Assembly (NCBI RefSeq): GCF_007474535.1 | Contig: NZ_VKNW01000013.1 | Coordinates: 1-64,000, forward strand | Direction of reading: 5' to 3' | Length of the DNA: 64,000 nt | From: Chryseobacterium echinoideorum | Lineage (GTDB): Bacteria; Bacteroidota; Bacteroidia; Flavobacteriales; Weeksellaceae | Shown: positions 1 to 64,000 of the stretch, in pieces | Layout of the letters: every line of letters starts with the position of its first letter | How positions within the stretch are numbered: the stretch's first letter is position 1 | Made by a program: the position numbers and the translations under genes | The notes under the pieces: generated by a model | The model's input: only the letters and a program-made list of their open reading frames with translations | The model's database searches: none | Told to the model about the DNA's origin: nothing

Positions 1-64
1 CCCTGAATAACTGTGAGAAAAATTTAAAAAAAAAGCAAAAAGGAAAAGAAAAGGACATAAAAAT

Positions 65-98
65 ACCTCCGGAATGATTCAGAGGTTAATTTTTTATT
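65..98 (-). terminator. possible terminator of the XRE regulator gene
   Basis: Read on the minus strand just past the regulator stop, a short CCTC/GAGG stem with a loop of about 12 nt is followed by a T-rich stretch. The stem is short, so this is a weak call. Confidence 0.3.
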
Positions 99-108
99 AT
101 AAAACGGA

Positions 109-402
109 TTATTTTAAATTTTCGGGAACTTCAATATTGTTCTTTTTAATGTATTCTAGCAATTGATTATATTTTTCTTCAAAATCGTTGCTTCCACATT
201 TATGAGAAATACTGCAGATATCAGACGGCTTTATATCCAAAATATCAGAGATTTTCGTGAGAATTTCAAGATTGATTTTGACTTTAGAATTTTCTATATC
301 TGAATAGGCTTTTTGAGAAATGCCCATTTCAAACGCCATATATTCTTGAGTAAGATCTCGCTCTCGCCTTATTTTTCTGATATTTTGTCCACAAATTTTC
401 AT
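109..402 (-). CDS. XRE-family helix-turn-helix transcriptional regulator
   Basis: A 97-residue protein that is essentially one Cro/C1-type helix-turn-helix. Residues 8-60 read as the five-helix fold, with the typical stretches IRKIRRERDLTQEYMA and GISQKAYSDIENSK. A lysine- and glutamate-rich tail of about 30 residues follows and may dimerise. There is no membrane segment or sensor domain. It is divergent from the cbb3 oxidase genes, and the shared spacer carries two outward-facing -7 boxes that form a dyad, so it may repress itself or the oxidase genes. That regulatory link is inferred from position only; many similar small regulators are orphans. Confidence 0.85.
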   Translation of the reverse strand: MKICGQNIRKIRRERDLTQEYMAFEMGISQKAYSDIENSKVKINLEILTKISDILDIKPSDICSISHKCGSNDFEEKYNQLLEYIKKNNIEVPENLK

Positions 403-460
403 CGCACAATAGCTTTAGTAGTTTTGGGTATATTTTAGAAGTATATCTAATAGCCATAGA

Positions 461-481
461 CAAAGTTAGTAAATACCTTTG
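461..481. promoter_or_regulatory. overlapping divergent -7 boxes forming a dyad
   Basis: The plus strand reads CAAAGTTA at 461-468, which is TAACTTTG on the minus strand, then TACCTTTG at 474-481. Both match the Bacteroidetes -7 consensus TAnnTTTG. They face outward toward the XRE regulator (start 402) and ccoNO (start 590). Together they form an imperfect inverted repeat with a 5-nt centre. Neither has a convincing -33 TTTG at ideal spacing. A regulator bound to the dyad would cover both promoters. The implied ccoNO leader is about 100 nt. Confidence 0.5.
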
Positions 482-589
482 TCAAAATATTATACAAGCA
501 GCATAATATTTATTTACAGTTGAACATCATTCTTTATTAACGAGAAAAATCGACGGTAAAAAATTGATCCGCTGCAAGAAACAAGACTT

Positions 590-2869
590 ATGGAGACGCA
601 AAAATTTAATTATGACAATAATATTGTCAGAGCATTCCTCTATGCAACTATTGTATTTGGAATTATTGGTTTTATTTTGGGGCTAACAGCAGCTTTAATG
701 CTTTTCTATCCTGAGCTTCCTGAATTTTTATTCGGAACTGATGATACAACCATTATGAGTTTACGAAGTGGAAATATTCAGGGATTGATTAATTCTCAGG
801 GAGCATTAGGTTTTGGAAGGATTAGAATGCTTCATACAAGTGCCGTTATTTTCGCTTTTGTGTGTAATTCTTTTTTCTGCGGTGGGTACTACAGTATGCA
901 GAGACTTCTAAAAACCAGAATGTACAGCGATACGCTTTCATGGATCCACTTCTGGACATGGCAGATTATGATCATTGCCGTTGTGATTACATTCTTAATG
1001 GGAATCAATACTTCTAAAGAATATGCTGAGCATGAGTGGCCAATTGATATTCTGATTACTTTTTCATGGGTAGTTTTCGGGATCAATATGTTTGGAACAA
1101 TTGCCAAAAGAAGAGTACGCCATCTTTATGTAGCTATCTGGTTCTACATTGCTACATGGATCGCAGTTGCTATGCTTCATATCTTCAATAATTTGGAAGT
1201 CCCATTATCATTTACAAGCTGGAAATCTTATTCTGCCTACGCAGGAGTAAAAGACGCTTTAGTGCAATGGTGGTATGGCCACAATGCTGTTGCGTTTGTA
1301 TTGACAACACCAGTTCTTGGTTTAATGTATTACTTTATGCCAAAAGCCGCAAACAGACCTGTGTTTTCATATAAATTATCAATCATTCACTTCTGGTCTT
1401 TAATCTTCGTTTACCTTTGGGCAGGACCTCATCACCTTCAGTACACTGCTTTACCGGCATGGGCTCAAGCAGTAGGAACAGGTTTCTCAATTATGCTTAT
1501 AGCACCATCATGGGGCGGAATGCTTAATGGTCTATTAACTTTAAGAGGAGCATGGGACAAAGTAAGAGAAAATCCTATTCTTAAATTCTTTGTTGTAGCT
1601 GTTACCTGTTATGGAATGGCAACTTTTGAAGGACCGCTTTTGGCTACAAAATCTTTAAATAAAATTGGGCATTATACTGACTGGGTAATCGGACACGTAC
1701 ATTTGGGGGCTTTAGGATGGAATGGTTTTATGGCATTCGGAGTGGTATACTATCTGATCCCAATCATGTGGAGAACGGAACTTTGGTCTAAAAAGCTTGC
1801 CAATCTACACTTCTGGCTAGGTACTTTAGGAATCATTTTCTACGCTGTTCCGATGTATATTGCAGGATTTACACAAGGTTTGATGTGGAAACAATTTAAT
1901 CCGGACGGAACTCTATTATGGAAAAACTGGTTAGATACTGTTACTGCTATTATTCCATATTATAAAATGAGATTTTTAGGAGGGTTATTTTATTTAAGCG
2001 GAGCAATTTTAATGGTTGTTAATGTTTATAAAACCATCAGAAAAGGATCATTCCAAAAAGAAGTTCCTGCGGAAGCTCCTGCATTAGCAAATGTCGGAAG
2101 TGCAAGAAAAGAAGGCGAAGGTGTACACCTTTGGCTGGAAAGAACTCCTCACTTATTATCAATATTGGCATTTATTGCGATTGCTATCGGTGGATTGGTA
2201 GAAATTGTTCCTACACTCACTGTGAAAAGTAACTTACCTACTATATCTGCAGTAAAACCATATTCTCCGCTTGAACTGGAAGGTAGAGATCTCTATATTC
2301 GCGAAGGCTGTAATTCCTGCCATTCCCAAATGATAAGACCGTTCCGTGATGAAGTTAACAGGTTTGATGGTAAAAACGGACAATATTCCAAAGCAGGTGA
2401 ATTTGTATACGACAGACCATTCTTATGGGGTTCCAAAAGAACAGGACCGGATTTACACAGAGAAGGTAACAGAAATCCTGATTCATGGCACTTTAAACAT
2501 ATGTACAACCCGAGAGTTACATCTGCAGGATCTATCATGCCACGTTTTCCATGGCTGATAACCAACCAGCTAGATCGCTCGCAAATGGTGGATAAAATGA
2601 AACTGATGAAAAATACTTTTGACATTCCTTATACTAAAGCACAGATTGACTCAGCAGATCAGTGGGCAGATAATCAGTCTAAAGCAATTGTAAAAAGAAT
2701 TTATGCTGAGGCAGCAGATGTGAAAGTACAGGTAGAAAAAGATAAAGCAGCAAAAGGAAATCAGTTTGTCCCTCTGGAACAGCGCGAGATCATTGCCATG
2801 ATTGCGTATCTGCAAAGACTGGGAACAGACATCAAAACAACTGAGATTAAAACAGCAAGTGTAGATTAA
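590..2869 (+). CDS. ccoNO: cbb3-type cytochrome c oxidase, fused subunits I and II
   Basis: A 759-residue fusion of the catalytic CcoN subunit (about residues 1-500) and the membrane-anchored cytochrome c subunit CcoO (about 525-759). It reduces oxygen to water at the inner membrane with high affinity and pumps protons. The CcoN part is polytopic and shows the expected histidines: H82 in RMLHTS, H231 in WWYGHN, H281/H282 in GPHHLQ and H369/H371 in HVHLGALGW, which fit the low-spin heme, CuB and heme b3. A further membrane segment precedes the CcoO heme c motif CNSCH (C574, C577, H578), with a likely Met ligand in GSIMPRFPW. Such fusions are common in Bacteroidetes. ccoP follows after 18 bp. 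No ccoS, ccoG, ccoH, ccoI or separate ccoQ is visible nearby. Confidence 0.97.
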   Translation: METQKFNYDNNIVRAFLYATIVFGIIGFILGLTAALMLFYPELPEFLFGTDDTTIMSLRSGNIQGLINSQGALGFGRIRMLHTSAVIFAFVCNSFFCGGYYSMQRLLKTRMYSDTLSWIHFWTWQIMIIAVVITFLMGINTSKEYAEHEWPIDILITFSWVVFGINMFGTIAKRRVRHLYVAIWFYIATWIAVAMLHIFNNLEVPLSFTSWKSYSAYAGVKDALVQWWYGHNAVAFVLTTPVLGLMYYFMPKAANRPVFSYKLSIIHFWSLIFVYLWAGPHHLQYTALPAWAQAVGTGFSIMLIAPSWGGMLNGLLTLRGAWDKVRENPILKFFVVAVTCYGMATFEGPLLATKSLNKIGHYTDWVIGHVHLGALGWNGFMAFGVVYYLIPIMWRTELWSKKLANLHFWLGTLGIIFYAVPMYIAGFTQGLMWKQFNPDGTLLWKNWLDTVTAIIPYYKMRFLGGLFYLSGAILMVVNVYKTIRKGSFQKEVPAEAPALANVGSARKEGEGVHLWLERTPHLLSILAFIAIAIGGLVEIVPTLTVKSNLPTISAVKPYSPLELEGRDLYIREGCNSCHSQMIRPFRDEVNRFDGKNGQYSKAGEFVYDRPFLWGSKRTGPDLHREGNRNPDSWHFKHMYNPRVTSAGSIMPRFPWLITNQLDRSQMVDKMKLMKNTFDIPYTKAQIDSADQWADNQSKAIVKRIYAEAADVKVQVEKDKAAKGNQFVPLEQREIIAMIAYLQRLGTDIKTTEIKTASVD

Positions 2870-2887
2870 TTTTAAATATTATTTGAA

Positions 2888-3766
2888 ATGAAAACAAGAA
2901 CTCCAATATCTATATATATTGCTCTTACCATTGGGATCATCATCATGGCATTTGAAATGTTCGCACAGGATTCCGATTACTTATCTACACCTATATTTTG
3001 GGCATTGCTGATTATTGTAACCATCTTATTGCTCATTATGAACTCTATCGGAGATTTGGTGGAAAACGAAAGGTTCAGCAGATTGACAGATGAAGAAAAG
3101 CGTCTGTATATTACAGATAAAAACACACCGTATGTACAGAAACTCTGGAATTCAGCATTCAAAAAGCAGTCACAGTCCGAAGAAACTGACATTCTGATTG
3201 ATCACGGTTTTGACGGCATTACCGAACTCGACAATTCTTTACCTAAATGGTGGATCGGGCTTTTTTATTTCGGAATTATCTTCTGCGGCGTTTACATGAT
3301 TGCATTTGCTTTTACAGATTATGCACATCCAGAGGCAGAGTATGATAAGGAAACAAAAATTCAGCTGGCTTCTATAGAAGAATACGAAAAAAATGCGCCA
3401 CCTATCAATCTGGAAACAGCAAAATACAGCGCAGATTATATTTCTGAAGGCGAGCAATTGTTTAAAACCAATTGTGTAACCTGCCACGGCGACAACGGAA
3501 AAGGAGGAATTGGACCTAACCTCACAGATAATCACTGGATCAACATCAAAGAAAAAAGCTTATTCAAAAATGTTTTCTGGATGCTTGAAAATGGTTCGCC
3601 CAACAATCCAACTATGCGTCCGTTTATTAAAGAAGGAACCATCACAGGAAGAGATGCCGAAAAAATTGCATCTTACATCTATCATATTAACCAGGAAAAA
3701 TCACCAGTTACACAAGCTCAGGGAGGTGCAGCTCCACAAGGCGAAGCTGTAAAATGGAAAGAATAA
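2888..3766 (+). CDS. ccoP: cbb3-type cytochrome c oxidase subunit III
   Basis: A 292-residue membrane-anchored cytochrome c that passes electrons to the CcoNO core. Hydrophobic segments lie near residues 7-25, 36-55 and 121-142. A periplasmic cytochrome c domain follows, with one CVTCH heme motif (C196, C199, H200) and a probable Met ligand in NPTMRPF. Classical proteobacterial CcoP has two hemes; only one CxxCH is visible here, as in the shorter Bacteroidetes form. The tail is rich in Gln, Gly and Ala. It lies 18 bp after ccoNO and is surely co-transcribed. The transcript probably ends near the hairpin at about 3910. Confidence 0.95.
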   Translation: MKTRTPISIYIALTIGIIIMAFEMFAQDSDYLSTPIFWALLIIVTILLLIMNSIGDLVENERFSRLTDEEKRLYITDKNTPYVQKLWNSAFKKQSQSEETDILIDHGFDGITELDNSLPKWWIGLFYFGIIFCGVYMIAFAFTDYAHPEAEYDKETKIQLASIEEYEKNAPPINLETAKYSADYISEGEQLFKTNCVTCHGDNGKGGIGPNLTDNHWINIKEKSLFKNVFWMLENGSPNNPTMRPFIKEGTITGRDAEKIASYIYHINQEKSPVTQAQGGAAPQGEAVKWKE

Positions 3767-3809
3767 TTACTCATTTTAAATATATAATTTATGAATTGAA
3801 TCTCCATCA

Positions 3810-3935
3810 GATGTATGTCGCGGTTGTAACTCAACTAACATCTGAAAACCTATTCACTTTTTTTAAATATTCCATAATATTTAAGATCAGCCGAGGCATA
3901 CATCAAAAGAACCTGTTCGTTTGAACAGGTTTTTC
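3810..3935 (+). ncRNA. structured RNA candidate resembling 6S (6S-Flavo type)
   Basis: In the ccoP-tamB spacer, positions 3810-3823 (GATGTATGTCGCGG) pair with 3891-3904 (CCGAGGCATACATC), giving 13 of 14 pairs including one G-U. Inside is a perfect 9-bp hairpin, with arms 3863-3871 and 3876-3884. A strong intrinsic terminator hairpin follows at once. A closing stem, an AT-rich internal bubble, an apical hairpin and a terminator is the architecture of 6S RNA, which mimics an open promoter and binds RNA polymerase. The short 6S-Flavo class known in Flavobacteria is about 100 nt, matching the roughly 95 nt here. The pairing is directly visible; the 6S assignment is inference. An alternative pairing of the 5' arm (TCAGATGT with ACATCTGA at 3840-3847) also exists. 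Confidence 0.5.
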
Positions 3936-3938
3936 TTA
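3909..3938 (+). terminator. intrinsic terminator after the structured RNA
   Basis: AACCTGTTC, a 4-nt loop, then GAACAGGTT followed by TTTC forms a 9-bp stem with a short U-rich tail. It would end the structured RNA and possibly read-through from ccoP. Confidence 0.7.
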
Positions 3939-4148
3939 TTTCGGAAAAGTACCACATTTTTATATTCTTACCATAAAATGCAGCAATTGGCAAAAATTTT
4001 GCTTAAATGAAGTAACAGCTTTAAAAAAGACTGCCATAAAATAAATAAATAAATAAATCATGCTAAAACTCATTACATTTCAAATTCTGAAAATATAAGA
4101 CATCCATAATTTCATGCCCGTGAGTTACCCTCACATTTAATCCGAATT

Positions 4149-4156
4149 GTATATTT
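4149..4156 (+). promoter_or_regulatory. -7 promoter box of tamB
   Basis: TATATTTG matches TAnnTTTG exactly. It lies 17 nt before the TTG codon at 4174 and overlaps the alternative TTG codon at 4147, which favours 4174 as the true translation start. Confidence 0.5.
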
Positions 4157-4173
4157 GTCTAAATCACAGAAAC

Positions 4174-7100
4174 TTGAAACTGAAATTTAATAAAAGAAAA
4201 ATTCTCAGAGGTGTTGTTATAACAATCACCTCCATCATTGTTTTAATCATACTTCTCGTCCTTAGTCTCAGGCTTCCCGCTGTACAAAACTATGTAAAAG
4301 ATAAACTTGTTGTATATCTGGAAGGTAAAATCAAAACAAAAGTAAGTTTGGATAAAGTTTACATTGGTTTTCCCAACAGTATCATAATGGAAAATTTGTA
4401 TCTGCAGGGGCAAAAAACCGATACCCTTCTTGCTGTCAGAAAATTTGATGTTGGTCTCAATATGTGGCAGCTGATGAAATCCAAGGCGGATATTACTTCA
4501 ATTGATTTGGAAGGAGTTCGTGCAAATGTTGTCAGAAAACCGGACGGAAAATTCAATTTCGATTATATAATTGATGCTTTCGCTACTTCAGATGAAGAAC
4601 AGGAAAAGAAACCTTCAAAACCTTTCATTATTTCTTTAGATAAAATTAAACTAAAAGATATAGGTCTTACCTTCAATGATCAACAATCAAGAAACGACAT
4701 CAAAGTTTATTTTAAATCTTTTGATACAAGAGTACAAACGTTTGATCTTCAAAACAACAATTATGCAGTCAACGATATTAATCTTGACGGATTAAAATTA
4801 AAATTAAAGCAGGATCTGGTAGAAGAAGTTGCTAAAAATGTCGAAGAAAAAGTAGATTCTCTGAATCAGAAAAAACCTATGAAATTAGGTTTAAACGGAA
4901 TAAAGCTAACCAATTTTGATGTAGATTACGGTGATGATAACACCAAAACTTTTGCAAAAGTTCTATTTAAAGAACTCAGCACCAAAGTCAACAGCATTGA
5001 TCTGGAAAACAATAATTATAATATTGGAAATGTTTATCTGACCGGAGCAAACATCAATGCCAATCTTTTTCTTCCGGCAGACAATGCAAATCCTAAAAAT
5101 CAGAATGATCCGGATCCGGCAAAATCTTCGGAGCAACAACAAGCAATGAATCTTGTTTTAGGGAAACTTCTATTAGATGATGTAAAAGTAGCTTACAACA
5201 ATACAGCTATTGCCCCCACAAAAAACGGAATGGATTTTAATCATCTGAATTTTTCTAAACTCAATCTGGATGTCAGAAATTTTAAAATGCTGAACGGTAC
5301 TTTTGCCGGAAGTGTAAAATCTGCAGAAATCCAGGAAGCGAGAGGTTTGAATGTACAAAAATTTAACACCGATTTTGTGTATGCCGAAAAAGAAGCTTAC
5401 CTCAAAAATCTCTATTTGCAAACTCCAAAAACGGTTTTAAGAGACGAGGTTATTTTAAATTATAATTCGATTGAACAATTATCTTCCAATTTGGGAGCAG
5501 TAAAAATTTCAGCTGACATCCGCGATTCTAAAATCGGATTTTCTGATATTCTTACTATTGTTCCTACTTTACGAAACACAGCACCATTCAACAAATATCC
5601 TAATGCCACTTTGAATGTGAATGCTATTGTAAGAGGAAATATCAACGATTTATCTATTCAAAACCTGAAGGTTTCAGGATTAGACAAACTCAGGGTTTTG
5701 GCTTCGGGAAAAATCAAAAATGCAACAAATCCTGACCAACTGTATTACAATTTGAATGTGGCGGAACTATCCACAGCATCTAAAACGATTTATAATCTCG
5801 TTCCGAAAAATACTATTCCAAGCAATATAACATTACCTTCGTTCTTAACTATTCGTGGAACAGCAAAAGGAACCACACAGGTTGTAGATACCAACCTTCG
5901 CCTTACTTCTACATTGGGGAATGCTGCCGTAATTGCCAAAGCCGATTTACGAAGAAAAAACAGAGAAACTTTCGATGTGAAAGCCAATCTTCAAAATTTA
6001 CAGATCGGAAAAATAATCCAGAATAAAGATCTGGGAAGCATCACAGCAAAAATCAATGCTAAAGGACAAGGTTTTGACCCGAAAATAATGACTGCTAATT
6101 TAAGTGGCGATGTACAATCTGCAACTTATAATGGATACACTTATCAGAACATGAATCTGAAAGGAAAAATCACTCGTGGTGTGTATGATATTGATTTAAA
6201 CTCCAAAGATCCGAACGCTAATTTACATCTTGCCGCTTCCGGAGTTTTCAATGACAATCCGACTGTGAAAGTTAATGGAAACATCAACAAATTAGACTTA
6301 AACAAGCTTGGTTTTTACAGTTCGCCGATGATTATTGCAGGCGGAATTGACGGAGATTTTACAAACCTTGATCCCGATCATCTGAACGGTTATCTGAATC
6401 TTCAGGATTTTGCCATTTCCGATACAAAAGAAGTATATCCGCTTCAGGAAGTGAGACTGAATGCAGTGTCTACCGCTGATTCTACTTTAATAAAACTCAA
6501 TTCGCAGATTGCCGATGTTGAACTTAACGGAAAATATAAATTAACTCAGATATTCGGAGCTTTATCACAAACAATTAATCAGTATTATCAGTTTCAGAAG
6601 CCAGATCCAAATCAGAAAATTGATGCCGGACAGTTTTTTACCCTTAATGCCTCAATTAAAAATGATGACCTCATCAGAAAATTTGTTCCGGATCTGAAAA
6701 GTTTTGAAACCATTACTATTACAGGAAATTATAATGCAGATTCCCAGAATATAGAGCTTGATGCAAAAATCCCACAGGTTTTATATGGCACAAATTCCCT
6801 TGAAAATACCAGTCTGAAAATTACCAATGAAAATCAGGCATTGCAGTATAATTTGAATGTTACCTCATTGAAAAGCGAAAGTTTTGCTTTGAATAAAGTC
6901 AATATCAATGGTGATGTTGCCCAAAATACCATCAATTATAATATTGCAACGAAAGATGAAAAAGATGAAACGCAGTTTCTGATTGCCGGAAATGCGAAAT
7001 CTATGAACGACATTACAGAAATTTCTTTAAATCCAGATGGTTTAAAACTAAATTATATGGATTGGGCGGTTGATGAAAACAATAAAATTCAGATTTTCAG

Positions 7101-9219
7101 TCAGGGAATTGTAGCAGATCAGTTCAGGCTTTCCAACTCGGGAGCAGAAATTACTCTTCAGTCTGAGAGCAATTCACCAACTAGCCCGCTGAATGTTTCT
7201 CTGAAAGATTTTAAAATTGAAACCATTACGGAAATCATCAAAAAAGATTCGCTTTTGGCAAAAGGAACTATCAACGGAACTGCGCAACTGAGAGATTTAA
7301 CTAAAAATATGACCTTCACATCAGATATTGATGTTACCGATTTATTTGTCTTCGGAAATCCTGTAGGAAACCTTGATATTAAAGTCAACAATCAGTCAGC
7401 GAATCTTCTGAATGCAGATATTGTACTTTCAGGAAATAATAATGATGTGAAAATCTTAGGAACATACAATACTTCTGCAAGCAGTTTTGATTTGGATTTA
7501 AATATGAATCAGCTTCAGATGAAAACGCTGCAAGGCTTTACCATGAACGCAATTAGCAATACAGAAGGGCACCTCTCCGGAGATTTAAAAATAACTGGAA
7601 CTACTGAGGCACCGAGAATCTTAGGTGACGTAAAAATGAATAATGTAGGAATGATGATTTCCCAGACAGGAAGTGATTTCAGAAACATTAATGACAAAAT
7701 AAGTTTTACCAGCCGCGGAGTAGAATTTGATGATTTTAAAATCAATGATAAAGACGGAAATTCTCTCAATATTGACGGCCAGGTGCTCACAACAACCTAC
7801 AGAGATTTTGCTTTCAATCTGGATGTAGACGCAAAAGATTTCAAAGTTGTCAATTCAGAGAAATCAAATGATGCTATAATGTATGGAATTCTGGCAATAG
7901 ATGCTGCTTTACAGGTAAGAGGAAATTTAGACCTGCCCAGAGTTGACGGAAGATTGGCGGTGTCAGAAACTACTGATTTTACTTTTGTACTTCCTCAATC
8001 TTCGCCTTCATTACAGGAAAGAGATGGAATTGTAGAGTTTATTGATCAGGATCAGGTAGAATTAACCAAAACCATCAAAGATGATTCTATTGATTCACAG
8101 ACCAACCTCAAGGGAATGGATGTAAATGTGAATATTGAACTAAGCAAAGAAGCAAAAATGTCGATTATTATTGATAAAGCCAACGGAGATTTTGTAAAAC
8201 TTCAGGGTGAGGCAGATCTCACAGGAGGAATAGATCCTTCAGGCAAAACCACTTTGGTAGGAGTTTATCAGGTAGAAAAAGGAAGCTACGAAATGTCCGT
8301 GAGTCTTCTAAAAAGAAAATTTGACATCCAGAAAGGAAGCACCATTACCTGGACGGGTGAGCCTACCACTGCCGATCTCGATATTACTGCAGTTTATAAA
8401 ACTGAAACGGCACCAATTGACTTGGTAGAACAGCAGTTTTCGGGTAATCCTTCTGAGTTGAATCAGTTTAAGCAGAGAATCCCGTTCAATACTTTATTGA
8501 TTCTGAAAGGCGAGTTGCTAAAACCTCAGATCAGTTTTGATATTACAACTGATGAAAAAAACAATGCGGTATCTTCTAATGTAACCGAAACTATAGATGG
8601 TAAACTTGCTCAGCTGAGGGAAGATGAAAATGAAATGAACAAACAGGTTTTTGCTTTATTGCTCCTGAATCGTTTTATTGGCGAAAATCCTTTCCAAAGC
8701 AATTCCGGATTGTCTGCTGAGACTATGGCAAGACAGAGTGTGAGTAAGATTCTTTCTCAGCAGCTTAATAATTTAGCTTCAGATTTGATCAAAGGGGTTG
8801 ACCTCAACTTTGATCTGGAATCTACAGAAGATTATTCTACCGGAACACAGAATACCAGAACAGATCTGAATGTTGATGTCAGCAAAAGATTATTAAACGA
8901 CAGGTTAAAAGTATCTGTTGGAAGCAACTTCGGGCTGGAAGGAGAAACCAGACAAAATGAAAACACCACCAATATTGCAGGTGATGTAACCATAGATTAT
9001 GCACTTTCAAGAGACGGAAGATATACTTTAAGAGCTTACCGAAAAAACGAATATCAGGTTGCTTTGCAAGGACAGATTGTAGAAACAGGGCTTGGATTTG
9101 TAATTACCCTAGATTATGACAAATTCCGGGATATATTCAGAAAGTCCAGAAATAACCGAAACAGAGAAGCCATCGAAAACAAAAGAAAAAAAGACAAAGA
9201 AGCTGTAGAATTCAAATAA
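4174..9219 (+). CDS. tamB: translocation and assembly module protein TamB (DUF490)
   Basis: About 1,681 residues. An N-terminal membrane anchor (hydrophobic run VVITITSIIVLIILLVLSL, about residues 14-32) is followed by a very long periplasmic region of beta-rich, AsmA-like repeats. The C-terminal 400 residues read as the TamB/DUF490 domain (for example LVGVYQVEKGSYEMSV, and the end rich in Arg, Lys and Asn). TamB-type proteins bridge the inner and outer membranes and assist outer-membrane protein insertion and lipid transport. A TTG at 4147 would add nine residues, but the -7 promoter box overlaps it. The TTG at 4174 gives the expected LKLKFNKRKI start just before the anchor. The BamA-like lipoprotein gene follows after about 120 bp, the usual Bacteroidetes tamB-tamL pairing. 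Confidence 0.9.
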   Translation: MKLKFNKRKILRGVVITITSIIVLIILLVLSLRLPAVQNYVKDKLVVYLEGKIKTKVSLDKVYIGFPNSIIMENLYLQGQKTDTLLAVRKFDVGLNMWQLMKSKADITSIDLEGVRANVVRKPDGKFNFDYIIDAFATSDEEQEKKPSKPFIISLDKIKLKDIGLTFNDQQSRNDIKVYFKSFDTRVQTFDLQNNNYAVNDINLDGLKLKLKQDLVEEVAKNVEEKVDSLNQKKPMKLGLNGIKLTNFDVDYGDDNTKTFAKVLFKELSTKVNSIDLENNNYNIGNVYLTGANINANLFLPADNANPKNQNDPDPAKSSEQQQAMNLVLGKLLLDDVKVAYNNTAIAPTKNGMDFNHLNFSKLNLDVRNFKMLNGTFAGSVKSAEIQEARGLNVQKFNTDFVYAEKEAYLKNLYLQTPKTVLRDEVILNYNSIEQLSSNLGAVKISADIRDSKIGFSDILTIVPTLRNTAPFNKYPNATLNVNAIVRGNINDLSIQNLKVSGLDKLRVLASGKIKNATNPDQLYYNLNVAELSTASKTIYNLVPKNTIPSNITLPSFLTIRGTAKGTTQVVDTNLRLTSTLGNAAVIAKADLRRKNRETFDVKANLQNLQIGKIIQNKDLGSITAKINAKGQGFDPKIMTANLSGDVQSATYNGYTYQNMNLKGKITRGVYDIDLNSKDPNANLHLAASGVFNDNPTVKVNGNINKLDLNKLGFYSSPMIIAGGIDGDFTNLDPDHLNGYLNLQDFAISDTKEVYPLQEVRLNAVSTADSTLIKLNSQIADVELNGKYKLTQIFGALSQTINQYYQFQKPDPNQKIDAGQFFTLNASIKNDDLIRKFVPDLKSFETITITGNYNADSQNIELDAKIPQVLYGTNSLENTSLKITNENQALQYNLNVTSLKSESFALNKVNINGDVAQNTINYNIATKDEKDETQFLIAGNAKSMNDITEISLNPDGLKLNYMDWAVDENNKIQIFSQGIVADQFRLSNSGAEITLQSESNSPTSPLNVSLKDFKIETITEIIKKDSLLAKGTINGTAQLRDLTKNMTFTSDIDVTDLFVFGNPVGNLDIKVNNQSANLLNADIVLSGNNNDVKILGTYNTSASSFDLDLNMNQLQMKTLQGFTMNAISNTEGHLSGDLKITGTTEAPRILGDVKMNNVGMMISQTGSDFRNINDKISFTSRGVEFDDFKINDKDGNSLNIDGQVLTTTYRDFAFNLDVDAKDFKVVNSEKSNDAIMYGILAIDAALQVRGNLDLPRVDGRLAVSETTDFTFVLPQSSPSLQERDGIVEFIDQDQVELTKTIKDDSIDSQTNLKGMDVNVNIELSKEAKMSIIIDKANGDFVKLQGEADLTGGIDPSGKTTLVGVYQVEKGSYEMSVSLLKRKFDIQKGSTITWTGEPTTADLDITAVYKTETAPIDLVEQQFSGNPSELNQFKQRIPFNTLLILKGELLKPQISFDITTDEKNNAVSSNVTETIDGKLAQLREDENEMNKQVFALLLLNRFIGENPFQSNSGLSAETMARQSVSKILSQQLNNLASDLIKGVDLNFDLESTEDYSTGTQNTRTDLNVDVSKRLLNDRLKVSVGSNFGLEGETRQNENTTNIAGDVTIDYALSRDGRYTLRAYRKNEYQVALQGQIVETGLGFVITLDYDKFRDIFRKSRNNRNREAIENKRKKDKEAVEFK

Positions 9220-9339
9220 AAATTTTAATCCAAAGAGCGCAAATATTTTGTTACTACTGACGACTCGTTTTGCTTGCAAAGGCGTTTCACTCAGCAAAGA
9301 ATTCAAAATTTGCTTTTGGAAAAAAATATAAATTTTAGC

Positions 9340-11676
9340 ATGGAAAATAAACTAAACATATATTATAAATACTTTTTACTCACAGGAGCTGCTGCAACAA
9401 TCATTTCCTGCAGCAATACCAAATTCCTGAAAGACGGACAGATGCTTTATACAGGAGCTGAAGTAAAAATAGAAAGCGACTCGCTTAGCAAAAAGGAAAA
9501 AAACGAACTTGAATCTGCTCTTAAAGAGAATTTAACACCAAAACCTAATTCATCATTTTTAGGATTACGTCCAAAATTATATGCTTATAATACCACCAAA
9601 GAACCCAAAAAACAAAAAGGACTCAGATACTGGCTCAAATACAAATTCGGAGAAGAGCCTGTTTTACTGGGTGATGTAGACAGAGAATTCAATAAAGATA
9701 TTATCGTTAATTATTCTGAAAACCAAGGATACTTTAATGCAAGAGCAAGATACGACACCGTATCAAAAAATAAAAAGGCAAAGGTAATCTATACCCTAAA
9801 CCCGGGAGGAAGGTATTTAATCAGCAATGTGAATTTTCCTGCAGATTCTTCTGAGATCAATCATGAAATTCAGACTCTCAAAAATAAAACTTTGCTTAAA
9901 CCAGGAAATCCTTTTGATCTGGATCTCATAAAAGCGGAAAGACAAAGAATTGATGACGGACTGAAAGACCGCGGTTTTTACTATTTCAATCCGGACAATA
10001 TTATTGTTCAGGCAGACAGTACCGTAAGCAAAAGAAAGAATGAGGTAGAACTCATTGTGAAATTAAAAGATAACACGCCCAAATTAGCCAAAGAACAATT
10101 TACGATTGATAAAGTCGTTGTTTTTCCCAATTACAATCTGCGTGATGCAAATAGAGGAAAATACAGCATTCCGATGAGTGCAGATTCTCTTACAGGTTAC
10201 GAATACAATAATATATTTGTGGTAGACCCCGACAAAAAATTCAAGCCAAAGGTCTTTGACCGTGCTTTATATTTCGAAAGAGGAGACCTTTATAACAGAA
10301 AAGATCACAACCTTTCCTTAAACCGTTTAATCAGCTTGGGTGTTTTTAAATTTGTGAAAAATGAATTTGTAGTTTCAGATTCTCTTAATCATAAATTTGA
10401 TGCATATTATGTTTTAACACCCAGAGAGCTTCAGTCTTTGCGTCTGGAAGCGTTGGGACGAACCAATTCTGCCAACTATGCAGGAAGCGAGGTGAATCTG
10501 AACTGGACTCAAAGAAATTTTTTCCGTGGAGCAGAGCAGTTTAGAGCGTCTGTTTACGGTGCATTTGACGTTCAGATCGGAGGCCCGTCCGATGCCGAAA
10601 ACATTTTCAGAGCCGGAGCCAATGCCCAGCTTTCCATTCCCAGAATTGTAGCACCTTTCCGTTTCAATTCATCAAGTGCTTTTGTACCAAGAACCAATAT
10701 TCAGCTTGGATATGAATTTCAAAACCGAACCACTTTATATACTTTAAATACATTTAATGCTTCTTTCGGTTATCAGTGGAAAGAAAATGTCCGTAAAGAA
10801 CATGAACTGAAGCTGATCGACATTACGTATATAGATCCCGCCAACGAAACTCCAAAATTCATTGCCTTAAAAGCAGGAAACCCTTATCTGCAAAGAATTA
10901 CTGATCAGCAGTTGATATTCGGACCTACCTATTCTTACACCTACTCTACCACCATGCTTCCTCAGACCAATACTTTCTATTATAAAGGAATGCTGGATCT
11001 GGCAGGAAACCTCACAGGTCTCATATCAGGAGCCAATGCAAAAGAAGGTAATCAGAAAAATATTTTCGGTGTACCTTTTAGTCAGTACGTCAAAATAGAA
11101 AATGATGTACGGTTTTATCATAAGTTTACCGAAAAAACATCTTTAGCCACACGCCTTATCGCAGGAGTAGCTATACCTTACGGAAATTCTGAGTTTATTC
11201 CTTTTTCGCGCCAGTTTTTCGTGGGCGGAAGCAACAGTATCAGAGCGTTCAGAGCAAGAACTTTAGGTCCCGGAAGCTATGATCCGAGAACAGAAAACAA
11301 TACCAGAGCCACATTTGATCAGTCAGGAGATGTAAAATTGGAGCTTAATGCAGAGTACCGTGCCAATTTGTTTAAATTTCTCAATGTCGCAGCATTTGTA
11401 GACGCAGGAAACATCTGGCTATTGGAAGATCCTGAAAACGAAAGACCAGGCGGAAAATTCTCAAAAGATTTTATCAGCGAAGTTGCTGTTGGAGCGGGAT
11501 TGGGTCTGAGATTAGATTTTTCGATTTTAATTCTGAGACTTGATCTCGCAATGCCGTTAAGAATACCTTACTATGATAAAGGTGACCGATGGACGTTTGA
11601 CAAAATCAATTTTGGAAGCGGAGCATGGCGAAGAGATAATCTGATCCTGAATATTGCTATCGGATATCCGTTCTAA
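9340..11676 (+). CDS. tamL: BamA/TamA-family outer membrane lipoprotein TamL
   Basis: About 778 residues from the ATG at 9340. An upstream in-frame start at 9274 would add 22 residues ahead of the signal and is unlikely. The N-terminus is a lipoprotein signal ending ATIISC, so Cys24 is the probable lipidated residue. POTRA-like modules follow (about 60-380), then a 16-strand Omp85 barrel with the family motif GGSNSIRAFRARTLGPGS and a final strand ending in aromatic Phe (IAIGYPF). In Bacteroidetes the TamA role is taken by this lipidated variant, named TamL, encoded next to tamB. The pair probably forms a trans-envelope assembly module; no substrate can be read from the sequence. Confidence 0.88.
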   Translation: MENKLNIYYKYFLLTGAAATIISCSNTKFLKDGQMLYTGAEVKIESDSLSKKEKNELESALKENLTPKPNSSFLGLRPKLYAYNTTKEPKKQKGLRYWLKYKFGEEPVLLGDVDREFNKDIIVNYSENQGYFNARARYDTVSKNKKAKVIYTLNPGGRYLISNVNFPADSSEINHEIQTLKNKTLLKPGNPFDLDLIKAERQRIDDGLKDRGFYYFNPDNIIVQADSTVSKRKNEVELIVKLKDNTPKLAKEQFTIDKVVVFPNYNLRDANRGKYSIPMSADSLTGYEYNNIFVVDPDKKFKPKVFDRALYFERGDLYNRKDHNLSLNRLISLGVFKFVKNEFVVSDSLNHKFDAYYVLTPRELQSLRLEALGRTNSANYAGSEVNLNWTQRNFFRGAEQFRASVYGAFDVQIGGPSDAENIFRAGANAQLSIPRIVAPFRFNSSSAFVPRTNIQLGYEFQNRTTLYTLNTFNASFGYQWKENVRKEHELKLIDITYIDPANETPKFIALKAGNPYLQRITDQQLIFGPTYSYTYSTTMLPQTNTFYYKGMLDLAGNLTGLISGANAKEGNQKNIFGVPFSQYVKIENDVRFYHKFTEKTSLATRLIAGVAIPYGNSEFIPFSRQFFVGGSNSIRAFRARTLGPGSYDPRTENNTRATFDQSGDVKLELNAEYRANLFKFLNVAAFVDAGNIWLLEDPENERPGGKFSKDFISEVAVGAGLGLRLDFSILILRLDLAMPLRIPYYDKGDRWTFDKINFGSGAWRRDNLILNIAIGYPF

Positions 11677-11801
11677 TCACCGGATAGTTTATAGCTTAAA
11701 TACTTCTTTTTTCTCGTGTTGGCGGGAAAATTGAAGTAACAAAAGAAACCCGACAAAGCTGTTTTCAAGTAAATATTAATTTCAATTATCAAAACCAAAT
11801 C

Positions 11802-12728
11802 ATGCTTAAAGAACTCAAATTTTTCTGGGAAACCGTAAAAGAAACCTTCACGGAATGGAACAATTCCAACGCATCAGGTGACTCTGCCAGTCTGGCTTAT
11901 TATGCAATCTTTTCCATTCCCGGATTATTAATTATTATTATTTGGATAGCAGGATATTTCTTTGGTGAAGAAGCCATCCGCGGACAAATCAGTTCCCAGA
12001 TCAGTGGAATGATGGGGCAGGATGTCGCCAAAAGTATTCAGGAAATGATTGCAGGAGCTTTAATTGACAAAGAAAATATTTTTATGAAAATCGTTGGGAT
12101 CGGATCATTGGTTTTCGGTTCCACTACCCTTTTCTTTCAGCTTCAGAAATCGCTGAACAATCTCTGGGATGTGGAAGCTGCACCCAAAAAAGCTTTGGTA
12201 AAATTTCTTTTAGACCGTGCCAATTCTTTAGGGATGATTCTTATTTTAGGATTTCTTCTGATGATTACGATGGTCATGTCTTCGCTCATCAGTCTTTTCA
12301 ATGATTTTATCACCCGCTATTTTGGGTTGGAAACTTATCTCCTTGTAGAAGTCATCAATTTTGCCATTGGATTCGGGCTGGTTATTTTACTGTTTGCTTT
12401 AATGTTCAAAGTACTTCCCGATGTTGAAATGAGCTGGAAATCGGTTTGGAAAGGCGCAATGCTTACAGCGGTTCTTTTCACGCTGGGTAAGTTTTTGCTG
12501 AGTTTATATTTCGGTCAGTTTAAGCCTACTTCAGCATTTGGAACCGCAGGAACAGTGATTTTGATTATGATGTGGATCAACTATTCCTGTATGTTGGTTT
12601 TTTTCGGCGCCGAATTTACCAAAGTCTATACCTATAAAAGAGGCTTGCGCATAGAACCTTCCAAACACGCCAAATGGAGCAGCGCGAAATTATATAAAGA
12701 TAGTCAGTCAAAGAGTGTTATCACTTAA
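11802..12728 (+). CDS. YihY/virulence factor BrkB family inner-membrane protein
   Basis: A 308-residue protein with about six transmembrane helices and the family landmarks DSASLAYYAIFSIPGLLIII near the N-terminus, FGSTTLFFQLQKSLNNLWDV, and the C-terminal GTAGTVILIMMWINYSCMLV followed by FFGAEFTKVY. Members were once called ribonuclease BN in error; the function remains unclear, with envelope transport suggested. It lies 125 bp after tamL on the same strand and may be co-transcribed or have its own promoter. A basic cytoplasmic tail follows the last helix. Confidence 0.9.
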   Translation: MLKELKFFWETVKETFTEWNNSNASGDSASLAYYAIFSIPGLLIIIIWIAGYFFGEEAIRGQISSQISGMMGQDVAKSIQEMIAGALIDKENIFMKIVGIGSLVFGSTTLFFQLQKSLNNLWDVEAAPKKALVKFLLDRANSLGMILILGFLLMITMVMSSLISLFNDFITRYFGLETYLLVEVINFAIGFGLVILLFALMFKVLPDVEMSWKSVWKGAMLTAVLFTLGKFLLSLYFGQFKPTSAFGTAGTVILIMMWINYSCMLVFFGAEFTKVYTYKRGLRIEPSKHAKWSSAKLYKDSQSKSVIT

Positions 12729-12867
12729 ATTTAGGTGATGATATTATATTTTCAGGCAATTAATCATAAGCCGAATTAAGAATTGAATAAGATCTTACTT
12801 TTTGTTGTTATTTAGTACATTAAAGTATATTGTCACCATATTTTGTTTCACAGAAAAAAGCAACAAG

Positions 12868-12900
12868 CCAAAGTAATCGATAATAAAACATTGGCTCTGC
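12868..12900 (-). terminator. possible terminator of the broken T9SS gene
   Basis: On the minus strand AGCCAA and TTGGCT flank a loop of about 19 nt, followed by a GTTGCTTTTTTC run. The stem is short and the loop long, so this is weak. The 12729-12928 spacer shows nothing else clear. Confidence 0.3.
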
Positions 12901-12928
12901 CTTATTTATGTTATAAATCTTATGATTC

Positions 12929-14364
12929 TTATTGCTTTACAAGCTTTTTAATGACCGTTTTTCCATTTTGGAATTCTGTTTTTGCAAGATATATTCCCTT
13001 CGGAAGGTAAGAAACATCAACATTGTTTTCTTTTATTATTCTTATAAGTTTACCATCTGTAGAATAAATTTCAATTTTATTTATTTTTTCATTAGTCTGG
13101 AACACAATATTTGATTTTAAAGGGTTTTCAAAAGAAATTAAATCTGAAATATGAGTCTCAGCTGTTGATAAAGCTGTTAATAAATTAAATTTTGCAGCAT
13201 AAATATTATTATTTACCCCATTATTGATTTCGCCCGCAACCAAAAAAGTTGTCGGGGAAATTATATTGAAACTTTCTGCCCATTCCTGATAAGTATTATT
13301 ATTACCTACAAAGATAGCATTGCCATTGAACGTATTATCCGGGGTTCCATTGGAATTTAACCTTGCCACCATTAGATTACCATTAGATTTAGACTTCCAT
13401 TGTCTGTATTGGCACCACTCAGGTAAATTTGGTTTGAAAAAGTTTTTAAACCGGATATGATTGTGTTTGCAAGCTGATACGTTCCGCTATTCGCAAAAGC
13501 AGTTATTACACTACCTGCAGGAGTATATTTTTTAACAGATGTAGTAAGAGTATTTTCATTGGACATACCATGAATTATATTACCTGAATCATCTAATGCT
13601 ACATAATCGTAAGAATTTTCGTAATCAGCTAATGAAGAAAAAGAAGCTGTATTAATTGTTCCATTGCTTCCAAATGTTGAATCAATAGTTCCATCAGTAT
13701 TAAGAAGTGTAAGATATGTAGTTAAAGTCTGATTATTGATGGATTTTACCAATAATTTTCCACCGGGACCGTTGTAAACCCCATATACATTGCCAATTCC
13801 TGGAATATTTACTGTTGAAACAATACCGCCTGATGCCACGTCGATTTTCTGTAAAACACCTTGTGAGTTTCCGGTTTTGCCAATATATAAATAGTCTGAG
13901 AGTAGTACGCTTTCATTGCTGTAACTTGTACCCGATGTTATTGTAAAAGTACCGTTCCCGCCAAAGGAGTTGTCTAGAGTTCCGTCAGCATTTAACTTTA
14001 CCAAGGTGCTCTGGTCAGGATAAAAAATTAAAATCTTATTACCCATAAGATAAAGATTGGTTACATAAGCATCTTGAGCCTGAAAGGAAGTGAAATATCC
14101 GTTGTTGGCAAATGTTGTATCTGTTGTACCATCCGTATTCAGTCTCGAAATAAAAACTTCCTGGTTATTTGTTCCATTAATTCTTTGTCCTGAAATAATA
14201 ATTTTACCATCCGGCTGAACAATAGAATTGATTATAGAATTTCCATTGGTCTGATTACTTAAAATAGAAAAGCCGTTGGTTCCAAACGAACTGTCAGCAG
14301 TAACAGTCTGTGCATTAATATAAAAGGCTGCGATTAAAGCAAAAGGAAAAAAAATTTTTCTCAT
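12929..14364 (-). pseudogene. T9SS-sorted delta-60 repeat protein, frameshifted by an 11-bp duplication
   Basis: Two abutting frames encode one protein. The upstream frame (13372-14364, 330 residues) has a signal peptide (MRKIFFPFALIAAFYINAQ) and repeats such as IVQPDGKIIISGQ and RLNTDGTTDTTF, typical of delta-60 beta-propeller-like repeats. The downstream frame (12929-13372, 147 residues) resumes with MVARLNSNGTPDNTF and ends in a type IX secretion sorting domain (IEIYSTDGKLIRI, LPKGIYLAKTEF, KKLVKQ). At 13368-13389 an 11-bp unit ACCATTAGATT occurs twice in tandem. Removing one copy restores a continuous reading of about 474 residues through NLMVARLN. The intact product would be exported by Sec, then secreted or surface-anchored by T9SS. 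As written, the first product lacks the sorting tail. Confidence 0.85.
13368..13389. repeat. 11-bp tandem duplication causing the frameshift
   Basis: ACCATTAGATT at 13368-13378 is repeated exactly at 13379-13389. The unit length is not a multiple of three, so the extra copy shifts the minus-strand frame and creates a stop a few codons later. This looks like recent slippage, a phase-variation switch or an assembly artefact. Confidence 0.9.
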
Positions 14365-14547
14365 AATATGTGTTTAAATATTTTTTTTGAAGCCTGCAAA
14401 TATATTATATTTTTTTATTTGTTTTTGTAAGTTATTGATAAATAATCAGTCAAATTACAATGAAAGGTGATGATATACTTAAATGTACCATGTTTTATTC
14501 CGTTGAATATAGCGTTCATGAAGCAGTAAAGATGAAAAAATTTATAA

Positions 14548-14581
14548 TTAAAATCCTCCCGAATTTTTCAGGAGGATTGCT
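14548..14581 (-). terminator. terminator of the HU-like gene
   Basis: On the minus strand AATCCTCC, an 11-nt loop and GGAGGATT form a perfect 8-bp stem, followed by TTAATT. It lies directly after the HU-like stop codon at 14588. Confidence 0.7.
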
Positions 14582-14587
14582 TGTTTG

Positions 14588-14971
14588 TTAAGCTTTCTTT
14601 TTAAATTCTGCAAGCTTCAGAGCATCTTTAATCATCTTACCCGGTCGGAAGATGGTTTTTACCGTTTTGATGCTGGAAGCGTTTACTTCGTCTGCGGTAT
14701 CTTTTCCTTCGCTGGAACCGCCTGCCTGTAAAGTGAAATACTCACCTACATAAACAATCTTACCATCGGCTACATCATCGGCAATTTTAGAAAACGTGCT
14801 TTCGAGTACGGCAAGAATGTCGGCTTTGGATACGGTAGAAACTGAGGCAGCATGCTTGGCAAGATCTGCAAGAGTGGTTTTCCCTTCGCCAATGATGTTG
14901 GCATAATACTTTGGGGGATTGTTCGGCTGCTGAGGGTTCTTCTTAGGAACTACACTGAATGTAATAGGCAT
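14588..14971 (-). CDS. HU-family DNA-binding protein (Bacteroidetes HU-related type)
   Basis: 127 residues. The start MPITFSVVPKKNPQQP and the core (LADLAKHAASVSTVSKADILAVLESTF, then VYVGEYFTLQAGGSSEG) fit the Bacteroidetes HU-related family of putative histone-like proteins, longer than classical 90-residue HU. The end KTIFRPGKMIKDALKLAEF corresponds to the DNA-embracing C-terminal region. It probably binds DNA non-specifically and shapes the nucleoid, though the family is poorly characterised. It is monocistronic with its own terminator. It sits at the edge of the accessory zone, where such genes are common. Confidence 0.85.
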   Translation of the reverse strand: MPITFSVVPKKNPQQPNNPPKYYANIIGEGKTTLADLAKHAASVSTVSKADILAVLESTFSKIADDVADGKIVYVGEYFTLQAGGSSEGKDTADEVNASSIKTVKTIFRPGKMIKDALKLAEFKKKA

Positions 14972-15127
14972 TTTCTTTTCGATTATTTGTGTTAAACAAT
15001 ATTTTAAATAACAGAACTAAATTAACGTGAGTTCGGGATAAGAATAAATAAATTTACGATACAAAAAAGCAGAAAAATTAGTATATTTAAGGTATTGAAA
15101 TTCAAATATTTAACTAAAATTTCTGCT

Positions 15128-15634
15128 ATGATTTCTGATGATAAAATTACAACTATTTATTACATTGTTGATGAGTTTTTTAAAGAATTTAATAGTGTTC
15201 TGAAAGATTATGCTCTGAAAGATCCTAAAATTAAGAGCCGAAACCGAACATCTGCCCTGTCTCAAAGCGAAGTAATGACTATTATGATCCTATTTCATTA
15301 CGGTGCATTCAAAAACCTCAAGCACTTTTACCAGGGCTACGTGCAAAGACATATGAAGAAAGAATTCCCCGTAACAGTTTCCTACAATCGTTTTGTAGAA
15401 CTCCAAAAGAAAGTGAATGTTCCCATGGCTGTTTTTGTGAAAATGATGTGTCTGGGAAAATGTACAGGTATTTCTTTTATCGACTCCACGCCAATCAGAG
15501 CGTGCCATATCAAAAGAGAAAAACAGCATAAAACCTTTAAAAACATTGCCCAAAAAGGACAATGTTCTTTGGGGTGGTTTTATGGATTTAAACTTCATTT
15601 GATTATTAATGACAGAGGAGAAGTTTTAGATTTT
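15128..15634 (+). pseudogene. IS982-family transposase, 3'-truncated
   Basis: About 169 residues of an IS982-type DDE transposase, from MISDDKITTIYYIVDEFF through the N-terminal helical domain to the start of the catalytic domain. SFIDSTPIRACH probably carries the first catalytic Asp, and YGFKLHLIINDRGEVLDF follows. Family members are near 290 residues, so roughly the last 40% and the remaining acidic residues are missing. A TTG at 15095 in frame would add 11 residues; the ATG at 15128 is the family-like start. At about 15635 the sequence switches abruptly into a repeat also found at 18028. No right-hand IS end could be found, so the element is dead. Confidence 0.85.
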
Positions 15635-15671
15635 ACCCCGCTCCCGCACGATTTTATCGTGTGGCAGATAA
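15635..15671. repeat. 37-bp interspersed repeat, left copy
   Basis: These 37 bp are identical to 18028-18064. The unit contains the small palindrome CACGATTTTATCGTG, and both copies are followed by an intrinsic-terminator-like hairpin. The left copy begins exactly where the IS982 reading ends. Confidence 0.9.
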
Positions 15672-15706
15672 CAAAAAAACCTTGCAATTGCGAGGTTTTT
15701 TGTTTT
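15669..15706. terminator. terminator-like hairpin in the left repeat
   Basis: AACCTTGC and GCGAGGTT pair across a short AATT loop, flanked by an A-run before and a T-run after, so it could act on either strand. The right repeat has a diverged equivalent at about 18066-18096. Confidence 0.5.
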
Positions 15707-15754
15707 ATAGCGCAGCTACGTTTTTATTAAAAAATATTTTTTTTATTGGTCAAA

Positions 15755-15803
15755 ATTTTATCTCTCCCAAAACGAGTACAACGAGCTTTCGCAGCTCAAA
15801 ACC
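15755..15803. repeat. 49-bp repeat encoding an RHS segment, left copy
   Basis: It matches 17982-18030 with two differences. On the plus strand it reads QNEYNELSQLKT, an RHS-core segment in frame with the RHS fragment that follows. Confidence 0.85.
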
Positions 15804-17651
15804 AAAAAAGTCGGCGGAACGGCTTCTGTGCCACTTCAAACGGTTGATTACACCTACAATATCCGTGGTTGGATGACCGGGATTAATGATCCAAATAATC
15901 TAAACGGAAAACTCTTTGGATACAAAATCAAATATACCGATCCGGTAAACACTTCAGTTTCCTCTCCGAGATTTAATGGTAACATTGCAGAGGTTGACTG
16001 GAAAACAGCAACCAATGTTAATGATAACAAGCGAAGATACTCGTATCAGTATGACAGATTGAACAGACTTTTGCAAGGAGCTTATTCCGAAGAAGGTTTA
16101 TATGTCGTAAATAATGACTTTTATAATGAAGTTCTTACTTATGATCTGAACGGAAATATTAAGACATTAAAAAGATTTTCAAATCCTTATTCGGGAAATA
16201 TTGCAGAAAAGATTGATGACCTTATTTATAACTACACTGGGAATCGGTTAGATCTTATTACTCTTCCTCCGGGAGTTCTCAATAATTCTTCCGGATATAA
16301 TGCATTGGAAAATACCATTACCTATGATCCTAACGGAAATATGAAGACCCACTTAGACAAAGGGATAGGATCAATTTCCTATAATCATCTAAATCTACCT
16401 TCATCAATAACTATGGGGGCGAATAAAATGAAGACCCAGATTAATTATTTGTATAGAGCAGATGGATTAAAATTAAGAAAGAACATAGGGGGATCAGCAA
16501 GGGTATCAAGTGTTGAGACTGACTATATAGATGGCTTCCAGTATCAATTTATAAATGATTTTTCTATTTGTATAGGCTGTCCAATGCCTTCTCCTGAACT
16601 GCAGTTTATACCCACTTCAGAAGGTTATTTCGATTTTGTAAAAAATAAGTATATTTACCATTATAATGACCATTTGGGAAATGTGAGACTGAGTTATTTT
16701 AAAAATGATAATAACAGCGTAGAAGTTCTTGAAGAAAACAACTATTATCCGTTTGGGTTGAAACATACAGGATATAATGCTTTACTCGGAAATCAGGCTT
16801 ATCAATACAAGTACAACGGCAAAGAACTCCAAGAGACAGGAATGTACGACTACGGCGCAAGATTCTATATGCCGGATATTGGAAGATGGGGAATGCAAGA
16901 CGACTTAAGTGAACTACAGTTACATTACAGTCCTTACTCATACGTTTACAATAATCCTATTTTCTTTAATGATCCAACAGGTATGATTGGAGAAGCATGT
17001 GAAGGGTGTCCTAAACCTGATCCAAAGAAAATTTATGAAGGTGGAAAGATAGAAGATGTTGTAATTACCGCATATAGATCTATAAAAACAAAAACCGCAG
17101 ATTTTGATTTTTCCAAAGTTGCTAGTATGTTAGCTCCTATTCGTCCTTTATCTACGGAAGAGCAGAATGTGATGAACGCCAGATACGGGGAAGCTCATGA
17201 TTTATCAAGTAGTCTTAATATAATGTGGCGACAAATCAAAGATGTACCAGATAATTTAGCAGATACGTGGGAAAACATTAAAAATATTGGGGATAGCGAA
17301 GACAAAGAAGAAGCTATAGTATCAATGGCTATTCTTATGGTCAACTTGAAAAAGGGCAAGATTGGGAATGTTGCCAAAATGGGCGTTGGTAAAAGTACTT
17401 CAGGTTGGGTAATCAGCAAAGTCTTTAATTCTTTAGATACAGCTATACAGGCAAAAATAAAAAATGCAATTAGCAAGGGAATAGTTGCCCCTACAGGACA
17501 ACAAGGAATAATAAAGCTAACAGCAACAGAAGCCGCACAAACAGGATATCAATATAAAATAAAAATATTAGGTAAAGGAGGAGACATTAGAGTTTATGGT
17601 AATCCAAATGTAAATGGGCATATTGTTTTTGAAAAAGTAATGGGACATTAA
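15768..17651 (+). CDS. RHS repeat-associated core protein fragment with divergent C-terminal tip
   Basis: The recognisable RHS reading starts around QNEYNELSQLK at 15768, ahead of any good start codon; a GTG at 15828 gives 607 residues. The 5' part of a normally much larger protein is missing. RHS/YD repeats (YTYNIRGWMTGI, YSYQYDRLNRLLQGAY) lead to the RHS core at about residues 277-385 from the GTG (NDHLGNVRLSYF, YYPFGLKHTGYN, YDYGARFYMPDIGRWGMQDD, and DPTG at the end). The tip of about 220 residues after DPTG is unrelated to the core. Its last 75 residues (QYKIKILGKGGDIRVYGNPN, then GHIVFEKVMGH) look like a compact enzyme domain that I cannot name. In such proteins the tip is usually a toxin. 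A small gene 10 bp downstream may be its immunity protein. Confidence 0.8.
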   Translation, partial: QNEYNELSQLKTKKVGGTASVPLQTVDYTYNIRGWMTGINDPNNLNGKLFGYKIKYTDPVNTSVSSPRFNGNIAEVDWKTATNVNDNKRRYSYQYDRLNRLLQGAYSEEGLYVVNNDFYNEVLTYDLNGNIKTLKRFSNPYSGNIAEKIDDLIYNYTGNRLDLITLPPGVLNNSSGYNALENTITYDPNGNMKTHLDKGIGSISYNHLNLPSSITMGANKMKTQINYLYRADGLKLRKNIGGSARVSSVETDYIDGFQYQFINDFSICIGCPMPSPELQFIPTSEGYFDFVKNKYIYHYNDHLGNVRLSYFKNDNNSVEVLEENNYYPFGLKHTGYNALLGNQAYQYKYNGKELQETGMYDYGARFYMPDIGRWGMQDDLSELQLHYSPYSYVYNNPIFFNDPTGMIGEACEGCPKPDPKKIYEGGKIEDVVITAYRSIKTKTADFDFSKVASMLAPIRPLSTEEQNVMNARYGEAHDLSSSLNIMWRQIKDVPDNLADTWENIKNIGDSEDKEEAIVSMAILMVNLKKGKIGNVAKMGVGKSTSGWVISKVFNSLDTAIQAKIKNAISKGIVAPTGQQGIIKLTATEAAQTGYQYKIKILGKGGDIRVYGNPNVNGHIVFEKVMGH

Positions 17652-17661
17652 TATTAAGCTT

Positions 17662-17952
17662 ATGAATAACAATATAGATACAGAAAATTTATTCGAAATT
17701 TCTTCTGAGTATTTGAATAATATTTTAAAAGATGAAGAATTATTACACGAGCTAAAAAGCTCTTGTGAGAATGAAAAACCGCAGCTAATAAACAAAAGTG
17801 TTTCTTATGTTTTATACGATCAAAATGAACTATTTAAAAATAGTTATAAGGTTAAAATAAACATACAATGTGGAAGCAAAAATATTGCTTATTATGTTTT
17901 ATATTTAGATAAAGATAAAAACTTTATTGATGAATTTTTTGTTATAAATTAA
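17662..17952 (+). CDS. small hypothetical protein, likely immunity partner of the RHS tip
   Basis: A 96-residue acidic, soluble protein with no signal peptide or membrane segment, and a beta-rich second half (KVKINIQCGSKNIAYYVLYL). I do not recognise the family. It starts 10 bp after the RHS stop on the same strand, is strongly AT-rich, and lies inside the repeat-bounded cassette. That is the usual position of a cognate immunity gene for a polymorphic toxin. The immunity role is inferred from position alone. Confidence 0.7.
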   Translation: MNNNIDTENLFEISSEYLNNILKDEELLHELKSSCENEKPQLINKSVSYVLYDQNELFKNSYKVKINIQCGSKNIAYYVLYLDKDKNFIDEFFVIN

Positions 17953-17981
17953 AAAAGTCTTTAAATTTTTTGGTAGTAAGC

Positions 17982-18030
17982 ATTTTATCTCTCCCAAAAC
18001 GACTACAACGATCTTTCGCAGCTCAAAACC
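17982..18030. repeat. 49-bp repeat encoding an RHS segment, right copy
   Basis: A near-identical copy of 15755-15803, reading QNDYNDLSQLKT on the plus strand. It runs directly into the right copy of the 37-bp repeat. A third, diverged copy (QNEYN followed by a stop soon after) lies at about 18155-18200. Confidence 0.85.
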
Positions 18031-18064
18031 CCGCTCCCGCACGATTTTATCGTGTGGCAGATAA
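18028..18064. repeat. 37-bp interspersed repeat, right copy
   Basis: Identical to 15635-15671. The 17953-18315 spacer holds this repeat, the 49-bp RHS repeats and a hairpin. On the minus strand it holds two short copies of MLTTKKFKDFFN, one ending NKNVAAL and a stop. These look like repeated gene ends rather than a complete gene. Confidence 0.9.
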
Positions 18065-18098
18065 TAAAAACCCTCGCAACTTGCGATGGGTTTTGTGT
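18064..18098. terminator. terminator-like hairpin in the right repeat
   Basis: AAACCCTCGCAA and TTGCGATGGGTTT pair around a single central base with one bulge, flanked by A and T runs. On the minus strand it follows the NKNVAAL stop at about 18110. Confidence 0.5.
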
Positions 18099-18286
18099 TT
18101 TATAAAGCAGCCACATTTTTATTAAAGAAATCTTTAAACTTTTTGGTGGTAAGCATTTTGTCTTGCTCAGAACGAATACAACATCCCCGCTCGGCAAGGT
18201 TTGTAACTTCGTAGCAGATAATAACAAACCCACCGTTTTATCATATAAAAATTTCACATTCACAAACATTCTTCAAAAAAGTTGAG

Positions 18287-18294
18287 TACTTTTG
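18287..18294 (+). promoter_or_regulatory. -7 promoter box of the GH43 gene
   Basis: TACTTTTG matches TAnnTTTG and lies 21 nt before the ATG at 18316. No clear TTTG is present at -33. Confidence 0.5.
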
Positions 18295-18315
18295 TGATTC
18301 ATGTAAAACAGACAG

Positions 18316-20070
18316 ATGCAGAAATATACTTTTTTAGTTGCCTTATTTTTGGGATTGATGATCAGTGCACAGCAGAAAACCTATTGTAATCCTATCAATA
18401 TTGACTATGGCTACACACCTTTTGAGGTTTTTTCAAAACAGGGAAAACACCGCGCAACAGCAGATCCGGTAATAGTAAATTTCAAAAAGAAACTTTTTCT
18501 TTTTTCAACCAATCAGGAAGGGTATTGGCATAGCGACAATATGCTCGACTGGAAGTTTGTGAAAAGAAAATTTCTGAGAGACAACAAATATACTCACGAC
18601 CTCAACGCTCCCGCAGTATGGGCGATGAAGGATACTTTATACGTTTACGGTTCCACTTGGGAATCAGATTTTCCGATCTGGAAATCCACCAATCCTACCG
18701 TAGACGACTGGAAAATCGCAGTAGACACTTTAAAAGTTGGAGCCTGGGATCCCGCTTTTCATTATGATGAAGATAAAAACAAACTCTATCTGTATTGGGG
18801 ATCCAGCAATGAATGGCCACTTTTGGGAACAGAAGTTAAAGTAAAAACCTTGCAATCTGAAGGTTATGTAAAACCCATTTTAAGATTAAAACCGGAAGAT
18901 CACGGATGGGAAAGATTTGGTGAATACAACGACAATGTTTTCCTCCAACCCTTTGTAGAAGGAGCGTGGGTAACCAAGTACAAAGACAAATATTATATGC
19001 AGTATGGCGCACCGGCAACGGAATTCAGCGGATATTCGGACGGTGTCTATGTTTCCAAAAACCCATTGGAAGGCTATGAATATCAGCAGCACAATCCTTT
19101 TTCTTATAAGCCGGGAGGTTTTGCAAGAGGAGCCGGACATGGCGCTACGTTTGAAGATAATTTTAAAAACTGGTGGCACGTTTCAACTATTTTTATTTCC
19201 ACTAAAAATAATTTTGAAAGAAGATTAGGAATCTGGCCTGCCGGATTTGATAAGGATGATGTAATGTATACCAACACTGCTTATGGTGACTACCCTACTC
19301 TTCTTCCTGAATTTGCTCAGGGAAAAGATTTCTCGAAAGGGCTTTTTACCGGATGGATGCTGCTGAATTACAATAAGCCTGTTCAGGTTTCATCAACTTT
19401 GGGCGGTTATCATTCTAATTTTGCGGTGGATGAAGACATTAAAACCTATTGGAGTGCAAAAACAGGAAATTCCGGAGAGTGGTTTCAGACGGACTTAGGT
19501 GAAATTTCTACCATCAATGCCATTCAGATTAATTATGCCGATCAGGATGCAGAATTTATGGGAAAAACCGAAGGTAAAATGCACCAGTATAAAATCTGGG
19601 GCTCCAATGACGGCAAAAAATGGAAAATCATTGTTGATAAAAGCAAAAATACCAAAGATGTTCCGCATGATTATGTAGAGCTGGGAAAACCTGCCGAAGC
19701 ACGATATTTAAAAATGGAAAACCTGAAAATGCCTACCGGAAAATTTGCATTAAGCGGTTTTAGAGTTTTTGGAAAAGGCAAAGGAGCAAAGCCTCCTAAA
19801 GTTCAGAATTTTGTTCCACTGAGAGCCGATCCTAAAAAATATGGCGAAAGACGAAGCATCTGGATGAAATGGCAGCAAAATCCGGAAGCAGACGGATATG
19901 TAATTTACTGGGGAAAATCTCCTGATAAATTATATGGAAGTATTATGGTGTATGGTAAAAACGAATATTTCTTTACCGGAGCCGACAGGGTAGACTCATA
20001 CTATTTCCAGATTGAAGCTTTCAATGCCAACGGAATTTCTGAGAGAACGGATGTGATGAAATCTGAATAG
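18316..20070 (+). CDS. exported family 43 glycosyl hydrolase with discoidin (F5/8 type C) domain
   Basis: 584 residues. A Sec signal peptide (MQKYTFLVALFLGLMISAQ) precedes a five-bladed GH43-type catalytic domain, about residues 25-340. Candidate catalytic acids are the Asp in RATADPVIV, the Asp in GAWDPAFHYD and the Glu in VEGAWVTKYKDKYYM, matching the Asp-Asp-Glu layout of GH43. A discoidin-like carbohydrate-binding domain follows at about 355-485 (NFAVDEDIKTYWSAKTG, EWFQTDLGEI, GFRVFGKG), then a fibronectin-III-like module to the end. GH43 enzymes act on arabinose- or xylose-containing plant polysaccharides; the exact substrate cannot be read. There is no T9SS tail, so the protein is probably periplasmic. 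It stands alone with its own promoter and terminator, and no SusC/D pair is nearby. Confidence 0.85.
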   Translation: MQKYTFLVALFLGLMISAQQKTYCNPINIDYGYTPFEVFSKQGKHRATADPVIVNFKKKLFLFSTNQEGYWHSDNMLDWKFVKRKFLRDNKYTHDLNAPAVWAMKDTLYVYGSTWESDFPIWKSTNPTVDDWKIAVDTLKVGAWDPAFHYDEDKNKLYLYWGSSNEWPLLGTEVKVKTLQSEGYVKPILRLKPEDHGWERFGEYNDNVFLQPFVEGAWVTKYKDKYYMQYGAPATEFSGYSDGVYVSKNPLEGYEYQQHNPFSYKPGGFARGAGHGATFEDNFKNWWHVSTIFISTKNNFERRLGIWPAGFDKDDVMYTNTAYGDYPTLLPEFAQGKDFSKGLFTGWMLLNYNKPVQVSSTLGGYHSNFAVDEDIKTYWSAKTGNSGEWFQTDLGEISTINAIQINYADQDAEFMGKTEGKMHQYKIWGSNDGKKWKIIVDKSKNTKDVPHDYVELGKPAEARYLKMENLKMPTGKFALSGFRVFGKGKGAKPPKVQNFVPLRADPKKYGERRSIWMKWQQNPEADGYVIYWGKSPDKLYGSIMVYGKNEYFFTGADRVDSYYFQIEAFNANGISERTDVMKSE

Positions 20071-20198
20071 TTTTTTTGAAAAATTAATATTTAATAAGCC
20101 GTTAAGATGAGGTTAAAGACAAGTTATATTTTTTAGAAAATTTCTTAATCGGCTCAACTTCTGAACTCACCTTAATAATTTAATTAAAAATAATCTTA

Positions 20199-20236
20199 AT
20201 ACGCTTTGAAAATTTTTCAAGGCGTTTTTTATTTGA
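20199..20236 (+). terminator. intrinsic terminator downstream of the GH43 gene
   Basis: ACGCTTTGAA and TTCAAGGCGT pair (one G-U) around a short AT loop, followed by six T residues. It lies about 130 bp after the GH43 stop. Confidence 0.75.
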
Positions 20237-20402
20237 TGTTTTTAAGAAAGTTTTCGATTTTATCAATTAAAAATAAAGTGTTTTTCTCATTTTCCCAATC
20301 AAGATGTCCGCCAGGAAATTCAAAAGATTGATTGTAAACTTTATTTTCATTTAAAATAGAATCTAAAACAGTTTTTTGTGATGCATGAAAAAGAAATAAG
20401 GA
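20230..20402 (-). pseudogene. C-terminal remnant of a probable alpha/beta hydrolase
   Basis: An open minus-strand frame of about 57 codons without a start codon and with a stop just upstream. It reads FHASQKTVLDSILNENK and then FEFPGGHLDWENEKNTLFLI before a normal TAA. The GGH near the C-terminus, about 25 residues from the end, resembles the catalytic-His region of alpha/beta hydrolases. The rest of the gene is absent. The 20071-20512 spacer holds only this remnant and two terminators. The family call is tentative. Confidence 0.5.
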
Positions 20403-20443
20403 TTATAAATGTAAATTTTAACCACTTGTTCATTATAATAAAG

Positions 20444-20475
20444 ATAAAAAAACCTGCCGGTTTCCCGACAGGTTT
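20444..20475 (-). terminator. terminator of the outer-membrane receptor gene
   Basis: On the minus strand AACCTGTCGG, a 4-nt loop and CCGGCAGGTT (one mismatch) are followed by seven T residues. A strong intrinsic terminator. Confidence 0.85.
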
Positions 20476-20512
20476 CGATACAAAATAAATATATATGAAA
20501 AATGATGAATGT

Positions 20513-22795
20513 TTATCGTGTTCTGTTTTTAATATCATCTGAAGCGCCTTCAATGTTTCTCACTTTTTTCACCTTCTGGTTTCCGAAGTTATAGGTAATG
20601 CTGAAAGTGCCGCCTCTTCTGAACTGGTCGTTTCTTACGTAGTTGTAATTTCCGTTTGCCTGATAATCTTCAATTTCTACGATGTTGGTTCTTAATACAT
20701 CGTTCAGATTCAATGCGAAAGTCCAGTCATTCCAGTTTTTCTTGATGCTTAGATCTAAGCTCATCAGGTTTTTAAGCATTCCCAATTCGATTTGCTGCTT
20801 GTCTACAAAGAAATAATTTACTCCTAAAAACCATGTTTTCTTTTTGTCTAAACGGATGGTGTTATTCGTTTGAATAACGATGCTGGTAGAGCTTACTTTA
20901 TTTTCATACACCGGAAATATATCACCCGAAGTAGGATCTATACTTAAGCTACCATTATTTACATTTCGCTGAACTCCGATATTAAAGTTTGTTGTTAAAT
21001 ATTGATTGAAAAATGTTTTTTGCATTCCCAACATTGCAGACATTTCCTGCTTGTCGCCAAAGTTAGTACGAATATATCTTAACTGTTTGTAAGAGTCCAT
21101 TATCGGTTTCCCATTTTGGTCTAAAACAGGATTACCCTGATCATCTCTTCTTGGTTTTAAAATATCTCTTTGTAAAGGAACCTGCGTAATAACCTCTTTA
21201 AATAATGAATGATTTACAATAAGGAAATAAGAATTTTTAAACATATAAGTCAATTCCTGGTTGTAAGTTGAAGAGGCCTTTACAAAAGGATTGTTTTGAG
21301 TATAATTATCTTCCGTAAGGATGTTTCTTACCGGATTCAATTCCCAGAAGCTTGGTCTTCTCATCCTGCTTGAAAATGCATACGAAATATTGTTTTTATC
21401 ATTGATTGCATAATTTAAGCTTAAATAAGGAAGCACATTATTATAATTTCTTTCAATTCTTCTATATTCAGGGGCAGCATTGTCAGACGTTCCCAAGCTG
21501 TTTGTAATCTCGTATCTTGTTCCGATTTTTCCTGAAAACTTATCAGAAAATTTCTTTTCAGCAGTTAGATAAAACCCGTAGATATTTTCGTCATAAATGA
21601 AATGATTAGGGGCAGACTCAGTGAGTTCTCCATCTACGAAAGTATCGTTTCTGGTATCGTTGTCGGTCTTTGTTTTGTTATAATTCCCACCTATTGATAC
21701 GGTAAAATCATTATTAAATTTCTGAATATAATCAACCATTCCTGAAAAATTATTGATTATTTGAGGTAAATTCTGATAAATAGTTTGCCCCAGTTTTGTA
21801 TCATTTCCTTCAGAATCGGCAAAGAATGTTTTATTATCGGTAAACTGAAATCTTCTGTAATTAAGATAAGCAGCATTTACATTTAGTTTACTTCCTAAAG
21901 AATCTGTTTTCAATTCATAATTCAGGTTGACAGAATTGTTGTAAGAACGCGCATCTTCTTTATTTCTGGAATTGGTATAATTGATATTATATTGATGAGT
22001 ATCTTGATCTAAAGAACGAATCGTATTAAATAAATTTACAGTAGAATTATAGCTTTTATTGGCATTTGTATTCCAAGATAAACCTAAGTTACTCTTTTCT
22101 GTTAATTGATAATCAAAATTCAGATAACCTCCGATGTATTGGTTTGGGTCATCAATATTTCCTGTAGATTCGTTTGATGAAGAACTATTTCCGTTTCTCA
22201 AAACATAATGTTGTGCCTGAATATTTTCTCCGCCGTAAAGGTTTGCACTGATTCCCAATTTGTCTTTTCGGTAGTTTGCAGAGAAACTCGCAGAGCTTCC
22301 GTTGTATTTATTTTGCGAATTAGACATTCTCATATTCCCGTTCAGACCGTCGCTCATTTTCTTTTTTAAAACGATATTGATAATCCCATCTGAAGCATCT
22401 ACCTGAAATTCACTTCCGGGAACGGTAATTACTTCAATCTTCTGAATATTTTCAGCGGGTGTATTTTTCAGAAACTGAGCAAGAGACTCAGCGTCCATAT
22501 TAGATTTTCTGCCGTTGATATAGATAAGAGCATTATTTTTTCCTGCAATCTTTAGAGTCTTATCATCTGTTGTAGATAAAAGAGGAGTTTGTCTCAATAG
22601 ATCAAAAGTTGTATTCCCTTTGGTAACAGGCGAAGCGGCTACATCATACACAAAACGGTCACTCTGTTTTTTGAATACCTGTTTTTTGATAACGACCTCT
22701 TCTATCTTTTTGGTTTCTATACTATCGGATTTTTTCTCCTGAGCAAATGTAAATCCGGTAAAGAAAATAGCTGCTATGAGTAGTTGAGTTTTCAT
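20513..22795 (-). CDS. outer membrane beta-barrel receptor (TonB-dependent receptor-like)
   Basis: 760 residues. A signal peptide (MKTQLLIAAIFFTGFTFAQ) is followed by a possible TonB box (KIEEVVIKKQ), a plug domain at about 45-150 (FDLLRQTPLLSTTD, IYINGRKSNMDAESL, VITVPGSEFQVDASDGIINI) and a large barrel with many aromatic strands, ending GGTFSITYNFGNQKVKK. The arrangement fits the Bacteroidetes outer membrane beta-barrel family (OMP_b-brl_3 type). The usual carboxypeptidase-like N-terminal domain appears absent or very short. No ligand can be inferred. It is monocistronic, with a good promoter at 22882-22913 and a strong terminator. Confidence 0.87.
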   Translation of the reverse strand: MKTQLLIAAIFFTGFTFAQEKKSDSIETKKIEEVVIKKQVFKKQSDRFVYDVAASPVTKGNTTFDLLRQTPLLSTTDDKTLKIAGKNNALIYINGRKSNMDAESLAQFLKNTPAENIQKIEVITVPGSEFQVDASDGIINIVLKKKMSDGLNGNMRMSNSQNKYNGSSASFSANYRKDKLGISANLYGGENIQAQHYVLRNGNSSSSNESTGNIDDPNQYIGGYLNFDYQLTEKSNLGLSWNTNANKSYNSTVNLFNTIRSLDQDTHQYNINYTNSRNKEDARSYNNSVNLNYELKTDSLGSKLNVNAAYLNYRRFQFTDNKTFFADSEGNDTKLGQTIYQNLPQIINNFSGMVDYIQKFNNDFTVSIGGNYNKTKTDNDTRNDTFVDGELTESAPNHFIYDENIYGFYLTAEKKFSDKFSGKIGTRYEITNSLGTSDNAAPEYRRIERNYNNVLPYLSLNYAINDKNNISYAFSSRMRRPSFWELNPVRNILTEDNYTQNNPFVKASSTYNQELTYMFKNSYFLIVNHSLFKEVITQVPLQRDILKPRRDDQGNPVLDQNGKPIMDSYKQLRYIRTNFGDKQEMSAMLGMQKTFFNQYLTTNFNIGVQRNVNNGSLSIDPTSGDIFPVYENKVSSTSIVIQTNNTIRLDKKKTWFLGVNYFFVDKQQIELGMLKNLMSLDLSIKKNWNDWTFALNLNDVLRTNIVEIEDYQANGNYNYVRNDQFRRGGTFSITYNFGNQKVKKVRNIEGASDDIKNRTR

Positions 22796-22881
22796 ATGTT
22801 AATTTTTTTGTTTTAAAATGAAATGATTTGTATACTAATATAAAATCATTAGAAGCTTGTATTTATTATTAATTTACATTG

Positions 22882-22913
22882 CAAAGATATATTATTTTTT
22901 TAGTATCATGCAA
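22882..22913 (-). promoter_or_regulatory. promoter of the outer-membrane receptor gene
   Basis: On the minus strand TTG (22911-22913) is followed after 21 nt by TATCTTTG (22882-22889), matching the Bacteroidetes -33/-7 consensus. The leader would be about 80 nt. The 22796-23129 spacer holds nothing else clear apart from the gltA terminator. Confidence 0.6.
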
Positions 22914-23070
22914 TACAAAGTAGTAAAAATGTTTTTAGATATAATATAACTATCTGATTTACAATTAATAATTTTTAATTAAATTATTAACTCTTCATAT
23001 AATAAGACAACAGAAATAGTTATTTTGTTACAAACAATCGAAATATTTTTTTTACTTTACAAAAAAATAC

Positions 23071-23110
23071 ATAAAAAAATCCCAAAACTTTTCAGCTTTG
23101 GGATTAATTT
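23071..23110 (-). terminator. terminator of the citrate synthase gene
   Basis: On the minus strand AATCCCAAAGCT and AGTTTTGGGATT pair (one G-U), followed by seven T residues. It lies 20 nt past the gltA stop codon. Confidence 0.85.
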
Positions 23111-23129
23111 TTTAGATAATAACAGAAAA

Positions 23130-24416
23130 TTATCTGTTGGCAATATCAATGTAATCTCTTTTCTGAGCTCCCTGATAAACCTGTCTTGGTCTTCCGATAG
23201 GATCGCCTTTTAATCTCATTTCTTTCCATTGAGAAATCCATCCCGGAAGTCTTCCTAATGCAAACATTACAGTAAACATTTCTGTTGGGATTCCTAATGC
23301 TCTGTAGATAATTCCTGAATAAAAATCTACATTTGGATATAGTTTTCTCTCTACGAAATACTCGTCTTCCAATGCTACTTTTTCCAACTGCATTGCAATA
23401 TCCAAAGCTTTATCCTGAATTCCTAATGCATTGAGAATATCATCAGCTGCTTTTTTGATAATTTTTGCTCTTGGATCAAAATTCTTATATACTCTGTGAC
23501 CAAATCCCATCAAACGGAAATTGTCATTTTTATCTTTAGCTTTTTCAACCCATTTATTTACATCTCCACCATCTTTTTCGATCAGCTCAAGCATTTCGAT
23601 TACTGCCTGGTTTGCTCCGCCATGAAGTGGTCCCCAAAGTGCAGAAACACCCGCAGAAACAGAAGCAAAAAGACCAGTATGAGCAGAACCTACCATTCTT
23701 ACAGTAGATGTAGAACAGTTTTGCTCATGATCAGCATGAAGGATTAATAATTTATCTAAAGCATCTACCACAACCGGATCAATTTCAAATTCCTGATTCG
23801 GCATTCTGAAAGTCATTTTATAGAAATTTTCTACATAATTTAAACTGTTATCTCCGTGATTTAATGGTAAGCCCTGTGTTTTTCTGTAAGTCCATGCACA
23901 AAGATGAGAGAATTTAGCAATCATCAATTCAGCTGCATGATCCATTTCTTCCTTAGAATTTACATTGACTGCTTTAGGGTTAAAAGCCGTTAATGCAGAT
24001 GTAAGAGAAGATAAAACCCCCATTGGGTGGGCAGAACGAGGAAAAGCATCAATGATTTTCTTCATTTCCTCTGCCACAAAATTATATTTTTTGATATTTC
24101 CGTTGAAATTGTCAAACTGGTCTGTTGTAGGTAACTCTCCATGAAGCAAAAGATACATTACTTCTGTAAAGTTAGATTTTTCTGCAATCTGCTCAATAGG
24201 GTAACCTCTGTAGAACAATTCTCCTTTGTCCCCGTCAAGATAAGTAATGTCGCTTAATGTAGCCCCTGTATTTTTATACCCTAAATCTAAGGTAATAAGA
24301 CCTGTCTGGTCTCTTAATTTTGAAATATCTATTCCTCTGTCTCCGATTGTACTATCCACGATTGGATATTCATAAGAATTACCGTCGTAATTTAATATAA
24401 CTTTGTTGTCTGACAT
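23130..24416 (-). CDS. gltA: citrate synthase
   Basis: 428 residues, the usual length for the hexameric type II enzyme. It condenses oxaloacetate with acetyl-CoA as the first step of the TCA cycle. Landmarks include the N-terminal beta domain (ISKLRDQTGLITLDLGYKNT), the His in ILHADHEQNCSTSTVR, the catalytic His of LWGPLHGGANQAV, FGHRVYKNFDPRA, and the C-terminal SGIIYRALGIPTEMFTVMFA with GRLPGWISQW. The gene order eno-gltA is conserved in Flavobacteriia. A separate eno terminator lies between them, so gltA may have its own promoter. Confidence 0.97.
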   Translation of the reverse strand: MSDNKVILNYDGNSYEYPIVDSTIGDRGIDISKLRDQTGLITLDLGYKNTGATLSDITYLDGDKGELFYRGYPIEQIAEKSNFTEVMYLLLHGELPTTDQFDNFNGNIKKYNFVAEEMKKIIDAFPRSAHPMGVLSSLTSALTAFNPKAVNVNSKEEMDHAAELMIAKFSHLCAWTYRKTQGLPLNHGDNSLNYVENFYKMTFRMPNQEFEIDPVVVDALDKLLILHADHEQNCSTSTVRMVGSAHTGLFASVSAGVSALWGPLHGGANQAVIEMLELIEKDGGDVNKWVEKAKDKNDNFRLMGFGHRVYKNFDPRAKIIKKAADDILNALGIQDKALDIAMQLEKVALEDEYFVERKLYPNVDFYSGIIYRALGIPTEMFTVMFALGRLPGWISQWKEMRLKGDPIGRPRQVYQGAQKRDYIDIANR

Positions 24417-24456
24417 TATATAATTTATTTTTTTTAAATATACTACTTATTATAAA

Positions 24457-24488
24457 ATACGGCAAACAAAAAAAATCGCTTGCCGTTA
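24457..24488 (-). terminator. terminator after the enolase gene
   Basis: On the minus strand ACGGCAA and TTGCCGT form a 7-bp stem with a T-rich loop of about 14 nt, followed by ATTTTAT. It separates eno from gltA. Confidence 0.6.
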
Positions 24489-24505
24489 TTTATAAATTCA
24501 ATGAA

Positions 24506-25816
<1,311 letters not shown>

Positions 25817-25821
25817 TTAGA

Positions 25822-25829
25822 CAAATTTA
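25822..25829 (-). promoter_or_regulatory. -7 promoter box of eno
   Basis: It reads TAAATTTG on the minus strand, 24 nt ahead of the eno ATG. No clear TTTG is found at -33. Confidence 0.4.
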
Positions 25830-25925
25830 ATGATTTTTTGAGTTTTAACATTATTAGAATAGGTTTAAATACGTTTTTATGAGTTAAATTTTAGTTAATA
25901 TCATAATTCAAATGAGTTTAAAATA

Positions 25926-25958
25926 AAATTCTCCATATAGTTTCGATACGGAGAATTG
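25926..25958 (-). terminator. terminator of the 14-residue-repeat protein gene
   Basis: On the minus strand ATTCTCCGTAT and ATATGGAGAAT pair with one mismatch, followed by TTTATTTT. It lies just after the stop at 25985. Confidence 0.75.
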
Positions 25959-25984
25959 TGATATTAAGTCATTCTTTTTTTCAT

Positions 25985-26965
25985 TTAGGATAAAATTTCC
26001 AAACCTACTGCTTGTTCCATTTCATCCAATGCTTTTTTCCTTTCTATACTTAAGCTTTCCAATGACTGTTGAAAAGGTTCTAATATTTTCTGCAGATCTG
26101 AAATCAGTTTGTTTAATTTTTCCTCCTCAATTTTCAATTGTTCGAGTGCACCATTATTTTTCAACTCCGTAATAGTTCCTTTACATTCTTCAATAGATTT
26201 CTCTATGTTTTCTTTCACAGGTTCTACATTACCCAAAATTTCACTTTGTGCTTTATCAAACTGTTCGTTTAATAATTGAACCTGTATATATTTCATTTTT
26301 CCTTCGTATGCGACGGTAACATCATTAATCTTTTGCTGAATATGTGCTATCTTTTCATTACTGTTCTCAATATTATCCTCAGATTCATCATAACTGATAT
26401 TTGTAATCACTAATGTATTGAAAGATATCTCCTTGAAAACTACTGTCACTTCAGGAATATTAAAAATAATATTTTTAGTTTTCATTGTTACTTCGGGAAT
26501 TTTTGTAGACATACACTTTCTTTCCATTGTAATTTCAGGAACCGATATAATAATAGGAGTCCATTTAGTAGTACAATCCCAAAACTTAGTCTTAATTCCC
26601 AGGCGCCATTTAATCTGCCACTTGCATGTTGTTTCTGGTTTCTCACCAACTTTTTTAGGAACCATTTTTGTCTTAGGCCAATCAAAGCATATCTCTCTAA
26701 GATTCATGGTTACTTCCGGAATATCAAAGGAAAACCTTTGTGACTTCATAATAAACTGTGGGATCGGCAAATCAAAAATTATTTTTTTCCATTCAAAATT
26801 ATATTGATAATTTCCGTTCTTAATTTTAAACAGTGTATTATTATCCTGTAAAATCTCGCTGTCATCCTGAATATTTGAAACTTCTTTAGATATATCATTA
26901 GTAAGTCTCTTTAATTCTGCTTCAAATTCTTCCGTTAATTTTTTAATAGATTCTTCTGAATTCAT
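25985..26965 (-). CDS. hypothetical protein with 14-residue IPEVTM repeats between coiled coils
   Basis: 326 residues, not recognised. Residues about 1-40 are a charged helix. The middle (about 57-195) contains repeats 14 residues apart that centre on xxFxIPEVTM: KSQRFSFDIPEVTM, NLREICFDWPKTKM, ERKCMSTKIPEVTM and KTKNIIFNIPEVTV, with flanking partial units. The repeats are interrupted by a Trp/Cys-rich insert (TCKWQIKWRLGI, KFWDCTTKWTP). The C-terminal 120 residues look like long coiled coil (EQLKIEEEKLNKLISDLQKI). There is no signal peptide or membrane helix. Alternating hydrophobic residues with Pro suggest stacked short beta-strands. The gene stands alone with its own terminator, between eno and the two-component operon. 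No function is proposed. Confidence 0.8.
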   Translation of the reverse strand: MNSEESIKKLTEEFEAELKRLTNDISKEVSNIQDDSEILQDNNTLFKIKNGNYQYNFEWKKIIFDLPIPQFIMKSQRFSFDIPEVTMNLREICFDWPKTKMVPKKVGEKPETTCKWQIKWRLGIKTKFWDCTTKWTPIIISVPEITMERKCMSTKIPEVTMKTKNIIFNIPEVTVVFKEISFNTLVITNISYDESEDNIENSNEKIAHIQQKINDVTVAYEGKMKYIQVQLLNEQFDKAQSEILGNVEPVKENIEKSIEECKGTITELKNNGALEQLKIEEEKLNKLISDLQKILEPFQQSLESLSIERKKALDEMEQAVGLEILS

Positions 26966-27061
26966 GGTGAATGTTTTTTGTTATTAATATTATGTTTATT
27001 TAGTCCTCCAAATTTCCTCCAAAAAAGCATTCAAATCAATTACACAAAAAGGTACTTTTAA

Positions 27062-27094
27062 TAAAAAAAGCACCATAAAATGATGCTGCTAATA
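27062..27094 (-). terminator. terminator of the two-component operon
   Basis: On the minus strand AGCATCATTTTATGGTGCT forms a short stem with a TTTT-containing loop, followed by seven T residues. It lies just past the histidine kinase stop. Confidence 0.65.
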
Positions 27095-27110
27095 TTTACG
27101 CTAGAAGGAA

Positions 27111-27899
27111 CTATAATTTTATCCTGAAAAATAAATGTGTCCCGTTTTCGGTAGCAACTTCGCAATGTCCGTTTTGTTCCTTCATTCTTCGCTTCATATT
27201 TTGGATTCCGTTGCCTTCCGTATTTTCATTTTGTATTCCAATCCCGTTATCAGAGATTTTCATCATAAATTCTTTATCTTTTTGAATAAATAACAATCTT
27301 ATTTGCTCAGATTGGCTGTGTTTATAAGCATTATTCAGGGCTTCTTTTAAGCATAGAAATAAATTCCGTCTCTGTTCTGTGGAAATAATGATTTCAGAAA
27401 CTATCCCGGTACTTTCCTCGATAATCAAATTAATCCCGGATTTTTTCAGAAAGTTTTGTGCGTACATTTTTGCGTAATCTGTGAAGCTTCCTAAAGTATC
27501 ATTTCCTGAATTTAAGCTCCAAAGCATTTCCCTCATAGACAAGTTCATTTCTTCAGATGTTTTCAGCAACTCGTCTATATCTGCAATAAGATTTTTATCT
27601 TCTGACTTTTGTTTTAAAAACTCTGCCTGAAGTTTTAATGCTGAAATTCCAGCACCAAGATCGTCGTGCATATCATGGGAAATTCTTTCTCTCTCTGCTT
27701 CTATTGACTTTTGTTTTTCGAGCTCTTTTTGCAGGAGTTGGTTTTGGTATTCTGATTCTTTGAGCTGCTGCTCTTTTAAAACTAATAATTGTTTTTTATT
27801 ATATGTTATTACAATGAAAACAACAAAAATAATAAGCAACATTATTAACAATATTGCTGCAATGTAAGTTAGTTTTATTTCAGGAGGCAAAGATTTCAT
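27111..27899 (-). CDS. sensor histidine kinase (NarX/LiaS type, HisKA_3)
   Basis: 262 residues. There is one transmembrane helix (about 12-32), a coiled-coil linker rich in Gln, Glu and Lys (35-70), a dimerisation/phosphoacceptor motif ERERISHDMHDDLGAG with His78 as the probable phosphorylated residue, and a small HATPase_c domain (FLCLKEALNNAYKHSQ, MKISDNGIGIQNENTEGNG). There is no extracellular or PAS sensor domain, so it must sense through a partner or the membrane. Its start overlaps the end of the polytopic membrane protein gene by 20 bp. The response regulator that opens the operon is the likely phosphate acceptor. Confidence 0.9.
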   Translation of the reverse strand: MKSLPPEIKLTYIAAILLIMLLIIFVVFIVITYNKKQLLVLKEQQLKESEYQNQLLQKELEKQKSIEAERERISHDMHDDLGAGISALKLQAEFLKQKSEDKNLIADIDELLKTSEEMNLSMREMLWSLNSGNDTLGSFTDYAKMYAQNFLKKSGINLIIEESTGIVSEIIISTEQRRNLFLCLKEALNNAYKHSQSEQIRLLFIQKDKEFMMKISDNGIGIQNENTEGNGIQNMKRRMKEQNGHCEVATENGTHLFFRIKL

Positions 27900-28512
27900 C
27901 TTTTATGTTTTTATATTTTGTTAATCCTATATAAAATAATGTGTAAACGATAATATTTATTAATGATAACAAGTTTTTTAAAAGCTTTAAAAAATGTTTA
28001 TCTTCTTTATCTAATAAGTACATCGGAATTATTCTGAACAAGAAAAAACAACTCCAAACTAATAATGATATTGAAATCCAAAAAAGTGGCTCATCAGTTA
28101 TCTTTAGTTTCGAGATATTATTTAACTTTAAATCAATCCAATAAAGCACGTAAAAAATATTTGTGATACAATATAATATTGCCAAGGTCAAATTATATTG
28201 ATCAAAATAAAAAAGGCTGCTTGTAATATATATACAAATTATAGTACTCATTAAAATTACAACAGCTAAAAATTTTCTCTTTATATAATTAAAATAAAAA
28301 AATGTAAAAAAACATATATTGAATACATTCAAATAATTATACTGAATTGCTTTTAGAGTAATTATATTTATTTCTGACAAGAAATCAATTAAAAAATTGA
28401 TCAATAAAAAAACAAAAAAATGATTTTGAGAAACAAAAGTATTCTTTCTCAAAATCATTATCGATTTCACTAAGGTAATAAAAAAAACGATATAATATAT
28501 TTTGATTAGCAT
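27880..28512 (-). CDS. polytopic membrane protein, possible sensory partner of the histidine kinase
   Basis: 210 residues, mostly hydrophobic, with about six or seven predicted transmembrane helices (for example IYYIVFFITLVKSIMIL, HFFVFLLINFLIDFL, LFWISISLLVWSCFFLF). No family was recognised. It overlaps the kinase gene downstream by 20 bp and abuts the 271-residue gene upstream with a one-base overlap, so translation is probably coupled. A seven-helix-like membrane protein beside a kinase that lacks a sensor domain suggests a detached input module; this is inference from context. The segment is very AT-rich. Confidence 0.75.
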   Translation of the reverse strand: MLIKIYYIVFFITLVKSIMILRKNTFVSQNHFFVFLLINFLIDFLSEINIITLKAIQYNYLNVFNICFFTFFYFNYIKRKFLAVVILMSTIICIYITSSLFYFDQYNLTLAILYCITNIFYVLYWIDLKLNNISKLKITDEPLFWISISLLVWSCFFLFRIIPMYLLDKEDKHFLKLLKNLLSLINIIVYTLFYIGLTKYKNIKDEIFAS

Positions 28513-29327
28513 TATGGTTCTAAGCTGCCTTGATCATAATATGGAAAATGTAAATTTAAAGATTGTCCATTAATGTCTATTGGCATTGATGATAAATAAA
28601 AAGATTCTACTTCTACATGTTTATGCTTTCTTAAACCAAAACAAAAATTGAAAGCAATTTTATCTACGTTTTTATTTAAACAACCATTCAAATAGTTTCT
28701 TATTCTATCAATATACTTTTTTACTTTAGGTAATTCATACTGTATATAACTTGGTACATATTTATCTTTTGAACTATTTTTCATCGACTGCCCTAATAAG
28801 CTTTGCAAAAAATCATTGTGACATTTATCTAAATCAATATTAATTGGATACTCATTTTTCATATTAAATAAAAGAAATGTTTCATCTTTATTTTGTTGTT
28901 TATCCGAAAAAGTTACAATTGCATATATTTTATTAACAAAAGAATTCAAGCTTAATAAATCTTCTTGAGATATATCTTCTATCTCGAATTGATTTTGTTC
29001 CATTTGCAAAAAAGAAATATTTACAAAATCAAATCCACGCTGAATATAACTATTGACTAACTTTTCGTATAACTCATAATATATAAATAGATTTGACTTT
29101 ATATTAGGTAGTTTAATCCCAAAACGACTTGCATCCAACTCATAAATATCATCTGGTATTGGATCATTAATTATCTTAATATAATTTTCAGCATTAACAT
29201 GGTTTCTAATCTTGATGCTTAAAAAAATTTCAAATTTATTTTTATTTGGTAGATAAATTATTTCACCCAATTTTTCCTTAGATATTAATTCTCTTTCTGC
29301 TTCACAATCAAAGTCTTTTTCCCTCAT
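28512..29327 (-). CDS. hypothetical cytoplasmic protein in the two-component operon
   Basis: 271 residues with no signal peptide or membrane segment. The composition is acidic and rich in Asn, Ile and Lys, with mixed alpha/beta character. I recognise no domain. It lies 4 bp after the response regulator stop and overlaps the membrane protein start by one base, so the four genes form one tightly packed operon. Position argues for a role in the same signalling pathway or as its effector. It is more AT-rich than the response regulator, which may indicate later acquisition. Confidence 0.75.
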   Translation of the reverse strand: MREKDFDCEAERELISKEKLGEIIYLPNKNKFEIFLSIKIRNHVNAENYIKIINDPIPDDIYELDASRFGIKLPNIKSNLFIYYELYEKLVNSYIQRGFDFVNISFLQMEQNQFEIEDISQEDLLSLNSFVNKIYAIVTFSDKQQNKDETFLLFNMKNEYPINIDLDKCHNDFLQSLLGQSMKNSSKDKYVPSYIQYELPKVKKYIDRIRNYLNGCLNKNVDKIAFNFCFGLRKHKHVEVESFYLSSMPIDINGQSLNLHFPYYDQGSLEP

Positions 29328-29331
29328 AATT

Positions 29332-29964
29332 TTAGTTTTTAAAATGGTTAAATTTATTAATTGCCTCCACTTTGTTGCTGACGTGGAGTTTTCTGTAAAT
29401 GTTACCTACATGTTTTTTCACGGTATCAATACTGATAAACTTTTTATCAGCTATTTCTTTGTAGAGCAAACCTTCAGCTAAAAGTTCTAAAACTTCTTTC
29501 TCTCTTCCCGTAAGCTCGTCCCATTCCTGTACTTCTGAATTTTTTTGTTGAAAATGGTTGAGAACTTTTCGGGCAATTGCGAAACTCATCGGAGCACCTC
29601 CATTATACGCATCACGGATTGAAGATAAAATTTTATCCATGCTTTCGCCTTTTACCAAATATCCCATTGCACCGGCTTTCAAAGAATTGAAAACCTTTTC
29701 GTCATCTTCAAAACTTGTACACATGATAAATTGGGTTTGAGACATGCTTTTTCTGAGTTTTCTGATGACATCAATTCCTAACATATCCGGAAGCTGAATA
29801 TCCATCATCACAACATCAGGAGAAAAATCCGGTAACATTTTTAAAGCTGACTTTCCATCGTAAAACTGGGCAACAACGGTCATATCATCCTGATAATTGA
29901 TAACTTTCTTCAACGCATTGTTGTAGTTTTTTTCGTCTTCTACTATGGCTATGGAAATACTCAT
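29332..29964 (-). CDS. NarL/FixJ-family response regulator
   Basis: About 210 residues from the ATG at 29964; a farther start at 30015 would add 17 hydrophobic residues not typical of the family. The receiver domain (1-120) has the acidic pocket VEDE (Glu9, Asp10), phospho-acceptor Asp55 in VMMDIQLPD, Thr in IMCTSFEDD and Lys in YLVKGES. A LuxR-type helix-turn-helix follows (LTGREKEVLELLAEG, YKEIADKKFISIDTVKKHVG). It is the first gene of a four-gene minus-strand operon that ends with the cognate kinase. Target genes are unknown; a regulator of this type often controls its own or a neighbouring operon. Confidence 0.92.
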   Translation of the reverse strand: MSISIAIVEDEKNYNNALKKVINYQDDMTVVAQFYDGKSALKMLPDFSPDVVMMDIQLPDMLGIDVIRKLRKSMSQTQFIMCTSFEDDEKVFNSLKAGAMGYLVKGESMDKILSSIRDAYNGGAPMSFAIARKVLNHFQQKNSEVQEWDELTGREKEVLELLAEGLLYKEIADKKFISIDTVKKHVGNIYRKLHVSNKVEAINKFNHFKN

Positions 29965-30183
29965 GTTTGCGGATTTCTTTAGAACAAATTTCAACAGAAA
30001 AATGAGAAGAGTCAATTACACTTTCGGGTAATTGTAAATTTTAATAATCGTTTTAATGGTTTGTTTTTTGTTTTCATTAAATTTAAGAAATTTTTCAGAA
30101 ACAATTCTTTGTAAATGTAAAATTCTGATGTATCCTTTACAAACAATGGAAAACAAAACTTAAAACAAAAAAATATTTAATTT

Positions 30184-30600
30184 ATGAAAACATATCAGTT
30201 AGCTATTGCATGTTTATTTACTATTTCACTAATCAGTTGTAAAAAAGACGGCAATAAGGGAATTATTAAAAGTGAGCAAGAAATAATCCTCGCAGATAAT
30301 GGCAAGCCAGATTCTACTATAGCGTACAATGTAGATGTAGACGGAAACAAATCGATCAAAACAGATTATGTCTATAGAGCATCCGACGGAACTCTGGTAA
30401 AAGTGGTTTTTGATTACGATCCTGCAGACAGAAACGTCTCTATAAGAAGCAACAACAAAACTTTTATTCTTAAAAAGACCGAAGCCAAGCCTCATGAAAC
30501 GATCTACGAAAAGGATGATATGAAGGCAATGGTAAAAGGAGACAGCTTAATCCTTCATCAAGGAGGTAATATTATTGAACTGGTAAAAACGAAAATATAG
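30184..30600 (+). CDS. small exported lipoprotein of unknown function
   Basis: 138 residues. The lipoprotein signal MKTYQLAIACLFTISLISC ends in a lipobox with Cys19, followed by charged KKDGNKG. The mature part is a beta-rich domain of about 115 residues (DYVYRASDGTLVKVVFDY, KTFILKKTEAKPHETI). The domain was not recognised. It is divergent from the response regulator with about 220 bp between them and convergent with the rplQ operon. Membrane location is unclear; the residues after the Cys do not clearly signal export to the surface. Confidence 0.8.
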   Translation: MKTYQLAIACLFTISLISCKKDGNKGIIKSEQEIILADNGKPDSTIAYNVDVDGNKSIKTDYVYRASDGTLVKVVFDYDPADRNVSIRSNNKTFILKKTEAKPHETIYEKDDMKAMVKGDSLILHQGGNIIELVKTKI

Positions 30601-30605
30601 AACTA

Positions 30606-30640
30606 AAAAAACCGCTCAGTAATCTGAACGGTTTTTTTAT
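30606..30640. terminator. bidirectional terminator between the lipoprotein gene and rplQ
   Basis: AACCGCTCAG, a 4-nt loop and CTGAACGGTT pair with one mismatch region. The stem is preceded by six A and followed by seven T residues, so it can end both the lipoprotein transcript and the long ribosomal transcript. Confidence 0.8.
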
Positions 30641-30657
30641 ATCTGTAGAATTAATTA

Positions 30658-31185
30658 TTATTCTTCAGTCTTTTCCTCAGTAGAATCTGTAGTTTCAGCT
30701 TTTGGCTCTTCTACTTTTTCTTCTACTACAGGAGCTTCAGCAACTACAGCTTCTTTTTTCGCAGCTGTTGTAGATCTTCTGCTTCTTCTTGTAGTTTTCT
30801 TCTCTTCAGCATTAGGATTGTAAAGCTCATTGAAATCAACTAACTCAATTAAGGCAGTATCTGCAGCATCACCAGGTCTGAAACCAGTTTTGATGATTCT
30901 CGTATAACCACCGTTTCTTTCAGCGATTTTCGGAGCTACAGTTCTGAATAATTCAGTAACCGCTTCTTTATTTTGAAGATATGAAAAAACAATTCTTCTG
31001 TTGTGAGTAGTATCTTCTTTTGCTTTAGTTAATAGAGGTTCAACATATACTCTTAAAGCTTTAGCTTTAGCAACAGTAGTGTTGATTCTTTTATGCTCAA
31101 TTAGAGAACAAGCCATATTAGAAAGCAAAGCACTTCTGTGAGAAGCCGTTCTTCCTAAGTGATTGAATTTTTTACCGTGTCTCAT
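30658..31185 (-). CDS. rplQ: 50S ribosomal protein L17
   Basis: 175 residues, against 120-130 for typical L17. The first 120 residues are the conserved fold ([28 protein letters not shown]-like stretch, [20 protein letters not shown]). The last 50 are a low-complexity Lys/Arg then Glu/Ala/Thr tail, common in Bacteroidetes L17. L17 binds 23S rRNA near the tunnel exit region. It ends the alpha operon, 6 bp after rpoA. Confidence 0.97.
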
Positions 31186-31191
31186 TATTAA

Positions 31192-32187
31192 TTATTTATC
31201 AGCGTCTAATTTATATTTTGCAACGTCAAAACCGAAGTTAAGACCTTTTGAATGCACCAATTCTTCTAGTTCTGTCAAAGATTTTTTACCAAAATTTCTG
31301 AATTTCATCAAATCAGACTTACTGTAAGAAACAAGCTCACCAAGAGTTTCTACTTCAGCCGCTTTCAGACAGTTAAGGGCTCTTACAGAAAGATCCATAT
31401 CTGCTAATTTAGACTTTAGTAATTGTCTTGTATGAAGTGTTTCTTCATCGTACTGGATAGATGCTTTTACGGCTTCAGTTTCCAAAGTGATTCTCTCATC
31501 AGAGAAAAGCATAAAGTGATAAATTAATATCTTTGAAGCTTCAGTTAAAGCATTCTGAGGACTTATTGAGCCATCAGTTTCTATATCTAGTACAAGTTTT
31601 TCGTAGTCTGTTTTTTGCTCTACACGGTAATTTTCAATACTGTACTGTACTTTTTTGATCGGCGTAAAGATAGAGTCAATCGCAATAGTTCCCATAGGAG
31701 CATTGTTTGACTTGTTTTGTTCAGAAGGAACATATCCTCTTCCCTTTTCTATGTTGAACGTAATTTCAAAAGTAACATCAGAATTCAGGTTGCAGATCAA
31801 TAAGTCAGGATTCAAGATTTCAAATCCGTTGATTGATTGCCCTAAATCTCCAGCAGTAACAGCAGTTTTACCTGAAACCTTAGCAACAACCTGCTCAGAA
31901 GCCTGGTTTTCTGCTGTAGCTTTAAGTCTTACCTGCTTAAGGTTAAGAATAATTTCGGTAACGTCTTCAATTACTCCCGGGATAGTTGAAAATTCGTGCT
32001 CTACACCTTCTATTTTGATAGATGAAATAGCGTATCCTTCCAGAGAAGAAAGCAACACTCTTCTCAAAGCATTACCGATTGTAAGCCCGAAACCTGGTTC
32101 TAGAGGTCTGAATTCGAATTGACCTTTAAATTCATCAGAGTTAAGTAGGATTACTTTATCGGGTTTTATGAATTGTAAAATTGCCAT
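31192..32187 (-). CDS. rpoA: DNA-directed RNA polymerase subunit alpha
   Basis: 331 residues. The N-terminal assembly domain ([40 protein letters not shown]) seeds core polymerase. The C-terminal domain (about 255-320: [40 protein letters not shown]) contacts upstream DNA and activators. Length and order (rpsD-rpoA-rplQ) are standard. Nothing unusual is seen. Confidence 0.99.
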
Positions 32188-32220
32188 ATTGTTGGGTTGA
32201 GCAAAAATTTGATTAAAAAA

Positions 32221-32829
32221 TTATTTAGAGTAAAGTTCGACGATCAACTGTTCTTTGATGTCTTCCGGAATCTGGATTCTATCCGGAGCAGAAATGAAAG
32301 TACCTTCTTTCTTCTCGTCGTTGAATTGTAACCACTCATAGTTTGCTTTTGAAGCCAATGCATCAGCAACAACTTCCAAAGACTTAGATTTTTCTCTTAC
32401 AGCGATTACATCACCAGCTTTTACTAAATAAGATGGAATGTTCAAAATCTCGCCATTTACAGTAATATGTCTGTGAGAAACCAATTGTCTTGCTCCTGCT
32501 CTTGTTTTAGCAAAACCTAATCTGTAAACCACGTTGTCTAATCTAGACTCGCAAAGTTGCAAAAGAACTTCACCGGTTACACCTTTACTTCTGTGTGCTT
32601 TTTCAAAAAGATTAGCAAACTGTCTTTCTAAAATACCGTAAGTATATTTAGCTTTTTGTTTTTCAGCTAACTGAACTGCATATTCTGATTTCTTAGCACC
32701 TCTTCTTTTATTAGGACCATGCTGTCCTGGCGGTTGGTTTTTTCTTTTTTCGAAGTTTTTGTCATCTCCGTAGATTGCAGCACCAAACTTTCTAGCAATC
32801 TTAGTTTTAGGTCCAATATATCTTGCCAT
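32221..32829 (-). CDS. rpsD: 30S ribosomal protein S4
   Basis: 202 residues. It begins [16 protein letters not shown] and contains the S4 RNA-binding domain at about 90-155 ([40 protein letters not shown]). It initiates 16S rRNA 5'-domain assembly and in many bacteria represses the alpha operon. The zinc-binding Cys cluster found in some S4 proteins is absent. Followed by rpoA after 33 bp. Confidence 0.99.
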
Positions 32830-32848
32830 AATGGGTAAATTCTAAAAA

Positions 32849-33238
32849 TTAAACTCTTCTTCTTTTTGGTGGTCTACAACCGTTGTGTGGCATAGGAGTC
32901 ACATCAATGATTTCGCTGACTTCAATTCCTGAATTGTGGATCGTTCTGATTGCAGATTCTCTACCTGCACCAGGACCTTTCACATACACCTTTACTCTTC
33001 TAAGACCAGCTTCGTGAGCAACAGCAGAGCAATTTTCAGCTGCCATCTGAGCAGCAAATGGAGTATTCTTTTTAGAACCTCTGAAACCCATTTTACCGGC
33101 AGAAGCCCAAGAGATAACTTCTCCGTTTTTATTTGTTAAAGAAATGATGATGTTATTGAAAGAAGCCTGAATGTGCGCTTCACCAATAGCTTCAACTTTT
33201 ACTTTTCTTTTTTTAACTACTTTAGTTTGTTTTGCCAT
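32849..33238 (-). CDS. rpsK: 30S ribosomal protein S11
   Basis: 129 residues, normal length. Motifs [38 protein letters not shown] and the end [18 protein letters not shown] are diagnostic. It forms part of the 30S platform near the E site. Thirteen bp separate it from rpsM. Confidence 0.99.
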
Positions 33239-33250
33239 AATTCCTAACGA

Positions 33251-33628
33251 TTATTTACTTGCCTTTTTCTTGTTAGCAACTGTTTTTCTCTTTCCTTTAC
33301 GGGTTCTAGAGTTGTTTTTCGTTCTCTGGCCTCTTAAAGGTAATCCTAGTCTGTGACGTATTCCTCGTTGGCATCCTATGTCCATCAATCTCTTGATGTT
33401 CAATTGCACTTCAGATCTCAATTCTCCTTCTACTTTAATGTTTTCAGAGATGTATGTTCTGATTGCAGCCAATTCATCGTCATTCCATTCGTTGACTTTC
33501 TTGTCTTCGCTGATACCGGCAGCTTTAAGGATTTCTGAAGAAGTGCTTCTTCCGATTCCGTAGATGTAAGTTAAACCGATAACGCCTCTTTTGTTTTTTG
33601 GTAAATCAATACCTGAAATTCTCGCCAT
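33251..33628 (-). CDS. rpsM: 30S ribosomal protein S13
   Basis: 125 residues. The start [20 protein letters not shown] and the C-terminal [20 protein letters not shown] are characteristic. It sits in the 30S head, contacts tRNA and bridges to the 50S subunit. The basic tail [13 protein letters not shown] is typical. Ten bp from rpmJ. Confidence 0.99.
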
Positions 33629-33637
33629 AATTTAATT

Positions 33638-33754
33638 TTAGCCTTGTCTTTGTTTAAATTTTGGGTTTTTCTTGTTGATTACAAACAGAACGCCTTTTCT
33701 GCGAACGATTTTGCAATCAGCACTTCTTTTTTTAATTGATGCTCTAACTTTCAT
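33638..33754 (-). CDS. rpmJ: 50S ribosomal protein L36, zinc-free (C-minus) form
   Basis: 38 residues, starting [20 protein letters not shown] and ending NPKFKQRQG. Compared with zinc-binding L36 (Cys11, Cys14, Cys27, His33), here position 11 is Ser, Cys14 remains, 27 is Asn and 33 is Phe, so the zinc ribbon cannot form. L36 is a small 23S rRNA-binding protein of the 50S subunit. It sits in the usual infA-rpmJ-rpsM order, preceded by a hairpin-containing spacer. Confidence 0.95.
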
Positions 33755-33824
33755 TTGATAGTATTTATTTTTTTACTAATGATAAAATCCTGGGATTTCA
33801 ATGTTAGTATTTATTTTTCAACAA

Positions 33825-33858
33825 TAGCCAAATGGAAACCTCAGAATCCATTTGGCAT
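33825..33858 (-). terminator. hairpin between infA and rpmJ
   Basis: GCCAAATGG (33827-33835) and CCATTTGGC (33848-33856) form a perfect 9-bp stem with a 12-nt loop. On the minus strand no strong T-run follows, so it may be an attenuator or mRNA-stability element rather than a full terminator. Confidence 0.5.
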
Positions 33859-33864
33859 TTGTTT

Positions 33865-34080
33865 TTAGTATCTAAATGTTATTCTCCCCTTTGAAAGATC
33901 ATAAGGAGACATTTCTAATTTTACCTTATCTCCAGGTAACAGTTTAATGTAATGCATACGCATTTTACCGGAAATATGAGCAATAAGTACATGCCCATTC
34001 TCCAACTCTACACGAAACTGGGCGTTGGAAAGAGCTTCCGTTATTACGCCATCCTGCTCAATATGTTTTTGTTTTGCCAT
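33865..34080 (-). CDS. infA: translation initiation factor IF-1
   Basis: 71 residues, one OB-fold S1-type domain: [40 protein letters not shown], and the C-terminal [15 protein letters not shown]-like end (here [15 protein letters not shown]). It binds the 30S A site during initiation. Three bp from secY, in the canonical secY-infA-rpmJ order. Confidence 0.99.
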
Positions 34081-34083
34081 AAA

Positions 34084-35463
34084 TTAATATCCAGTCGATC
34101 TTGATAATTTTGACTGCATTAAGCCATCATAATGATGATTCAGCAGATAAGTGTTAATCTGTTGAACAGTATCAAGTACTACTCCAACCATAATCAACAA
34201 CGATGTACCTCCGAAGAACAGGGCAAACGCATCTGTCTGAACAAGACTTCCATGCACTATTGCTGGAAGGACTGCAAAGATAGATAAAAATATTGCACCT
34301 GGCAAGGTAATTTTTGATAAAATATCATCAAGGTAATCTGCAGTTTCTTTACCGGGTCTAACTTTAGGTACCAAACCACCGTTTCTCTTAAGATCATCGG
34401 CCATTTGGTTTACCGGAATTGTGATTGCGGTATAGAAAAATGAGAAGATAATAATCAATAACGCAAACAATACGTTGTACTGCCAGCTGAAAACATTTTT
34501 GAAACCGGCAAGAAAAGTATTTGATTCGTCAAACTTAGTCAATAAGCCAGGTACGAACATCAATGCCTGAGCAAAGATAATCGGCATTACACCGGCTGCA
34601 TTTACTTTTAATGGAATCCACTGTCTTGCACCTTGCATAAGATTTCTATTTACACCTCCTCTTGCCTGAGCTCTGCTCACATACTGAATAGGTATTTTTC
34701 TTACCGCAACAGAAAGTACTACTGCTAAAAGAACTACCAACATCCAGAATATAACTTCAACAAGAATCATGATAGAACCTAATCCTCCTTTCCCGTTTTG
34801 TACTGCTACTTCTTGTACAAATGCTTCAGGTAATCTAGACAAAATACCCACCATAATCAGGATGGAGATACCGTTACCGATACCTTTGTCTGTGATTTTT
34901 TCTCCTAACCACATTGCAAATACAGATCCTGCAACCAAGATTACAATACTCGGCAACCAAAACATTACTGAGTTCGGATCAATAAGATAAGCAGACTGGA
35001 ACTGAGCATAAGGTAAAAATAATCCTGTAATAGATCCCAGATATGAAGGTGCCTGTACAAGACAAACTCCAATCGTTAACCATCTGGTGATCTGATTAAG
35101 GGTATTTCTTCCTGATTCTCCGTCTTTCTGAAGTTTCTGAAGATAAGGAATTGCCATCCCCATCAACTGAACAATAATAGAAGCAGAAATGTAAGGCATA
35201 ATCCCTAACGCCATTACAGAAGCATGGCTGAAAGCTCCTCCTGTAAATGACGAAAGCAAGCCAAGGAGACCTGCTCCTTGCTTGTTACCGCCCTGACTTT
35301 TATAATGCTCTAAGAGATCTCCCACCTCTGCAAGGTTAATCGCAGGAAGAGAGATAAAAGATGCGAATCTATACACAAGGATAATACCTAAAGTAAATAG
35401 AATTTTATCTCTAAGTTCTTTAAGACTCCAAATATTTTTGAGGGTTTGTATAAATTCTTTCAT
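34084..35463 (-). CDS. secY: preprotein translocase subunit SecY
   Basis: 459 residues with ten transmembrane helices. It is the channel of the Sec translocon through which exported and membrane proteins pass. Landmarks are the N-terminal LRDKILFTLGIILVYRFAS, the plug region SFTGGAFSHASVMALGIMPY, GNGISILIMVGILSRLPEAF, the cytoplasmic loop with IPIQYVSRAQARG and the C-terminal MADDLKRNGGLVPKVRPG. It lies between rplO and infA, as in most bacteria. The length is slightly above the E. coli protein. Confidence 0.99.
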   Translation of the reverse strand: MKEFIQTLKNIWSLKELRDKILFTLGIILVYRFASFISLPAINLAEVGDLLEHYKSQGGNKQGAGLLGLLSSFTGGAFSHASVMALGIMPYISASIIVQLMGMAIPYLQKLQKDGESGRNTLNQITRWLTIGVCLVQAPSYLGSITGLFLPYAQFQSAYLIDPNSVMFWLPSIVILVAGSVFAMWLGEKITDKGIGNGISILIMVGILSRLPEAFVQEVAVQNGKGGLGSIMILVEVIFWMLVVLLAVVLSVAVRKIPIQYVSRAQARGGVNRNLMQGARQWIPLKVNAAGVMPIIFAQALMFVPGLLTKFDESNTFLAGFKNVFSWQYNVLFALLIIIFSFFYTAITIPVNQMADDLKRNGGLVPKVRPGKETADYLDDILSKITLPGAIFLSIFAVLPAIVHGSLVQTDAFALFFGGTSLLIMVGVVLDTVQQINTYLLNHHYDGLMQSKLSRSTGY

Positions 35464-35472
35464 TAGTAATTT

Positions 35473-35922
35473 TTATAAGGTAATTGCTTTTCCACCTGCT
35501 TTAGAAATCAATTCTTCAGCAGATTTAGTGAATTTGTCAGCAGAAATTGAAACCGCAGATTTCAATTCTCCTCTCCCCATAATTTTCACTAATTCATTTT
35601 TAGAAGCTAATCCGTTTTGTACCAAAACTTCTTTTGTAATATCTCCTGTAATAGATTTATTTTCAATTAAAGTCTGGATACTATCTAGATTAATTGCTCT
35701 GAATTCTTTTCTGTTTACGTTTTTGAAACCAAATTTAGGTAATCTTCTCTGCAAAGGCATCTGACCTCCTTCGAAACCAATCTTCTGAGAATAACCAGCT
35801 CTTGCTTTCTGACCTTTGTGACCTTTTGTAGAAGTACCGCCTTTTCCGCTACCTTGCCCTCTACCAATTCTTTTTGAATTGAAAGTAGATCCTGCAGCTG
35901 GCTTTATGTTGTTTAAATTCAT
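35473..35922 (-). CDS. rplO: 50S ribosomal protein L15
   Basis: 149 residues. The glycine-rich start (MNLNNIKPAAGSTFNSKRIG, GRGQGSGKGGTSTKGHKGQK) and GFEGGQMPLQRRLPKFGFKN are diagnostic. A late-assembling 50S protein. Ten bp from secY. The spacer upstream toward rpmD carries a long AT-rich inverted repeat. Confidence 0.99.
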   Translation of the reverse strand: MNLNNIKPAAGSTFNSKRIGRGQGSGKGGTSTKGHKGQKARAGYSQKIGFEGGQMPLQRRLPKFGFKNVNRKEFRAINLDSIQTLIENKSITGDITKEVLVQNGLASKNELVKIMGRGELKSAVSISADKFTKSAEELISKAGGKAITL

Positions 35923-35934
35923 TTTTTTATTGAT

Positions 35935-36015
35935 TTAAAGATTAAATAATTTAAAGATTAAAAAATTCCGACTAAAATAGGAAGAAAATTTTAATCTTTT
36001 AATCTTTGAATTTTT
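35935..36015. repeat. AT-rich inverted repeat between rpmD and rplO
   Basis: Copies of TTTAAAGATTAAA on the left face TTTTAATCTTTTAATCTTTGAA on the right, with ATTCC and GGAA facing each other about a 10-nt centre. The whole spacer can fold on itself. There is no T-run typical of termination on the minus strand. It resembles an intergenic palindromic repeat. Confidence 0.7.
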
Positions 36016-36018
36016 TAA

Positions 36019-36195
36019 TTATTTCTGAACTTCAAGTAAGTGACTAACTGCAGCTATCATTCCTAAGATAGAAGGAGTAGCTTCGTGTTCTACAACTTGG
36101 TGAAGTTTCTTAAATCCTAATGCTTCAAGCGTTCTCTTTTGGGTTTTTGTTCTACCAATAGCGCTTCTTACTTGCTTTACTTTAATTGTTGCCAT
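36019..36195 (-). CDS. rpmD: 50S ribosomal protein L30
   Basis: 58 residues. MATIKVKQVRSAIGRTKTQK, TLEALGFKKLHQVVEHEATP and SILGMIAAVSHLLEVQK are characteristic. It is missing from some bacteria but present here in its usual place, 11 bp after rpsE. Confidence 0.97.
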   Translation of the reverse strand: MATIKVKQVRSAIGRTKTQKRTLEALGFKKLHQVVEHEATPSILGMIAAVSHLLEVQK

Positions 36196-36206
36196 TGTTT
36201 TAAATA

Positions 36207-36728
36207 TTAACCGTTAAACACTTTAGTTAGAGAAACTCCTCTCATTCTTGCGATTTCTTCTGGTCTTCTAATGTCTAACAATGCTTTGAAAGTTGCCTTT
36301 ACCACATTGTGAGGGTTTGAAGATCCTTTAGATTTTGAAAGGATATCGTGAATACCAGCAGATTCTAGTACTGCTCTTACCGCACCACCGGCGATAAGCC
36401 CTGTACCGTGAGAAGCAGGTCTCAAGAAGATATCTGCACCTCCGTATCTAGCAGTAGTCTGGTGAGGGATTGTGTGATTCATCACAGGAACTTTTACTAA
36501 GTTTTTCTTAGCATCTTCTACCGCTTTAGCAATAGCAGAAGCAACTTCCTTAGATTTTCCTAAACCAAATCCGATAGTTCCGGCTTCATCTCCTACTACA
36601 ACGATAGCAGAAAATCCGAAAGCTCTACCTCCTTTAGTTACTTTTGTTACTCTATTAACAGCTACGAGACGATCTTTAAGTTCTAATCCTCCCGGTTTTA
36701 CTCTTTCTATATTATCTAGTCCTAACAT
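36207..36728 (-). CDS. rpsE: 30S ribosomal protein S5
   Basis: 173 residues. It has the double-stranded RNA-binding N-domain ([40 protein letters not shown]) and the C-domain ([40 protein letters not shown]). It helps keep decoding accurate, and loop changes near VTKGGR confer spectinomycin resistance; the loop looks wild-type. 18 bp from rplR. Confidence 0.99.
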
Positions 36729-36746
36729 ATTTCCGAAATTTAATGA

Positions 36747-37100
36747 TTAGAATTTAAGTCCACCTTCTCTCGCACCGTCAGCAAGAGCTTTCACTCTACC
36801 ATGGTAAACGAATCCGTTTCTATCAAATACAATATTTTCAATTCCTGCAGCAAGAGCTTTAGCAGCAATTGCTTTTCCTACAGCCGCAGAAACTTCAATT
36901 TTTGTTCCGTTAGCATCTACTCCTTTCTCTCTGGAAGAAGCAGAAACTAAAGTTTTACCGTCTTTATCGTTGATTAACTGAGCGTAAATTTCTTTATTAC
37001 TTTTATATACAGATAATCTTGGCAATTCAGAAGATCCTGAGATTTTTCCTCTTACTCTTCTTTTTATTCTTATTCTTTTTTCTAACTTACTTAGTGCCAT
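36747..37100 (-). CDS. rplR: 50S ribosomal protein L18
   Basis: 117 residues. [40 protein letters not shown] and the end [20 protein letters not shown] are the family landmarks. It binds 5S rRNA with L5 to form the central protuberance. 14 bp after rplF. Confidence 0.99.
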
Positions 37101-37114
37101 TTTCTTAAATTTTA

Positions 37115-37660
37115 TTAAGCAGATTTACCAGCTTTACGTCTAACATTTTCACCAACGAATCTCACACCTTTTCCTTTGTACGGCTCAGGCTTTCTGAATG
37201 AACGGATTTTTGCAGCCACCATTCCAAGAAGTTGCTTATCGTAAGACGTTAAAGTAATAATTGGGTTTTTACCTTTTTCAGTCAATGTATCAACTTTCAC
37301 TTCGCTTGGAAGTTCTAATACGATACCGTGAGAGAAACCTAAAGCCAACTCAAGTTTTTGACCTGAGTGAGAAGCTCTGTAACCTACTCCCACTAATTCA
37401 AGTTTCTTTTCGAAACCTTCAGATACACCAACAATCATATTGTTGATTAACGCTCGGTACAAACCGTGAAGCGCTCTGTGTTGTTTAGCATCAGATGGTC
37501 TGTTAACTGTAAGTTCGCCATCTTTCTGCTCTAAAGTAATTCCTTCTGTAAGTTCCTGAGAAAGTTCTCCTTTAGAACCTTTTACCGTTACTACACCATC
37601 TTTCTCAGTGATGGTAACACCAGCGGGAATTGTTATAATTGCTTTACCAATTCTTGACAT
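37115..37660 (-). CDS. rplF: 50S ribosomal protein L6
   Basis: 181 residues, two related alpha/beta domains. [20 protein letters not shown] and the end [20 protein letters not shown] are diagnostic. It lies near the factor-binding site of the 50S subunit. 17 bp after rpsH. Confidence 0.99.
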
Positions 37661-37677
37661 TTTCCTTTGATTAAAAA

Positions 37678-38076
37678 TTAATAAACATAGCAGATTACTT
37701 CACCGCCTACTTTTTCTTCTCTAGCTTTCTTGTCAGTCATTACCCCTTTAGAAGTAGAGATGATAGAAATACCCAAACCGTTTAACACTCTTGGAAGTTC
37801 CGCAGAACCTTTGTACTGTCTCAAACCTGGTCTAGAAGCTCTTTGAATAGACTTGATAGCCGGTTTGTTGGTTTGCTTGTCGTACTTTAAAGCGATTTTG
37901 ATCACTCCCTGAACAGCGTTATCTTCAAACTTGTAGTTTAAGATATACCCCTGATCAAATAAGATCTTAGTAATCTCCTTTTTGATTTTCGATGCAGGAA
38001 TTTCCACCACTTTGTGGCCTGCGCTTTGTGCGTTCCTTACTCTTGTTAGGAAATCTGAAATTGGATCTGTTACCAT
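37678..38076 (-). CDS. rpsH: 30S ribosomal protein S8
   Basis: 132 residues: MVTDPISDFLTRVRNAQSAG, and the end GLGISIISTSKGVMTDKKAR followed by GGEVICYVY. It binds helix 21 of 16S rRNA and in E. coli represses the spc operon. An unusually long spacer of 144 bp with a palindrome separates it from rpsN. Confidence 0.99.
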   Translation of the reverse strand: MVTDPISDFLTRVRNAQSAGHKVVEIPASKIKKEITKILFDQGYILNYKFEDNAVQGVIKIALKYDKQTNKPAIKSIQRASRPGLRQYKGSAELPRVLNGLGISIISTSKGVMTDKKAREEKVGGEVICYVY

Positions 38077-38131
38077 TTTTCTATTTTAAATTATTGGTTA
38101 AAGACAATCAGTATTGAAAGGACTTGAAGAT

Positions 38132-38169
38132 AAAATATCAGACTTCAGAGATCTTAGGTCTGATATTTT
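38132..38169. repeat. long palindrome in the rpsN-rpsH spacer
   Basis: AAAATATCAGAC (38132-38143) and GTCTGATATTTT (38158-38169) are perfect inverse complements of 12 bp. The 14-nt centre itself contains the palindrome AGATCT. It lies in the middle of the ribosomal operon, so full termination there would be costly; partial attenuation, mRNA processing or a mobile palindromic repeat are alternatives. Confidence 0.8.
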
Positions 38170-38220
38170 TATTCTTTAGTATCCAGACAACTTAATTGCC
38201 CCGATTTTAATTAGTAATTA

Positions 38221-38490
38221 TTACCAACTAGCTTTTTTAACTCCCGGGATAAGACCGTTGTTTGCCATTTCTCTAAAAGTTACTCTGGAAATTCCGAACG
38301 TTCTCATGTATCCTCTTGGTCTTCCTGTTAATTTACATCTGTTGTGCAATCTTACAGGAGAAGCGTTTTTAGGTAACTTCTGAAGTGCTTCATAGTCACC
38401 TGCTTCTTTCAAAGCTTTTCTTTTTTCAGCGTATTTAGCTACTGTAGCTTCTCTTTTGCGCTCACGCGCTTTCATTGATTCTTTAGCCAT
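38221..38490 (-). CDS. rpsN: 30S ribosomal protein S14, zinc-free form
   Basis: 89 residues: [20 protein letters not shown], then [20 protein letters not shown] and the end [13 protein letters not shown]. The long form lacks the CxxC pairs of the short zinc-binding S14. It sits in the 30S head. Three bp after rplE. Confidence 0.99.
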
Positions 38491-38493
38491 TTC

Positions 38494-39045
38494 TTAATTC
38501 TTTTTGAATGGTAAACCGAAGTGAGTTAATAATGCTTTAGCTTCTTTATCTGTCTTCGCAGTTGTAACAAAGGTAATGTCCATCCCTTGGATTTTCTTTA
38601 CTTTATCAATCACGATTTCAGGGAAGATAATCTGCTCAGTAATACCTAAGTTGTAATTACCTCTACCATCGAAACCTTCAGCTTTAATACCAGAGAAATC
38701 TCTGATACGTGGCAAAGCAGAAGAAGTCAATCTGTCTAAGAATTCGTACATTTTGTTTGCTCTAAGAGTCACCTTAGCACCTACAGGCATACCTTTTCTT
38801 AATTTGAAAGCAGCTTCATCCTTTTTAGAAATAGTACCAACAGCCTTTTGACCAGTGATATTTGTCAATTCTTCTACAGCATAGTCGATGATTTTCTTAT
38901 CAGCAGTAGCGTCACCTAGACCTTGAGACAAAATAATTTTCTCAAGTTTTGGCACCTGCATTACTGATTTGTATCCGAATTCTTCCATCATTGCAGGAAC
39001 AATCGTTTCTTTATATGCTTTTTTGGGTCTTGCTATATATTCCAT
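38494..39045 (-). CDS. rplE: 50S ribosomal protein L5
   Basis: 183 residues: [40 protein letters not shown], and [20 protein letters not shown] are diagnostic. It binds 5S rRNA and contacts P-site tRNA. 13 bp after rplX. Confidence 0.99.
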
Positions 39046-39058
39046 GTGTTATTTAAAA

Positions 39059-39385
39059 TTATAAAGTTTCACCCGTTTTCTTATTGATTCTTACTTTCTT
39101 ATCTCCTTCGATTTTGTAACCTACTTTGATAGCTTTTCCGTCTTTTCCAACTAAAGCTACGTTTGAGATATGAATAGAAGCTTCCTTCTCAGTGATTCCT
39201 CCTTGAGGGTTAGAAGCTGAAGGCTTAACGTGTTTTTTAACGATGTTAAGTCCTGCAACGATAACTCTAGGGTCTCTTCCTTCTTTTTTGATCACTTCAA
39301 TAACTTCACCAGTTTTACCCTTGATTTCTTTTTTACCAGTGGTAATGATTACGTTATCTCCTCTTTTTATTTTTAACTTTGACAT
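39059..39385 (-). CDS. rplX: 50S ribosomal protein L24
   Basis: 108 residues with an N-terminal KOW motif (KIKRGDNVIITTGKKEIKGK) and NIVKKHVKPSASNPQGGITE. An assembly-initiator protein that binds the 5' end of 23S rRNA. 19 bp after rplN. Confidence 0.99.
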   Translation of the reverse strand: MSKLKIKRGDNVIITTGKKEIKGKTGEVIEVIKKEGRDPRVIVAGLNIVKKHVKPSASNPQGGITEKEASIHISNVALVGKDGKAIKVGYKIEGDKKVRINKKTGETL

Positions 39386-39404
39386 TTTTTTATAATTTTA
39401 AATA

Positions 39405-39773
39405 TTAAAGTACTTCAGGAGCTAATGAAATGATTTTCATATATTCTTTGTCTCTCAACTCACGGGCAACCGGTCCGAAAACACGTGTTCCTCTCATTTC
39501 TCCCGCTGCGTTTAGCAATACACAAGCATTGTCTTCGAATTTGATGTAAGATCCATCTTTTCTTCTCACTGCTTTTTTCGTTCTTACTACTACAGCTTTA
39601 GATACCTGACCTTTTTTAGCGTTTCCTGATGGTGTAGAATCTTTGATAGTAACAACGATTTTATCACCAACTGAAGCATATCTTCTTCTGGTTCCTCCCA
39701 GAACTCTGATAACCAATACTTCTTTAGCACCTGTGTTATCAGCAACTTTTAATCTTGATTCTGTTTGTAACAT
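39405..39773 (-). CDS. rplN: 50S ribosomal protein L14
   Basis: 122 residues: [60 protein letters not shown]. It contacts the 30S subunit at an inter-subunit bridge. Two bp after rpsQ. Confidence 0.99.
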
Positions 39774-39775
39774 TA

Positions 39776-40030
39776 TTACTTAGCTTTTTCAATGATTCTT
39801 ACTAATCTCCATCTCTTGTTCTTGCTCAAAGGTCTAGTTTCAGAAATAAGAACTGTATCTCCTTCGTTGCATTCGTTGTTTTCGTCGTGTGCAGTATATT
39901 TTTTCGTTTTCAAAACGAATTTACCGTACATCGGGTGCTTTACTCTTGTAGTCTCGCTAACAACAATAGTTTTTTCCATTTTATTGCTGGAAACCACTCC
40001 GATTCTTTCTTTTCTTAAATTTCTATCCAT
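39776..40030 (-). CDS. rpsQ: 30S ribosomal protein S17
   Basis: 84 residues, OB-fold: [60 protein letters not shown]. It binds 16S rRNA early in assembly. 12 bp after rpmC. Confidence 0.99.
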
Positions 40031-40042
40031 TGTAAAATGAAA

Positions 40043-40228
40043 TTATTGTTTGTTAGTTAACTCAGTGTTTAATCTTGCGATTGTCTTTCTCAAATCTCTG
40101 ATTTGAATCGGGTTTTCAAGCGGGCTGATTTTGTGAGCCAATTTCATTTTTGTGAATTCAGCTTTAGCTTCAGCCAGTTTATTTTGAAGATCTCCCGCGC
40201 TTAGATTTTTAATTTCAGCTTTTTTCAT
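40043..40228 (-). CDS. rpmC: 50S ribosomal protein L29
   Basis: 61 residues, two long helices: LSAGDLQNKLAEAKAEFTKM, SPLENPIQIRDLRKTIARLN. It lies at the tunnel exit, where trigger factor and SRP dock. 12 bp after rplP. Confidence 0.98.
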   Translation of the reverse strand: MKKAEIKNLSAGDLQNKLAEAKAEFTKMKLAHKISPLENPIQIRDLRKTIARLNTELTNKQ

Positions 40229-40240
40229 TGTATTCAGAGA

Positions 40241-40666
40241 TTAAAGAGGTTTAACAAAATCGTTAGCAACTACAAACTTGGTCACTACAGGTAATTTTTG
40301 TGCAGCAAGTCTAAGAGCTTCTTTCGCTACTTCGTAAGGTACTCCTCCTACTTCAAACATAATTTTACCTGGTTTTACTACAGCTACCCAATATTCCACA
40401 GCACCTTTACCTTTACCCATACGTACTTCCGCAGGTTTTTTAGTAATTGGCTTATCCGGGAAGATTTTGATCCATAGCTGCCCTTCTCTCTTCATATATC
40501 TTGTCGCAGCGATACGCGCAGCTTCAATTTGTCTTGCAGTGATCCAAGCACCTTCTGTTGCTTTGATTCCGAAAGTTCCATAAGCAAGTTGATTACCTCT
40601 TTGAGCAATCCCCTTCATTTTCATCTTATGAACTCTACGGAATTTGGTTCTTTTTGGTTGTAACAT
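40241..40666 (-). CDS. rplP: 50S ribosomal protein L16
   Basis: 141 residues: [60 protein letters not shown]. It positions A-site tRNA and helps organise the peptidyl-transferase centre. Upstream lies a 104-bp spacer with a short tandem repeat, unusual between rpsC and rplP. Confidence 0.99.
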
Positions 40667-40674
40667 AATTTAAT

Positions 40675-40768
40675 AAGATGTTAGATGTTAGATGTTAGAT
40701 GTTAGATAAAATTTAAATCAGTTCTTGTAACGGAAGATCTAATTTCTAATTCCTATCTTCTAACTTCT
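40675..40768. repeat. 7-bp tandem repeat and complementary arm between rpsC and rplP
   Basis: The unit GATGTTA is repeated about four times at 40676-40706. It faces AT-rich ATCTAATTTCTAATTCCTATC-like sequence at about 40735-40768 that is partly complementary, so the spacer can fold. Copy number of such a short tandem repeat may vary between strains. Confidence 0.75.
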
Positions 40769-40770
40769 AA

Positions 40771-41505
40771 TTAATTATTTTTTTTATCTCTTGAAGGTCT
40801 TCTGTTTTCTCTATCTCCTCTGTTTCCACCTCCTGAAGGTCCTTTCTTTTGTTGTCCCACTAGTGGAGAAAGTTCTCTTTTACCGTAAACTTCTCCTTTC
40901 ATGATCCAAACTTTAACTCCCAACTTACCGTATTGAGTTAATGCCTCACCGATGTGATAATCAATATCTGCTCTGAAAGTTGACAATGGGATTCTTCCGT
41001 CTTTGAAAGACTCAGATCTTGCCATTTCAGCTCCGTTTAATCTACCAGAGATTTGAACTTTAATACCTTCAGCACCCATTCTCATGGTAGAAGCGATTGC
41101 CATTTTCACAGCTCTTCTATAAGAGATTCTGTTTTCGATTTGCTTAGCAATGCTGTCAGCAACTAATACTGCATCAAGCTCTGGTCTTTTGATTTCAAAG
41201 ATGTTGATCTGAATATCCTTTTTAGTCAATTTTTTCAACTCTTCTTTCAATTTATCAACTTCCTGACCTCCTTTACCGATGATTAATCCCGGTCTTGCAG
41301 TAGTGATCGTTACGGTTACTAATTTTAATGTTCTTTCAATATAAATTCTTGAAATCCCACCTTTAGATAATCTTGCTTCAAGGTATCTTCTGATTTTGTA
41401 GTCTTCCGCGATTCTGTCTCCATAATCGTTTCCGCCAAACCAGTTAGAATCCCATCCTCTGATGATACCTAATCTGTTACCAATTGGATTTGTCTTCTGT
41501 CCCAT
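40771..41505 (-). CDS. rpsC: 30S ribosomal protein S3
   Basis: 244 residues: [20 protein letters not shown] at the start, a KH domain ([20 protein letters not shown]) and [20 protein letters not shown]. The tail is Gly/Arg/Asn-rich ([20 protein letters not shown]). It forms part of the mRNA entry channel helicase. Nine bp after rplV. Confidence 0.99.
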
Positions 41506-41513
41506 ACCTTGAA

Positions 41514-41912
41514 TTAATTTTCTTTATTACCTAAGATTAATGTAACGTGGTTTGATCTTTTTCTGATTCTGTACCCTCTACCTTGTGGAGCTGGTCTCAG
41601 TCTCTTCAATTGTCTTGCACTGTCCACGAATATTTCTTTCACGATAAGGTTTGCTTCCTCAATGTCAGCTCCTTCGTTTTTCACCTGCCAGTTTGCCATA
41701 GCAGAAAGAAGTAATTTCTCCAATTTGTTAGAGGCTTCTTTTTTAGAATATTTTAGGATGTAAAGTGCTTTATCAACCTGCTCTCCTCTGATAATATCAG
41801 CTACTAATCTCATTTTTCTCGGAGAAGACGGGCAGTTGTTTAATGAAGCTTTAACAACGTCTTTGTTAGCTTCTTTTCTTGCGATTGAACTATCTTGTTT
41901 TCTTGATCCCAT
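41514..41912 (-). CDS. rplV: 50S ribosomal protein L22
   Basis: 132 residues: [40 protein letters not shown], and the tunnel loop [20 protein letters not shown]. The loop lines the peptide exit tunnel, where macrolides act; no obvious insertion or deletion is seen. Two bp after rpsS. Confidence 0.99.
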
Positions 41913-41914
41913 GA

Positions 41915-42193
41915 TTATCTGCTTCCTTTGTTTTTGTTACCACCATGACCTCTGAAAGATCTTGTTGGAGAAAATTCGCCTAACTTGTGACCAACCATGT
42001 TTTCTGTAACATATACAGGGATGAAAGACTTCCCGTTGTGTACAGCAATAGTTTGTCCTACGAAGTCCGGAGAGATCATCGATGCTCTAGACCAAGTTTT
42101 GATAACTGTCTTCTTACCAGACTCTATATTTGCCTGAACCTTCTTATCTAAAGTATGATGAATGAATGGTCCTTTTTTAAGTGATCTTGCCAT
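41915..42193 (-). CDS. rpsS: 30S ribosomal protein S19
   Basis: 92 residues: [60 protein letters not shown]. It sits in the 30S head beside S13. Two bp after rplB. Confidence 0.99.
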
Positions 42194-42195
42194 AA

Positions 42196-43017
42196 TTATT
42201 TTCTTTTAGATACGATGTAACGGTTAGACACTTTATTTTTCTTTCTAGTTTTGTAACCTTTAGATGGCTTACCGTTTCTAGATCTTGGGTGACCTCCTGA
42301 AGAACGTCCTTCACCACCACCCATTGGGTGATCTACAGGGTTCATTACTACCGCTCTTGTTCTTGGTCTTCTACCTAACCATCTGCTTCTACCAGCTTTA
42401 CCTGATACCGTTAATTGGTGATCAGAGTTGGAAACCGAACCAATCATTGCCATACATTCAGTAAGGATCATTCTGGATTCTCCTGAAGGCAATTTGATGA
42501 TTGCATATTTTCCGTCTCTTGAAGTAAGTTGAGCTGAAGAACCAGCACTTCTTGCTAAAATAGCACCTTGACCAGGTTTCATCTCAACACAAGAAATTAC
42601 AGTACCCAATGGAATGTTTTTCAATTTCATTGCGTTACCCACGTTTGGTTCTACGCTTTCACCTGAAACTACTTTCTGATCTACTTTGATACCGTTTGGA
42701 GCGATGATATATCTCTTCTCTCCGTCTGCGTACTCTAATAAAGCGATAAATGCAGTTCTGTTTGGATCGTATTCTACAGATTTTACAGTTGCTTCAACGT
42801 TTGCTTTGTTTCTTTTGAAGTCAATAATTCTGTATTTCTTTTTGTGTCCACCTCCGGTGTAACGCATGGTCATTTTACCTGTTTGGTTACGTCCACCTGA
42901 CTTTTTAATACCAACTGTTAGAGATTTCTCTGGTTTGTTGGTAGTAATTTCCTCAAAATTGTTTACAATTCTGAATCTCTGTCCCGGGGTGATAGGTTTT
43001 AATTTTCTAACAGACAT
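42196..43017 (-). CDS. rplB: 50S ribosomal protein L2
   Basis: 273 residues: [40 protein letters not shown], and [20 protein letters not shown] containing the conserved His near the peptidyl-transferase centre. Needed for subunit association. 22 bp after rplW. Confidence 0.99.
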
Positions 43018-43039
43018 TACTATTATTTATAATTAATAA

Positions 43040-43330
43040 TTAATTTACAGCAAAAATATCGATAACCTCACCTTCAGCAAGTTTGATTACCGCTTTTTTC
43101 AATTTGTTTGTCTTTCCAACCTGAAGACCTTTTTTAGTGTATTTCGAAGAAACCTTCGGAGCATAAATCATTGTATTAACGTCTGCTACTTTTACACCGT
43201 AAGCTGCTTCTACAGCCTTTTTGATCTGGATTTTATTCGCCTTAGTATCTACCAAGAAAGAATAAGAACCTCTTAAATCTGTAAGGTAATTAGCCTTTTC
43301 TGAAATAACTGGTTTAATAATAACTGACAT
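43040..43330 (-). CDS. rplW: 50S ribosomal protein L23
   Basis: 96 residues: IIKPVISEKANYLTDLRGSY, FLVDTKANKIQIKKAVEAAY, GVKVADVNTMIYAPKVSSKY. It is a docking site for trigger factor and SRP at the tunnel exit. Three bp after rplD. Confidence 0.98.
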   Translation of the reverse strand: MSVIIKPVISEKANYLTDLRGSYSFLVDTKANKIQIKKAVEAAYGVKVADVNTMIYAPKVSSKYTKKGLQVGKTNKLKKAVIKLAEGEVIDIFAVN

Positions 43331-43333
43331 GAT

Positions 43334-43963
43334 TTATTTCTTTAAATTTTCCTGGAATTTTTCAACTGCACCTTCAAAGAATACGATCTCACCTGCGTTG
43401 ATCAAATCGTAAGAACTCACTTCGTTGAAGTTCATTACTTTAGTCTTAGGTAAGTTTCTTGAAGATAAATACACATTCTTGTTAGCTTCAGGAAGAATGA
43501 ATAAAGATTTTTTACCGTTTAGTGTCAATGCATCTAATAAAGTAATAAAATCTTTAGTCTTAGGAGCATTTAAGCTCATATCTTCTAAAACTTTAATGCT
43601 GTTATCTCTCATTTTCTGAGATAAAACAGATTTTTTAGCCAATCTCTTAAGCGCTTTATTCAATTTGAATCTGTAGTCTCTTGGTTTTGGTCCGAATACT
43701 CTACCCCCACCTCTGAAAGTTGGAGATTTAATATCACCATATCTTGCAGAACCAGATCCTTTTTGCTTCTTAAGTTTTTTGGTAGAGGCAGTAATTTCGC
43801 TTCTTTCTTTTGATTTATGAGTCCCTTGTCTTTGTGCAGCAAGGTACTGTTTCACTTCTAAGTAAACCGCATGCTGATTTGGCTCAATTCCGAATACTGA
43901 TTCGTCAAGAGTTACTTTTCTTCCGGTCTCTTTTCCTGATGTATTTAATACTACTAGTTCCAT
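43334..43963 (-). CDS. rplD: 50S ribosomal protein L4
   Basis: 209 residues: [40 protein letters not shown], and [20 protein letters not shown] in the tunnel loop. In E. coli L4 represses the S10 operon. It overlaps the end of rplC by 10 bp, so translation is probably coupled. Confidence 0.99.
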
Positions 43964-44580
43964 TTTCTGATAATTACATAAGAATTTTTAGCTCCCGGAA
44001 CAGCACCTTTTACTACTAAAAGATTTTGTTCTTGATCCACTTTTAATACCTGAAGGTTTTGTACAGTTACCTGCTTACCTCCCATTCTTCCGGCCATTCT
44101 CATCCCTTTGAATACTCTTGAAGGGTCAGATCCTGCACCGATAGAACCTGGAGCTCTAAGTCTGTTGTGCTGACCATGAGTTGCCTGCATTACACCTCCA
44201 AATCCGTGTCTTTTAACAACACCCTGGAAGCCTTTACCTTTTGAAGTTCCTGTTACGTCAACATATTCTCCTTCTAAGAATAAATCAACTTTCACTTCTT
44301 CTCCTACTTTTACTTCGTCTACGAATTCTCTGTAGAACTCTACCAACTTAGCCTTAGGAGCCGAACCAGCCTTTTTAAAATGACCAGCTAACGCTTTACC
44401 AACGTTCTTCTCACTCTTGTCATCGAAACCTAACTGAACTGACTTATAACCGTCTTTTTCAATGGTTCTGACCTGTAAAACCGAGCACGGACCAGCCTGA
44501 ATAACTGTACAAGGAATATTTTTCCCCGCTTCGTCAAACAAAGATGTCATACCGATTTTTTTACCAATAATACCTGACAT
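43954..44580 (-). CDS. rplC: 50S ribosomal protein L3
   Basis: 208 residues: [20 protein letters not shown], and [20 protein letters not shown], followed by [20 protein letters not shown] with the Gln-methylation-type loop. L3 nucleates 50S assembly near the peptidyl-transferase centre. Here it is the first gene of its transcript, because rpsJ lies about 7 kb away. A well-matched promoter precedes it with a leader of about 100 nt. Confidence 0.99.
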
Positions 44581-44688
44581 TATTTATATAATATGTTATA
44601 AAATTTTCTTGTATCTGTTCTCATTTTTCGAGTTCTCAAGTAATTACTAAGTCTGAATTAGGCATACTCCTCCCCTAAAATGAGTGTG

Positions 44689-44719
44689 CAAATTTATGAA
44701 TAAATTTTAATCTGACAAA
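44689..44719 (-). promoter_or_regulatory. promoter of the rplC-rplQ ribosomal operon
   Basis: On the minus strand TTTG (44716-44719), a 19-nt spacer and TAAATTTG (44689-44696) match the Bacteroidetes promoter consensus fully. The next bases, CAC, also follow the -7 box of the rpsL promoter. The transcript would have a leader of about 100 nt, long enough for autogenous control by a ribosomal protein. Confidence 0.75.
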
Positions 44720-44826
44720 TATTTTAGGTAAAATATTTTGATTTATAGAAAGTTAAACAATTTTTGAATGGTATTGAGGAAAATGCTATCAGTATTTTTG
44801 TAAATTTAAAATCCGAAAGTAAACTC

Positions 44827-45798
44827 ATGAAAAAATACATCCTCTTTCTTCTCCTATTTTCCTTTTGTTCCTGCTCAAAAAAACATAAACATCCTTACAC
44901 TTTTTATTATTGGAAAACAAGCCTCAGTCTGAATACTAAAGAAAAAGAAAGTTTGAATAATGCTGATACTCCGCTTCTATATACGAGATTTTTCGATGTT
45001 GATAAGGTCAATAATCAATTTGAACCTGTTGCTGTGATTACTAAGGATCAAAGTTTTGAAACAGAAAAGAAAATAGTTCCAACCGTTTTTATTACCAACC
45101 GCAACTTTATTAATGTTGAAAAAAGTGAAATATCCTTTCTTGCAGAAAAAGTGAATGATTTAATTAAAAAGAAAATAGCTGACTACAACCTTAAAGTCAA
45201 TAATGAAATACAAATTGACTGCGACTGGACATCCGGAACGAAAGAAGATTATTTTGAATTTTTAAAGCAGTTAAGAAAAATTTCTAAAAAACAAGTAACC
45301 TGTACTTTGCGGCTTCATCAGGTAAAAGACAAAGATCTCGCAGGGATTCCTCCGGTTGAAAAAGTATATCTGATGTGTTATTCTACTTCATCACCTCTCG
45401 AAAATTCAGATAAAAACTCTATTCTGGATTTGAATATTATGAAAAGCTATTTAGCTCGACTTGACAATTATCCTATAAAAAAAATTGATGTGGCACTTCC
45501 CATTTATTCATGGGGAATTATTACCAATCATTTAGGAAAACACAAACTTATTAATGCTCTTTCTGCAAAAGATCTTGATCGTGCTGGTTTCAAAAAAATC
45601 TCTGAAAATAAAATTGAAGTTCTGAAAGACGGTTTTTATTTCGGAAATTTTCTCAGCAAAGGCTTCACCATAAAGGTGGAAGAAATATCTGAAGACCAAC
45701 TAACCAAAGCAATTCAGTTTTTAGATAAAAAAATAATTGACTACAATATTATATATTATCAATTAGATAGTAAATTTGTAGAAGGGCGTTCTTTTTGA
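44827..45798 (+). CDS. lipoprotein with a possible TIM-barrel hydrolase-like fold
   Basis: 323 residues from the ATG at 44827; an in-frame TTG at 44764 would put 21 residues ahead of the signal. The lipoprotein signal MKKYILFLLLFSFCSC ends in Cys. The body has YTFYYWKTSLSL, IQIDCDWTSGTKEDYFEFLK and VYLMCYSTSSPLE, which read like successive strands of a TIM-barrel glycosidase-like domain and recall DUF3142-type proteins. That resemblance is a reading by eye, not a search. It lies upstream of the 902-residue exported protein on the same strand and begins the block inserted between rplC and rpsJ. Confidence 0.75.
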   Translation: MKKYILFLLLFSFCSCSKKHKHPYTFYYWKTSLSLNTKEKESLNNADTPLLYTRFFDVDKVNNQFEPVAVITKDQSFETEKKIVPTVFITNRNFINVEKSEISFLAEKVNDLIKKKIADYNLKVNNEIQIDCDWTSGTKEDYFEFLKQLRKISKKQVTCTLRLHQVKDKDLAGIPPVEKVYLMCYSTSSPLENSDKNSILDLNIMKSYLARLDNYPIKKIDVALPIYSWGIITNHLGKHKLINALSAKDLDRAGFKKISENKIEVLKDGFYFGNFLSKGFTIKVEEISEDQLTKAIQFLDKKIIDYNIIYYQLDSKFVEGRSF

Positions 45799-45828
45799 AG
45801 AAAACTCTAAATGCAGGAGTTTTAAATT
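45799..45828 (+). terminator. possible terminator between the lipoprotein and the 902-residue protein
   Basis: AAAACTC, a 9-nt loop and GAGTTTT form a 7-bp stem right after the stop, followed by AAATTC rather than a clean T-run. Weak. Confidence 0.35.
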
Positions 45829-45932
45829 CGCATCAAAAACCTACGCAGTTTTGCCAATATAATGGATAACTTCCCTGTTATGTAAGCTAATAGTAAATTA
45901 ACCTTATCAACAATAAAAAACACCCAAACAAT

Positions 45933-48641
45933 ATGAAAAAGTATATTCTAAGCATTGCTGTTGCCTCGCTTTTCTATACAAAGACTGAAGCATGCGCCTG
46001 GTCTGATCCCGATTATGATTACTTTAATCTTTTTACACAAAGCATTATAAAAGACAAATCTTATCTTCCTTTTTTACATAATTATTCGTCAAGATTTTAT
46101 ACTGATTTCAAAGCTTCACAAATCCCTAACGAAAACATAGAATCGTGGCGGAAATTTTTTGGCAATCAGCTAAGCTATTCTGAAACCGATTATCTTGTGA
46201 ATACAATCAGTATGAATGACCTGAATGCCTTAAAAAAAGGAACACCAAATAATCAGCTTTTAAATAAACTGGGGACAGGTTTTTACACTAAACACCGAGA
46301 AGCCATAGATTATTTAATTGAAGCAAAATATCTGGAACCTTACATGAGAATTAATTATGTAGAAGGATCAGATTCTTTTTATTATCGGGAAAATGAAAAT
46401 GACAAAAACGCAACCCAGCTGGATTATAACAAAACAATTTCTGCACTTACCTCATTGTATAATGCAGCAAAAAACCCAGAAATTAAACAGCGTTACGGCT
46501 ATCAGCTGGTAAGATTTAATCATTACACCAGAAATTATGATGCCGCAATTCAGGCATTCAAAATGTATGTCCAGCCAATTAAACTAAAAGGCGCACCTTA
46601 TTATATGGCACTCGACCAGCTTGCCGGTGCACAAAGAGGACTACGATTGGGAAATGAAGCCAACTGGAATTTTTTTCAGGTTTTTATGAATTCCAAAAGC
46701 CGTAAAGAATCTTCTTTTGTTTCGATGAAATTGTCAGATTCTGCATCTTTTAATAATATACTGAAAAGAGCCGAAACCAACGAAGAAAAAAATATGGCGT
46801 ACTTTCTTTTAGGATATGAAGATTTTACCAATCCTATTCCGATGATGGAAAAGATGTACGAAATAGATCCTGATTCTGAAATTCTGAAAGTAATGGCAGC
46901 CAGAAGCATTAATGAATTAGAAAGAAATTATCTTCCGACTTATTATTATGCTTCAAAAGATTCTGATAAAACTTCAGACAAAAAAGACCATACTGCAGGT
47001 GCGGAAAAAGCAGAAGTCAAAAAGAAAGAATTGAGTTTCTGGCAGAAAATAGTTCTGTTTTTTAAGAATCTTTTTGGAGGAAAAAAAGCTGACCAAACGG
47101 AAAACAAATCTCAGCAAGATAATGATGAACTGTTTGAAAATCCCGACAGAATACCTACTTACATCAAAAATAACGCTTATTACTATTATCAGAACGAAAA
47201 TCAAAAAGATTTTTTGGATGATCTCGAAAAATTTACTTCTAAAACAAAAGAAAAATCTAAAGACGAATACTGGCAGATTGCTGATGCCTATTTAAAATTT
47301 TTGAAAAAAGATTATCAGCAAAGCAGTGAAATTTTAGCTGATATTAAAACTAATAATCCTGAATATCTTGAAGAAATCAAGAGAATGAAAGTTTTGAATG
47401 ATATTGTTTCCCAGCCTAAAATTGATGCGGAATATGAAGATCATCTAATGAAAAACTATGCTGAATATTTCATCGAAAAATCTCCCGTAAAAAAAGACAG
47501 TACAGAGATTAACGAATATGATTATTACGGACAGGCTCCGTCAACTGCCGAATTTCTGAAAGATGTTCTGGCAAACCGATATTTTCTTCAGGGCGAAGAC
47601 GGAAAATCTTTCCTGATGAATAATACTCTTTCCGACTTACAATATAACCCAAACTCCAGTCTGGTGAAGAGTGTTGAAGAATTTTATAAAAAGCAGGATA
47701 AAACAGAATTTGAAAAGCAGATCATTGCTAAAAATCTTAATAATGTCGGAAATATTGAAGCCTTCTTTGCGAATATCTATGGTGACAGAGCGATGAAAAT
47801 GGCAGATTTTGACAAAGCTAAAATTTATTACCAGAAAGCTCAAAAGTTTTCCGGAATACCAAGAGACCATTATGAAAGATATAATCCCGAAACCGGAAAT
47901 TATGAAAAATTGGTTTATAATGGTAAAAATTATGATGGCTTCAACAATATTCCAAATCTTGTTTTTGGGCACAATGTCTGGGAAAGCTTTCAAAGTTCTG
48001 ATGCAGAAAGCATGAGAGCCGAAGATTATTCTGTTTTCCCTTTCATTAAAACTAAAATGAACAAGCTGGAACTAGCCGATGCCCTAACTCAGCTTAAAAA
48101 AATTGGAACAGGAAAAGACAGTAAAGCTTCCAAAGCCAATCAGCTGATCGGAAATGTTTTGTATAATACATCAATTCTTGGCTATTACCGACATCTTTTT
48201 GTAATGGATGTTGATAACAGCAACGGCGGAAAATATGATTTTTGGACAACGGAAAAAGAAACTCCATTTCAATACTATTACAAGAATTTCACTTATACAA
48301 CTTTTATTGAGCCTGATAACTTCGATCTTAGTATAAATTATTATCAGAAAGCTTTAAATCTTAGCAATGACAGGGAACAAAAAGCCAGAATTCTCTTCCA
48401 AATGGCAAGTGCGGAGCAAGGTAAATATTATCAGTATGAAGCAAAACATCAAGCCAACATTGATTATGCTGATCCGAAATGGTCTGAAAAAAATGATGCT
48501 CATGAAAAACAAATGGCTCAGCTTAAAAATCAAAAGTACCGTAATTATTTTACCCAGATAAAATCTCAGTATTCAGATACCGAAACTGCAAAAAAACTAA
48601 TGGGAAGCTGTAGTTATTTTGAGTATTTTATGAAGAGATAA
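45933..48641 (+). CDS. large exported protein of unknown function, helical-repeat character
   Basis: 902 residues. The signal peptide MKKYILSIAVASLFYTKTEA precedes CAWSDPDYDYFNLFTQ. The body is rich in Tyr, Asn and Lys and reads as helical tandem units of TPR type (IKQRYGYQLVRFNHYTRNYD, AFFANIYGDRAMKMADFDKA, and FDLSINYYQKALNLSNDREQ near the end). A low-complexity Lys-rich stretch lies near residues 350-395 (KKKELSFWQKIVLFFKNLF). There is no T9SS tail. The Cys right after the signal could allow lipidation, though the lipobox is poor. It lies 134 bp after the lipoprotein gene and may work with it. The family is not recognised; homologues are likely confined to Flavobacteriia. Confidence 0.78.
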   Translation: MKKYILSIAVASLFYTKTEACAWSDPDYDYFNLFTQSIIKDKSYLPFLHNYSSRFYTDFKASQIPNENIESWRKFFGNQLSYSETDYLVNTISMNDLNALKKGTPNNQLLNKLGTGFYTKHREAIDYLIEAKYLEPYMRINYVEGSDSFYYRENENDKNATQLDYNKTISALTSLYNAAKNPEIKQRYGYQLVRFNHYTRNYDAAIQAFKMYVQPIKLKGAPYYMALDQLAGAQRGLRLGNEANWNFFQVFMNSKSRKESSFVSMKLSDSASFNNILKRAETNEEKNMAYFLLGYEDFTNPIPMMEKMYEIDPDSEILKVMAARSINELERNYLPTYYYASKDSDKTSDKKDHTAGAEKAEVKKKELSFWQKIVLFFKNLFGGKKADQTENKSQQDNDELFENPDRIPTYIKNNAYYYYQNENQKDFLDDLEKFTSKTKEKSKDEYWQIADAYLKFLKKDYQQSSEILADIKTNNPEYLEEIKRMKVLNDIVSQPKIDAEYEDHLMKNYAEYFIEKSPVKKDSTEINEYDYYGQAPSTAEFLKDVLANRYFLQGEDGKSFLMNNTLSDLQYNPNSSLVKSVEEFYKKQDKTEFEKQIIAKNLNNVGNIEAFFANIYGDRAMKMADFDKAKIYYQKAQKFSGIPRDHYERYNPETGNYEKLVYNGKNYDGFNNIPNLVFGHNVWESFQSSDAESMRAEDYSVFPFIKTKMNKLELADALTQLKKIGTGKDSKASKANQLIGNVLYNTSILGYYRHLFVMDVDNSNGGKYDFWTTEKETPFQYYYKNFTYTTFIEPDNFDLSINYYQKALNLSNDREQKARILFQMASAEQGKYYQYEAKHQANIDYADPKWSEKNDAHEKQMAQLKNQKYRNYFTQIKSQYSDTETAKKLMGSCSYFEYFMKR

Positions 48642-48659
48642 TCGTAATCCTTATGAATG

Positions 48660-48692
48660 AGAGAGGAATCAGATTGATTCCTCTTTATTTTT
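48660..48692. terminator. terminator between the 902-residue protein and the permease-like gene
   Basis: AGAGGAATC (48662-48670) and GATTCCTCT (48676-48684) form a perfect 9-bp stem with a 5-nt loop, followed on the plus strand by TTATTTTT. The stem overlaps the last codons of the converging permease-like gene. Confidence 0.8.
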
Positions 48693-49169
48693 CTGGGCTT
48701 GAAGCCACTGTTCATGTCTTTGCTTGAAATACTCATGTTTTTTGTCCTGATTAACTTTTGCCGCATCTATAGAATGAGATGCGTGAATGTCAGAATCTTC
48801 CTCGGCAAAATCTGCCAGCTTTTCGTAATAACAATGAATTTGATCCAGTTCCTTTTCGGTAAGGTCTTCTATATCAACCATCCGGTTGCTGGCTTTTTCA
48901 TTGGCAGCAATAAGCTCATTCAATTTGATCTGAATGGCTTTTGAATCTTTATTTTGTGACTTTTGAATAAGAAACACCATTAAAAAAGTTATGATCGTAG
49001 TTCCTGTATTGATAACAAGCTGCCATGTTTCAGAATATTTAAAAACCGGACCCGAAACTGCCCAAATAACAACAATGGCTACAGCACTGAGAAAGGCATA
49101 AGAGCTTCCTGTAAATTTCGTCGCCCAATTTGAAAATTTTTCAAAAATTGTTTTATCTGATTTTTTCAT
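48669..49169 (-). CDS. low-affinity iron permease family protein
   Basis: 166 residues. Two transmembrane helices (SSYAFLSAVAIVVIWAVSGP and LVINTGTTIITFLMVFLIQK) are followed by the conserved amphipathic segment NKDSKAIQIKLNELIAANE, typical of the family named after yeast Fet4. The C-terminal 60 residues are acidic and helical. Metal transport by the short bacterial members has not been shown, so the name is a family label. It is convergent with the 902-residue gene and shares its terminator. Confidence 0.87.
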   Translation of the reverse strand: MKKSDKTIFEKFSNWATKFTGSSYAFLSAVAIVVIWAVSGPVFKYSETWQLVINTGTTIITFLMVFLIQKSQNKDSKAIQIKLNELIAANEKASNRMVDIEDLTEKELDQIHCYYEKLADFAEEDSDIHASHSIDAAKVNQDKKHEYFKQRHEQWLQAQKNKEESI

Positions 49170-49231
49170 ACTCTATTTTTAACAGCAATTTAATCAAAAA
49201 CTCTATCAATCATCAAAATCCATAACTAATT

Positions 49232-50059
49232 TTATTTTTTAGGATATATTATAATTTTATCAAGCTCTATCGGGTTATTATGTTTCCGTAAGTGATCTTG
49301 TAATTGATCCGAAAGTTCTTTAATCTGTTCAGGACTTTTAATCTCAATTCCCAAGACCATAAAACGAGCAGTAGGGTCTGTATTGTTTTTATATTGTTCT
49401 TTAAACTCTCTGAGAGGATCATTAAAATTGTCAATGATTATTTTATTAAGTTTTGATTCAGGAATTTTAACTGGTTTTTGCCCAGCAAAATTTTCAATAA
49501 TATTTCTAGTTTCATATGTTTTTGCTAATTGATAACTTTTAACCAAAGAAAATTTAAACTGGCCTTTATCATCATATAGTTCGAAAATCATTCCCGGTAA
49601 GCCACGGAACTTGTAAGGACCTTCATTTAGATTGATGTCTTTGGTAAACCACGCCGTCCAGTTTCTTCCGCCAAAATCGGTTGTTGCTTTTTGCAATTGG
49701 TAGTTTCCTGAAGCCTTGGTTTCATTAGTAAGTTTCCATTGTACCCTATCATCAGTTTCTACAATAAACATATTCTGTAAATTGATATAATTATTGTTAA
49801 TGTTCGTATTCCTTTTTCTTATCACGACAGGAGTATCATCCCATCTGATATGATTTACACCTTTGGTAATATTGGTAGAGTCTGTTTTTACAAATTCATA
49901 ATTGTAAAATTTAACATCAGTTGGATTGACATCCAAAACCATATTTGTCTTTGTGTGTTCTGAAGATGTAGAATCTGTTTTATAATGATACTCATAAATA
50001 AAACGGTGAGTTTGTGCAGAAAAAAGCACTGGCAATAAAAGCAGAAGAAATTTATACAT
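49232..50059 (-). CDS. GLPGLI family exported protein
   Basis: 275 residues. The signal peptide MYKFLLLLLPVLFSAQ is followed by a beta-rich body, with the family hallmark at about residues 145-165: WTAWFTKDINLNEGPYKFRG and GLPGMIFELYDDKGQFKF. The motif gives GLPGLI its name; the family is widespread in Bacteroidetes and its function is unknown. It often appears in groups, and a second copy lies about 230 bp upstream. The 50060-50285 spacer holds a terminator nearly identical to the rpsJ terminator. Confidence 0.9.
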   Translation of the reverse strand: MYKFLLLLLPVLFSAQTHRFIYEYHYKTDSTSSEHTKTNMVLDVNPTDVKFYNYEFVKTDSTNITKGVNHIRWDDTPVVIRKRNTNINNNYINLQNMFIVETDDRVQWKLTNETKASGNYQLQKATTDFGGRNWTAWFTKDINLNEGPYKFRGLPGMIFELYDDKGQFKFSLVKSYQLAKTYETRNIIENFAGQKPVKIPESKLNKIIIDNFNDPLREFKEQYKNNTDPTARFMVLGIEIKSPEQIKELSDQLQDHLRKHNNPIELDKIIIYPKK

Positions 50060-50114
50060 GAAATTGATTTTAGTAAATATATCAATAATTTTAGAATTAA
50101 AAACTTAAAATTAA

Positions 50115-50150
50115 AAAAATCCCTCTTCTTACGAAAAGGGATTATATAAA
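50115..50150 (-). terminator. terminator after the second GLPGLI gene, duplicate of the rpsJ terminator
   Basis: On the minus strand AATCCCTTTTCGTAAGAAGAGGGATT is followed by seven T residues: a stem with a small central loop. Nearly the same sequence occurs at 51496-51530. The stem starts about 140 bp past the 50286 stop codon. Confidence 0.8.
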
Positions 50151-50285
50151 GATGATATAAGCCAAAGTCTAATTAGCAAACTTTAATTATATTTATTTTT
50201 CAATTCTTCTTCTTTCTTATCATCATAACATTGATGATGTATTAGAATAAAAAAATTACTGGTTTTACGAGAACTCATAAATTTA

Positions 50286-50969
50286 TTAATTCAGTGACAG
50301 CTCTATTGGATTATCATATTTCATTCTCCGCTCATAAGAATCATTAAATCTTTTAAGATCTTCGACACTTAAAGTCACTGTACCACCAAAACTGAAATCT
50401 GATTCTATGTTCTTTTTTACTTTAAGATACTCAGTTTTAGAATAAATCTTAGGTTGCATAAATCTATTTACAGAATACTTTTTAGTAAATTTCTCAATAG
50501 ACGTAGCAGTATAATGATAATCACCTTTATCGTCAAAAACCTCTAAAATTAATCCCGGTAAATTGTTGAATTTATAAGGACCAAACGGTATAAGATAAGC
50601 AGGTGTATAATAGGCGACCCAATTTCTGCCATATTTTGTTATCGTCGCTTTTTGACACTTCAAACCTAATATTTCTTTATTTTCCTCTACAATTTTCCAA
50701 TTCCAAGTATTTTCTTCAACATAACCAAGTTTGTTTAAAATTTTAATAGAATTAGTGAATTCAATTTTTTTATCTCTTATAAAAATATTTGATTGTCCCT
50801 TCATATCAAAATGATCAAGCGTCTCTTCAAATTTCAGCCCTTGATCAGCAAGAGAATCGAATACATAAGCTTTTTTCGCCTTAAATACTGACTCATTACT
50901 GTTAGCAATCAGCCAAAATTCTTCTTGATGTACTTTTGCATTTTCATTTAAGTTTTTTTTAGCCTCCAA
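50286..50969 (-). CDS. GLPGLI family protein with a damaged 5' end
   Basis: 227 residues from a TTG at 50969, with the hallmark WVAYYTPAYLIPFGPYKFNN and LPGLILEVFDDKGDYHY. That start gives no signal peptide, but the frame continues upstream through CFLFILFSFSLAFAQKEIS, a clear signal sequence. Farther up in the same frame is an ATG at 51095 (MNKKRFFFFSFF), which overlaps the end of the small peptide gene. A single in-frame TAA at 51057-51059, within a T8A7 tract, lies between the two. The natural start is thus probably 51095, and the gene is interrupted by one stop in its signal sequence. It is either a recent pseudogene, an assembly error, or rescued by an unusual start. Confidence 0.75.
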   Translation of the reverse strand: MEAKKNLNENAKVHQEEFWLIANSNESVFKAKKAYVFDSLADQGLKFEETLDHFDMKGQSNIFIRDKKIEFTNSIKILNKLGYVEENTWNWKIVEENKEILGLKCQKATITKYGRNWVAYYTPAYLIPFGPYKFNNLPGLILEVFDDKGDYHYTATSIEKFTKKYSVNRFMQPKIYSKTEYLKVKKNIESDFSFGGTVTLSVEDLKRFNDSYERRMKYDNPIELSLN

Positions 50970-51048
50970 AAAGTATCCTACTCTTATTTCTGGAGAAATC
51001 TCTTTTTGAGCGAAAGCAAGTGAAAACGAAAAAAGAATAAATAAAAAA

Positions 51049-51069
51049 CAGTTTTTTTAAAAAAAACTG
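51049..51069. other. poly-T/poly-A palindrome carrying an in-frame stop
   Basis: CAG, seven T, eight A, CTG is a near-perfect palindrome. Read on the minus strand it places TAA at 51057-51059 in the frame that joins the ATG at 51095 to the GLPGLI protein. Removing or adding a single base would not restore the frame; a substitution of the stop codon would. Confidence 0.7.
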
Positions 51070-51087
51070 AAAAAAAAGAAACGTTTT

Positions 51088-51336
51088 TTATTCATCTCTA
51101 CTGACAATTGTAACTTCTTTAACCGGCTTACCGCAATCTTCTTGGTTGAATTCATTCGCTATAGCTAAGGCAGCTTCTATGGTTAAAGGCTGACTGACTG
51201 TAAAGTTAGTAAATGTAGAGCAAGTTGAAGCATAGGTGTAGTTACAGCCTCTAGATGAACAGCCATTAGATTTGATTTTTTGAGCGCTCATCAATCCAGC
51301 GAATCCAATCATCGCCAATAATAACATTTTTTTCAT
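51088..51336 (-). CDS. small exported cysteine-containing peptide
   Basis: 82 residues with signal peptide MKKMLLLAMIGFAGLMSAQ. The mature part of about 63 residues has Cys26, Cys31, Cys39 and Cys68, so two disulfides are possible (SNGCSSRGCNYTYASTC, EDCGKPVKEV). The family was not recognised. The next gene in the same direction is the GLPGLI protein, whose probable ATG overlaps this stop, so the two were translationally coupled. The pair is bounded by two copies of the same terminator. The Cys spacing could suit a peptide modified or matured outside the cytoplasm, but no modifying enzyme is nearby. Confidence 0.75.
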   Translation of the reverse strand: MKKMLLLAMIGFAGLMSAQKIKSNGCSSRGCNYTYASTCSTFTNFTVSQPLTIEAALAIANEFNQEDCGKPVKEVTIVSRDE

Positions 51337-51493
51337 AAGACAAATATTTTGATTGTTTAATGTGAGCTAAAACTAAAAATAAAACTATGCAAGTTTTTTA
51401 TCAAATAATTGCGAATTATTTCATTATGCTAAGTTTTTAGTGATGGGTTCATTTTAAAAATATCAATTCTACAAATCTGGTAGGTATGAAACA

Positions 51494-51532
51494 TAAAAAA
51501 TCCCTCTTCTTACGAAAAGGGATTGTATAATC
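51494..51532 (-). terminator. rpsJ terminator
   Basis: On the minus strand AATCCCTTTTCG and GAAGAGGGATT pair, followed by six T residues, about 10-20 nt past the rpsJ stop. It ends the rpsL-rpsG-fusA-rpsJ transcript before the inserted genes. Confidence 0.85.
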
Positions 51533-51548
51533 ATGACAATTTGAATTA

Positions 51549-51854
51549 TCACACTTTAATTTCTACGTCAACACCTGAAGGAAGTTCTAATTTCATTAGA
51601 GCATCTACAGTTTTAGAAGAAGAAGAGTAAATATCCATCAATCTCTTGTGAGCTGATAATTGGAACTGCTCTCTTGCTTTCTTGTTTACGTGCGGAGATC
51701 TCAACACAGTGAAGATTCTCTTGTTTGTTGGCAATGGGATCGGTCCGTTTACCACAGCACCGGTAGCCTTTACCGTTTTTACGATTTTCTCTGCAGATTT
51801 ATCTACCAAATTGTAATCGTAAGATTTAAGTTTTATTCTGATTCTTTGTGACAT
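51549..51854 (-). CDS. rpsJ: 30S ribosomal protein S10
   Basis: 101 residues: [61 protein letters not shown] 30S head protein; its E. coli counterpart (NusE) also works in antitermination. Here it ends the str-type operon, 18 bp after fusA, and is cut off from rplC by a terminator and about 7 kb. Confidence 0.99.
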
Positions 51855-51872
51855 TTTAATCTAATTTAAATA

Positions 51873-53990
51873 TTAACCTTTAGCCTTAGCGATTACGTCT
51901 TCAGCAACGTTTGAAGGAGCAGCTTCGTATCTTTCAAATTCCATTGAAGATGTTGCTCTACCTGAAGATAAAGTTCTAAGAGAAGTTACATAACCAAACA
52001 TTTCAGAAAGCGGAACGAAAGCTTTGATTACTTTAGCGTTGTTTCTGTCATCCATACCATTTACAGTACCTCTTCTTCTGTTAAGGTCTCCTACGATGTC
52101 TCCCATGTATTCTTCAGGAGTTACTACTTCAAGTTTCATGATTGGTTCCATGATTACTGCTTTAGCAGCTCTACCAGATTCTTTGAAACCTAACTTTGCA
52201 GCCAATTCGAAAGACAACTGATCCGAGTCAACCTGGTGGTAAGATCCGTCTTTTAAAACAATTTTCATTGCCTCAACTTCGAATCCTGCCAAAGGACCGT
52301 TCTTCATTGCTTCTCTGAATCCTTTTTCAACAGAAGGAATAAATTCTTTCGGAATATTACCCCCCTTAATTTCGTTGATGAATTCAAGACCTGTTTTACC
52401 TTCGTCAGCAGGACCAATTGTGAATACGATATCGGCGAATTTACCTCTACCTCCAGACTGTTTTTTGTAAACTTCTCTGTGGTTAGCTGTTTGTGTAAGT
52501 GCTTCTTTGTACTCTACCTGTGGTTGACCTTGGTTAACTTCTACTTTGAACTCTCTTCTCATACGGTCTACGATGATATCCAAGTGAAGCTCACCCATAC
52601 CGGAGATGATTGTTTGTCCTGAAGCTTCGTCAGTCTTAACCTGGAATGTAGGATCTTCTTCAGCTAATTTAGCCAAAGCGTTACCCATTTTATCCTGGTC
52701 AGCTTTCGTTTTAGGCTCAACAGCGATACCGATTACCGGATCCGGGAAGATCATAGATTCAAGAACGATTGGGTTCTTTTCATCAGATAAAGTATCACCT
52801 GTTTTAATATCTTTAAATCCTACAGCAGCACCAATATCTCCAGCTTCAATATATTCAACCGGGTTTTGTTTGTTTGCGTGCATCTGATAGATTCTGGAAA
52901 TTCTTTCTTTGTTACCAGATCTTGTGTTCAAAACATAAGAACCTGCATCCAATCTTCCTGAATAAGCTCTGAAGAATGCTAACCTACCTACGAATGGGTC
53001 AGTAGCAATTTTGAAAGCTAATGCAGAAAAAGGCTCATCAACAGATGGTTTTCTTTCGATCTCAGCGTCAGTTCTTGGGTCTGTTCCTGCGATATTATCC
53101 TTATCTAATGGAGAAGGAAGATATTTACAAACAGCATCCAACATAAACTGTACTCCTTTGTTTTTGAAAGAAGATCCACAAGTCATTGGAATGATAGAAA
53201 GATCAATAGTCGCTTTTCTTAACGCTTCGTTGATTTCTTCTTCAGAAATTGAATCCGGATCTTCGAAGAATTTCTCCATCAAAGTCTCATCATAATCAGC
53301 TACAGCTTCTACTAATTTTTCTCTATATTCAAGAACTTCATCTTTCATGTCCTCAGGAATCGGAACTACTTCATAAGTAGCACCTTGTCCAGCTTCATCC
53401 CAGATGATCGCTCTGTTTTTGATTAAGTCTACAACCCCTTTGAAATCTTCCTCAGCACCGATTGGTAAAACGATTGGAACCGCATTAGATCCTAACATTT
53501 CTTTTACTTGTTTTACAACGTTCAAGAAGTCAGCACCCTGTCTGTCCATTTTGTTTACGAATCCCATTCTCGCAACTTTGTAGTTGTCAGCCAATCTCCA
53601 GTTTGTTTCAGACTGAGGCTCAACTCCGTCTACTGCAGAGAAAAGGAATACCAAACCGTCCAATACTCTCAAAGATCTGTTTACTTCTACTGTGAAGTCA
53701 ACGTGTCCTGGTGTATCAATGATGTTGAAGTGGTAAGGTTTTGTTTCAGGTAATTTCTTACCTTGATCTGTTGGGAAATTCCAGTTACAAGTAGTTGCAG
53801 CAGAAGTAATGGTAATCCCTCTTTCTGCTTCCTGTTCCATCCAGTCCATTGTAGAAGCACCATCGTGAACCTCTCCAATTTTGTGGTTTACACCTGTATA
53901 GAATAAAATCCTTTCTGTAGTGGTAGTTTTCCCTGCATCAATGTGAGCAGCAATACCGATATTTCTTGTAAATTTAAGATCTCTTCCCAT
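51873..53990 (-). CDS. fusA: translation elongation factor G
   Basis: 705 residues, full length. GTPase motifs: G1 [16 protein letters not shown], switch [14 protein letters not shown] and NKMDRQGAD. Domains II-V follow, with the domain IV tip region and [20 protein letters not shown] in domain V. It moves tRNA and mRNA through the ribosome. The canonical place is between rpsG and rpsJ. No obvious fusidate-resistance change can be judged by eye. Confidence 0.99.
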
Positions 53991-53996
53991 TTCAGA

Positions 53997-54473
53997 TTAG
54001 AATTTGAAGTGTGAGAAAGCTTTGTTCGCTTCCGCCATTTTGTGAGTATCAGATTTTTTCTTGTAAGCAGCACCTTCTTCTCTTGAAGCAGCTACCACTT
54101 CGTTAGCTAATTTCAAAGCCATAGACTTATCATTTCTAGCTTTAGAATATTTGATTAACCATTTCATTGCCATAGAAATTTTTCTGTCGGCTCTGATTGG
54201 CATCGGGATCTGGAAGTTAGCACCACCTACTCTTCTGGAACGTACTTCTACGTGAGGCATTACGTTTGTCAATGCATCTTTCCAGATTTCAAGGGCTGTT
54301 TTCTCAGTATCTCCTTTTTTTGTTTCTACGATATCTAATGCATCATAGAAAATTTTGAATGCGATAGACTTCTTACCGTCTAGCATTAAGTTGTTTACAA
54401 ATCTAGTTACCAATTGATCATTAAATTTCGGATCTGGTAACAACGGTCTTTTTTTCGCTTTTGTCTTTCTCAT
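53997..54473 (-). CDS. rpsG: 30S ribosomal protein S7
   Basis: 158 residues: [60 protein letters not shown]. It organises the 3' domain of 16S rRNA and in E. coli represses its own operon. Six bp before fusA. Confidence 0.99.
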
Positions 54474-54496
54474 TGTTTCTGTACCTTATTTAATGA

Positions 54497-54910
54497 TTAT
54501 TTTTTCTTTCCTTTTGCTGGTGCAGCTGCAGCTTGCCCTGGTTTAGGTCTCTTAGCTCCATACTTAGATCTTCTCTGCGTTCTTCCATTTACACCTGCTG
54601 TGTCTAATGCACCTCTTACGATGTGGTAACGTACTCCCGGTAGGTCTTTCACCCTTCCGCCTCTAACCAATACTATCGAGTGCTCTTGAAGATTATGTCC
54701 TTCGCCCGGGATGTAGGCGTTGACTTCTTTACCGTTAGAAAGTCTTACCCTTGCAACTTTTCTTAGTGCAGAGTTAGGTTTCTTAGGAGTGGTAGTATAT
54801 ACTCTCGTACATACACCTCGTCTTTGTGGACAAGAATCAAGGGCAGCCGATTTGCTCTTCTTGGCAAGTGTGGCTCTTCCTTTTCTTACTAATTGTTGAA
54901 TAGTAGGCAT
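54497..54910 (-). CDS. rpsL: 30S ribosomal protein S12
   Basis: 137 residues: [60 protein letters not shown]. The Lys residues in [10 protein letters not shown] and GGRVKDLPG, where streptomycin-resistance changes occur, look wild-type. The C-terminal tail is Ala/Lys-rich ([13 protein letters not shown]). It is the first gene of its operon, with a clear promoter 25 nt upstream. Confidence 0.99.
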
Positions 54911-54934
54911 TTAATTGCTTTTTATTTTAGGGTG

Positions 54935-54964
54935 CAAAAATATGAATAATTTTTTAATCTACAA
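54935..54964 (-). promoter_or_regulatory. promoter of the rpsL-rpsG-fusA-rpsJ operon
   Basis: On the minus strand TTG (54962-54964), a 19-nt spacer and TATTTTTG (54935-54942) match the Bacteroidetes consensus. CAC follows directly, as at the rplC promoter, which suggests shared strong ribosomal promoters. Confidence 0.75.
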
Positions 54965-55019
54965 GCAGTTATATAAAATATTCATTTTTTGTTAAAATTA
55001 ATATTTCAGGAATTTAAGA

Positions 55020-56597
55020 TTAATCAATCATAACAACTTTCACATTCCTGTTCCATTTATAGTTTTTAATATTCTGCCTCAGCTGATCCGTATGATGATC
55101 CACCGCATAAATTGAAACTGAATTTTTCGCTACCATTATCCCGTCTTGTATTGTGAGTATAGCCACCTTCTTCCATGTTTTCGGAACAAAACCGTTGAGC
55201 CACTCTTCATAAATAATAGCAATCTCATATTGATGACTCTCTGTATATCTGGTAAGAAATTCTTCAAACTCTTTGTCTGCTTTTTTCTTATTTTCATTAA
55301 AACGTATTGTTTCCTTTGATCCTAAACCCGCAGTGTCCAACAAATGAATATCTGTATAATAGCTGATTGCGCCAATATCATTTGCTACAACTTTAGATTC
55401 ATTATAATAGGTATGTAGAAATTTTGCAGACTGCACCTGCTGTTCATAAATATTTTTACCGCCTTTATCAAGCATTCTGTGAGCGAATGCGGTTTTGTAG
55501 CATAAAAGCAGTACATTCATCAAAACTAATACAGACAAAATTTTCTCTCTTTTAATATAATCTCTAAAATCATAAAAAATACCGCTTATTTTTGGAATGA
55601 TAACCATTGAAAAACCAGCAAGAATATATGCTTCGTATCGGAAACTTCCTTTTAGCTCCGCAAACAGGGAATGACAAATCATGAGCAGCGAAAAAACAAT
55701 CAGCAGAAAATTAGTCTGAATTAGATTATTCATCTTCTTTTTGTGAGTTCCTCTGCCTATAATGAAAACACTCATTAAAATAGGAAAGAAACCAATTTTA
55801 TAAAAACTGATATTCAGGAGAAAATGATCAAAAAAAATTGATTTTAACTGACGCAGAAAATCATCTCCAAAACTGATTTTCGTTCCTTTTACCACAACAG
55901 AATTAGGAAAAAAATATCCGTCCTGAAGATAATTAAAGTAGCAGAAAATAAGTACAGGAATAAAACCAGCTAATAATACAGTAAACGATTCTTTCCATTT
56001 TTTAACAAGGAGAAAAACAAACGAAAGAATGACAAAATAAAACATACTCTCAAAACGCACCAATCCCATCAAGATTAACGATAAATAGAAACCGGCAGCA
56101 GCAGATCTATTATTATTCATTCTGGAAAAACACCAGATATTTACAACAATCAGCAACACATGAAAGATATGCTCCATTCCTGATAACAGCTGAACATGAA
56201 GAACAGAAAAAAACAGTGTAAATATAACAGACAGCACAACAAGACTTACCGTATTAAAAACTGCTGAGAAATATTTAACCAAATAAAAAACAATCCCAAA
56301 TCCGCAAAACATATTGAAATATAAAGACAGCAGGTCATTATCACCAAAAATCTTGATAAGAACACTTATAATAAAAGTAAACAATGGTGATGATGAAGTA
56401 GATGAAAATTGATATTGTGTAATCCCCCAAACTTTGTGAACGGCAAAATTCTTGGCTATTGCCAAATGGATATAGGCATCATCAATAAGATAAGTATAAG
56501 AACCCTCTGTATGCCTGATTGAATTGAAATAATACCCCAGACAAACCACAACGAAAACAGAAATAACAAGAAGTAAACTTTTATTCTTTATAGACAT
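55020..56597 (-). CDS. polytopic GT-C-like glycosyltransferase membrane protein
   Basis: 525 residues with about ten transmembrane helices and a soluble C-terminal domain (about 400-525). The first periplasmic loop has DDAYIHLAIAKNFAVHKVWG and TSSSPLF, reminiscent of the DDxY-type acidic motif of GT-C enzymes that use polyprenyl-phosphate sugars. The C-terminal part (GAISYYTDIHLLDTAGLGSK) matches the C-terminal domain seen in related mannosyl- or arabinosyltransferase-like proteins. It probably adds a sugar to an envelope glycan or protein on the outer face of the inner membrane; donor and acceptor are unknown. It stands alone. Confidence 0.72.
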   Translation of the reverse strand: MSIKNKSLLLVISVFVVVCLGYYFNSIRHTEGSYTYLIDDAYIHLAIAKNFAVHKVWGITQYQFSSTSSSPLFTFIISVLIKIFGDNDLLSLYFNMFCGFGIVFYLVKYFSAVFNTVSLVVLSVIFTLFFSVLHVQLLSGMEHIFHVLLIVVNIWCFSRMNNNRSAAAGFYLSLILMGLVRFESMFYFVILSFVFLLVKKWKESFTVLLAGFIPVLIFCYFNYLQDGYFFPNSVVVKGTKISFGDDFLRQLKSIFFDHFLLNISFYKIGFFPILMSVFIIGRGTHKKKMNNLIQTNFLLIVFSLLMICHSLFAELKGSFRYEAYILAGFSMVIIPKISGIFYDFRDYIKREKILSVLVLMNVLLLCYKTAFAHRMLDKGGKNIYEQQVQSAKFLHTYYNESKVVANDIGAISYYTDIHLLDTAGLGSKETIRFNENKKKADKEFEEFLTRYTESHQYEIAIIYEEWLNGFVPKTWKKVAILTIQDGIMVAKNSVSIYAVDHHTDQLRQNIKNYKWNRNVKVVMID

Positions 56598-56781
56598 TAT
56601 TTATATTCATTATAAAAATACCAAAGATAAGTATCATCAATCATGTGATCCTATTTTCGGCACAATATTTCTATCAATTAGATTACTGTAAAAGATCCTT
56701 TGCTTTTGCGAAAATATCATTCTTAAAACATACCACTTTTATATCAACACTAAAATTTAAACCAATATAATATAAACAATT

Positions 56782-57258
56782 ATGAAAAACGCATCATTTA
56801 TCGGACTTAAAGAAAACGATACTCAAAAGATTTCAGAAAAACTAAATGTTTTATTAGCCAACTATTCGGTATTTTATCAAAATACACGAGGTTCACACTG
56901 GAACATCAAAGGGGAACAGTTTTTTACGCTTCATCCAAAATTTGAAGAATTATACAATAATCTTGTGCTTAAAATTGATGAAATTGCTGAGAGAATATTA
57001 ACATTAGGAGACACTCCTGCACACAATTATTCAGATTACCTCAATGTTTCGACGATTAAAGAAAGTAAAGAAGTTACAGATGGAAACAAAAGCGTTGAAA
57101 TTATTCTTAACTCATTTAAAGTGGTGATTGAACTTCAAAGAGAGTTATTAGAAATGAGCGAAAAAGCCGGAGATGAAGGAACCAATTCCCAAATGAGCGA
57201 TTATATTACCGAACAGGAAAAAGAAGTTTGGATGTACAGTTCATTTTTAGGTAAATAA
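56782..57258 (+). CDS. dps: Dps-family DNA-binding ferritin-like protein
   Basis: 158 residues. The four-helix ferritin-like fold shows the inter-subunit ferroxidase residues in RGSHWNIKGEQFFTLHPKFE (His, His) and IDEIAERILTLGD (Asp, Glu). Dps dodecamers oxidise and store iron and protect DNA from peroxide. The N-terminus lacks a long Lys-rich tail, so DNA binding may be weak. Monocistronic, with its own terminator; probably induced in stationary phase or under oxidative stress. Confidence 0.93.
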   Translation: MKNASFIGLKENDTQKISEKLNVLLANYSVFYQNTRGSHWNIKGEQFFTLHPKFEELYNNLVLKIDEIAERILTLGDTPAHNYSDYLNVSTIKESKEVTDGNKSVEIILNSFKVVIELQRELLEMSEKAGDEGTNSQMSDYITEQEKEVWMYSSFLGK

Positions 57259-57281
57259 AATAATCGCCCACCCTAAATATT

Positions 57282-57316
57282 TCAAAAATCGTCTTATTTT
57301 TAGACGATTTTTATTT
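57282..57316 (+). terminator. terminator of dps
   Basis: AAAATCGTC and GACGATTTT form a 9-bp stem with a 9-nt loop, followed by a T-rich tail. Confidence 0.8.
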
Positions 57317-57325
57317 TTAAATAAT

Positions 57326-57333
57326 TAAATTTG
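57326..57333 (+). promoter_or_regulatory. -7 promoter box of pncB
   Basis: TAAATTTG matches TAnnTTTG exactly, 17 nt before the ATG at 57351. No good TTTG is seen at -33. Confidence 0.5.
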
Positions 57334-57350
57334 CGTTAAAATTACACAAT

Positions 57351-58529
57351 ATGCAAAATATTCACCTCAATTCGATTCTTGATAACGATTTTTATAAAAT
57401 AACCATGCAGAATGCCGTGGTAAAACTTTTTCCGAGCCAGATGGTAAAGTATGAATTTATCAACCGCGGAAAACACCATTTCCCAGAAGGTTTTGATCAA
57501 GCTTTAAGAGAAATCATCAATAAAATGGCAGAATTAAAACTAACCAAAGACGAAAAGAAATTTTTGGCGAAAACCTGTCCATATCTTGATTTGCCTTACC
57601 TTGATTTTTTGGAAGGCTACCATTATGATCCTTCAGAAGTAAAAATAACCCAAACCGGAAATGATGTATCTGTAACCGTTGAAGGACTTTGGTACAGAAC
57701 CATCTTGTGGGAAGTTCCACTTTTGGCTATTATCAGCGAATTGCACTATGAGATGAACCACATGGAAAGAGACTCCAATGAAATCGTCATGAATAAAACG
57801 CTTGAAAAAGCAGAATCATTAAATAGACTGGGCGTTACTTTTGCAGAATTCGGAACCCGTAGAAGACATTCTTATAAGGTTCAGAATCTTGTTATGGAAG
57901 CATTGACTCAGAAAAAAGATTCAACATTTATCGGAAGCTCTAATGTTCATTTTGCAATGAAATATGGCGTAAAACCTATCGGAACTCATGCCCATGAATG
58001 GTTTATGTTCCATGGAGCCGAATTTGGATTTAAAATGGCAAACGAAATGGCTTTAGAACACTGGGTAGATGTTTACCGTGGTGATTTGGGAGTTGCGCTT
58101 TCAGACACTTACACCACTGACGTATTTTTCCGCCAGTTTGATAAAAAATTCGCCAAACTTTTTGATGGTGTGCGACACGACAGCGGCGATCCGCTGGAAT
58201 TTGCAGACAAAACCATTGCACATTATCAAAACAACGGAATCAATCCTTTATTCAAATACATTATCTTCTCTGATAATCTCAATCTGGAAAAGGTAGAAGA
58301 AATCACCAATTACTGCAAAGGAAAAATCGGGGTTTCTTTCGGAATCGGAACCAATCTCACCAACGATGTCGGTCTAAAGCCAATGAACATGGTGATGAAA
58401 CTTATTGGTGTTCAGGCTCCCAATAAAGAATGGATCCCCACCGTAAAACTTTCTGACGAAAAAGGAAAATATACCGGAGATCCAAAAATGATCGAACTGG
58501 CAAAAGAGTTTTTACGTATTAAAGATTAA
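57351..58529 (+). CDS. pncB: nicotinate phosphoribosyltransferase
   Basis: 392 residues. It makes nicotinate mononucleotide from nicotinate and PRPP with ATP in NAD salvage. Landmarks: N-terminal DNDFYKITMQNAVVKLFPSQ, FAEFGTRRRHSYKVQNLVME, the probable phosphorylated His in GTHAHEWFMFHGAEFGF, RHDSGDPLEFADKTIAHYQ, and FGIGTNLTNDVGLKPMNMVM. Length is typical. It begins an operon with the YciI lipoprotein gene, 12 bp downstream. Confidence 0.97.
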   Translation: MQNIHLNSILDNDFYKITMQNAVVKLFPSQMVKYEFINRGKHHFPEGFDQALREIINKMAELKLTKDEKKFLAKTCPYLDLPYLDFLEGYHYDPSEVKITQTGNDVSVTVEGLWYRTILWEVPLLAIISELHYEMNHMERDSNEIVMNKTLEKAESLNRLGVTFAEFGTRRRHSYKVQNLVMEALTQKKDSTFIGSSNVHFAMKYGVKPIGTHAHEWFMFHGAEFGFKMANEMALEHWVDVYRGDLGVALSDTYTTDVFFRQFDKKFAKLFDGVRHDSGDPLEFADKTIAHYQNNGINPLFKYIIFSDNLNLEKVEEITNYCKGKIGVSFGIGTNLTNDVGLKPMNMVMKLIGVQAPNKEWIPTVKLSDEKGKYTGDPKMIELAKEFLRIKD

Positions 58530-58541
58530 AACATACAAAAA

Positions 58542-59057
58542 ATGAAAAAAATAATATTTCTGCTGGCAATTTCATTCTTCATAACTTCATGTTTTATCCA
58601 TACAAAAGGCGAAAACGGAAAACCCGGACTTCCCGGAAAAGACGGAACTTCTCCCGATTCAAAAATTGGTTTTAATCAGAAAATGGCAGATTCTTTAGGC
58701 GCAGACCATTACGGGATGAAACCTTATATTATTGTAATGCTCACGACAGGCTCAGCGAAAATTGAAGACAAAACGAAAATGACCGAACTCATGAAAGGTC
58801 ACATGAGCAATATCGGAAGATTAGCCAAAGAAGGAAAAATAGTAGTTGCAGGACCATTTTCCGAAAAAAATATTCGGGATTATCGTGGAATGTTCATATT
58901 CAACACAAAGTCAAAAGAAGAAGCGGAATCTTGGGTAAAAACAGATCCTGCCGTTGCAGCCGGAGTTTTTGGTTATGAAATTTTTCCTTGGTACGGCTCT
59001 GCTGCTTTGCCATTGTACCTGAAACACCATAAGGAGATTGCTAAAGAAAATCCGTGA
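58542..59057 (+). CDS. YciI-like family lipoprotein
   Basis: 171 residues. The lipoprotein signal MKKIIFLLAISFFITSC has Cys17. A short Gly/Pro-rich linker (GENGKPGLPGKDGTSPD) precedes a YciI-like ferredoxin-fold domain (YIIVMLTTGSAKIEDKTKMT, KIVVAGPFSEKNIRDYRGMF, KTDPAVAAGVFGYEIFPWYG). Most YciI proteins are cytoplasmic and of unknown function; an exported lipidated form is common in Flavobacteriia. It lies 12 bp after pncB, probably by operon organisation alone. Confidence 0.85.
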   Translation: MKKIIFLLAISFFITSCFIHTKGENGKPGLPGKDGTSPDSKIGFNQKMADSLGADHYGMKPYIIVMLTTGSAKIEDKTKMTELMKGHMSNIGRLAKEGKIVVAGPFSEKNIRDYRGMFIFNTKSKEEAESWVKTDPAVAAGVFGYEIFPWYGSAALPLYLKHHKEIAKENP

Positions 59058-59131
59058 TCTTTTTAATCTAATGAAAATTTGACTTCGTAAACTTGTGAGC
59101 TTTTCTTATCTTTAATTAAAACTAAACTCAC

Positions 59132-59887
59132 ATGAAAACCATCGAAGAAGTTCTGAAAAAATTAGACGAAATCATTATCTGGGCCAAAGAAAACCAAAGT
59201 CCGGTCGGATATTTCGCCTGCACTTACCGAATAATGACCGCTCAGGTTTTGAAAGGAATTCAACAGAAAAAATTTGAAGATAACCCAAGAATGATTCTGT
59301 TGGATCTCGCTTTTGCTAACCGGTATCTTGAAGCCTGGGATAATTACAATTCAGGAAAAAAATGCACAAAATCGTGGCAGATAGCTTTTGATGCGGCAAA
59401 AAATAAAGATTTACTAATTCTTCAGCATATTTTTCTTGGAATGAATGCACACATCAATCTTGATTTGGGAATTTCCGCCGCATTCGTCATGCCGTACCGA
59501 AAAATCAGTCCTTTGAAAAAAGATTTTGAAAACATCAATAATGTGATTGCTTCTATTAACCAAAAGGTTCAGGATTCGTTAAATAAAATCTGTTATCCTA
59601 TTGATCTGATTGATAAACTTTCCAACGGAAAAGACAATGCCGTTTTAGATTTTGCCATTTCCAAAGCAAGAGAAACTTCCTGGGCAACGGCGGTGATTGT
59701 ATCTAATACCCCAAAGATCTTAAAACAGAATGTCATTGGAATTGTAGATTATGCCGCAGCAAAAGTTGCCACCCAAATTTTAAATCCTAAAATTCTGACC
59801 CCTGCCTTGCTGAAGGAATTAAAAAAATGTGAAAACAATGACGTAGTAAAGAATATTGAAATTCTGGCTTCTACAAAAAATGTATAA
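59132..59887 (+). CDS. DUF5995 family protein
   Basis: 251 residues, all-alpha and soluble, with ENQSPVGYFACTYRIMTAQV, LDLAFANRYLEAWDNYNSGK and the conserved HIFLGMNAHINLDLGISAA, where two His and several Asn/Asp could bind a metal. The family is of unknown function, and the His/Asp set suggests a hydrolase-like active site. No membrane or export signal. It lies 74 bp after the YciI gene and may be part of the same transcript. Confidence 0.85.
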   Translation: MKTIEEVLKKLDEIIIWAKENQSPVGYFACTYRIMTAQVLKGIQQKKFEDNPRMILLDLAFANRYLEAWDNYNSGKKCTKSWQIAFDAAKNKDLLILQHIFLGMNAHINLDLGISAAFVMPYRKISPLKKDFENINNVIASINQKVQDSLNKICYPIDLIDKLSNGKDNAVLDFAISKARETSWATAVIVSNTPKILKQNVIGIVDYAAAKVATQILNPKILTPALLKELKKCENNDVVKNIEILASTKNV

Positions 59888-59896
59888 AAAGAACTC

Positions 59897-60556
59897 TTAG
59901 TTTTTACCTATTTTTTTCATCAGGATCGCTTCCATTTTTTCATAGCCTTTTGCTGTTGGATGAATTTCGTCTTCGGTGTAGATTTTGTCCAGTCCGTTTC
60001 GGGAATCTTTCATTTCAGAATGATAATCTATGTAAGGGATATTGTGCTTTTTCGCATAGCCTTCAATCATTTTGTTGAGTGCGATTACTTTTTCCGCCGG
60101 ATGCATATCTTTTCTCCATCCGAAATCATAAGCAGGAAGCAAGGAGCATAAAACAACTTTGATATTATTTGCTTTTGCAAGTTCCACCATAGAAACTATA
60201 TTTCCAAAAACTTTGTATAAAGAAATCGGACCTTGATTTTCTGCAATATCATTGGTTCCGGCAAGAATGATCACACGTTTCGGTTTTAAATTGATGACAT
60301 CTTCACGGAATCTTAAAAGCATCTGCGAAGTTACCTGTCCACTGATTCCTCTTCCGACGAAATTATTTTTTTTGAAAAATGAAGGGTCAGTAGAAAACCA
60401 GCCTTCTGTGATAGAATCACCCATCAAAACAGAATTCGGAATTATATTTTGTGCTAAAACTTGCTGATTTTGCTTTTCATATTTCGCATAATTGGCAAAA
60501 TCCTGCCCTGAAAGTATCGCTGAAAACATCATGGCTGCAATGCTTAAAAATTTCAT
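59897..60556 (-). CDS. exported SGNH/GDSL hydrolase
   Basis: 219 residues. A signal peptide (MKFLSIAAMMFSAILSGQ) precedes the SGNH blocks: block I SVLMGDSITEGW with the catalytic Ser, block II GRGISGQVTSQML with Gly, block III ILAGTNDIAEN with Asn, and block V DEIHPTAKGYEKM with Asp and His. It is probably an esterase that removes acetyl or acyl groups from carbohydrate or lipid outside the cytoplasm; the substrate is unknown. It is convergent with the DUF5995 gene, nine bp apart, with no separate terminator seen. Confidence 0.92.
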   Translation of the reverse strand: MKFLSIAAMMFSAILSGQDFANYAKYEKQNQQVLAQNIIPNSVLMGDSITEGWFSTDPSFFKKNNFVGRGISGQVTSQMLLRFREDVINLKPKRVIILAGTNDIAENQGPISLYKVFGNIVSMVELAKANNIKVVLCSLLPAYDFGWRKDMHPAEKVIALNKMIEGYAKKHNIPYIDYHSEMKDSRNGLDKIYTEDEIHPTAKGYEKMEAILMKKIGKN

Positions 60557-60706
60557 GAAGGTTTATTTTAATTTGAAAGAATGAAATAACGGAAAACAAA
60601 TTGATTCTGCAAGTTTATATTTTGGAAAGTTGCGAAATTTTCTTTAAAAATTATTCCCATATCAAAACTTACGGTTTTCCATAAAACAAATCAACAGGTG
60701 TTTTTG

Positions 60707-60714
60707 TAATTTTG
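60707..60714 (+). promoter_or_regulatory. -7 box immediately before rmuC
   Basis: TAATTTTG matches TAnnTTTG and ends four bases before the ATG at 60719. If used, transcription would start at or next to the start codon, giving a leaderless mRNA. Confidence 0.45.
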
Positions 60715-60718
60715 GAAA

Positions 60719-62194
60719 ATGGAAATCACCTATTTAATTATCGGAATTATAGCCGGAGGAATCCTCGGCGCAGTTATTTTATACTTCGTTCTGAGATCTT
60801 CTTCCGTTCCGAGAAGTTCTTATGATGAACTCAATAACTTATCTATTAAAAACAGTTCCGATTTAGAAAATTCAAATCTGAAAATCCAGGAACTGCATCA
60901 AAATATCAATAAAGAAAAAGAGCTGAATCTTCAGCAAACCGATTTACTGAATGATCTGAAAAACGAATTTGCTAAGATTTCTGCTGAAAACAATTTCCTT
61001 CGTTCCCAAAATATGGAATTGGAAAAAATATCTGCCGAAAGACAGGAATTATTCATCAAAAATTCTGAATTAAAAGCTCAAAATGAAAGTCTTCATCAAT
61101 TGTTAGACAACCAAAAAGAAGAAATAAAAAAAATTCAGGAAGAAGGAAAACTTCAGTTTGAAAATTTAGCCAATAAAATCCTTGAAGAAAAAACGGAAAA
61201 ATTTACCACCCTCAACCAAAGCAACCTTAAAAATATTCTTGATCCCTTTCAGGAAAAAATCAATGAACTGAAAAACAAAGTAAATGAAGCCTATGAAAAA
61301 GAAAATAAAGAACGTTTTTCTTTGGGTGAAAAAGTAAAAGAATTAGCACTTCTCAACCAACAGATTTCTGAAGATGCCAAAAAATTAACAAAAGCGCTGA
61401 AAGGAGAAAGCAAAACTCAGGGAAACTGGGGCGAAATGATTCTTGAAAGTATTCTGGAAAAGTCTGGGCTGGTAAAAGGCAGGGAATATTTTCTTGAACA
61501 CGAACTACGTGACGAGGACAACAAAGCTCTTTTTTCTGAGTTTTCAGGCAAAAAAATGCGCCCCGATGCAGTGGTAAAATATCCTGATGAGAGAAACGTG
61601 ATCATAGATTCAAAAGTTTCTTTAACAGCGTTCACCGAACTTGTTGATGAGAATGATTCAGATATTTATCAAATCAAACTCAATCAGCATCTTTCATCCG
61701 TAAAAAACCATATTAACCAGCTGAGTCAGAAAGCGTATGATGATTACGGAAAATCTCTGGATTTCGTCATGATGTTTATTCCGAGTGAGCCTGCGTATAT
61801 TGCCGCCATGCAGGCTGATCAAAATCTTTGGAATTTTGCCTATGACAGAAGAATCCTGCTTTTAAACCCGAGTAATCTGATCACTTCTTTAAAACTGATT
61901 GCTGACCTCTGGAAACGCGAATATCAGAACCGAAACTCTGTAGAAATTGCAGAGCGTGGGGCTAAACTTTACGATAAGTTTGTAGGTTTTATAGAAAATC
62001 TGGAAAAGATCGGAAAGAATCTGGATCAGACTAAAAACACTTACAACGATGCCTACAAGCAGCTCTACACGGGCAACGATAACCTGATTATCCAAACTCA
62101 GAAACTGAAAAATTTAGGAATAAAAAATAAAAAAGAACTTCCTCAAAGCCTTGTTGAAAATTCTCAGAACACACTAGAAACTCCGGAAGAATAA
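60719..62194 (+). CDS. rmuC: DNA recombination protein RmuC
   Basis: 491 residues. An N-terminal membrane segment (YLIIGIIAGGILGAVILYFV) is followed by a long coiled coil (about 40-210) and the RmuC nuclease-like domain (KGESKTQGNWGEMILESILE, KKMRPDAVVKYPDERNVIID, DSKVSLTAF), which carries a PD-(D/E)xK-like core. RmuC limits inversions and has been linked to defence against foreign DNA; its enzymatic activity is not firmly shown. The C-terminus (NSQNTLETPEE) is a short acidic tail. The RNA methyltransferase gene follows after 63 bp. Confidence 0.95.
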   Translation: MEITYLIIGIIAGGILGAVILYFVLRSSSVPRSSYDELNNLSIKNSSDLENSNLKIQELHQNINKEKELNLQQTDLLNDLKNEFAKISAENNFLRSQNMELEKISAERQELFIKNSELKAQNESLHQLLDNQKEEIKKIQEEGKLQFENLANKILEEKTEKFTTLNQSNLKNILDPFQEKINELKNKVNEAYEKENKERFSLGEKVKELALLNQQISEDAKKLTKALKGESKTQGNWGEMILESILEKSGLVKGREYFLEHELRDEDNKALFSEFSGKKMRPDAVVKYPDERNVIIDSKVSLTAFTELVDENDSDIYQIKLNQHLSSVKNHINQLSQKAYDDYGKSLDFVMMFIPSEPAYIAAMQADQNLWNFAYDRRILLLNPSNLITSLKLIADLWKREYQNRNSVEIAERGAKLYDKFVGFIENLEKIGKNLDQTKNTYNDAYKQLYTGNDNLIIQTQKLKNLGIKNKKELPQSLVENSQNTLETPEE

Positions 62195-62245
62195 TTCGTT
62201 ATTTCAGATCAGTTCTGAGGTTTTTCATTTAACTGTAATTTTAAC

Positions 62246-62253
62246 TAATTTTG
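62246..62253 (+). promoter_or_regulatory. -7 box immediately before the RNA methyltransferase gene
   Basis: TAATTTTG matches TAnnTTTG, four bases before the ATG at 62258, the same arrangement as at rmuC. Confidence 0.45.
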
Positions 62254-62257
62254 CAGC

Positions 62258-63025
62258 ATGTTAATAGAAAGCTTTCAGAACGAAAAAGTAAAATACATTT
62301 CAAAACTTCTCACAGACAACAGATTCCGTAAAAAATCGAATGTGTTTGTCGTAGAAGGACAGCAGGAAAATGACCGCGCTCAGAAATACCATTTTGAACC
62401 GGTAGAATTTTTTATCTGTGAAAACATTTTTCTGAAAGAATTTCCGAAAGGAAAAATTCATCTCGTAAGCGATAAAGTTTATGAAAAAATTGCCTACCGG
62501 GGAACTTCCGAAGGAATTATAGGAATTTATAAAATGAAGGAAACAGATTTCTCTTCATTTAAACCTAAAGAGGACTCTACAATCATTATTGTAGAAGGAG
62601 TTGAAAAACCGGGAAATCTGGGTGCTATTTTACGCAGTTGTGAAGCTTTTGGAATTGACGCTTTAATCGTTGCTGACGGAAAAACAGATTTTTATAATCC
62701 AAATGTGATACGCTCCAGTGTAGGTTGCCTTTTCGGAATGAAAGTTTTCCAGACAGAGAACCCCAAAGTTTTAGAATTTCTGCAAAAAAACAAATTCAAC
62801 ATCTATACTACTATTATGGATGAATCTTCTGAAGATCTTTTCAAAAGAAATTTTTCTCAGCGATCCGCAGTTCTGTTTGGAACAGAACATTCAGGTTTGA
62901 GTGATTTCTGGTTTGGAAAAGGACAGAATACATTAATTCCCATGAGCGGAAGTATAGACTCTCTCAACTTAAGCAACGCTGTAGCGATAACCTGCTATGA
63001 AAGTTTAAAACAGAAAAAATCCTAA
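62258..63025 (+). CDS. TrmH/SpoU-family RNA 2'-O-methyltransferase
   Basis: 255 residues. The N-terminal substrate-binding domain (about 1-95: NDRAQKYHFEPVEFFICENI) resembles SpoU_sub_bind. The SPOUT catalytic domain follows with motif 1 VEGVEKPGNLGAILRSCEAF, motif 2 VLFGTEHSGLSDFWF and motif 3 PMSGSIDSLNLSNAVAITCY, which forms the SAM-binding knot. It methylates ribose in tRNA or rRNA; the exact target cannot be told (RlmB- and TrmH-like enzymes look alike). Length is normal. It ends ahead of a bidirectional terminator. Confidence 0.93.
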   Translation: MLIESFQNEKVKYISKLLTDNRFRKKSNVFVVEGQQENDRAQKYHFEPVEFFICENIFLKEFPKGKIHLVSDKVYEKIAYRGTSEGIIGIYKMKETDFSSFKPKEDSTIIIVEGVEKPGNLGAILRSCEAFGIDALIVADGKTDFYNPNVIRSSVGCLFGMKVFQTENPKVLEFLQKNKFNIYTTIMDESSEDLFKRNFSQRSAVLFGTEHSGLSDFWFGKGQNTLIPMSGSIDSLNLSNAVAITCYESLKQKKS

Positions 63026-63040
63026 GTATTAATAAACAAA

Positions 63041-63076
63041 AAAAACCGCTTCGCTGAGCGAAACGGTTCTTTTATT
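63041..63076. terminator. bidirectional terminator between the methyltransferase and small lipoprotein genes
   Basis: AACCGCTTCGCT and AGCGAAACGGTT pair with one mismatch, preceded by a run of A and followed by TCTTTTATT. Confidence 0.85.
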
Positions 63077-63091
63077 GTAAGTCGTAGCTAA

Positions 63092-63322
63092 TTACTTAAC
63101 TGCAGCTTTAGCAGAATCAGACTTCATTTCAACGCTATCTTGCTTCATGTTAGTTGCAGCATCGATAGAATCTTTCTGAGCGTTAGCTGCAGAATCCATA
63201 TTGTTTTGGATTGAATCAGCGTTGTTCTCGATAGAATCTTTGCTAGTTTCAGTAGATTCTCCTTTTTTACAAGCAACTAAAGAGATTGCAGCGATAGCAG
63301 CTACGAATAATGACTTTTTCAT
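63092..63322 (-). CDS. small lipoprotein with an Asn/Asp/Ser-rich low-complexity body
   Basis: 76 residues from the ATG at 63322; a TTG two codons earlier is less likely. The lipoprotein signal MKKSLFVAAIAAISLVAC gives Cys18. The rest is low complexity with repeated DS motifs (SKDSIENNADSIQNNMDSAA, MKQDSVEMKSDSAKAAVK) and looks unfolded or helical. Small lipoproteins of this type are common in Chryseobacterium, function unknown. A minus-strand -7 box TACCTTTG lies at 63392-63399. Confidence 0.82.
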   Translation of the reverse strand: MKKSLFVAAIAAISLVACKKGESTETSKDSIENNADSIQNNMDSAANAQKDSIDAATNMKQDSVEMKSDSAKAAVK

Positions 63323-63391
63323 AATCAATTAAATTTAATTTTGTTAATATTGTTTTTTAAATCTTTCTTCTGTTCTATTATTTGAACATGA

Positions 63392-63399
63392 CAAAGGTA
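63392..63399 (-). promoter_or_regulatory. -7 box of the small lipoprotein gene
   Basis: CAAAGGTA on the plus strand is TACCTTTG on the minus strand. It is the exact inverse of the -7 box at 63438-63445 that drives the opposite gene. Confidence 0.5.
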
Positions 63400-63413
63400 T
63401 AGAAGATGAAAAG

Positions 63414-63445
63414 TTTGTGTATGAAAATTAATTGTAATACCTTTG
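63414..63445 (+). promoter_or_regulatory. promoter upstream of the final partial gene
   Basis: TTTG at 63414-63417, a 20-nt spacer and TACCTTTG at 63438-63445 match the Bacteroidetes consensus. A second box TACTTTTG sits at 63492-63499 and overlaps the TTG start codon at 63497. Confidence 0.6.
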
Positions 63446-63496
63446 TAAAACAGTTTTACAATTTATTATAACTGAAAATCAATATTTTAACTACTT

Positions 63497-64000
63497 TTGA
63501 ATAAAGTGACTGATTTAGAACTTTTACACTTTGAACAGCTTAAAAAGGATGTTCAAGCTCAATATTTGAAAGATCACTCTCCATCTTATGACGAAATTTC
63601 TAAGTGGAAGGGGATTGATATCATTTATTTTCAGGAAGATCTTAGAAAAAAAGCGAAAGGAAACATCAGCGAGAAATCTTTTTATACTTACTTTAAATCT
63701 TCTCCCGTCAACAAACTTCCACGTATTGATATGCTTAATTTATTGAGTATTTATGCGGGTTACAGCTCTTGGTATGAATTTAAAAAGAAACATCTTTTTG
63801 CCAACGAAGTTCTTACAGAAGACACTAATTTGAGTGAAGAAGAACTGAACAATCTCGAAAAAGTAATTTCTACTATAGCAGAATCATCTAAAGATGAAAA
63901 TCCGCTTCAAAAAACTTCGGTTTCAGCACCCGAAAACATTGTTTTACAAAAAAACAATACTGATAATCAAATAGTTGAAGAAATTCCAGACAACAAAACT
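63497..64000 (+). CDS. partial hypothetical protein, cut by the window end
   Basis: At least 168 residues with no stop before the window ends. The start is either the TTG at 63497 (giving NKVTDLELLHFEQLKKDV after the first Met) or the GTG at 63506. Residues about 30-100 (ISEKSFYTYFKSSPVNKLPR, LNLLSIYAGYSSWYEFKKKH) resemble the helical N-terminal domain common in Bacteroidetes signalling or regulatory proteins, in which a YxGYxSWxxFK motif is typical. After it comes an acidic, Ser/Asn/Glu-rich linker. The C-terminal domain is outside the window, so no function is proposed. Confidence 0.7.
   Translation, partial: MNKVTDLELLHFEQLKKDVQAQYLKDHSPSYDEISKWKGIDIIYFQEDLRKKAKGNISEKSFYTYFKSSPVNKLPRIDMLNLLSIYAGYSSWYEFKKKHLFANEVLTEDTNLSEEELNNLEKVISTIAESSKDENPLQKTSVSAPENIVLQKNNTDNQIVEEIPDNKT

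Follow-up and report, generated by a model that had tools for sequence, protein, structure and literature searches.

The stretch of DNA analysed here, a window of 64,000 nucleotides (64 kb) from Chryseobacterium echinoideorum, opens with an accessory operon for a cbb3-type oxidase, all of it encoded on the plus strand. The first gene, ccoNO (590–2869), specifies fused oxidase subunits I and II, as indicated by the Pfam domains COX1 and FixO within a single open reading frame of 759 aa. It is followed by ccoP1 (2888–3766), the gene for oxidase subunit III, which is recognised by the Pfam domains FixP_N and Cytochrome_CBB3. The downstream gene on the same strand is tamB (4147–9219), with a Pfam TamB match on 4177–9216 and a promoter-like TATATTTG at 4150–4157, by its start. 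A structured element occupies the spacer between ccoP1 and tamB. A short leader (3767–3809) runs from the ccoP1 stop to the closing stem, and the stretch TATGAATTGAATCTCCA lies immediately 5' of that stem. The form of the locus found here is referred to below as the window type.

The fold of this spacer is unusually stable. Positions 3800–3940 reach -43.4 kcal/mol, compared with a mean of -18.7 (sd 3.4) for shuffled sequences (z -7.24), and none of 200 shuffles was as good. The 99-nt structured core alone folds at -28.4, a value equalled by 12 of 2557 windows of 98 nt taken in 25-nt steps across the 64 kb, the element's own windows included. In the plus-strand fold, the element is closed by a stem of 16 pairs (3810–3826/3888–3904), consisting of ten pairs (3810–3819/3895–3904), a single mismatch (3820/3894) and six further pairs (3821–3826/3888–3893). 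Enclosed by this stem are a conserved loop, ACTAACATCTGAAAACCTATTCAC (3834–3857), which is a candidate seed or protein site, and an inner hairpin of 11 bp (3861–3886, pairing 3861–3871 with 3876–3886) whose own loop lies around TTCCATAA. The core motif CTATTCACTT is located at 3850–3859. The loop 3834–3857 is predicted to be unpaired save for a weak 4-bp hairpin, TGAA/TTCA (3843–3846/3853–3856), favoured by the energy model; the core motif would therefore be partly hidden in the window type, since this small hairpin would engage its UUCA with UGAA. An intrinsic terminator with a 12-bp stem (3907–3918/3923–3934) and a T-rich tail completes the element (3907–3939), and reading of window-type relatives found it there as well.

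The initial annotation had described a compact structured non-coding RNA with a strong terminator directly after it in the ccoP-tamB spacer, and this description is borne out by the fold and by covariation, the terminator appearing in the fold with its stem and T-rich run. The helices it listed are real, but their lengths were understated: the closing stem, given as 14 positions with 13 pairs, has 16 pairs on folding, and the inner hairpin, given as a perfect 9-bp helix, has 11 bp.

Evolutionary evidence for the structure comes from window-type rows drawn from the ccoP1 loci of the genus. The alignment holds 12 distinct cores from 15 spacers, three spacers with an identical core forming one row and locus L078 standing outside the alignment. 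Both-sided changes occur at 6 of the 16 closing-stem pairs, so the compensatory changes that the initial annotation had proposed to seek in relatives' spacers are present. These amount to 10 both-sided cells against 2.5 in shuffles, and none of 500 shuffles reaches 10, the rows being close relatives and the shuffles ignoring kinship. Slid-stem controls give 0–3 pairs with both-sided change. Only 2 of the 16 pairs never vary and 14 do, yet the loop is nearly fixed: 23 of its 24 positions are unvarying across all 12 aligned rows, with one row lacking one A, and every one of the 15 window-type spacers contains CTATTCACTT. None of the 12 rows shows any change in the inner hairpin (9 of 9 pairs counted), on which covariation therefore has no bearing. 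The closing stem and the loop together are a conserved RNA structure.

The possibility of a switch through two competing pairings of the 5' arm had also been raised in the initial annotation. Such an RNA would act as a switch or attenuator controlling tamB or the operon, and the second pairing does exist, as CAGATGT is able to pair with ACATCTG. This alternative is 10.6 kcal/mol worse, however, and its helix shows no double change in the alignment, with 4 of 84 cells failing to pair. Moreover, the terminator and the promoter-like site stand between the element and tamB, and in one form of the locus (form C, described below) the next gene is not tamB. On grounds of energy and the missing covariation we reject the switch and consider it very improbable.

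The window type is one of several forms. The arrangement in most of the species examined is a tandem pair of terminator-like stems with T tracts, B1 and B2. B1 is built as GCCCCC...GGGGGC followed by a T run, with a loop containing CUAACAU and ACCUUUUCA, and B2 as ccUUGGCUG...CAGCCAAgg, with a loop containing UUCACUUGAC and AUUCCAU. Among the B spacers, ACCTTTTCA is found in 44 of 52 and CTAACAT in 38 of 52. The B2 and C forms have in common with the window type the shorter motif TTCACTT, part of the core motif, which is found in all 15 window-type spacers, 51 of 52 B spacers and all three C spacers examined for it. The B2 stem covaries too: an alignment of distinct B2 sequences (30 of 46) contains 5 both-sided pairs and 16 both-sided cells versus 4.8 in shuffles, with 0 of 500 shuffles as high (again ignoring kinship), and slid-stem controls in this alignment give 1–4 pairs. 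Six sequences with wrong cuts were excluded from the B1 profile, and two B spacers (L064, L074) outside the cutting rule were recovered by R2, the search model for B2.

The 5' loop of the window type is similar to B1, and its 3' half to B2. Local similarity to B2 beats all 200 shuffles for loci L007 and L018, and 1–9 of 200 shuffles are equally good for L014, L015, L027, L034 and L078. For B1, no shuffle equals the similarity of L007, L018 or L027, whereas 34 of 200 do so for L034. Model R2 does not detect the window type at E ≤ 1. Given these uneven shuffle results and the silence of R2, sequence comparison makes it likely, though not proven, that the window type is a B1/B2 mosaic, with a significance that varies by sequence.

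Form C is found in five genomes (G171, G163, G059, G011, G143), in which a reduced element comes after ccoP1 and the gene beyond it is not tamB. The motif CTATTCACTT is present in C loci L063, L075 and L079 and, by reading, in L200; it is not in L201. R2 scores the C elements weakly (L063, L075 and L079 at E 0.15–0.87, L063 and L075 on the reported strand of the stored locus), and C is therefore grouped with the other forms by layout, motif and position. Because C genomes keep the element after ccoP1 without tamB next to it, a role as a tamB leader is ruled out. The product of the gene that follows in form C begins like MNxKPLHTFHIPVMGLAYTIDTP (L063, L075, L079, L200, L201), and a similar open reading frame also stands after ccoP1 in one genome of genus g28 (L096).

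The distribution of the RNA was assessed in a family sample of 296 genomes with R2 and with R1, the model for the window type, under stricter filters by which some weak matches are lost. R1 matches 13 of 296 genomes and R2 matches 126 of 296, in each case with one match per genome and in 1 of 33 sampled genera; within this sample the RNA locus is confined to Chryseobacterium. All 13 R1 matches lie on the ccoP1 strand, 39–54 nt downstream of the gene. Likewise, all 115 R2 matches with a known ccoP1 coordinate lie on its strand, 118–361 nt downstream, 11 of the 126 matches having no such coordinate and being left out of the count. In a search of named genomes, the exact 24-base loop was found in eight records, all Chryseobacterium, including C. 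balustinum, C. formosense and C. luquanense. A repeated or mobile element is ruled out by the single match in each matching genome, and the exact motif CTATTCACTT...TTCCATAA has a single occurrence in its own genome.

The linkage is specific to one of two oxidase loci. The same genome has a second ccoP (ccoP2), with 52% identity, which is followed by a different sequence without element motifs (L091), and the element therefore belongs to the accessory operon of ccoP1. Reading of six genomes without ccoP1 (G073, G081, G089, G144, G145, G031) found no element after the remaining ccoP2, and in the nearest genera having a ccoP1-like gene, g28 and g42, none of the core motifs follows it at the six loci inspected. 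At the ccoP1 locus of genome G071 (L202), the best match spans residues 62–291 only, with an in-frame TGA, and B1 and B2 downstream look intact.

Promoter signals were considered through TAnnTTTG, which we take to be the flavobacterial -7 promoter consensus. Between ccoP1 and the element or its loop, it is missing from all 15 window-type spacers and found in 1 of 46 B spacers; the interval between B1 and B2 lacks it in all 46. The longer stretches that lead downstream toward tamB contain it in 52 of 61 cases. Its absence upstream of the element favours co-transcription with ccoP1, although this is the only consensus tested and one missing consensus leaves other promoter types possible. A free-standing sRNA gene would need its own non-consensus promoter just 5' of the stem, and the sequence TATGAATTGAATCTCCA, identical there in 12 of 15 window-type spacers, could be read in that way. 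Against such a gene stand the lack of TAnnTTTG at this place in 15 of 15 window-type spacers and the linkage to ccoP1, which persists in C genomes despite their different downstream side; we regard it as unlikely. Between the element and tamB, the stretch TTGGCAAAAATTTTGC (3987–4002 of the window) has the pattern GG-N10-GC and resembles a sigma-54 site or a short dyad. All 15 window-type spacers have it, compared with 5 of 52 B spacers and none of 3 C spacers.

The initial annotation had proposed that the element is a 6S RNA of the short 6S-Flavo class. The 6S RNA has a central bubble resembling an open promoter, binds RNA polymerase and serves as a template for product RNAs. The element shares with 6S a length near 100 nt, a long closing stem and a large loop region, which is asymmetric here; nothing ties that region to promoter-like sequence. 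The search with the Rfam 6S-Flavo model suggested in that annotation speaks against the identity. At the gathering score, there is no Rfam match anywhere in the 64-kb window, and 6S-Flavo (RF01685) and other 6S families are absent even from a permissive Rfam list (E up to 10) for 3600–4200. Fifteen related spacers yielded nothing but one weak miRNA match (E 0.36). The genome has a 6S-Flavo candidate at another place, G000:C30:15863–15967 (L001 1501–1605), with 48.8 bits and E 1.7e-6, under the 85-bit cut-off; it also matches Bacteroidales-1 with 39.7 bits. It is flanked by a small ORF before it that is presumably ZapA and a long ORF after it that we take to be ribonuclease Y. Given this candidate, the 85-bit cut-off may miss Chryseobacterium 6S. 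Additionally, R1 and R2 find the element in no sampled genus beyond Chryseobacterium. Compared with 6S-Flavo and Bacteroidales-1 (RF01693), the element is alike in being a structured RNA of about 100 nt with a long stem in the same phylum, but it has no sequence-structure match to them, and the 6S-Flavo-like RNA of this genome lies elsewhere. The missing match and the separate candidate rule out the 6S-Flavo label; the 6S reading is already contradicted and retains next to no probability.

Possible targets of the loop were sought in several ways. For the window type, two complementary 16-mers were searched in 7 genomes with up to 2 mismatches against a control, which was the reversed sequence for the first 16-mer. 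The first is not enriched, with 55 matches (7 of them the element itself) versus 56 for the reversed control; the second has 43 matches (7 again the element itself) versus 24. No start-codon site is common to the loci read, which comprised 50 for the first 16-mer, repeats and the element itself included, and 30 of 43 for the second, again including the element itself. By reading, the only homologous cross-genome pairs are L155/L166, inside one reading frame, and L174/L175, antisense to one. A duplex scan of the loop over the 64-kb window gave best energies near -20 and no standout besides the element's own antisense strand.

For the B1 loop, the complement GTTGAAAAGGT has 71 matches in 12 genomes (12 of them the elements themselves) versus 83 for the reversed control. 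Among the 63 loci read, some of them the elements themselves, one site is common to 8 of 12 genomes and precedes by 30–37 nt a gene that we take to be DUF59/SufT-like. This site sits in the last codons of an upstream exonuclease-like gene. The six window-type genomes checked all lack it, and G144, a genome without ccoP1, has it intact. It is ruled out as a target because coding conservation explains it, the window type lacks it and it stays intact without ccoP1. A promoter-like TTAACTTTGG lies just before the DUF59/SufT-like gene, within the 3' end of the exonuclease-like gene (L281–L310), and is conserved at the DNA level in the majority of the 30 loci inspected, other genera included. In the genomes searched, none of the approaches yielded a convincing target.

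The arrangement by which 3'-UTR-derived sRNAs are recognised, a same-strand position immediately after a coding gene and an intrinsic terminator at the end, is seen in the element. We infer from sequence how it is transcribed and processed, which regulatory role it has and what it binds. It would form the structured 3' tail of the ccoNO-ccoP1 mRNA, the transcript of the accessory cbb3-oxidase operon, with which it is most likely co-transcribed as far as its own terminator. A stem-loop of roughly 95–130 nt, either released or protected, would then serve as a small regulatory RNA, in which the covarying closing stem presents a nearly invariant G-poor loop (ACUAACAUCUGAAAACCUAUUCAC, core UUCACUU). 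By binding target mRNAs or an RNA-binding protein, this loop would signal that the oxidase operon is being expressed. A conserved G-poor loop on a drifting stem fits a pairing or protein-binding RNA, and such a loop would be superfluous in a simple terminator. The restriction to one genus in the sample tells against this reading, as does the predicted pairing of part of the core in the window type.

A simpler explanation is that the element acts only in cis, with stem and terminator ending transcription and shielding the oxidase mRNA from 3' exonucleases, and has no role in trans. The position directly 3' of ccoP1 agrees with this explanation, as do the two elements of B genomes, themselves terminator-like stems with T tracts, and the target searches, which returned nothing convincing. 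Stabilising an mRNA or terminating transcription calls for a stem but leaves the loop free to vary. In the window type, however, 14 of 16 stem pairs vary and 23 of 24 loop positions do not; this type also has a separate terminator. With a conserved loop but no convincing target, the chances that a trans-acting regulatory sRNA is released from the 3' UTR of the ccoNO-ccoP1 mRNA appear evenly balanced, and a purely cis-acting element is possible, if less than probable.

Respiration genes are tied to post-transcriptional control by oxygen- or iron-linked sRNAs of other bacteria, such as FnrS and NrrF, to which the Chryseobacterium RNA is likened by analogy only. Closer comparisons exist in the same phylum. 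According to PMC11697453, FopS-14 of Bacteroides is a 3'-derived sRNA and thus a precedent, belonging to FopS, a family of 14 members with a 5' single-stranded seed. Both RNAs, the element by prediction, lie at the 3' end of a coding transcript, and both have a terminator and a conserved stretch; the element differs in having one match per genome and a conserved loop enclosed by a covarying stem, features read from sequence. Rfp18 of Flavobacterium, as described in PMC9723704, is a structured sRNA conserved in its genus, so that both are structured flavobacterial RNAs conserved within a genus; the genus differs, and the two are set apart here by description, not by sequence. In a partial literature search by title and the start of the abstract, no publication on this RNA was found.

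Taken together, the forms of the locus allow a broader reading, which we hold tentatively. The accessory cbb3-oxidase operon may carry at its 3' end a genus-wide, previously undescribed respiratory RNA locus with one or two loop-presenting stems: B1 and B2 in most examined species, a B1/B2-like mosaic in the window clade and a reduced form C elsewhere. Its stems would drift in a compensatory manner as its loop code (UUCACUU, CUAACAU, ACCUUUUCA) stays largely fixed, and it would be an sRNA hub riding on oxidase expression. If true, this hub would lie in a phylum with little-charted sRNA regulation.

The tempting but wrong 6S label is corrected here for the element beside ccoP1. Regulation by small RNAs is still sparsely mapped in Flavobacteriia, and the series of B1, B2 and mosaic forms suggests that such an RNA is being rearranged inside one genus. 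An RNA with one match per genome, a covarying stem and a nearly fixed loop, tied genus-wide to a single respiratory operon, offers a defined, easily mutated handle on the post-transcriptional control of respiration in this group.
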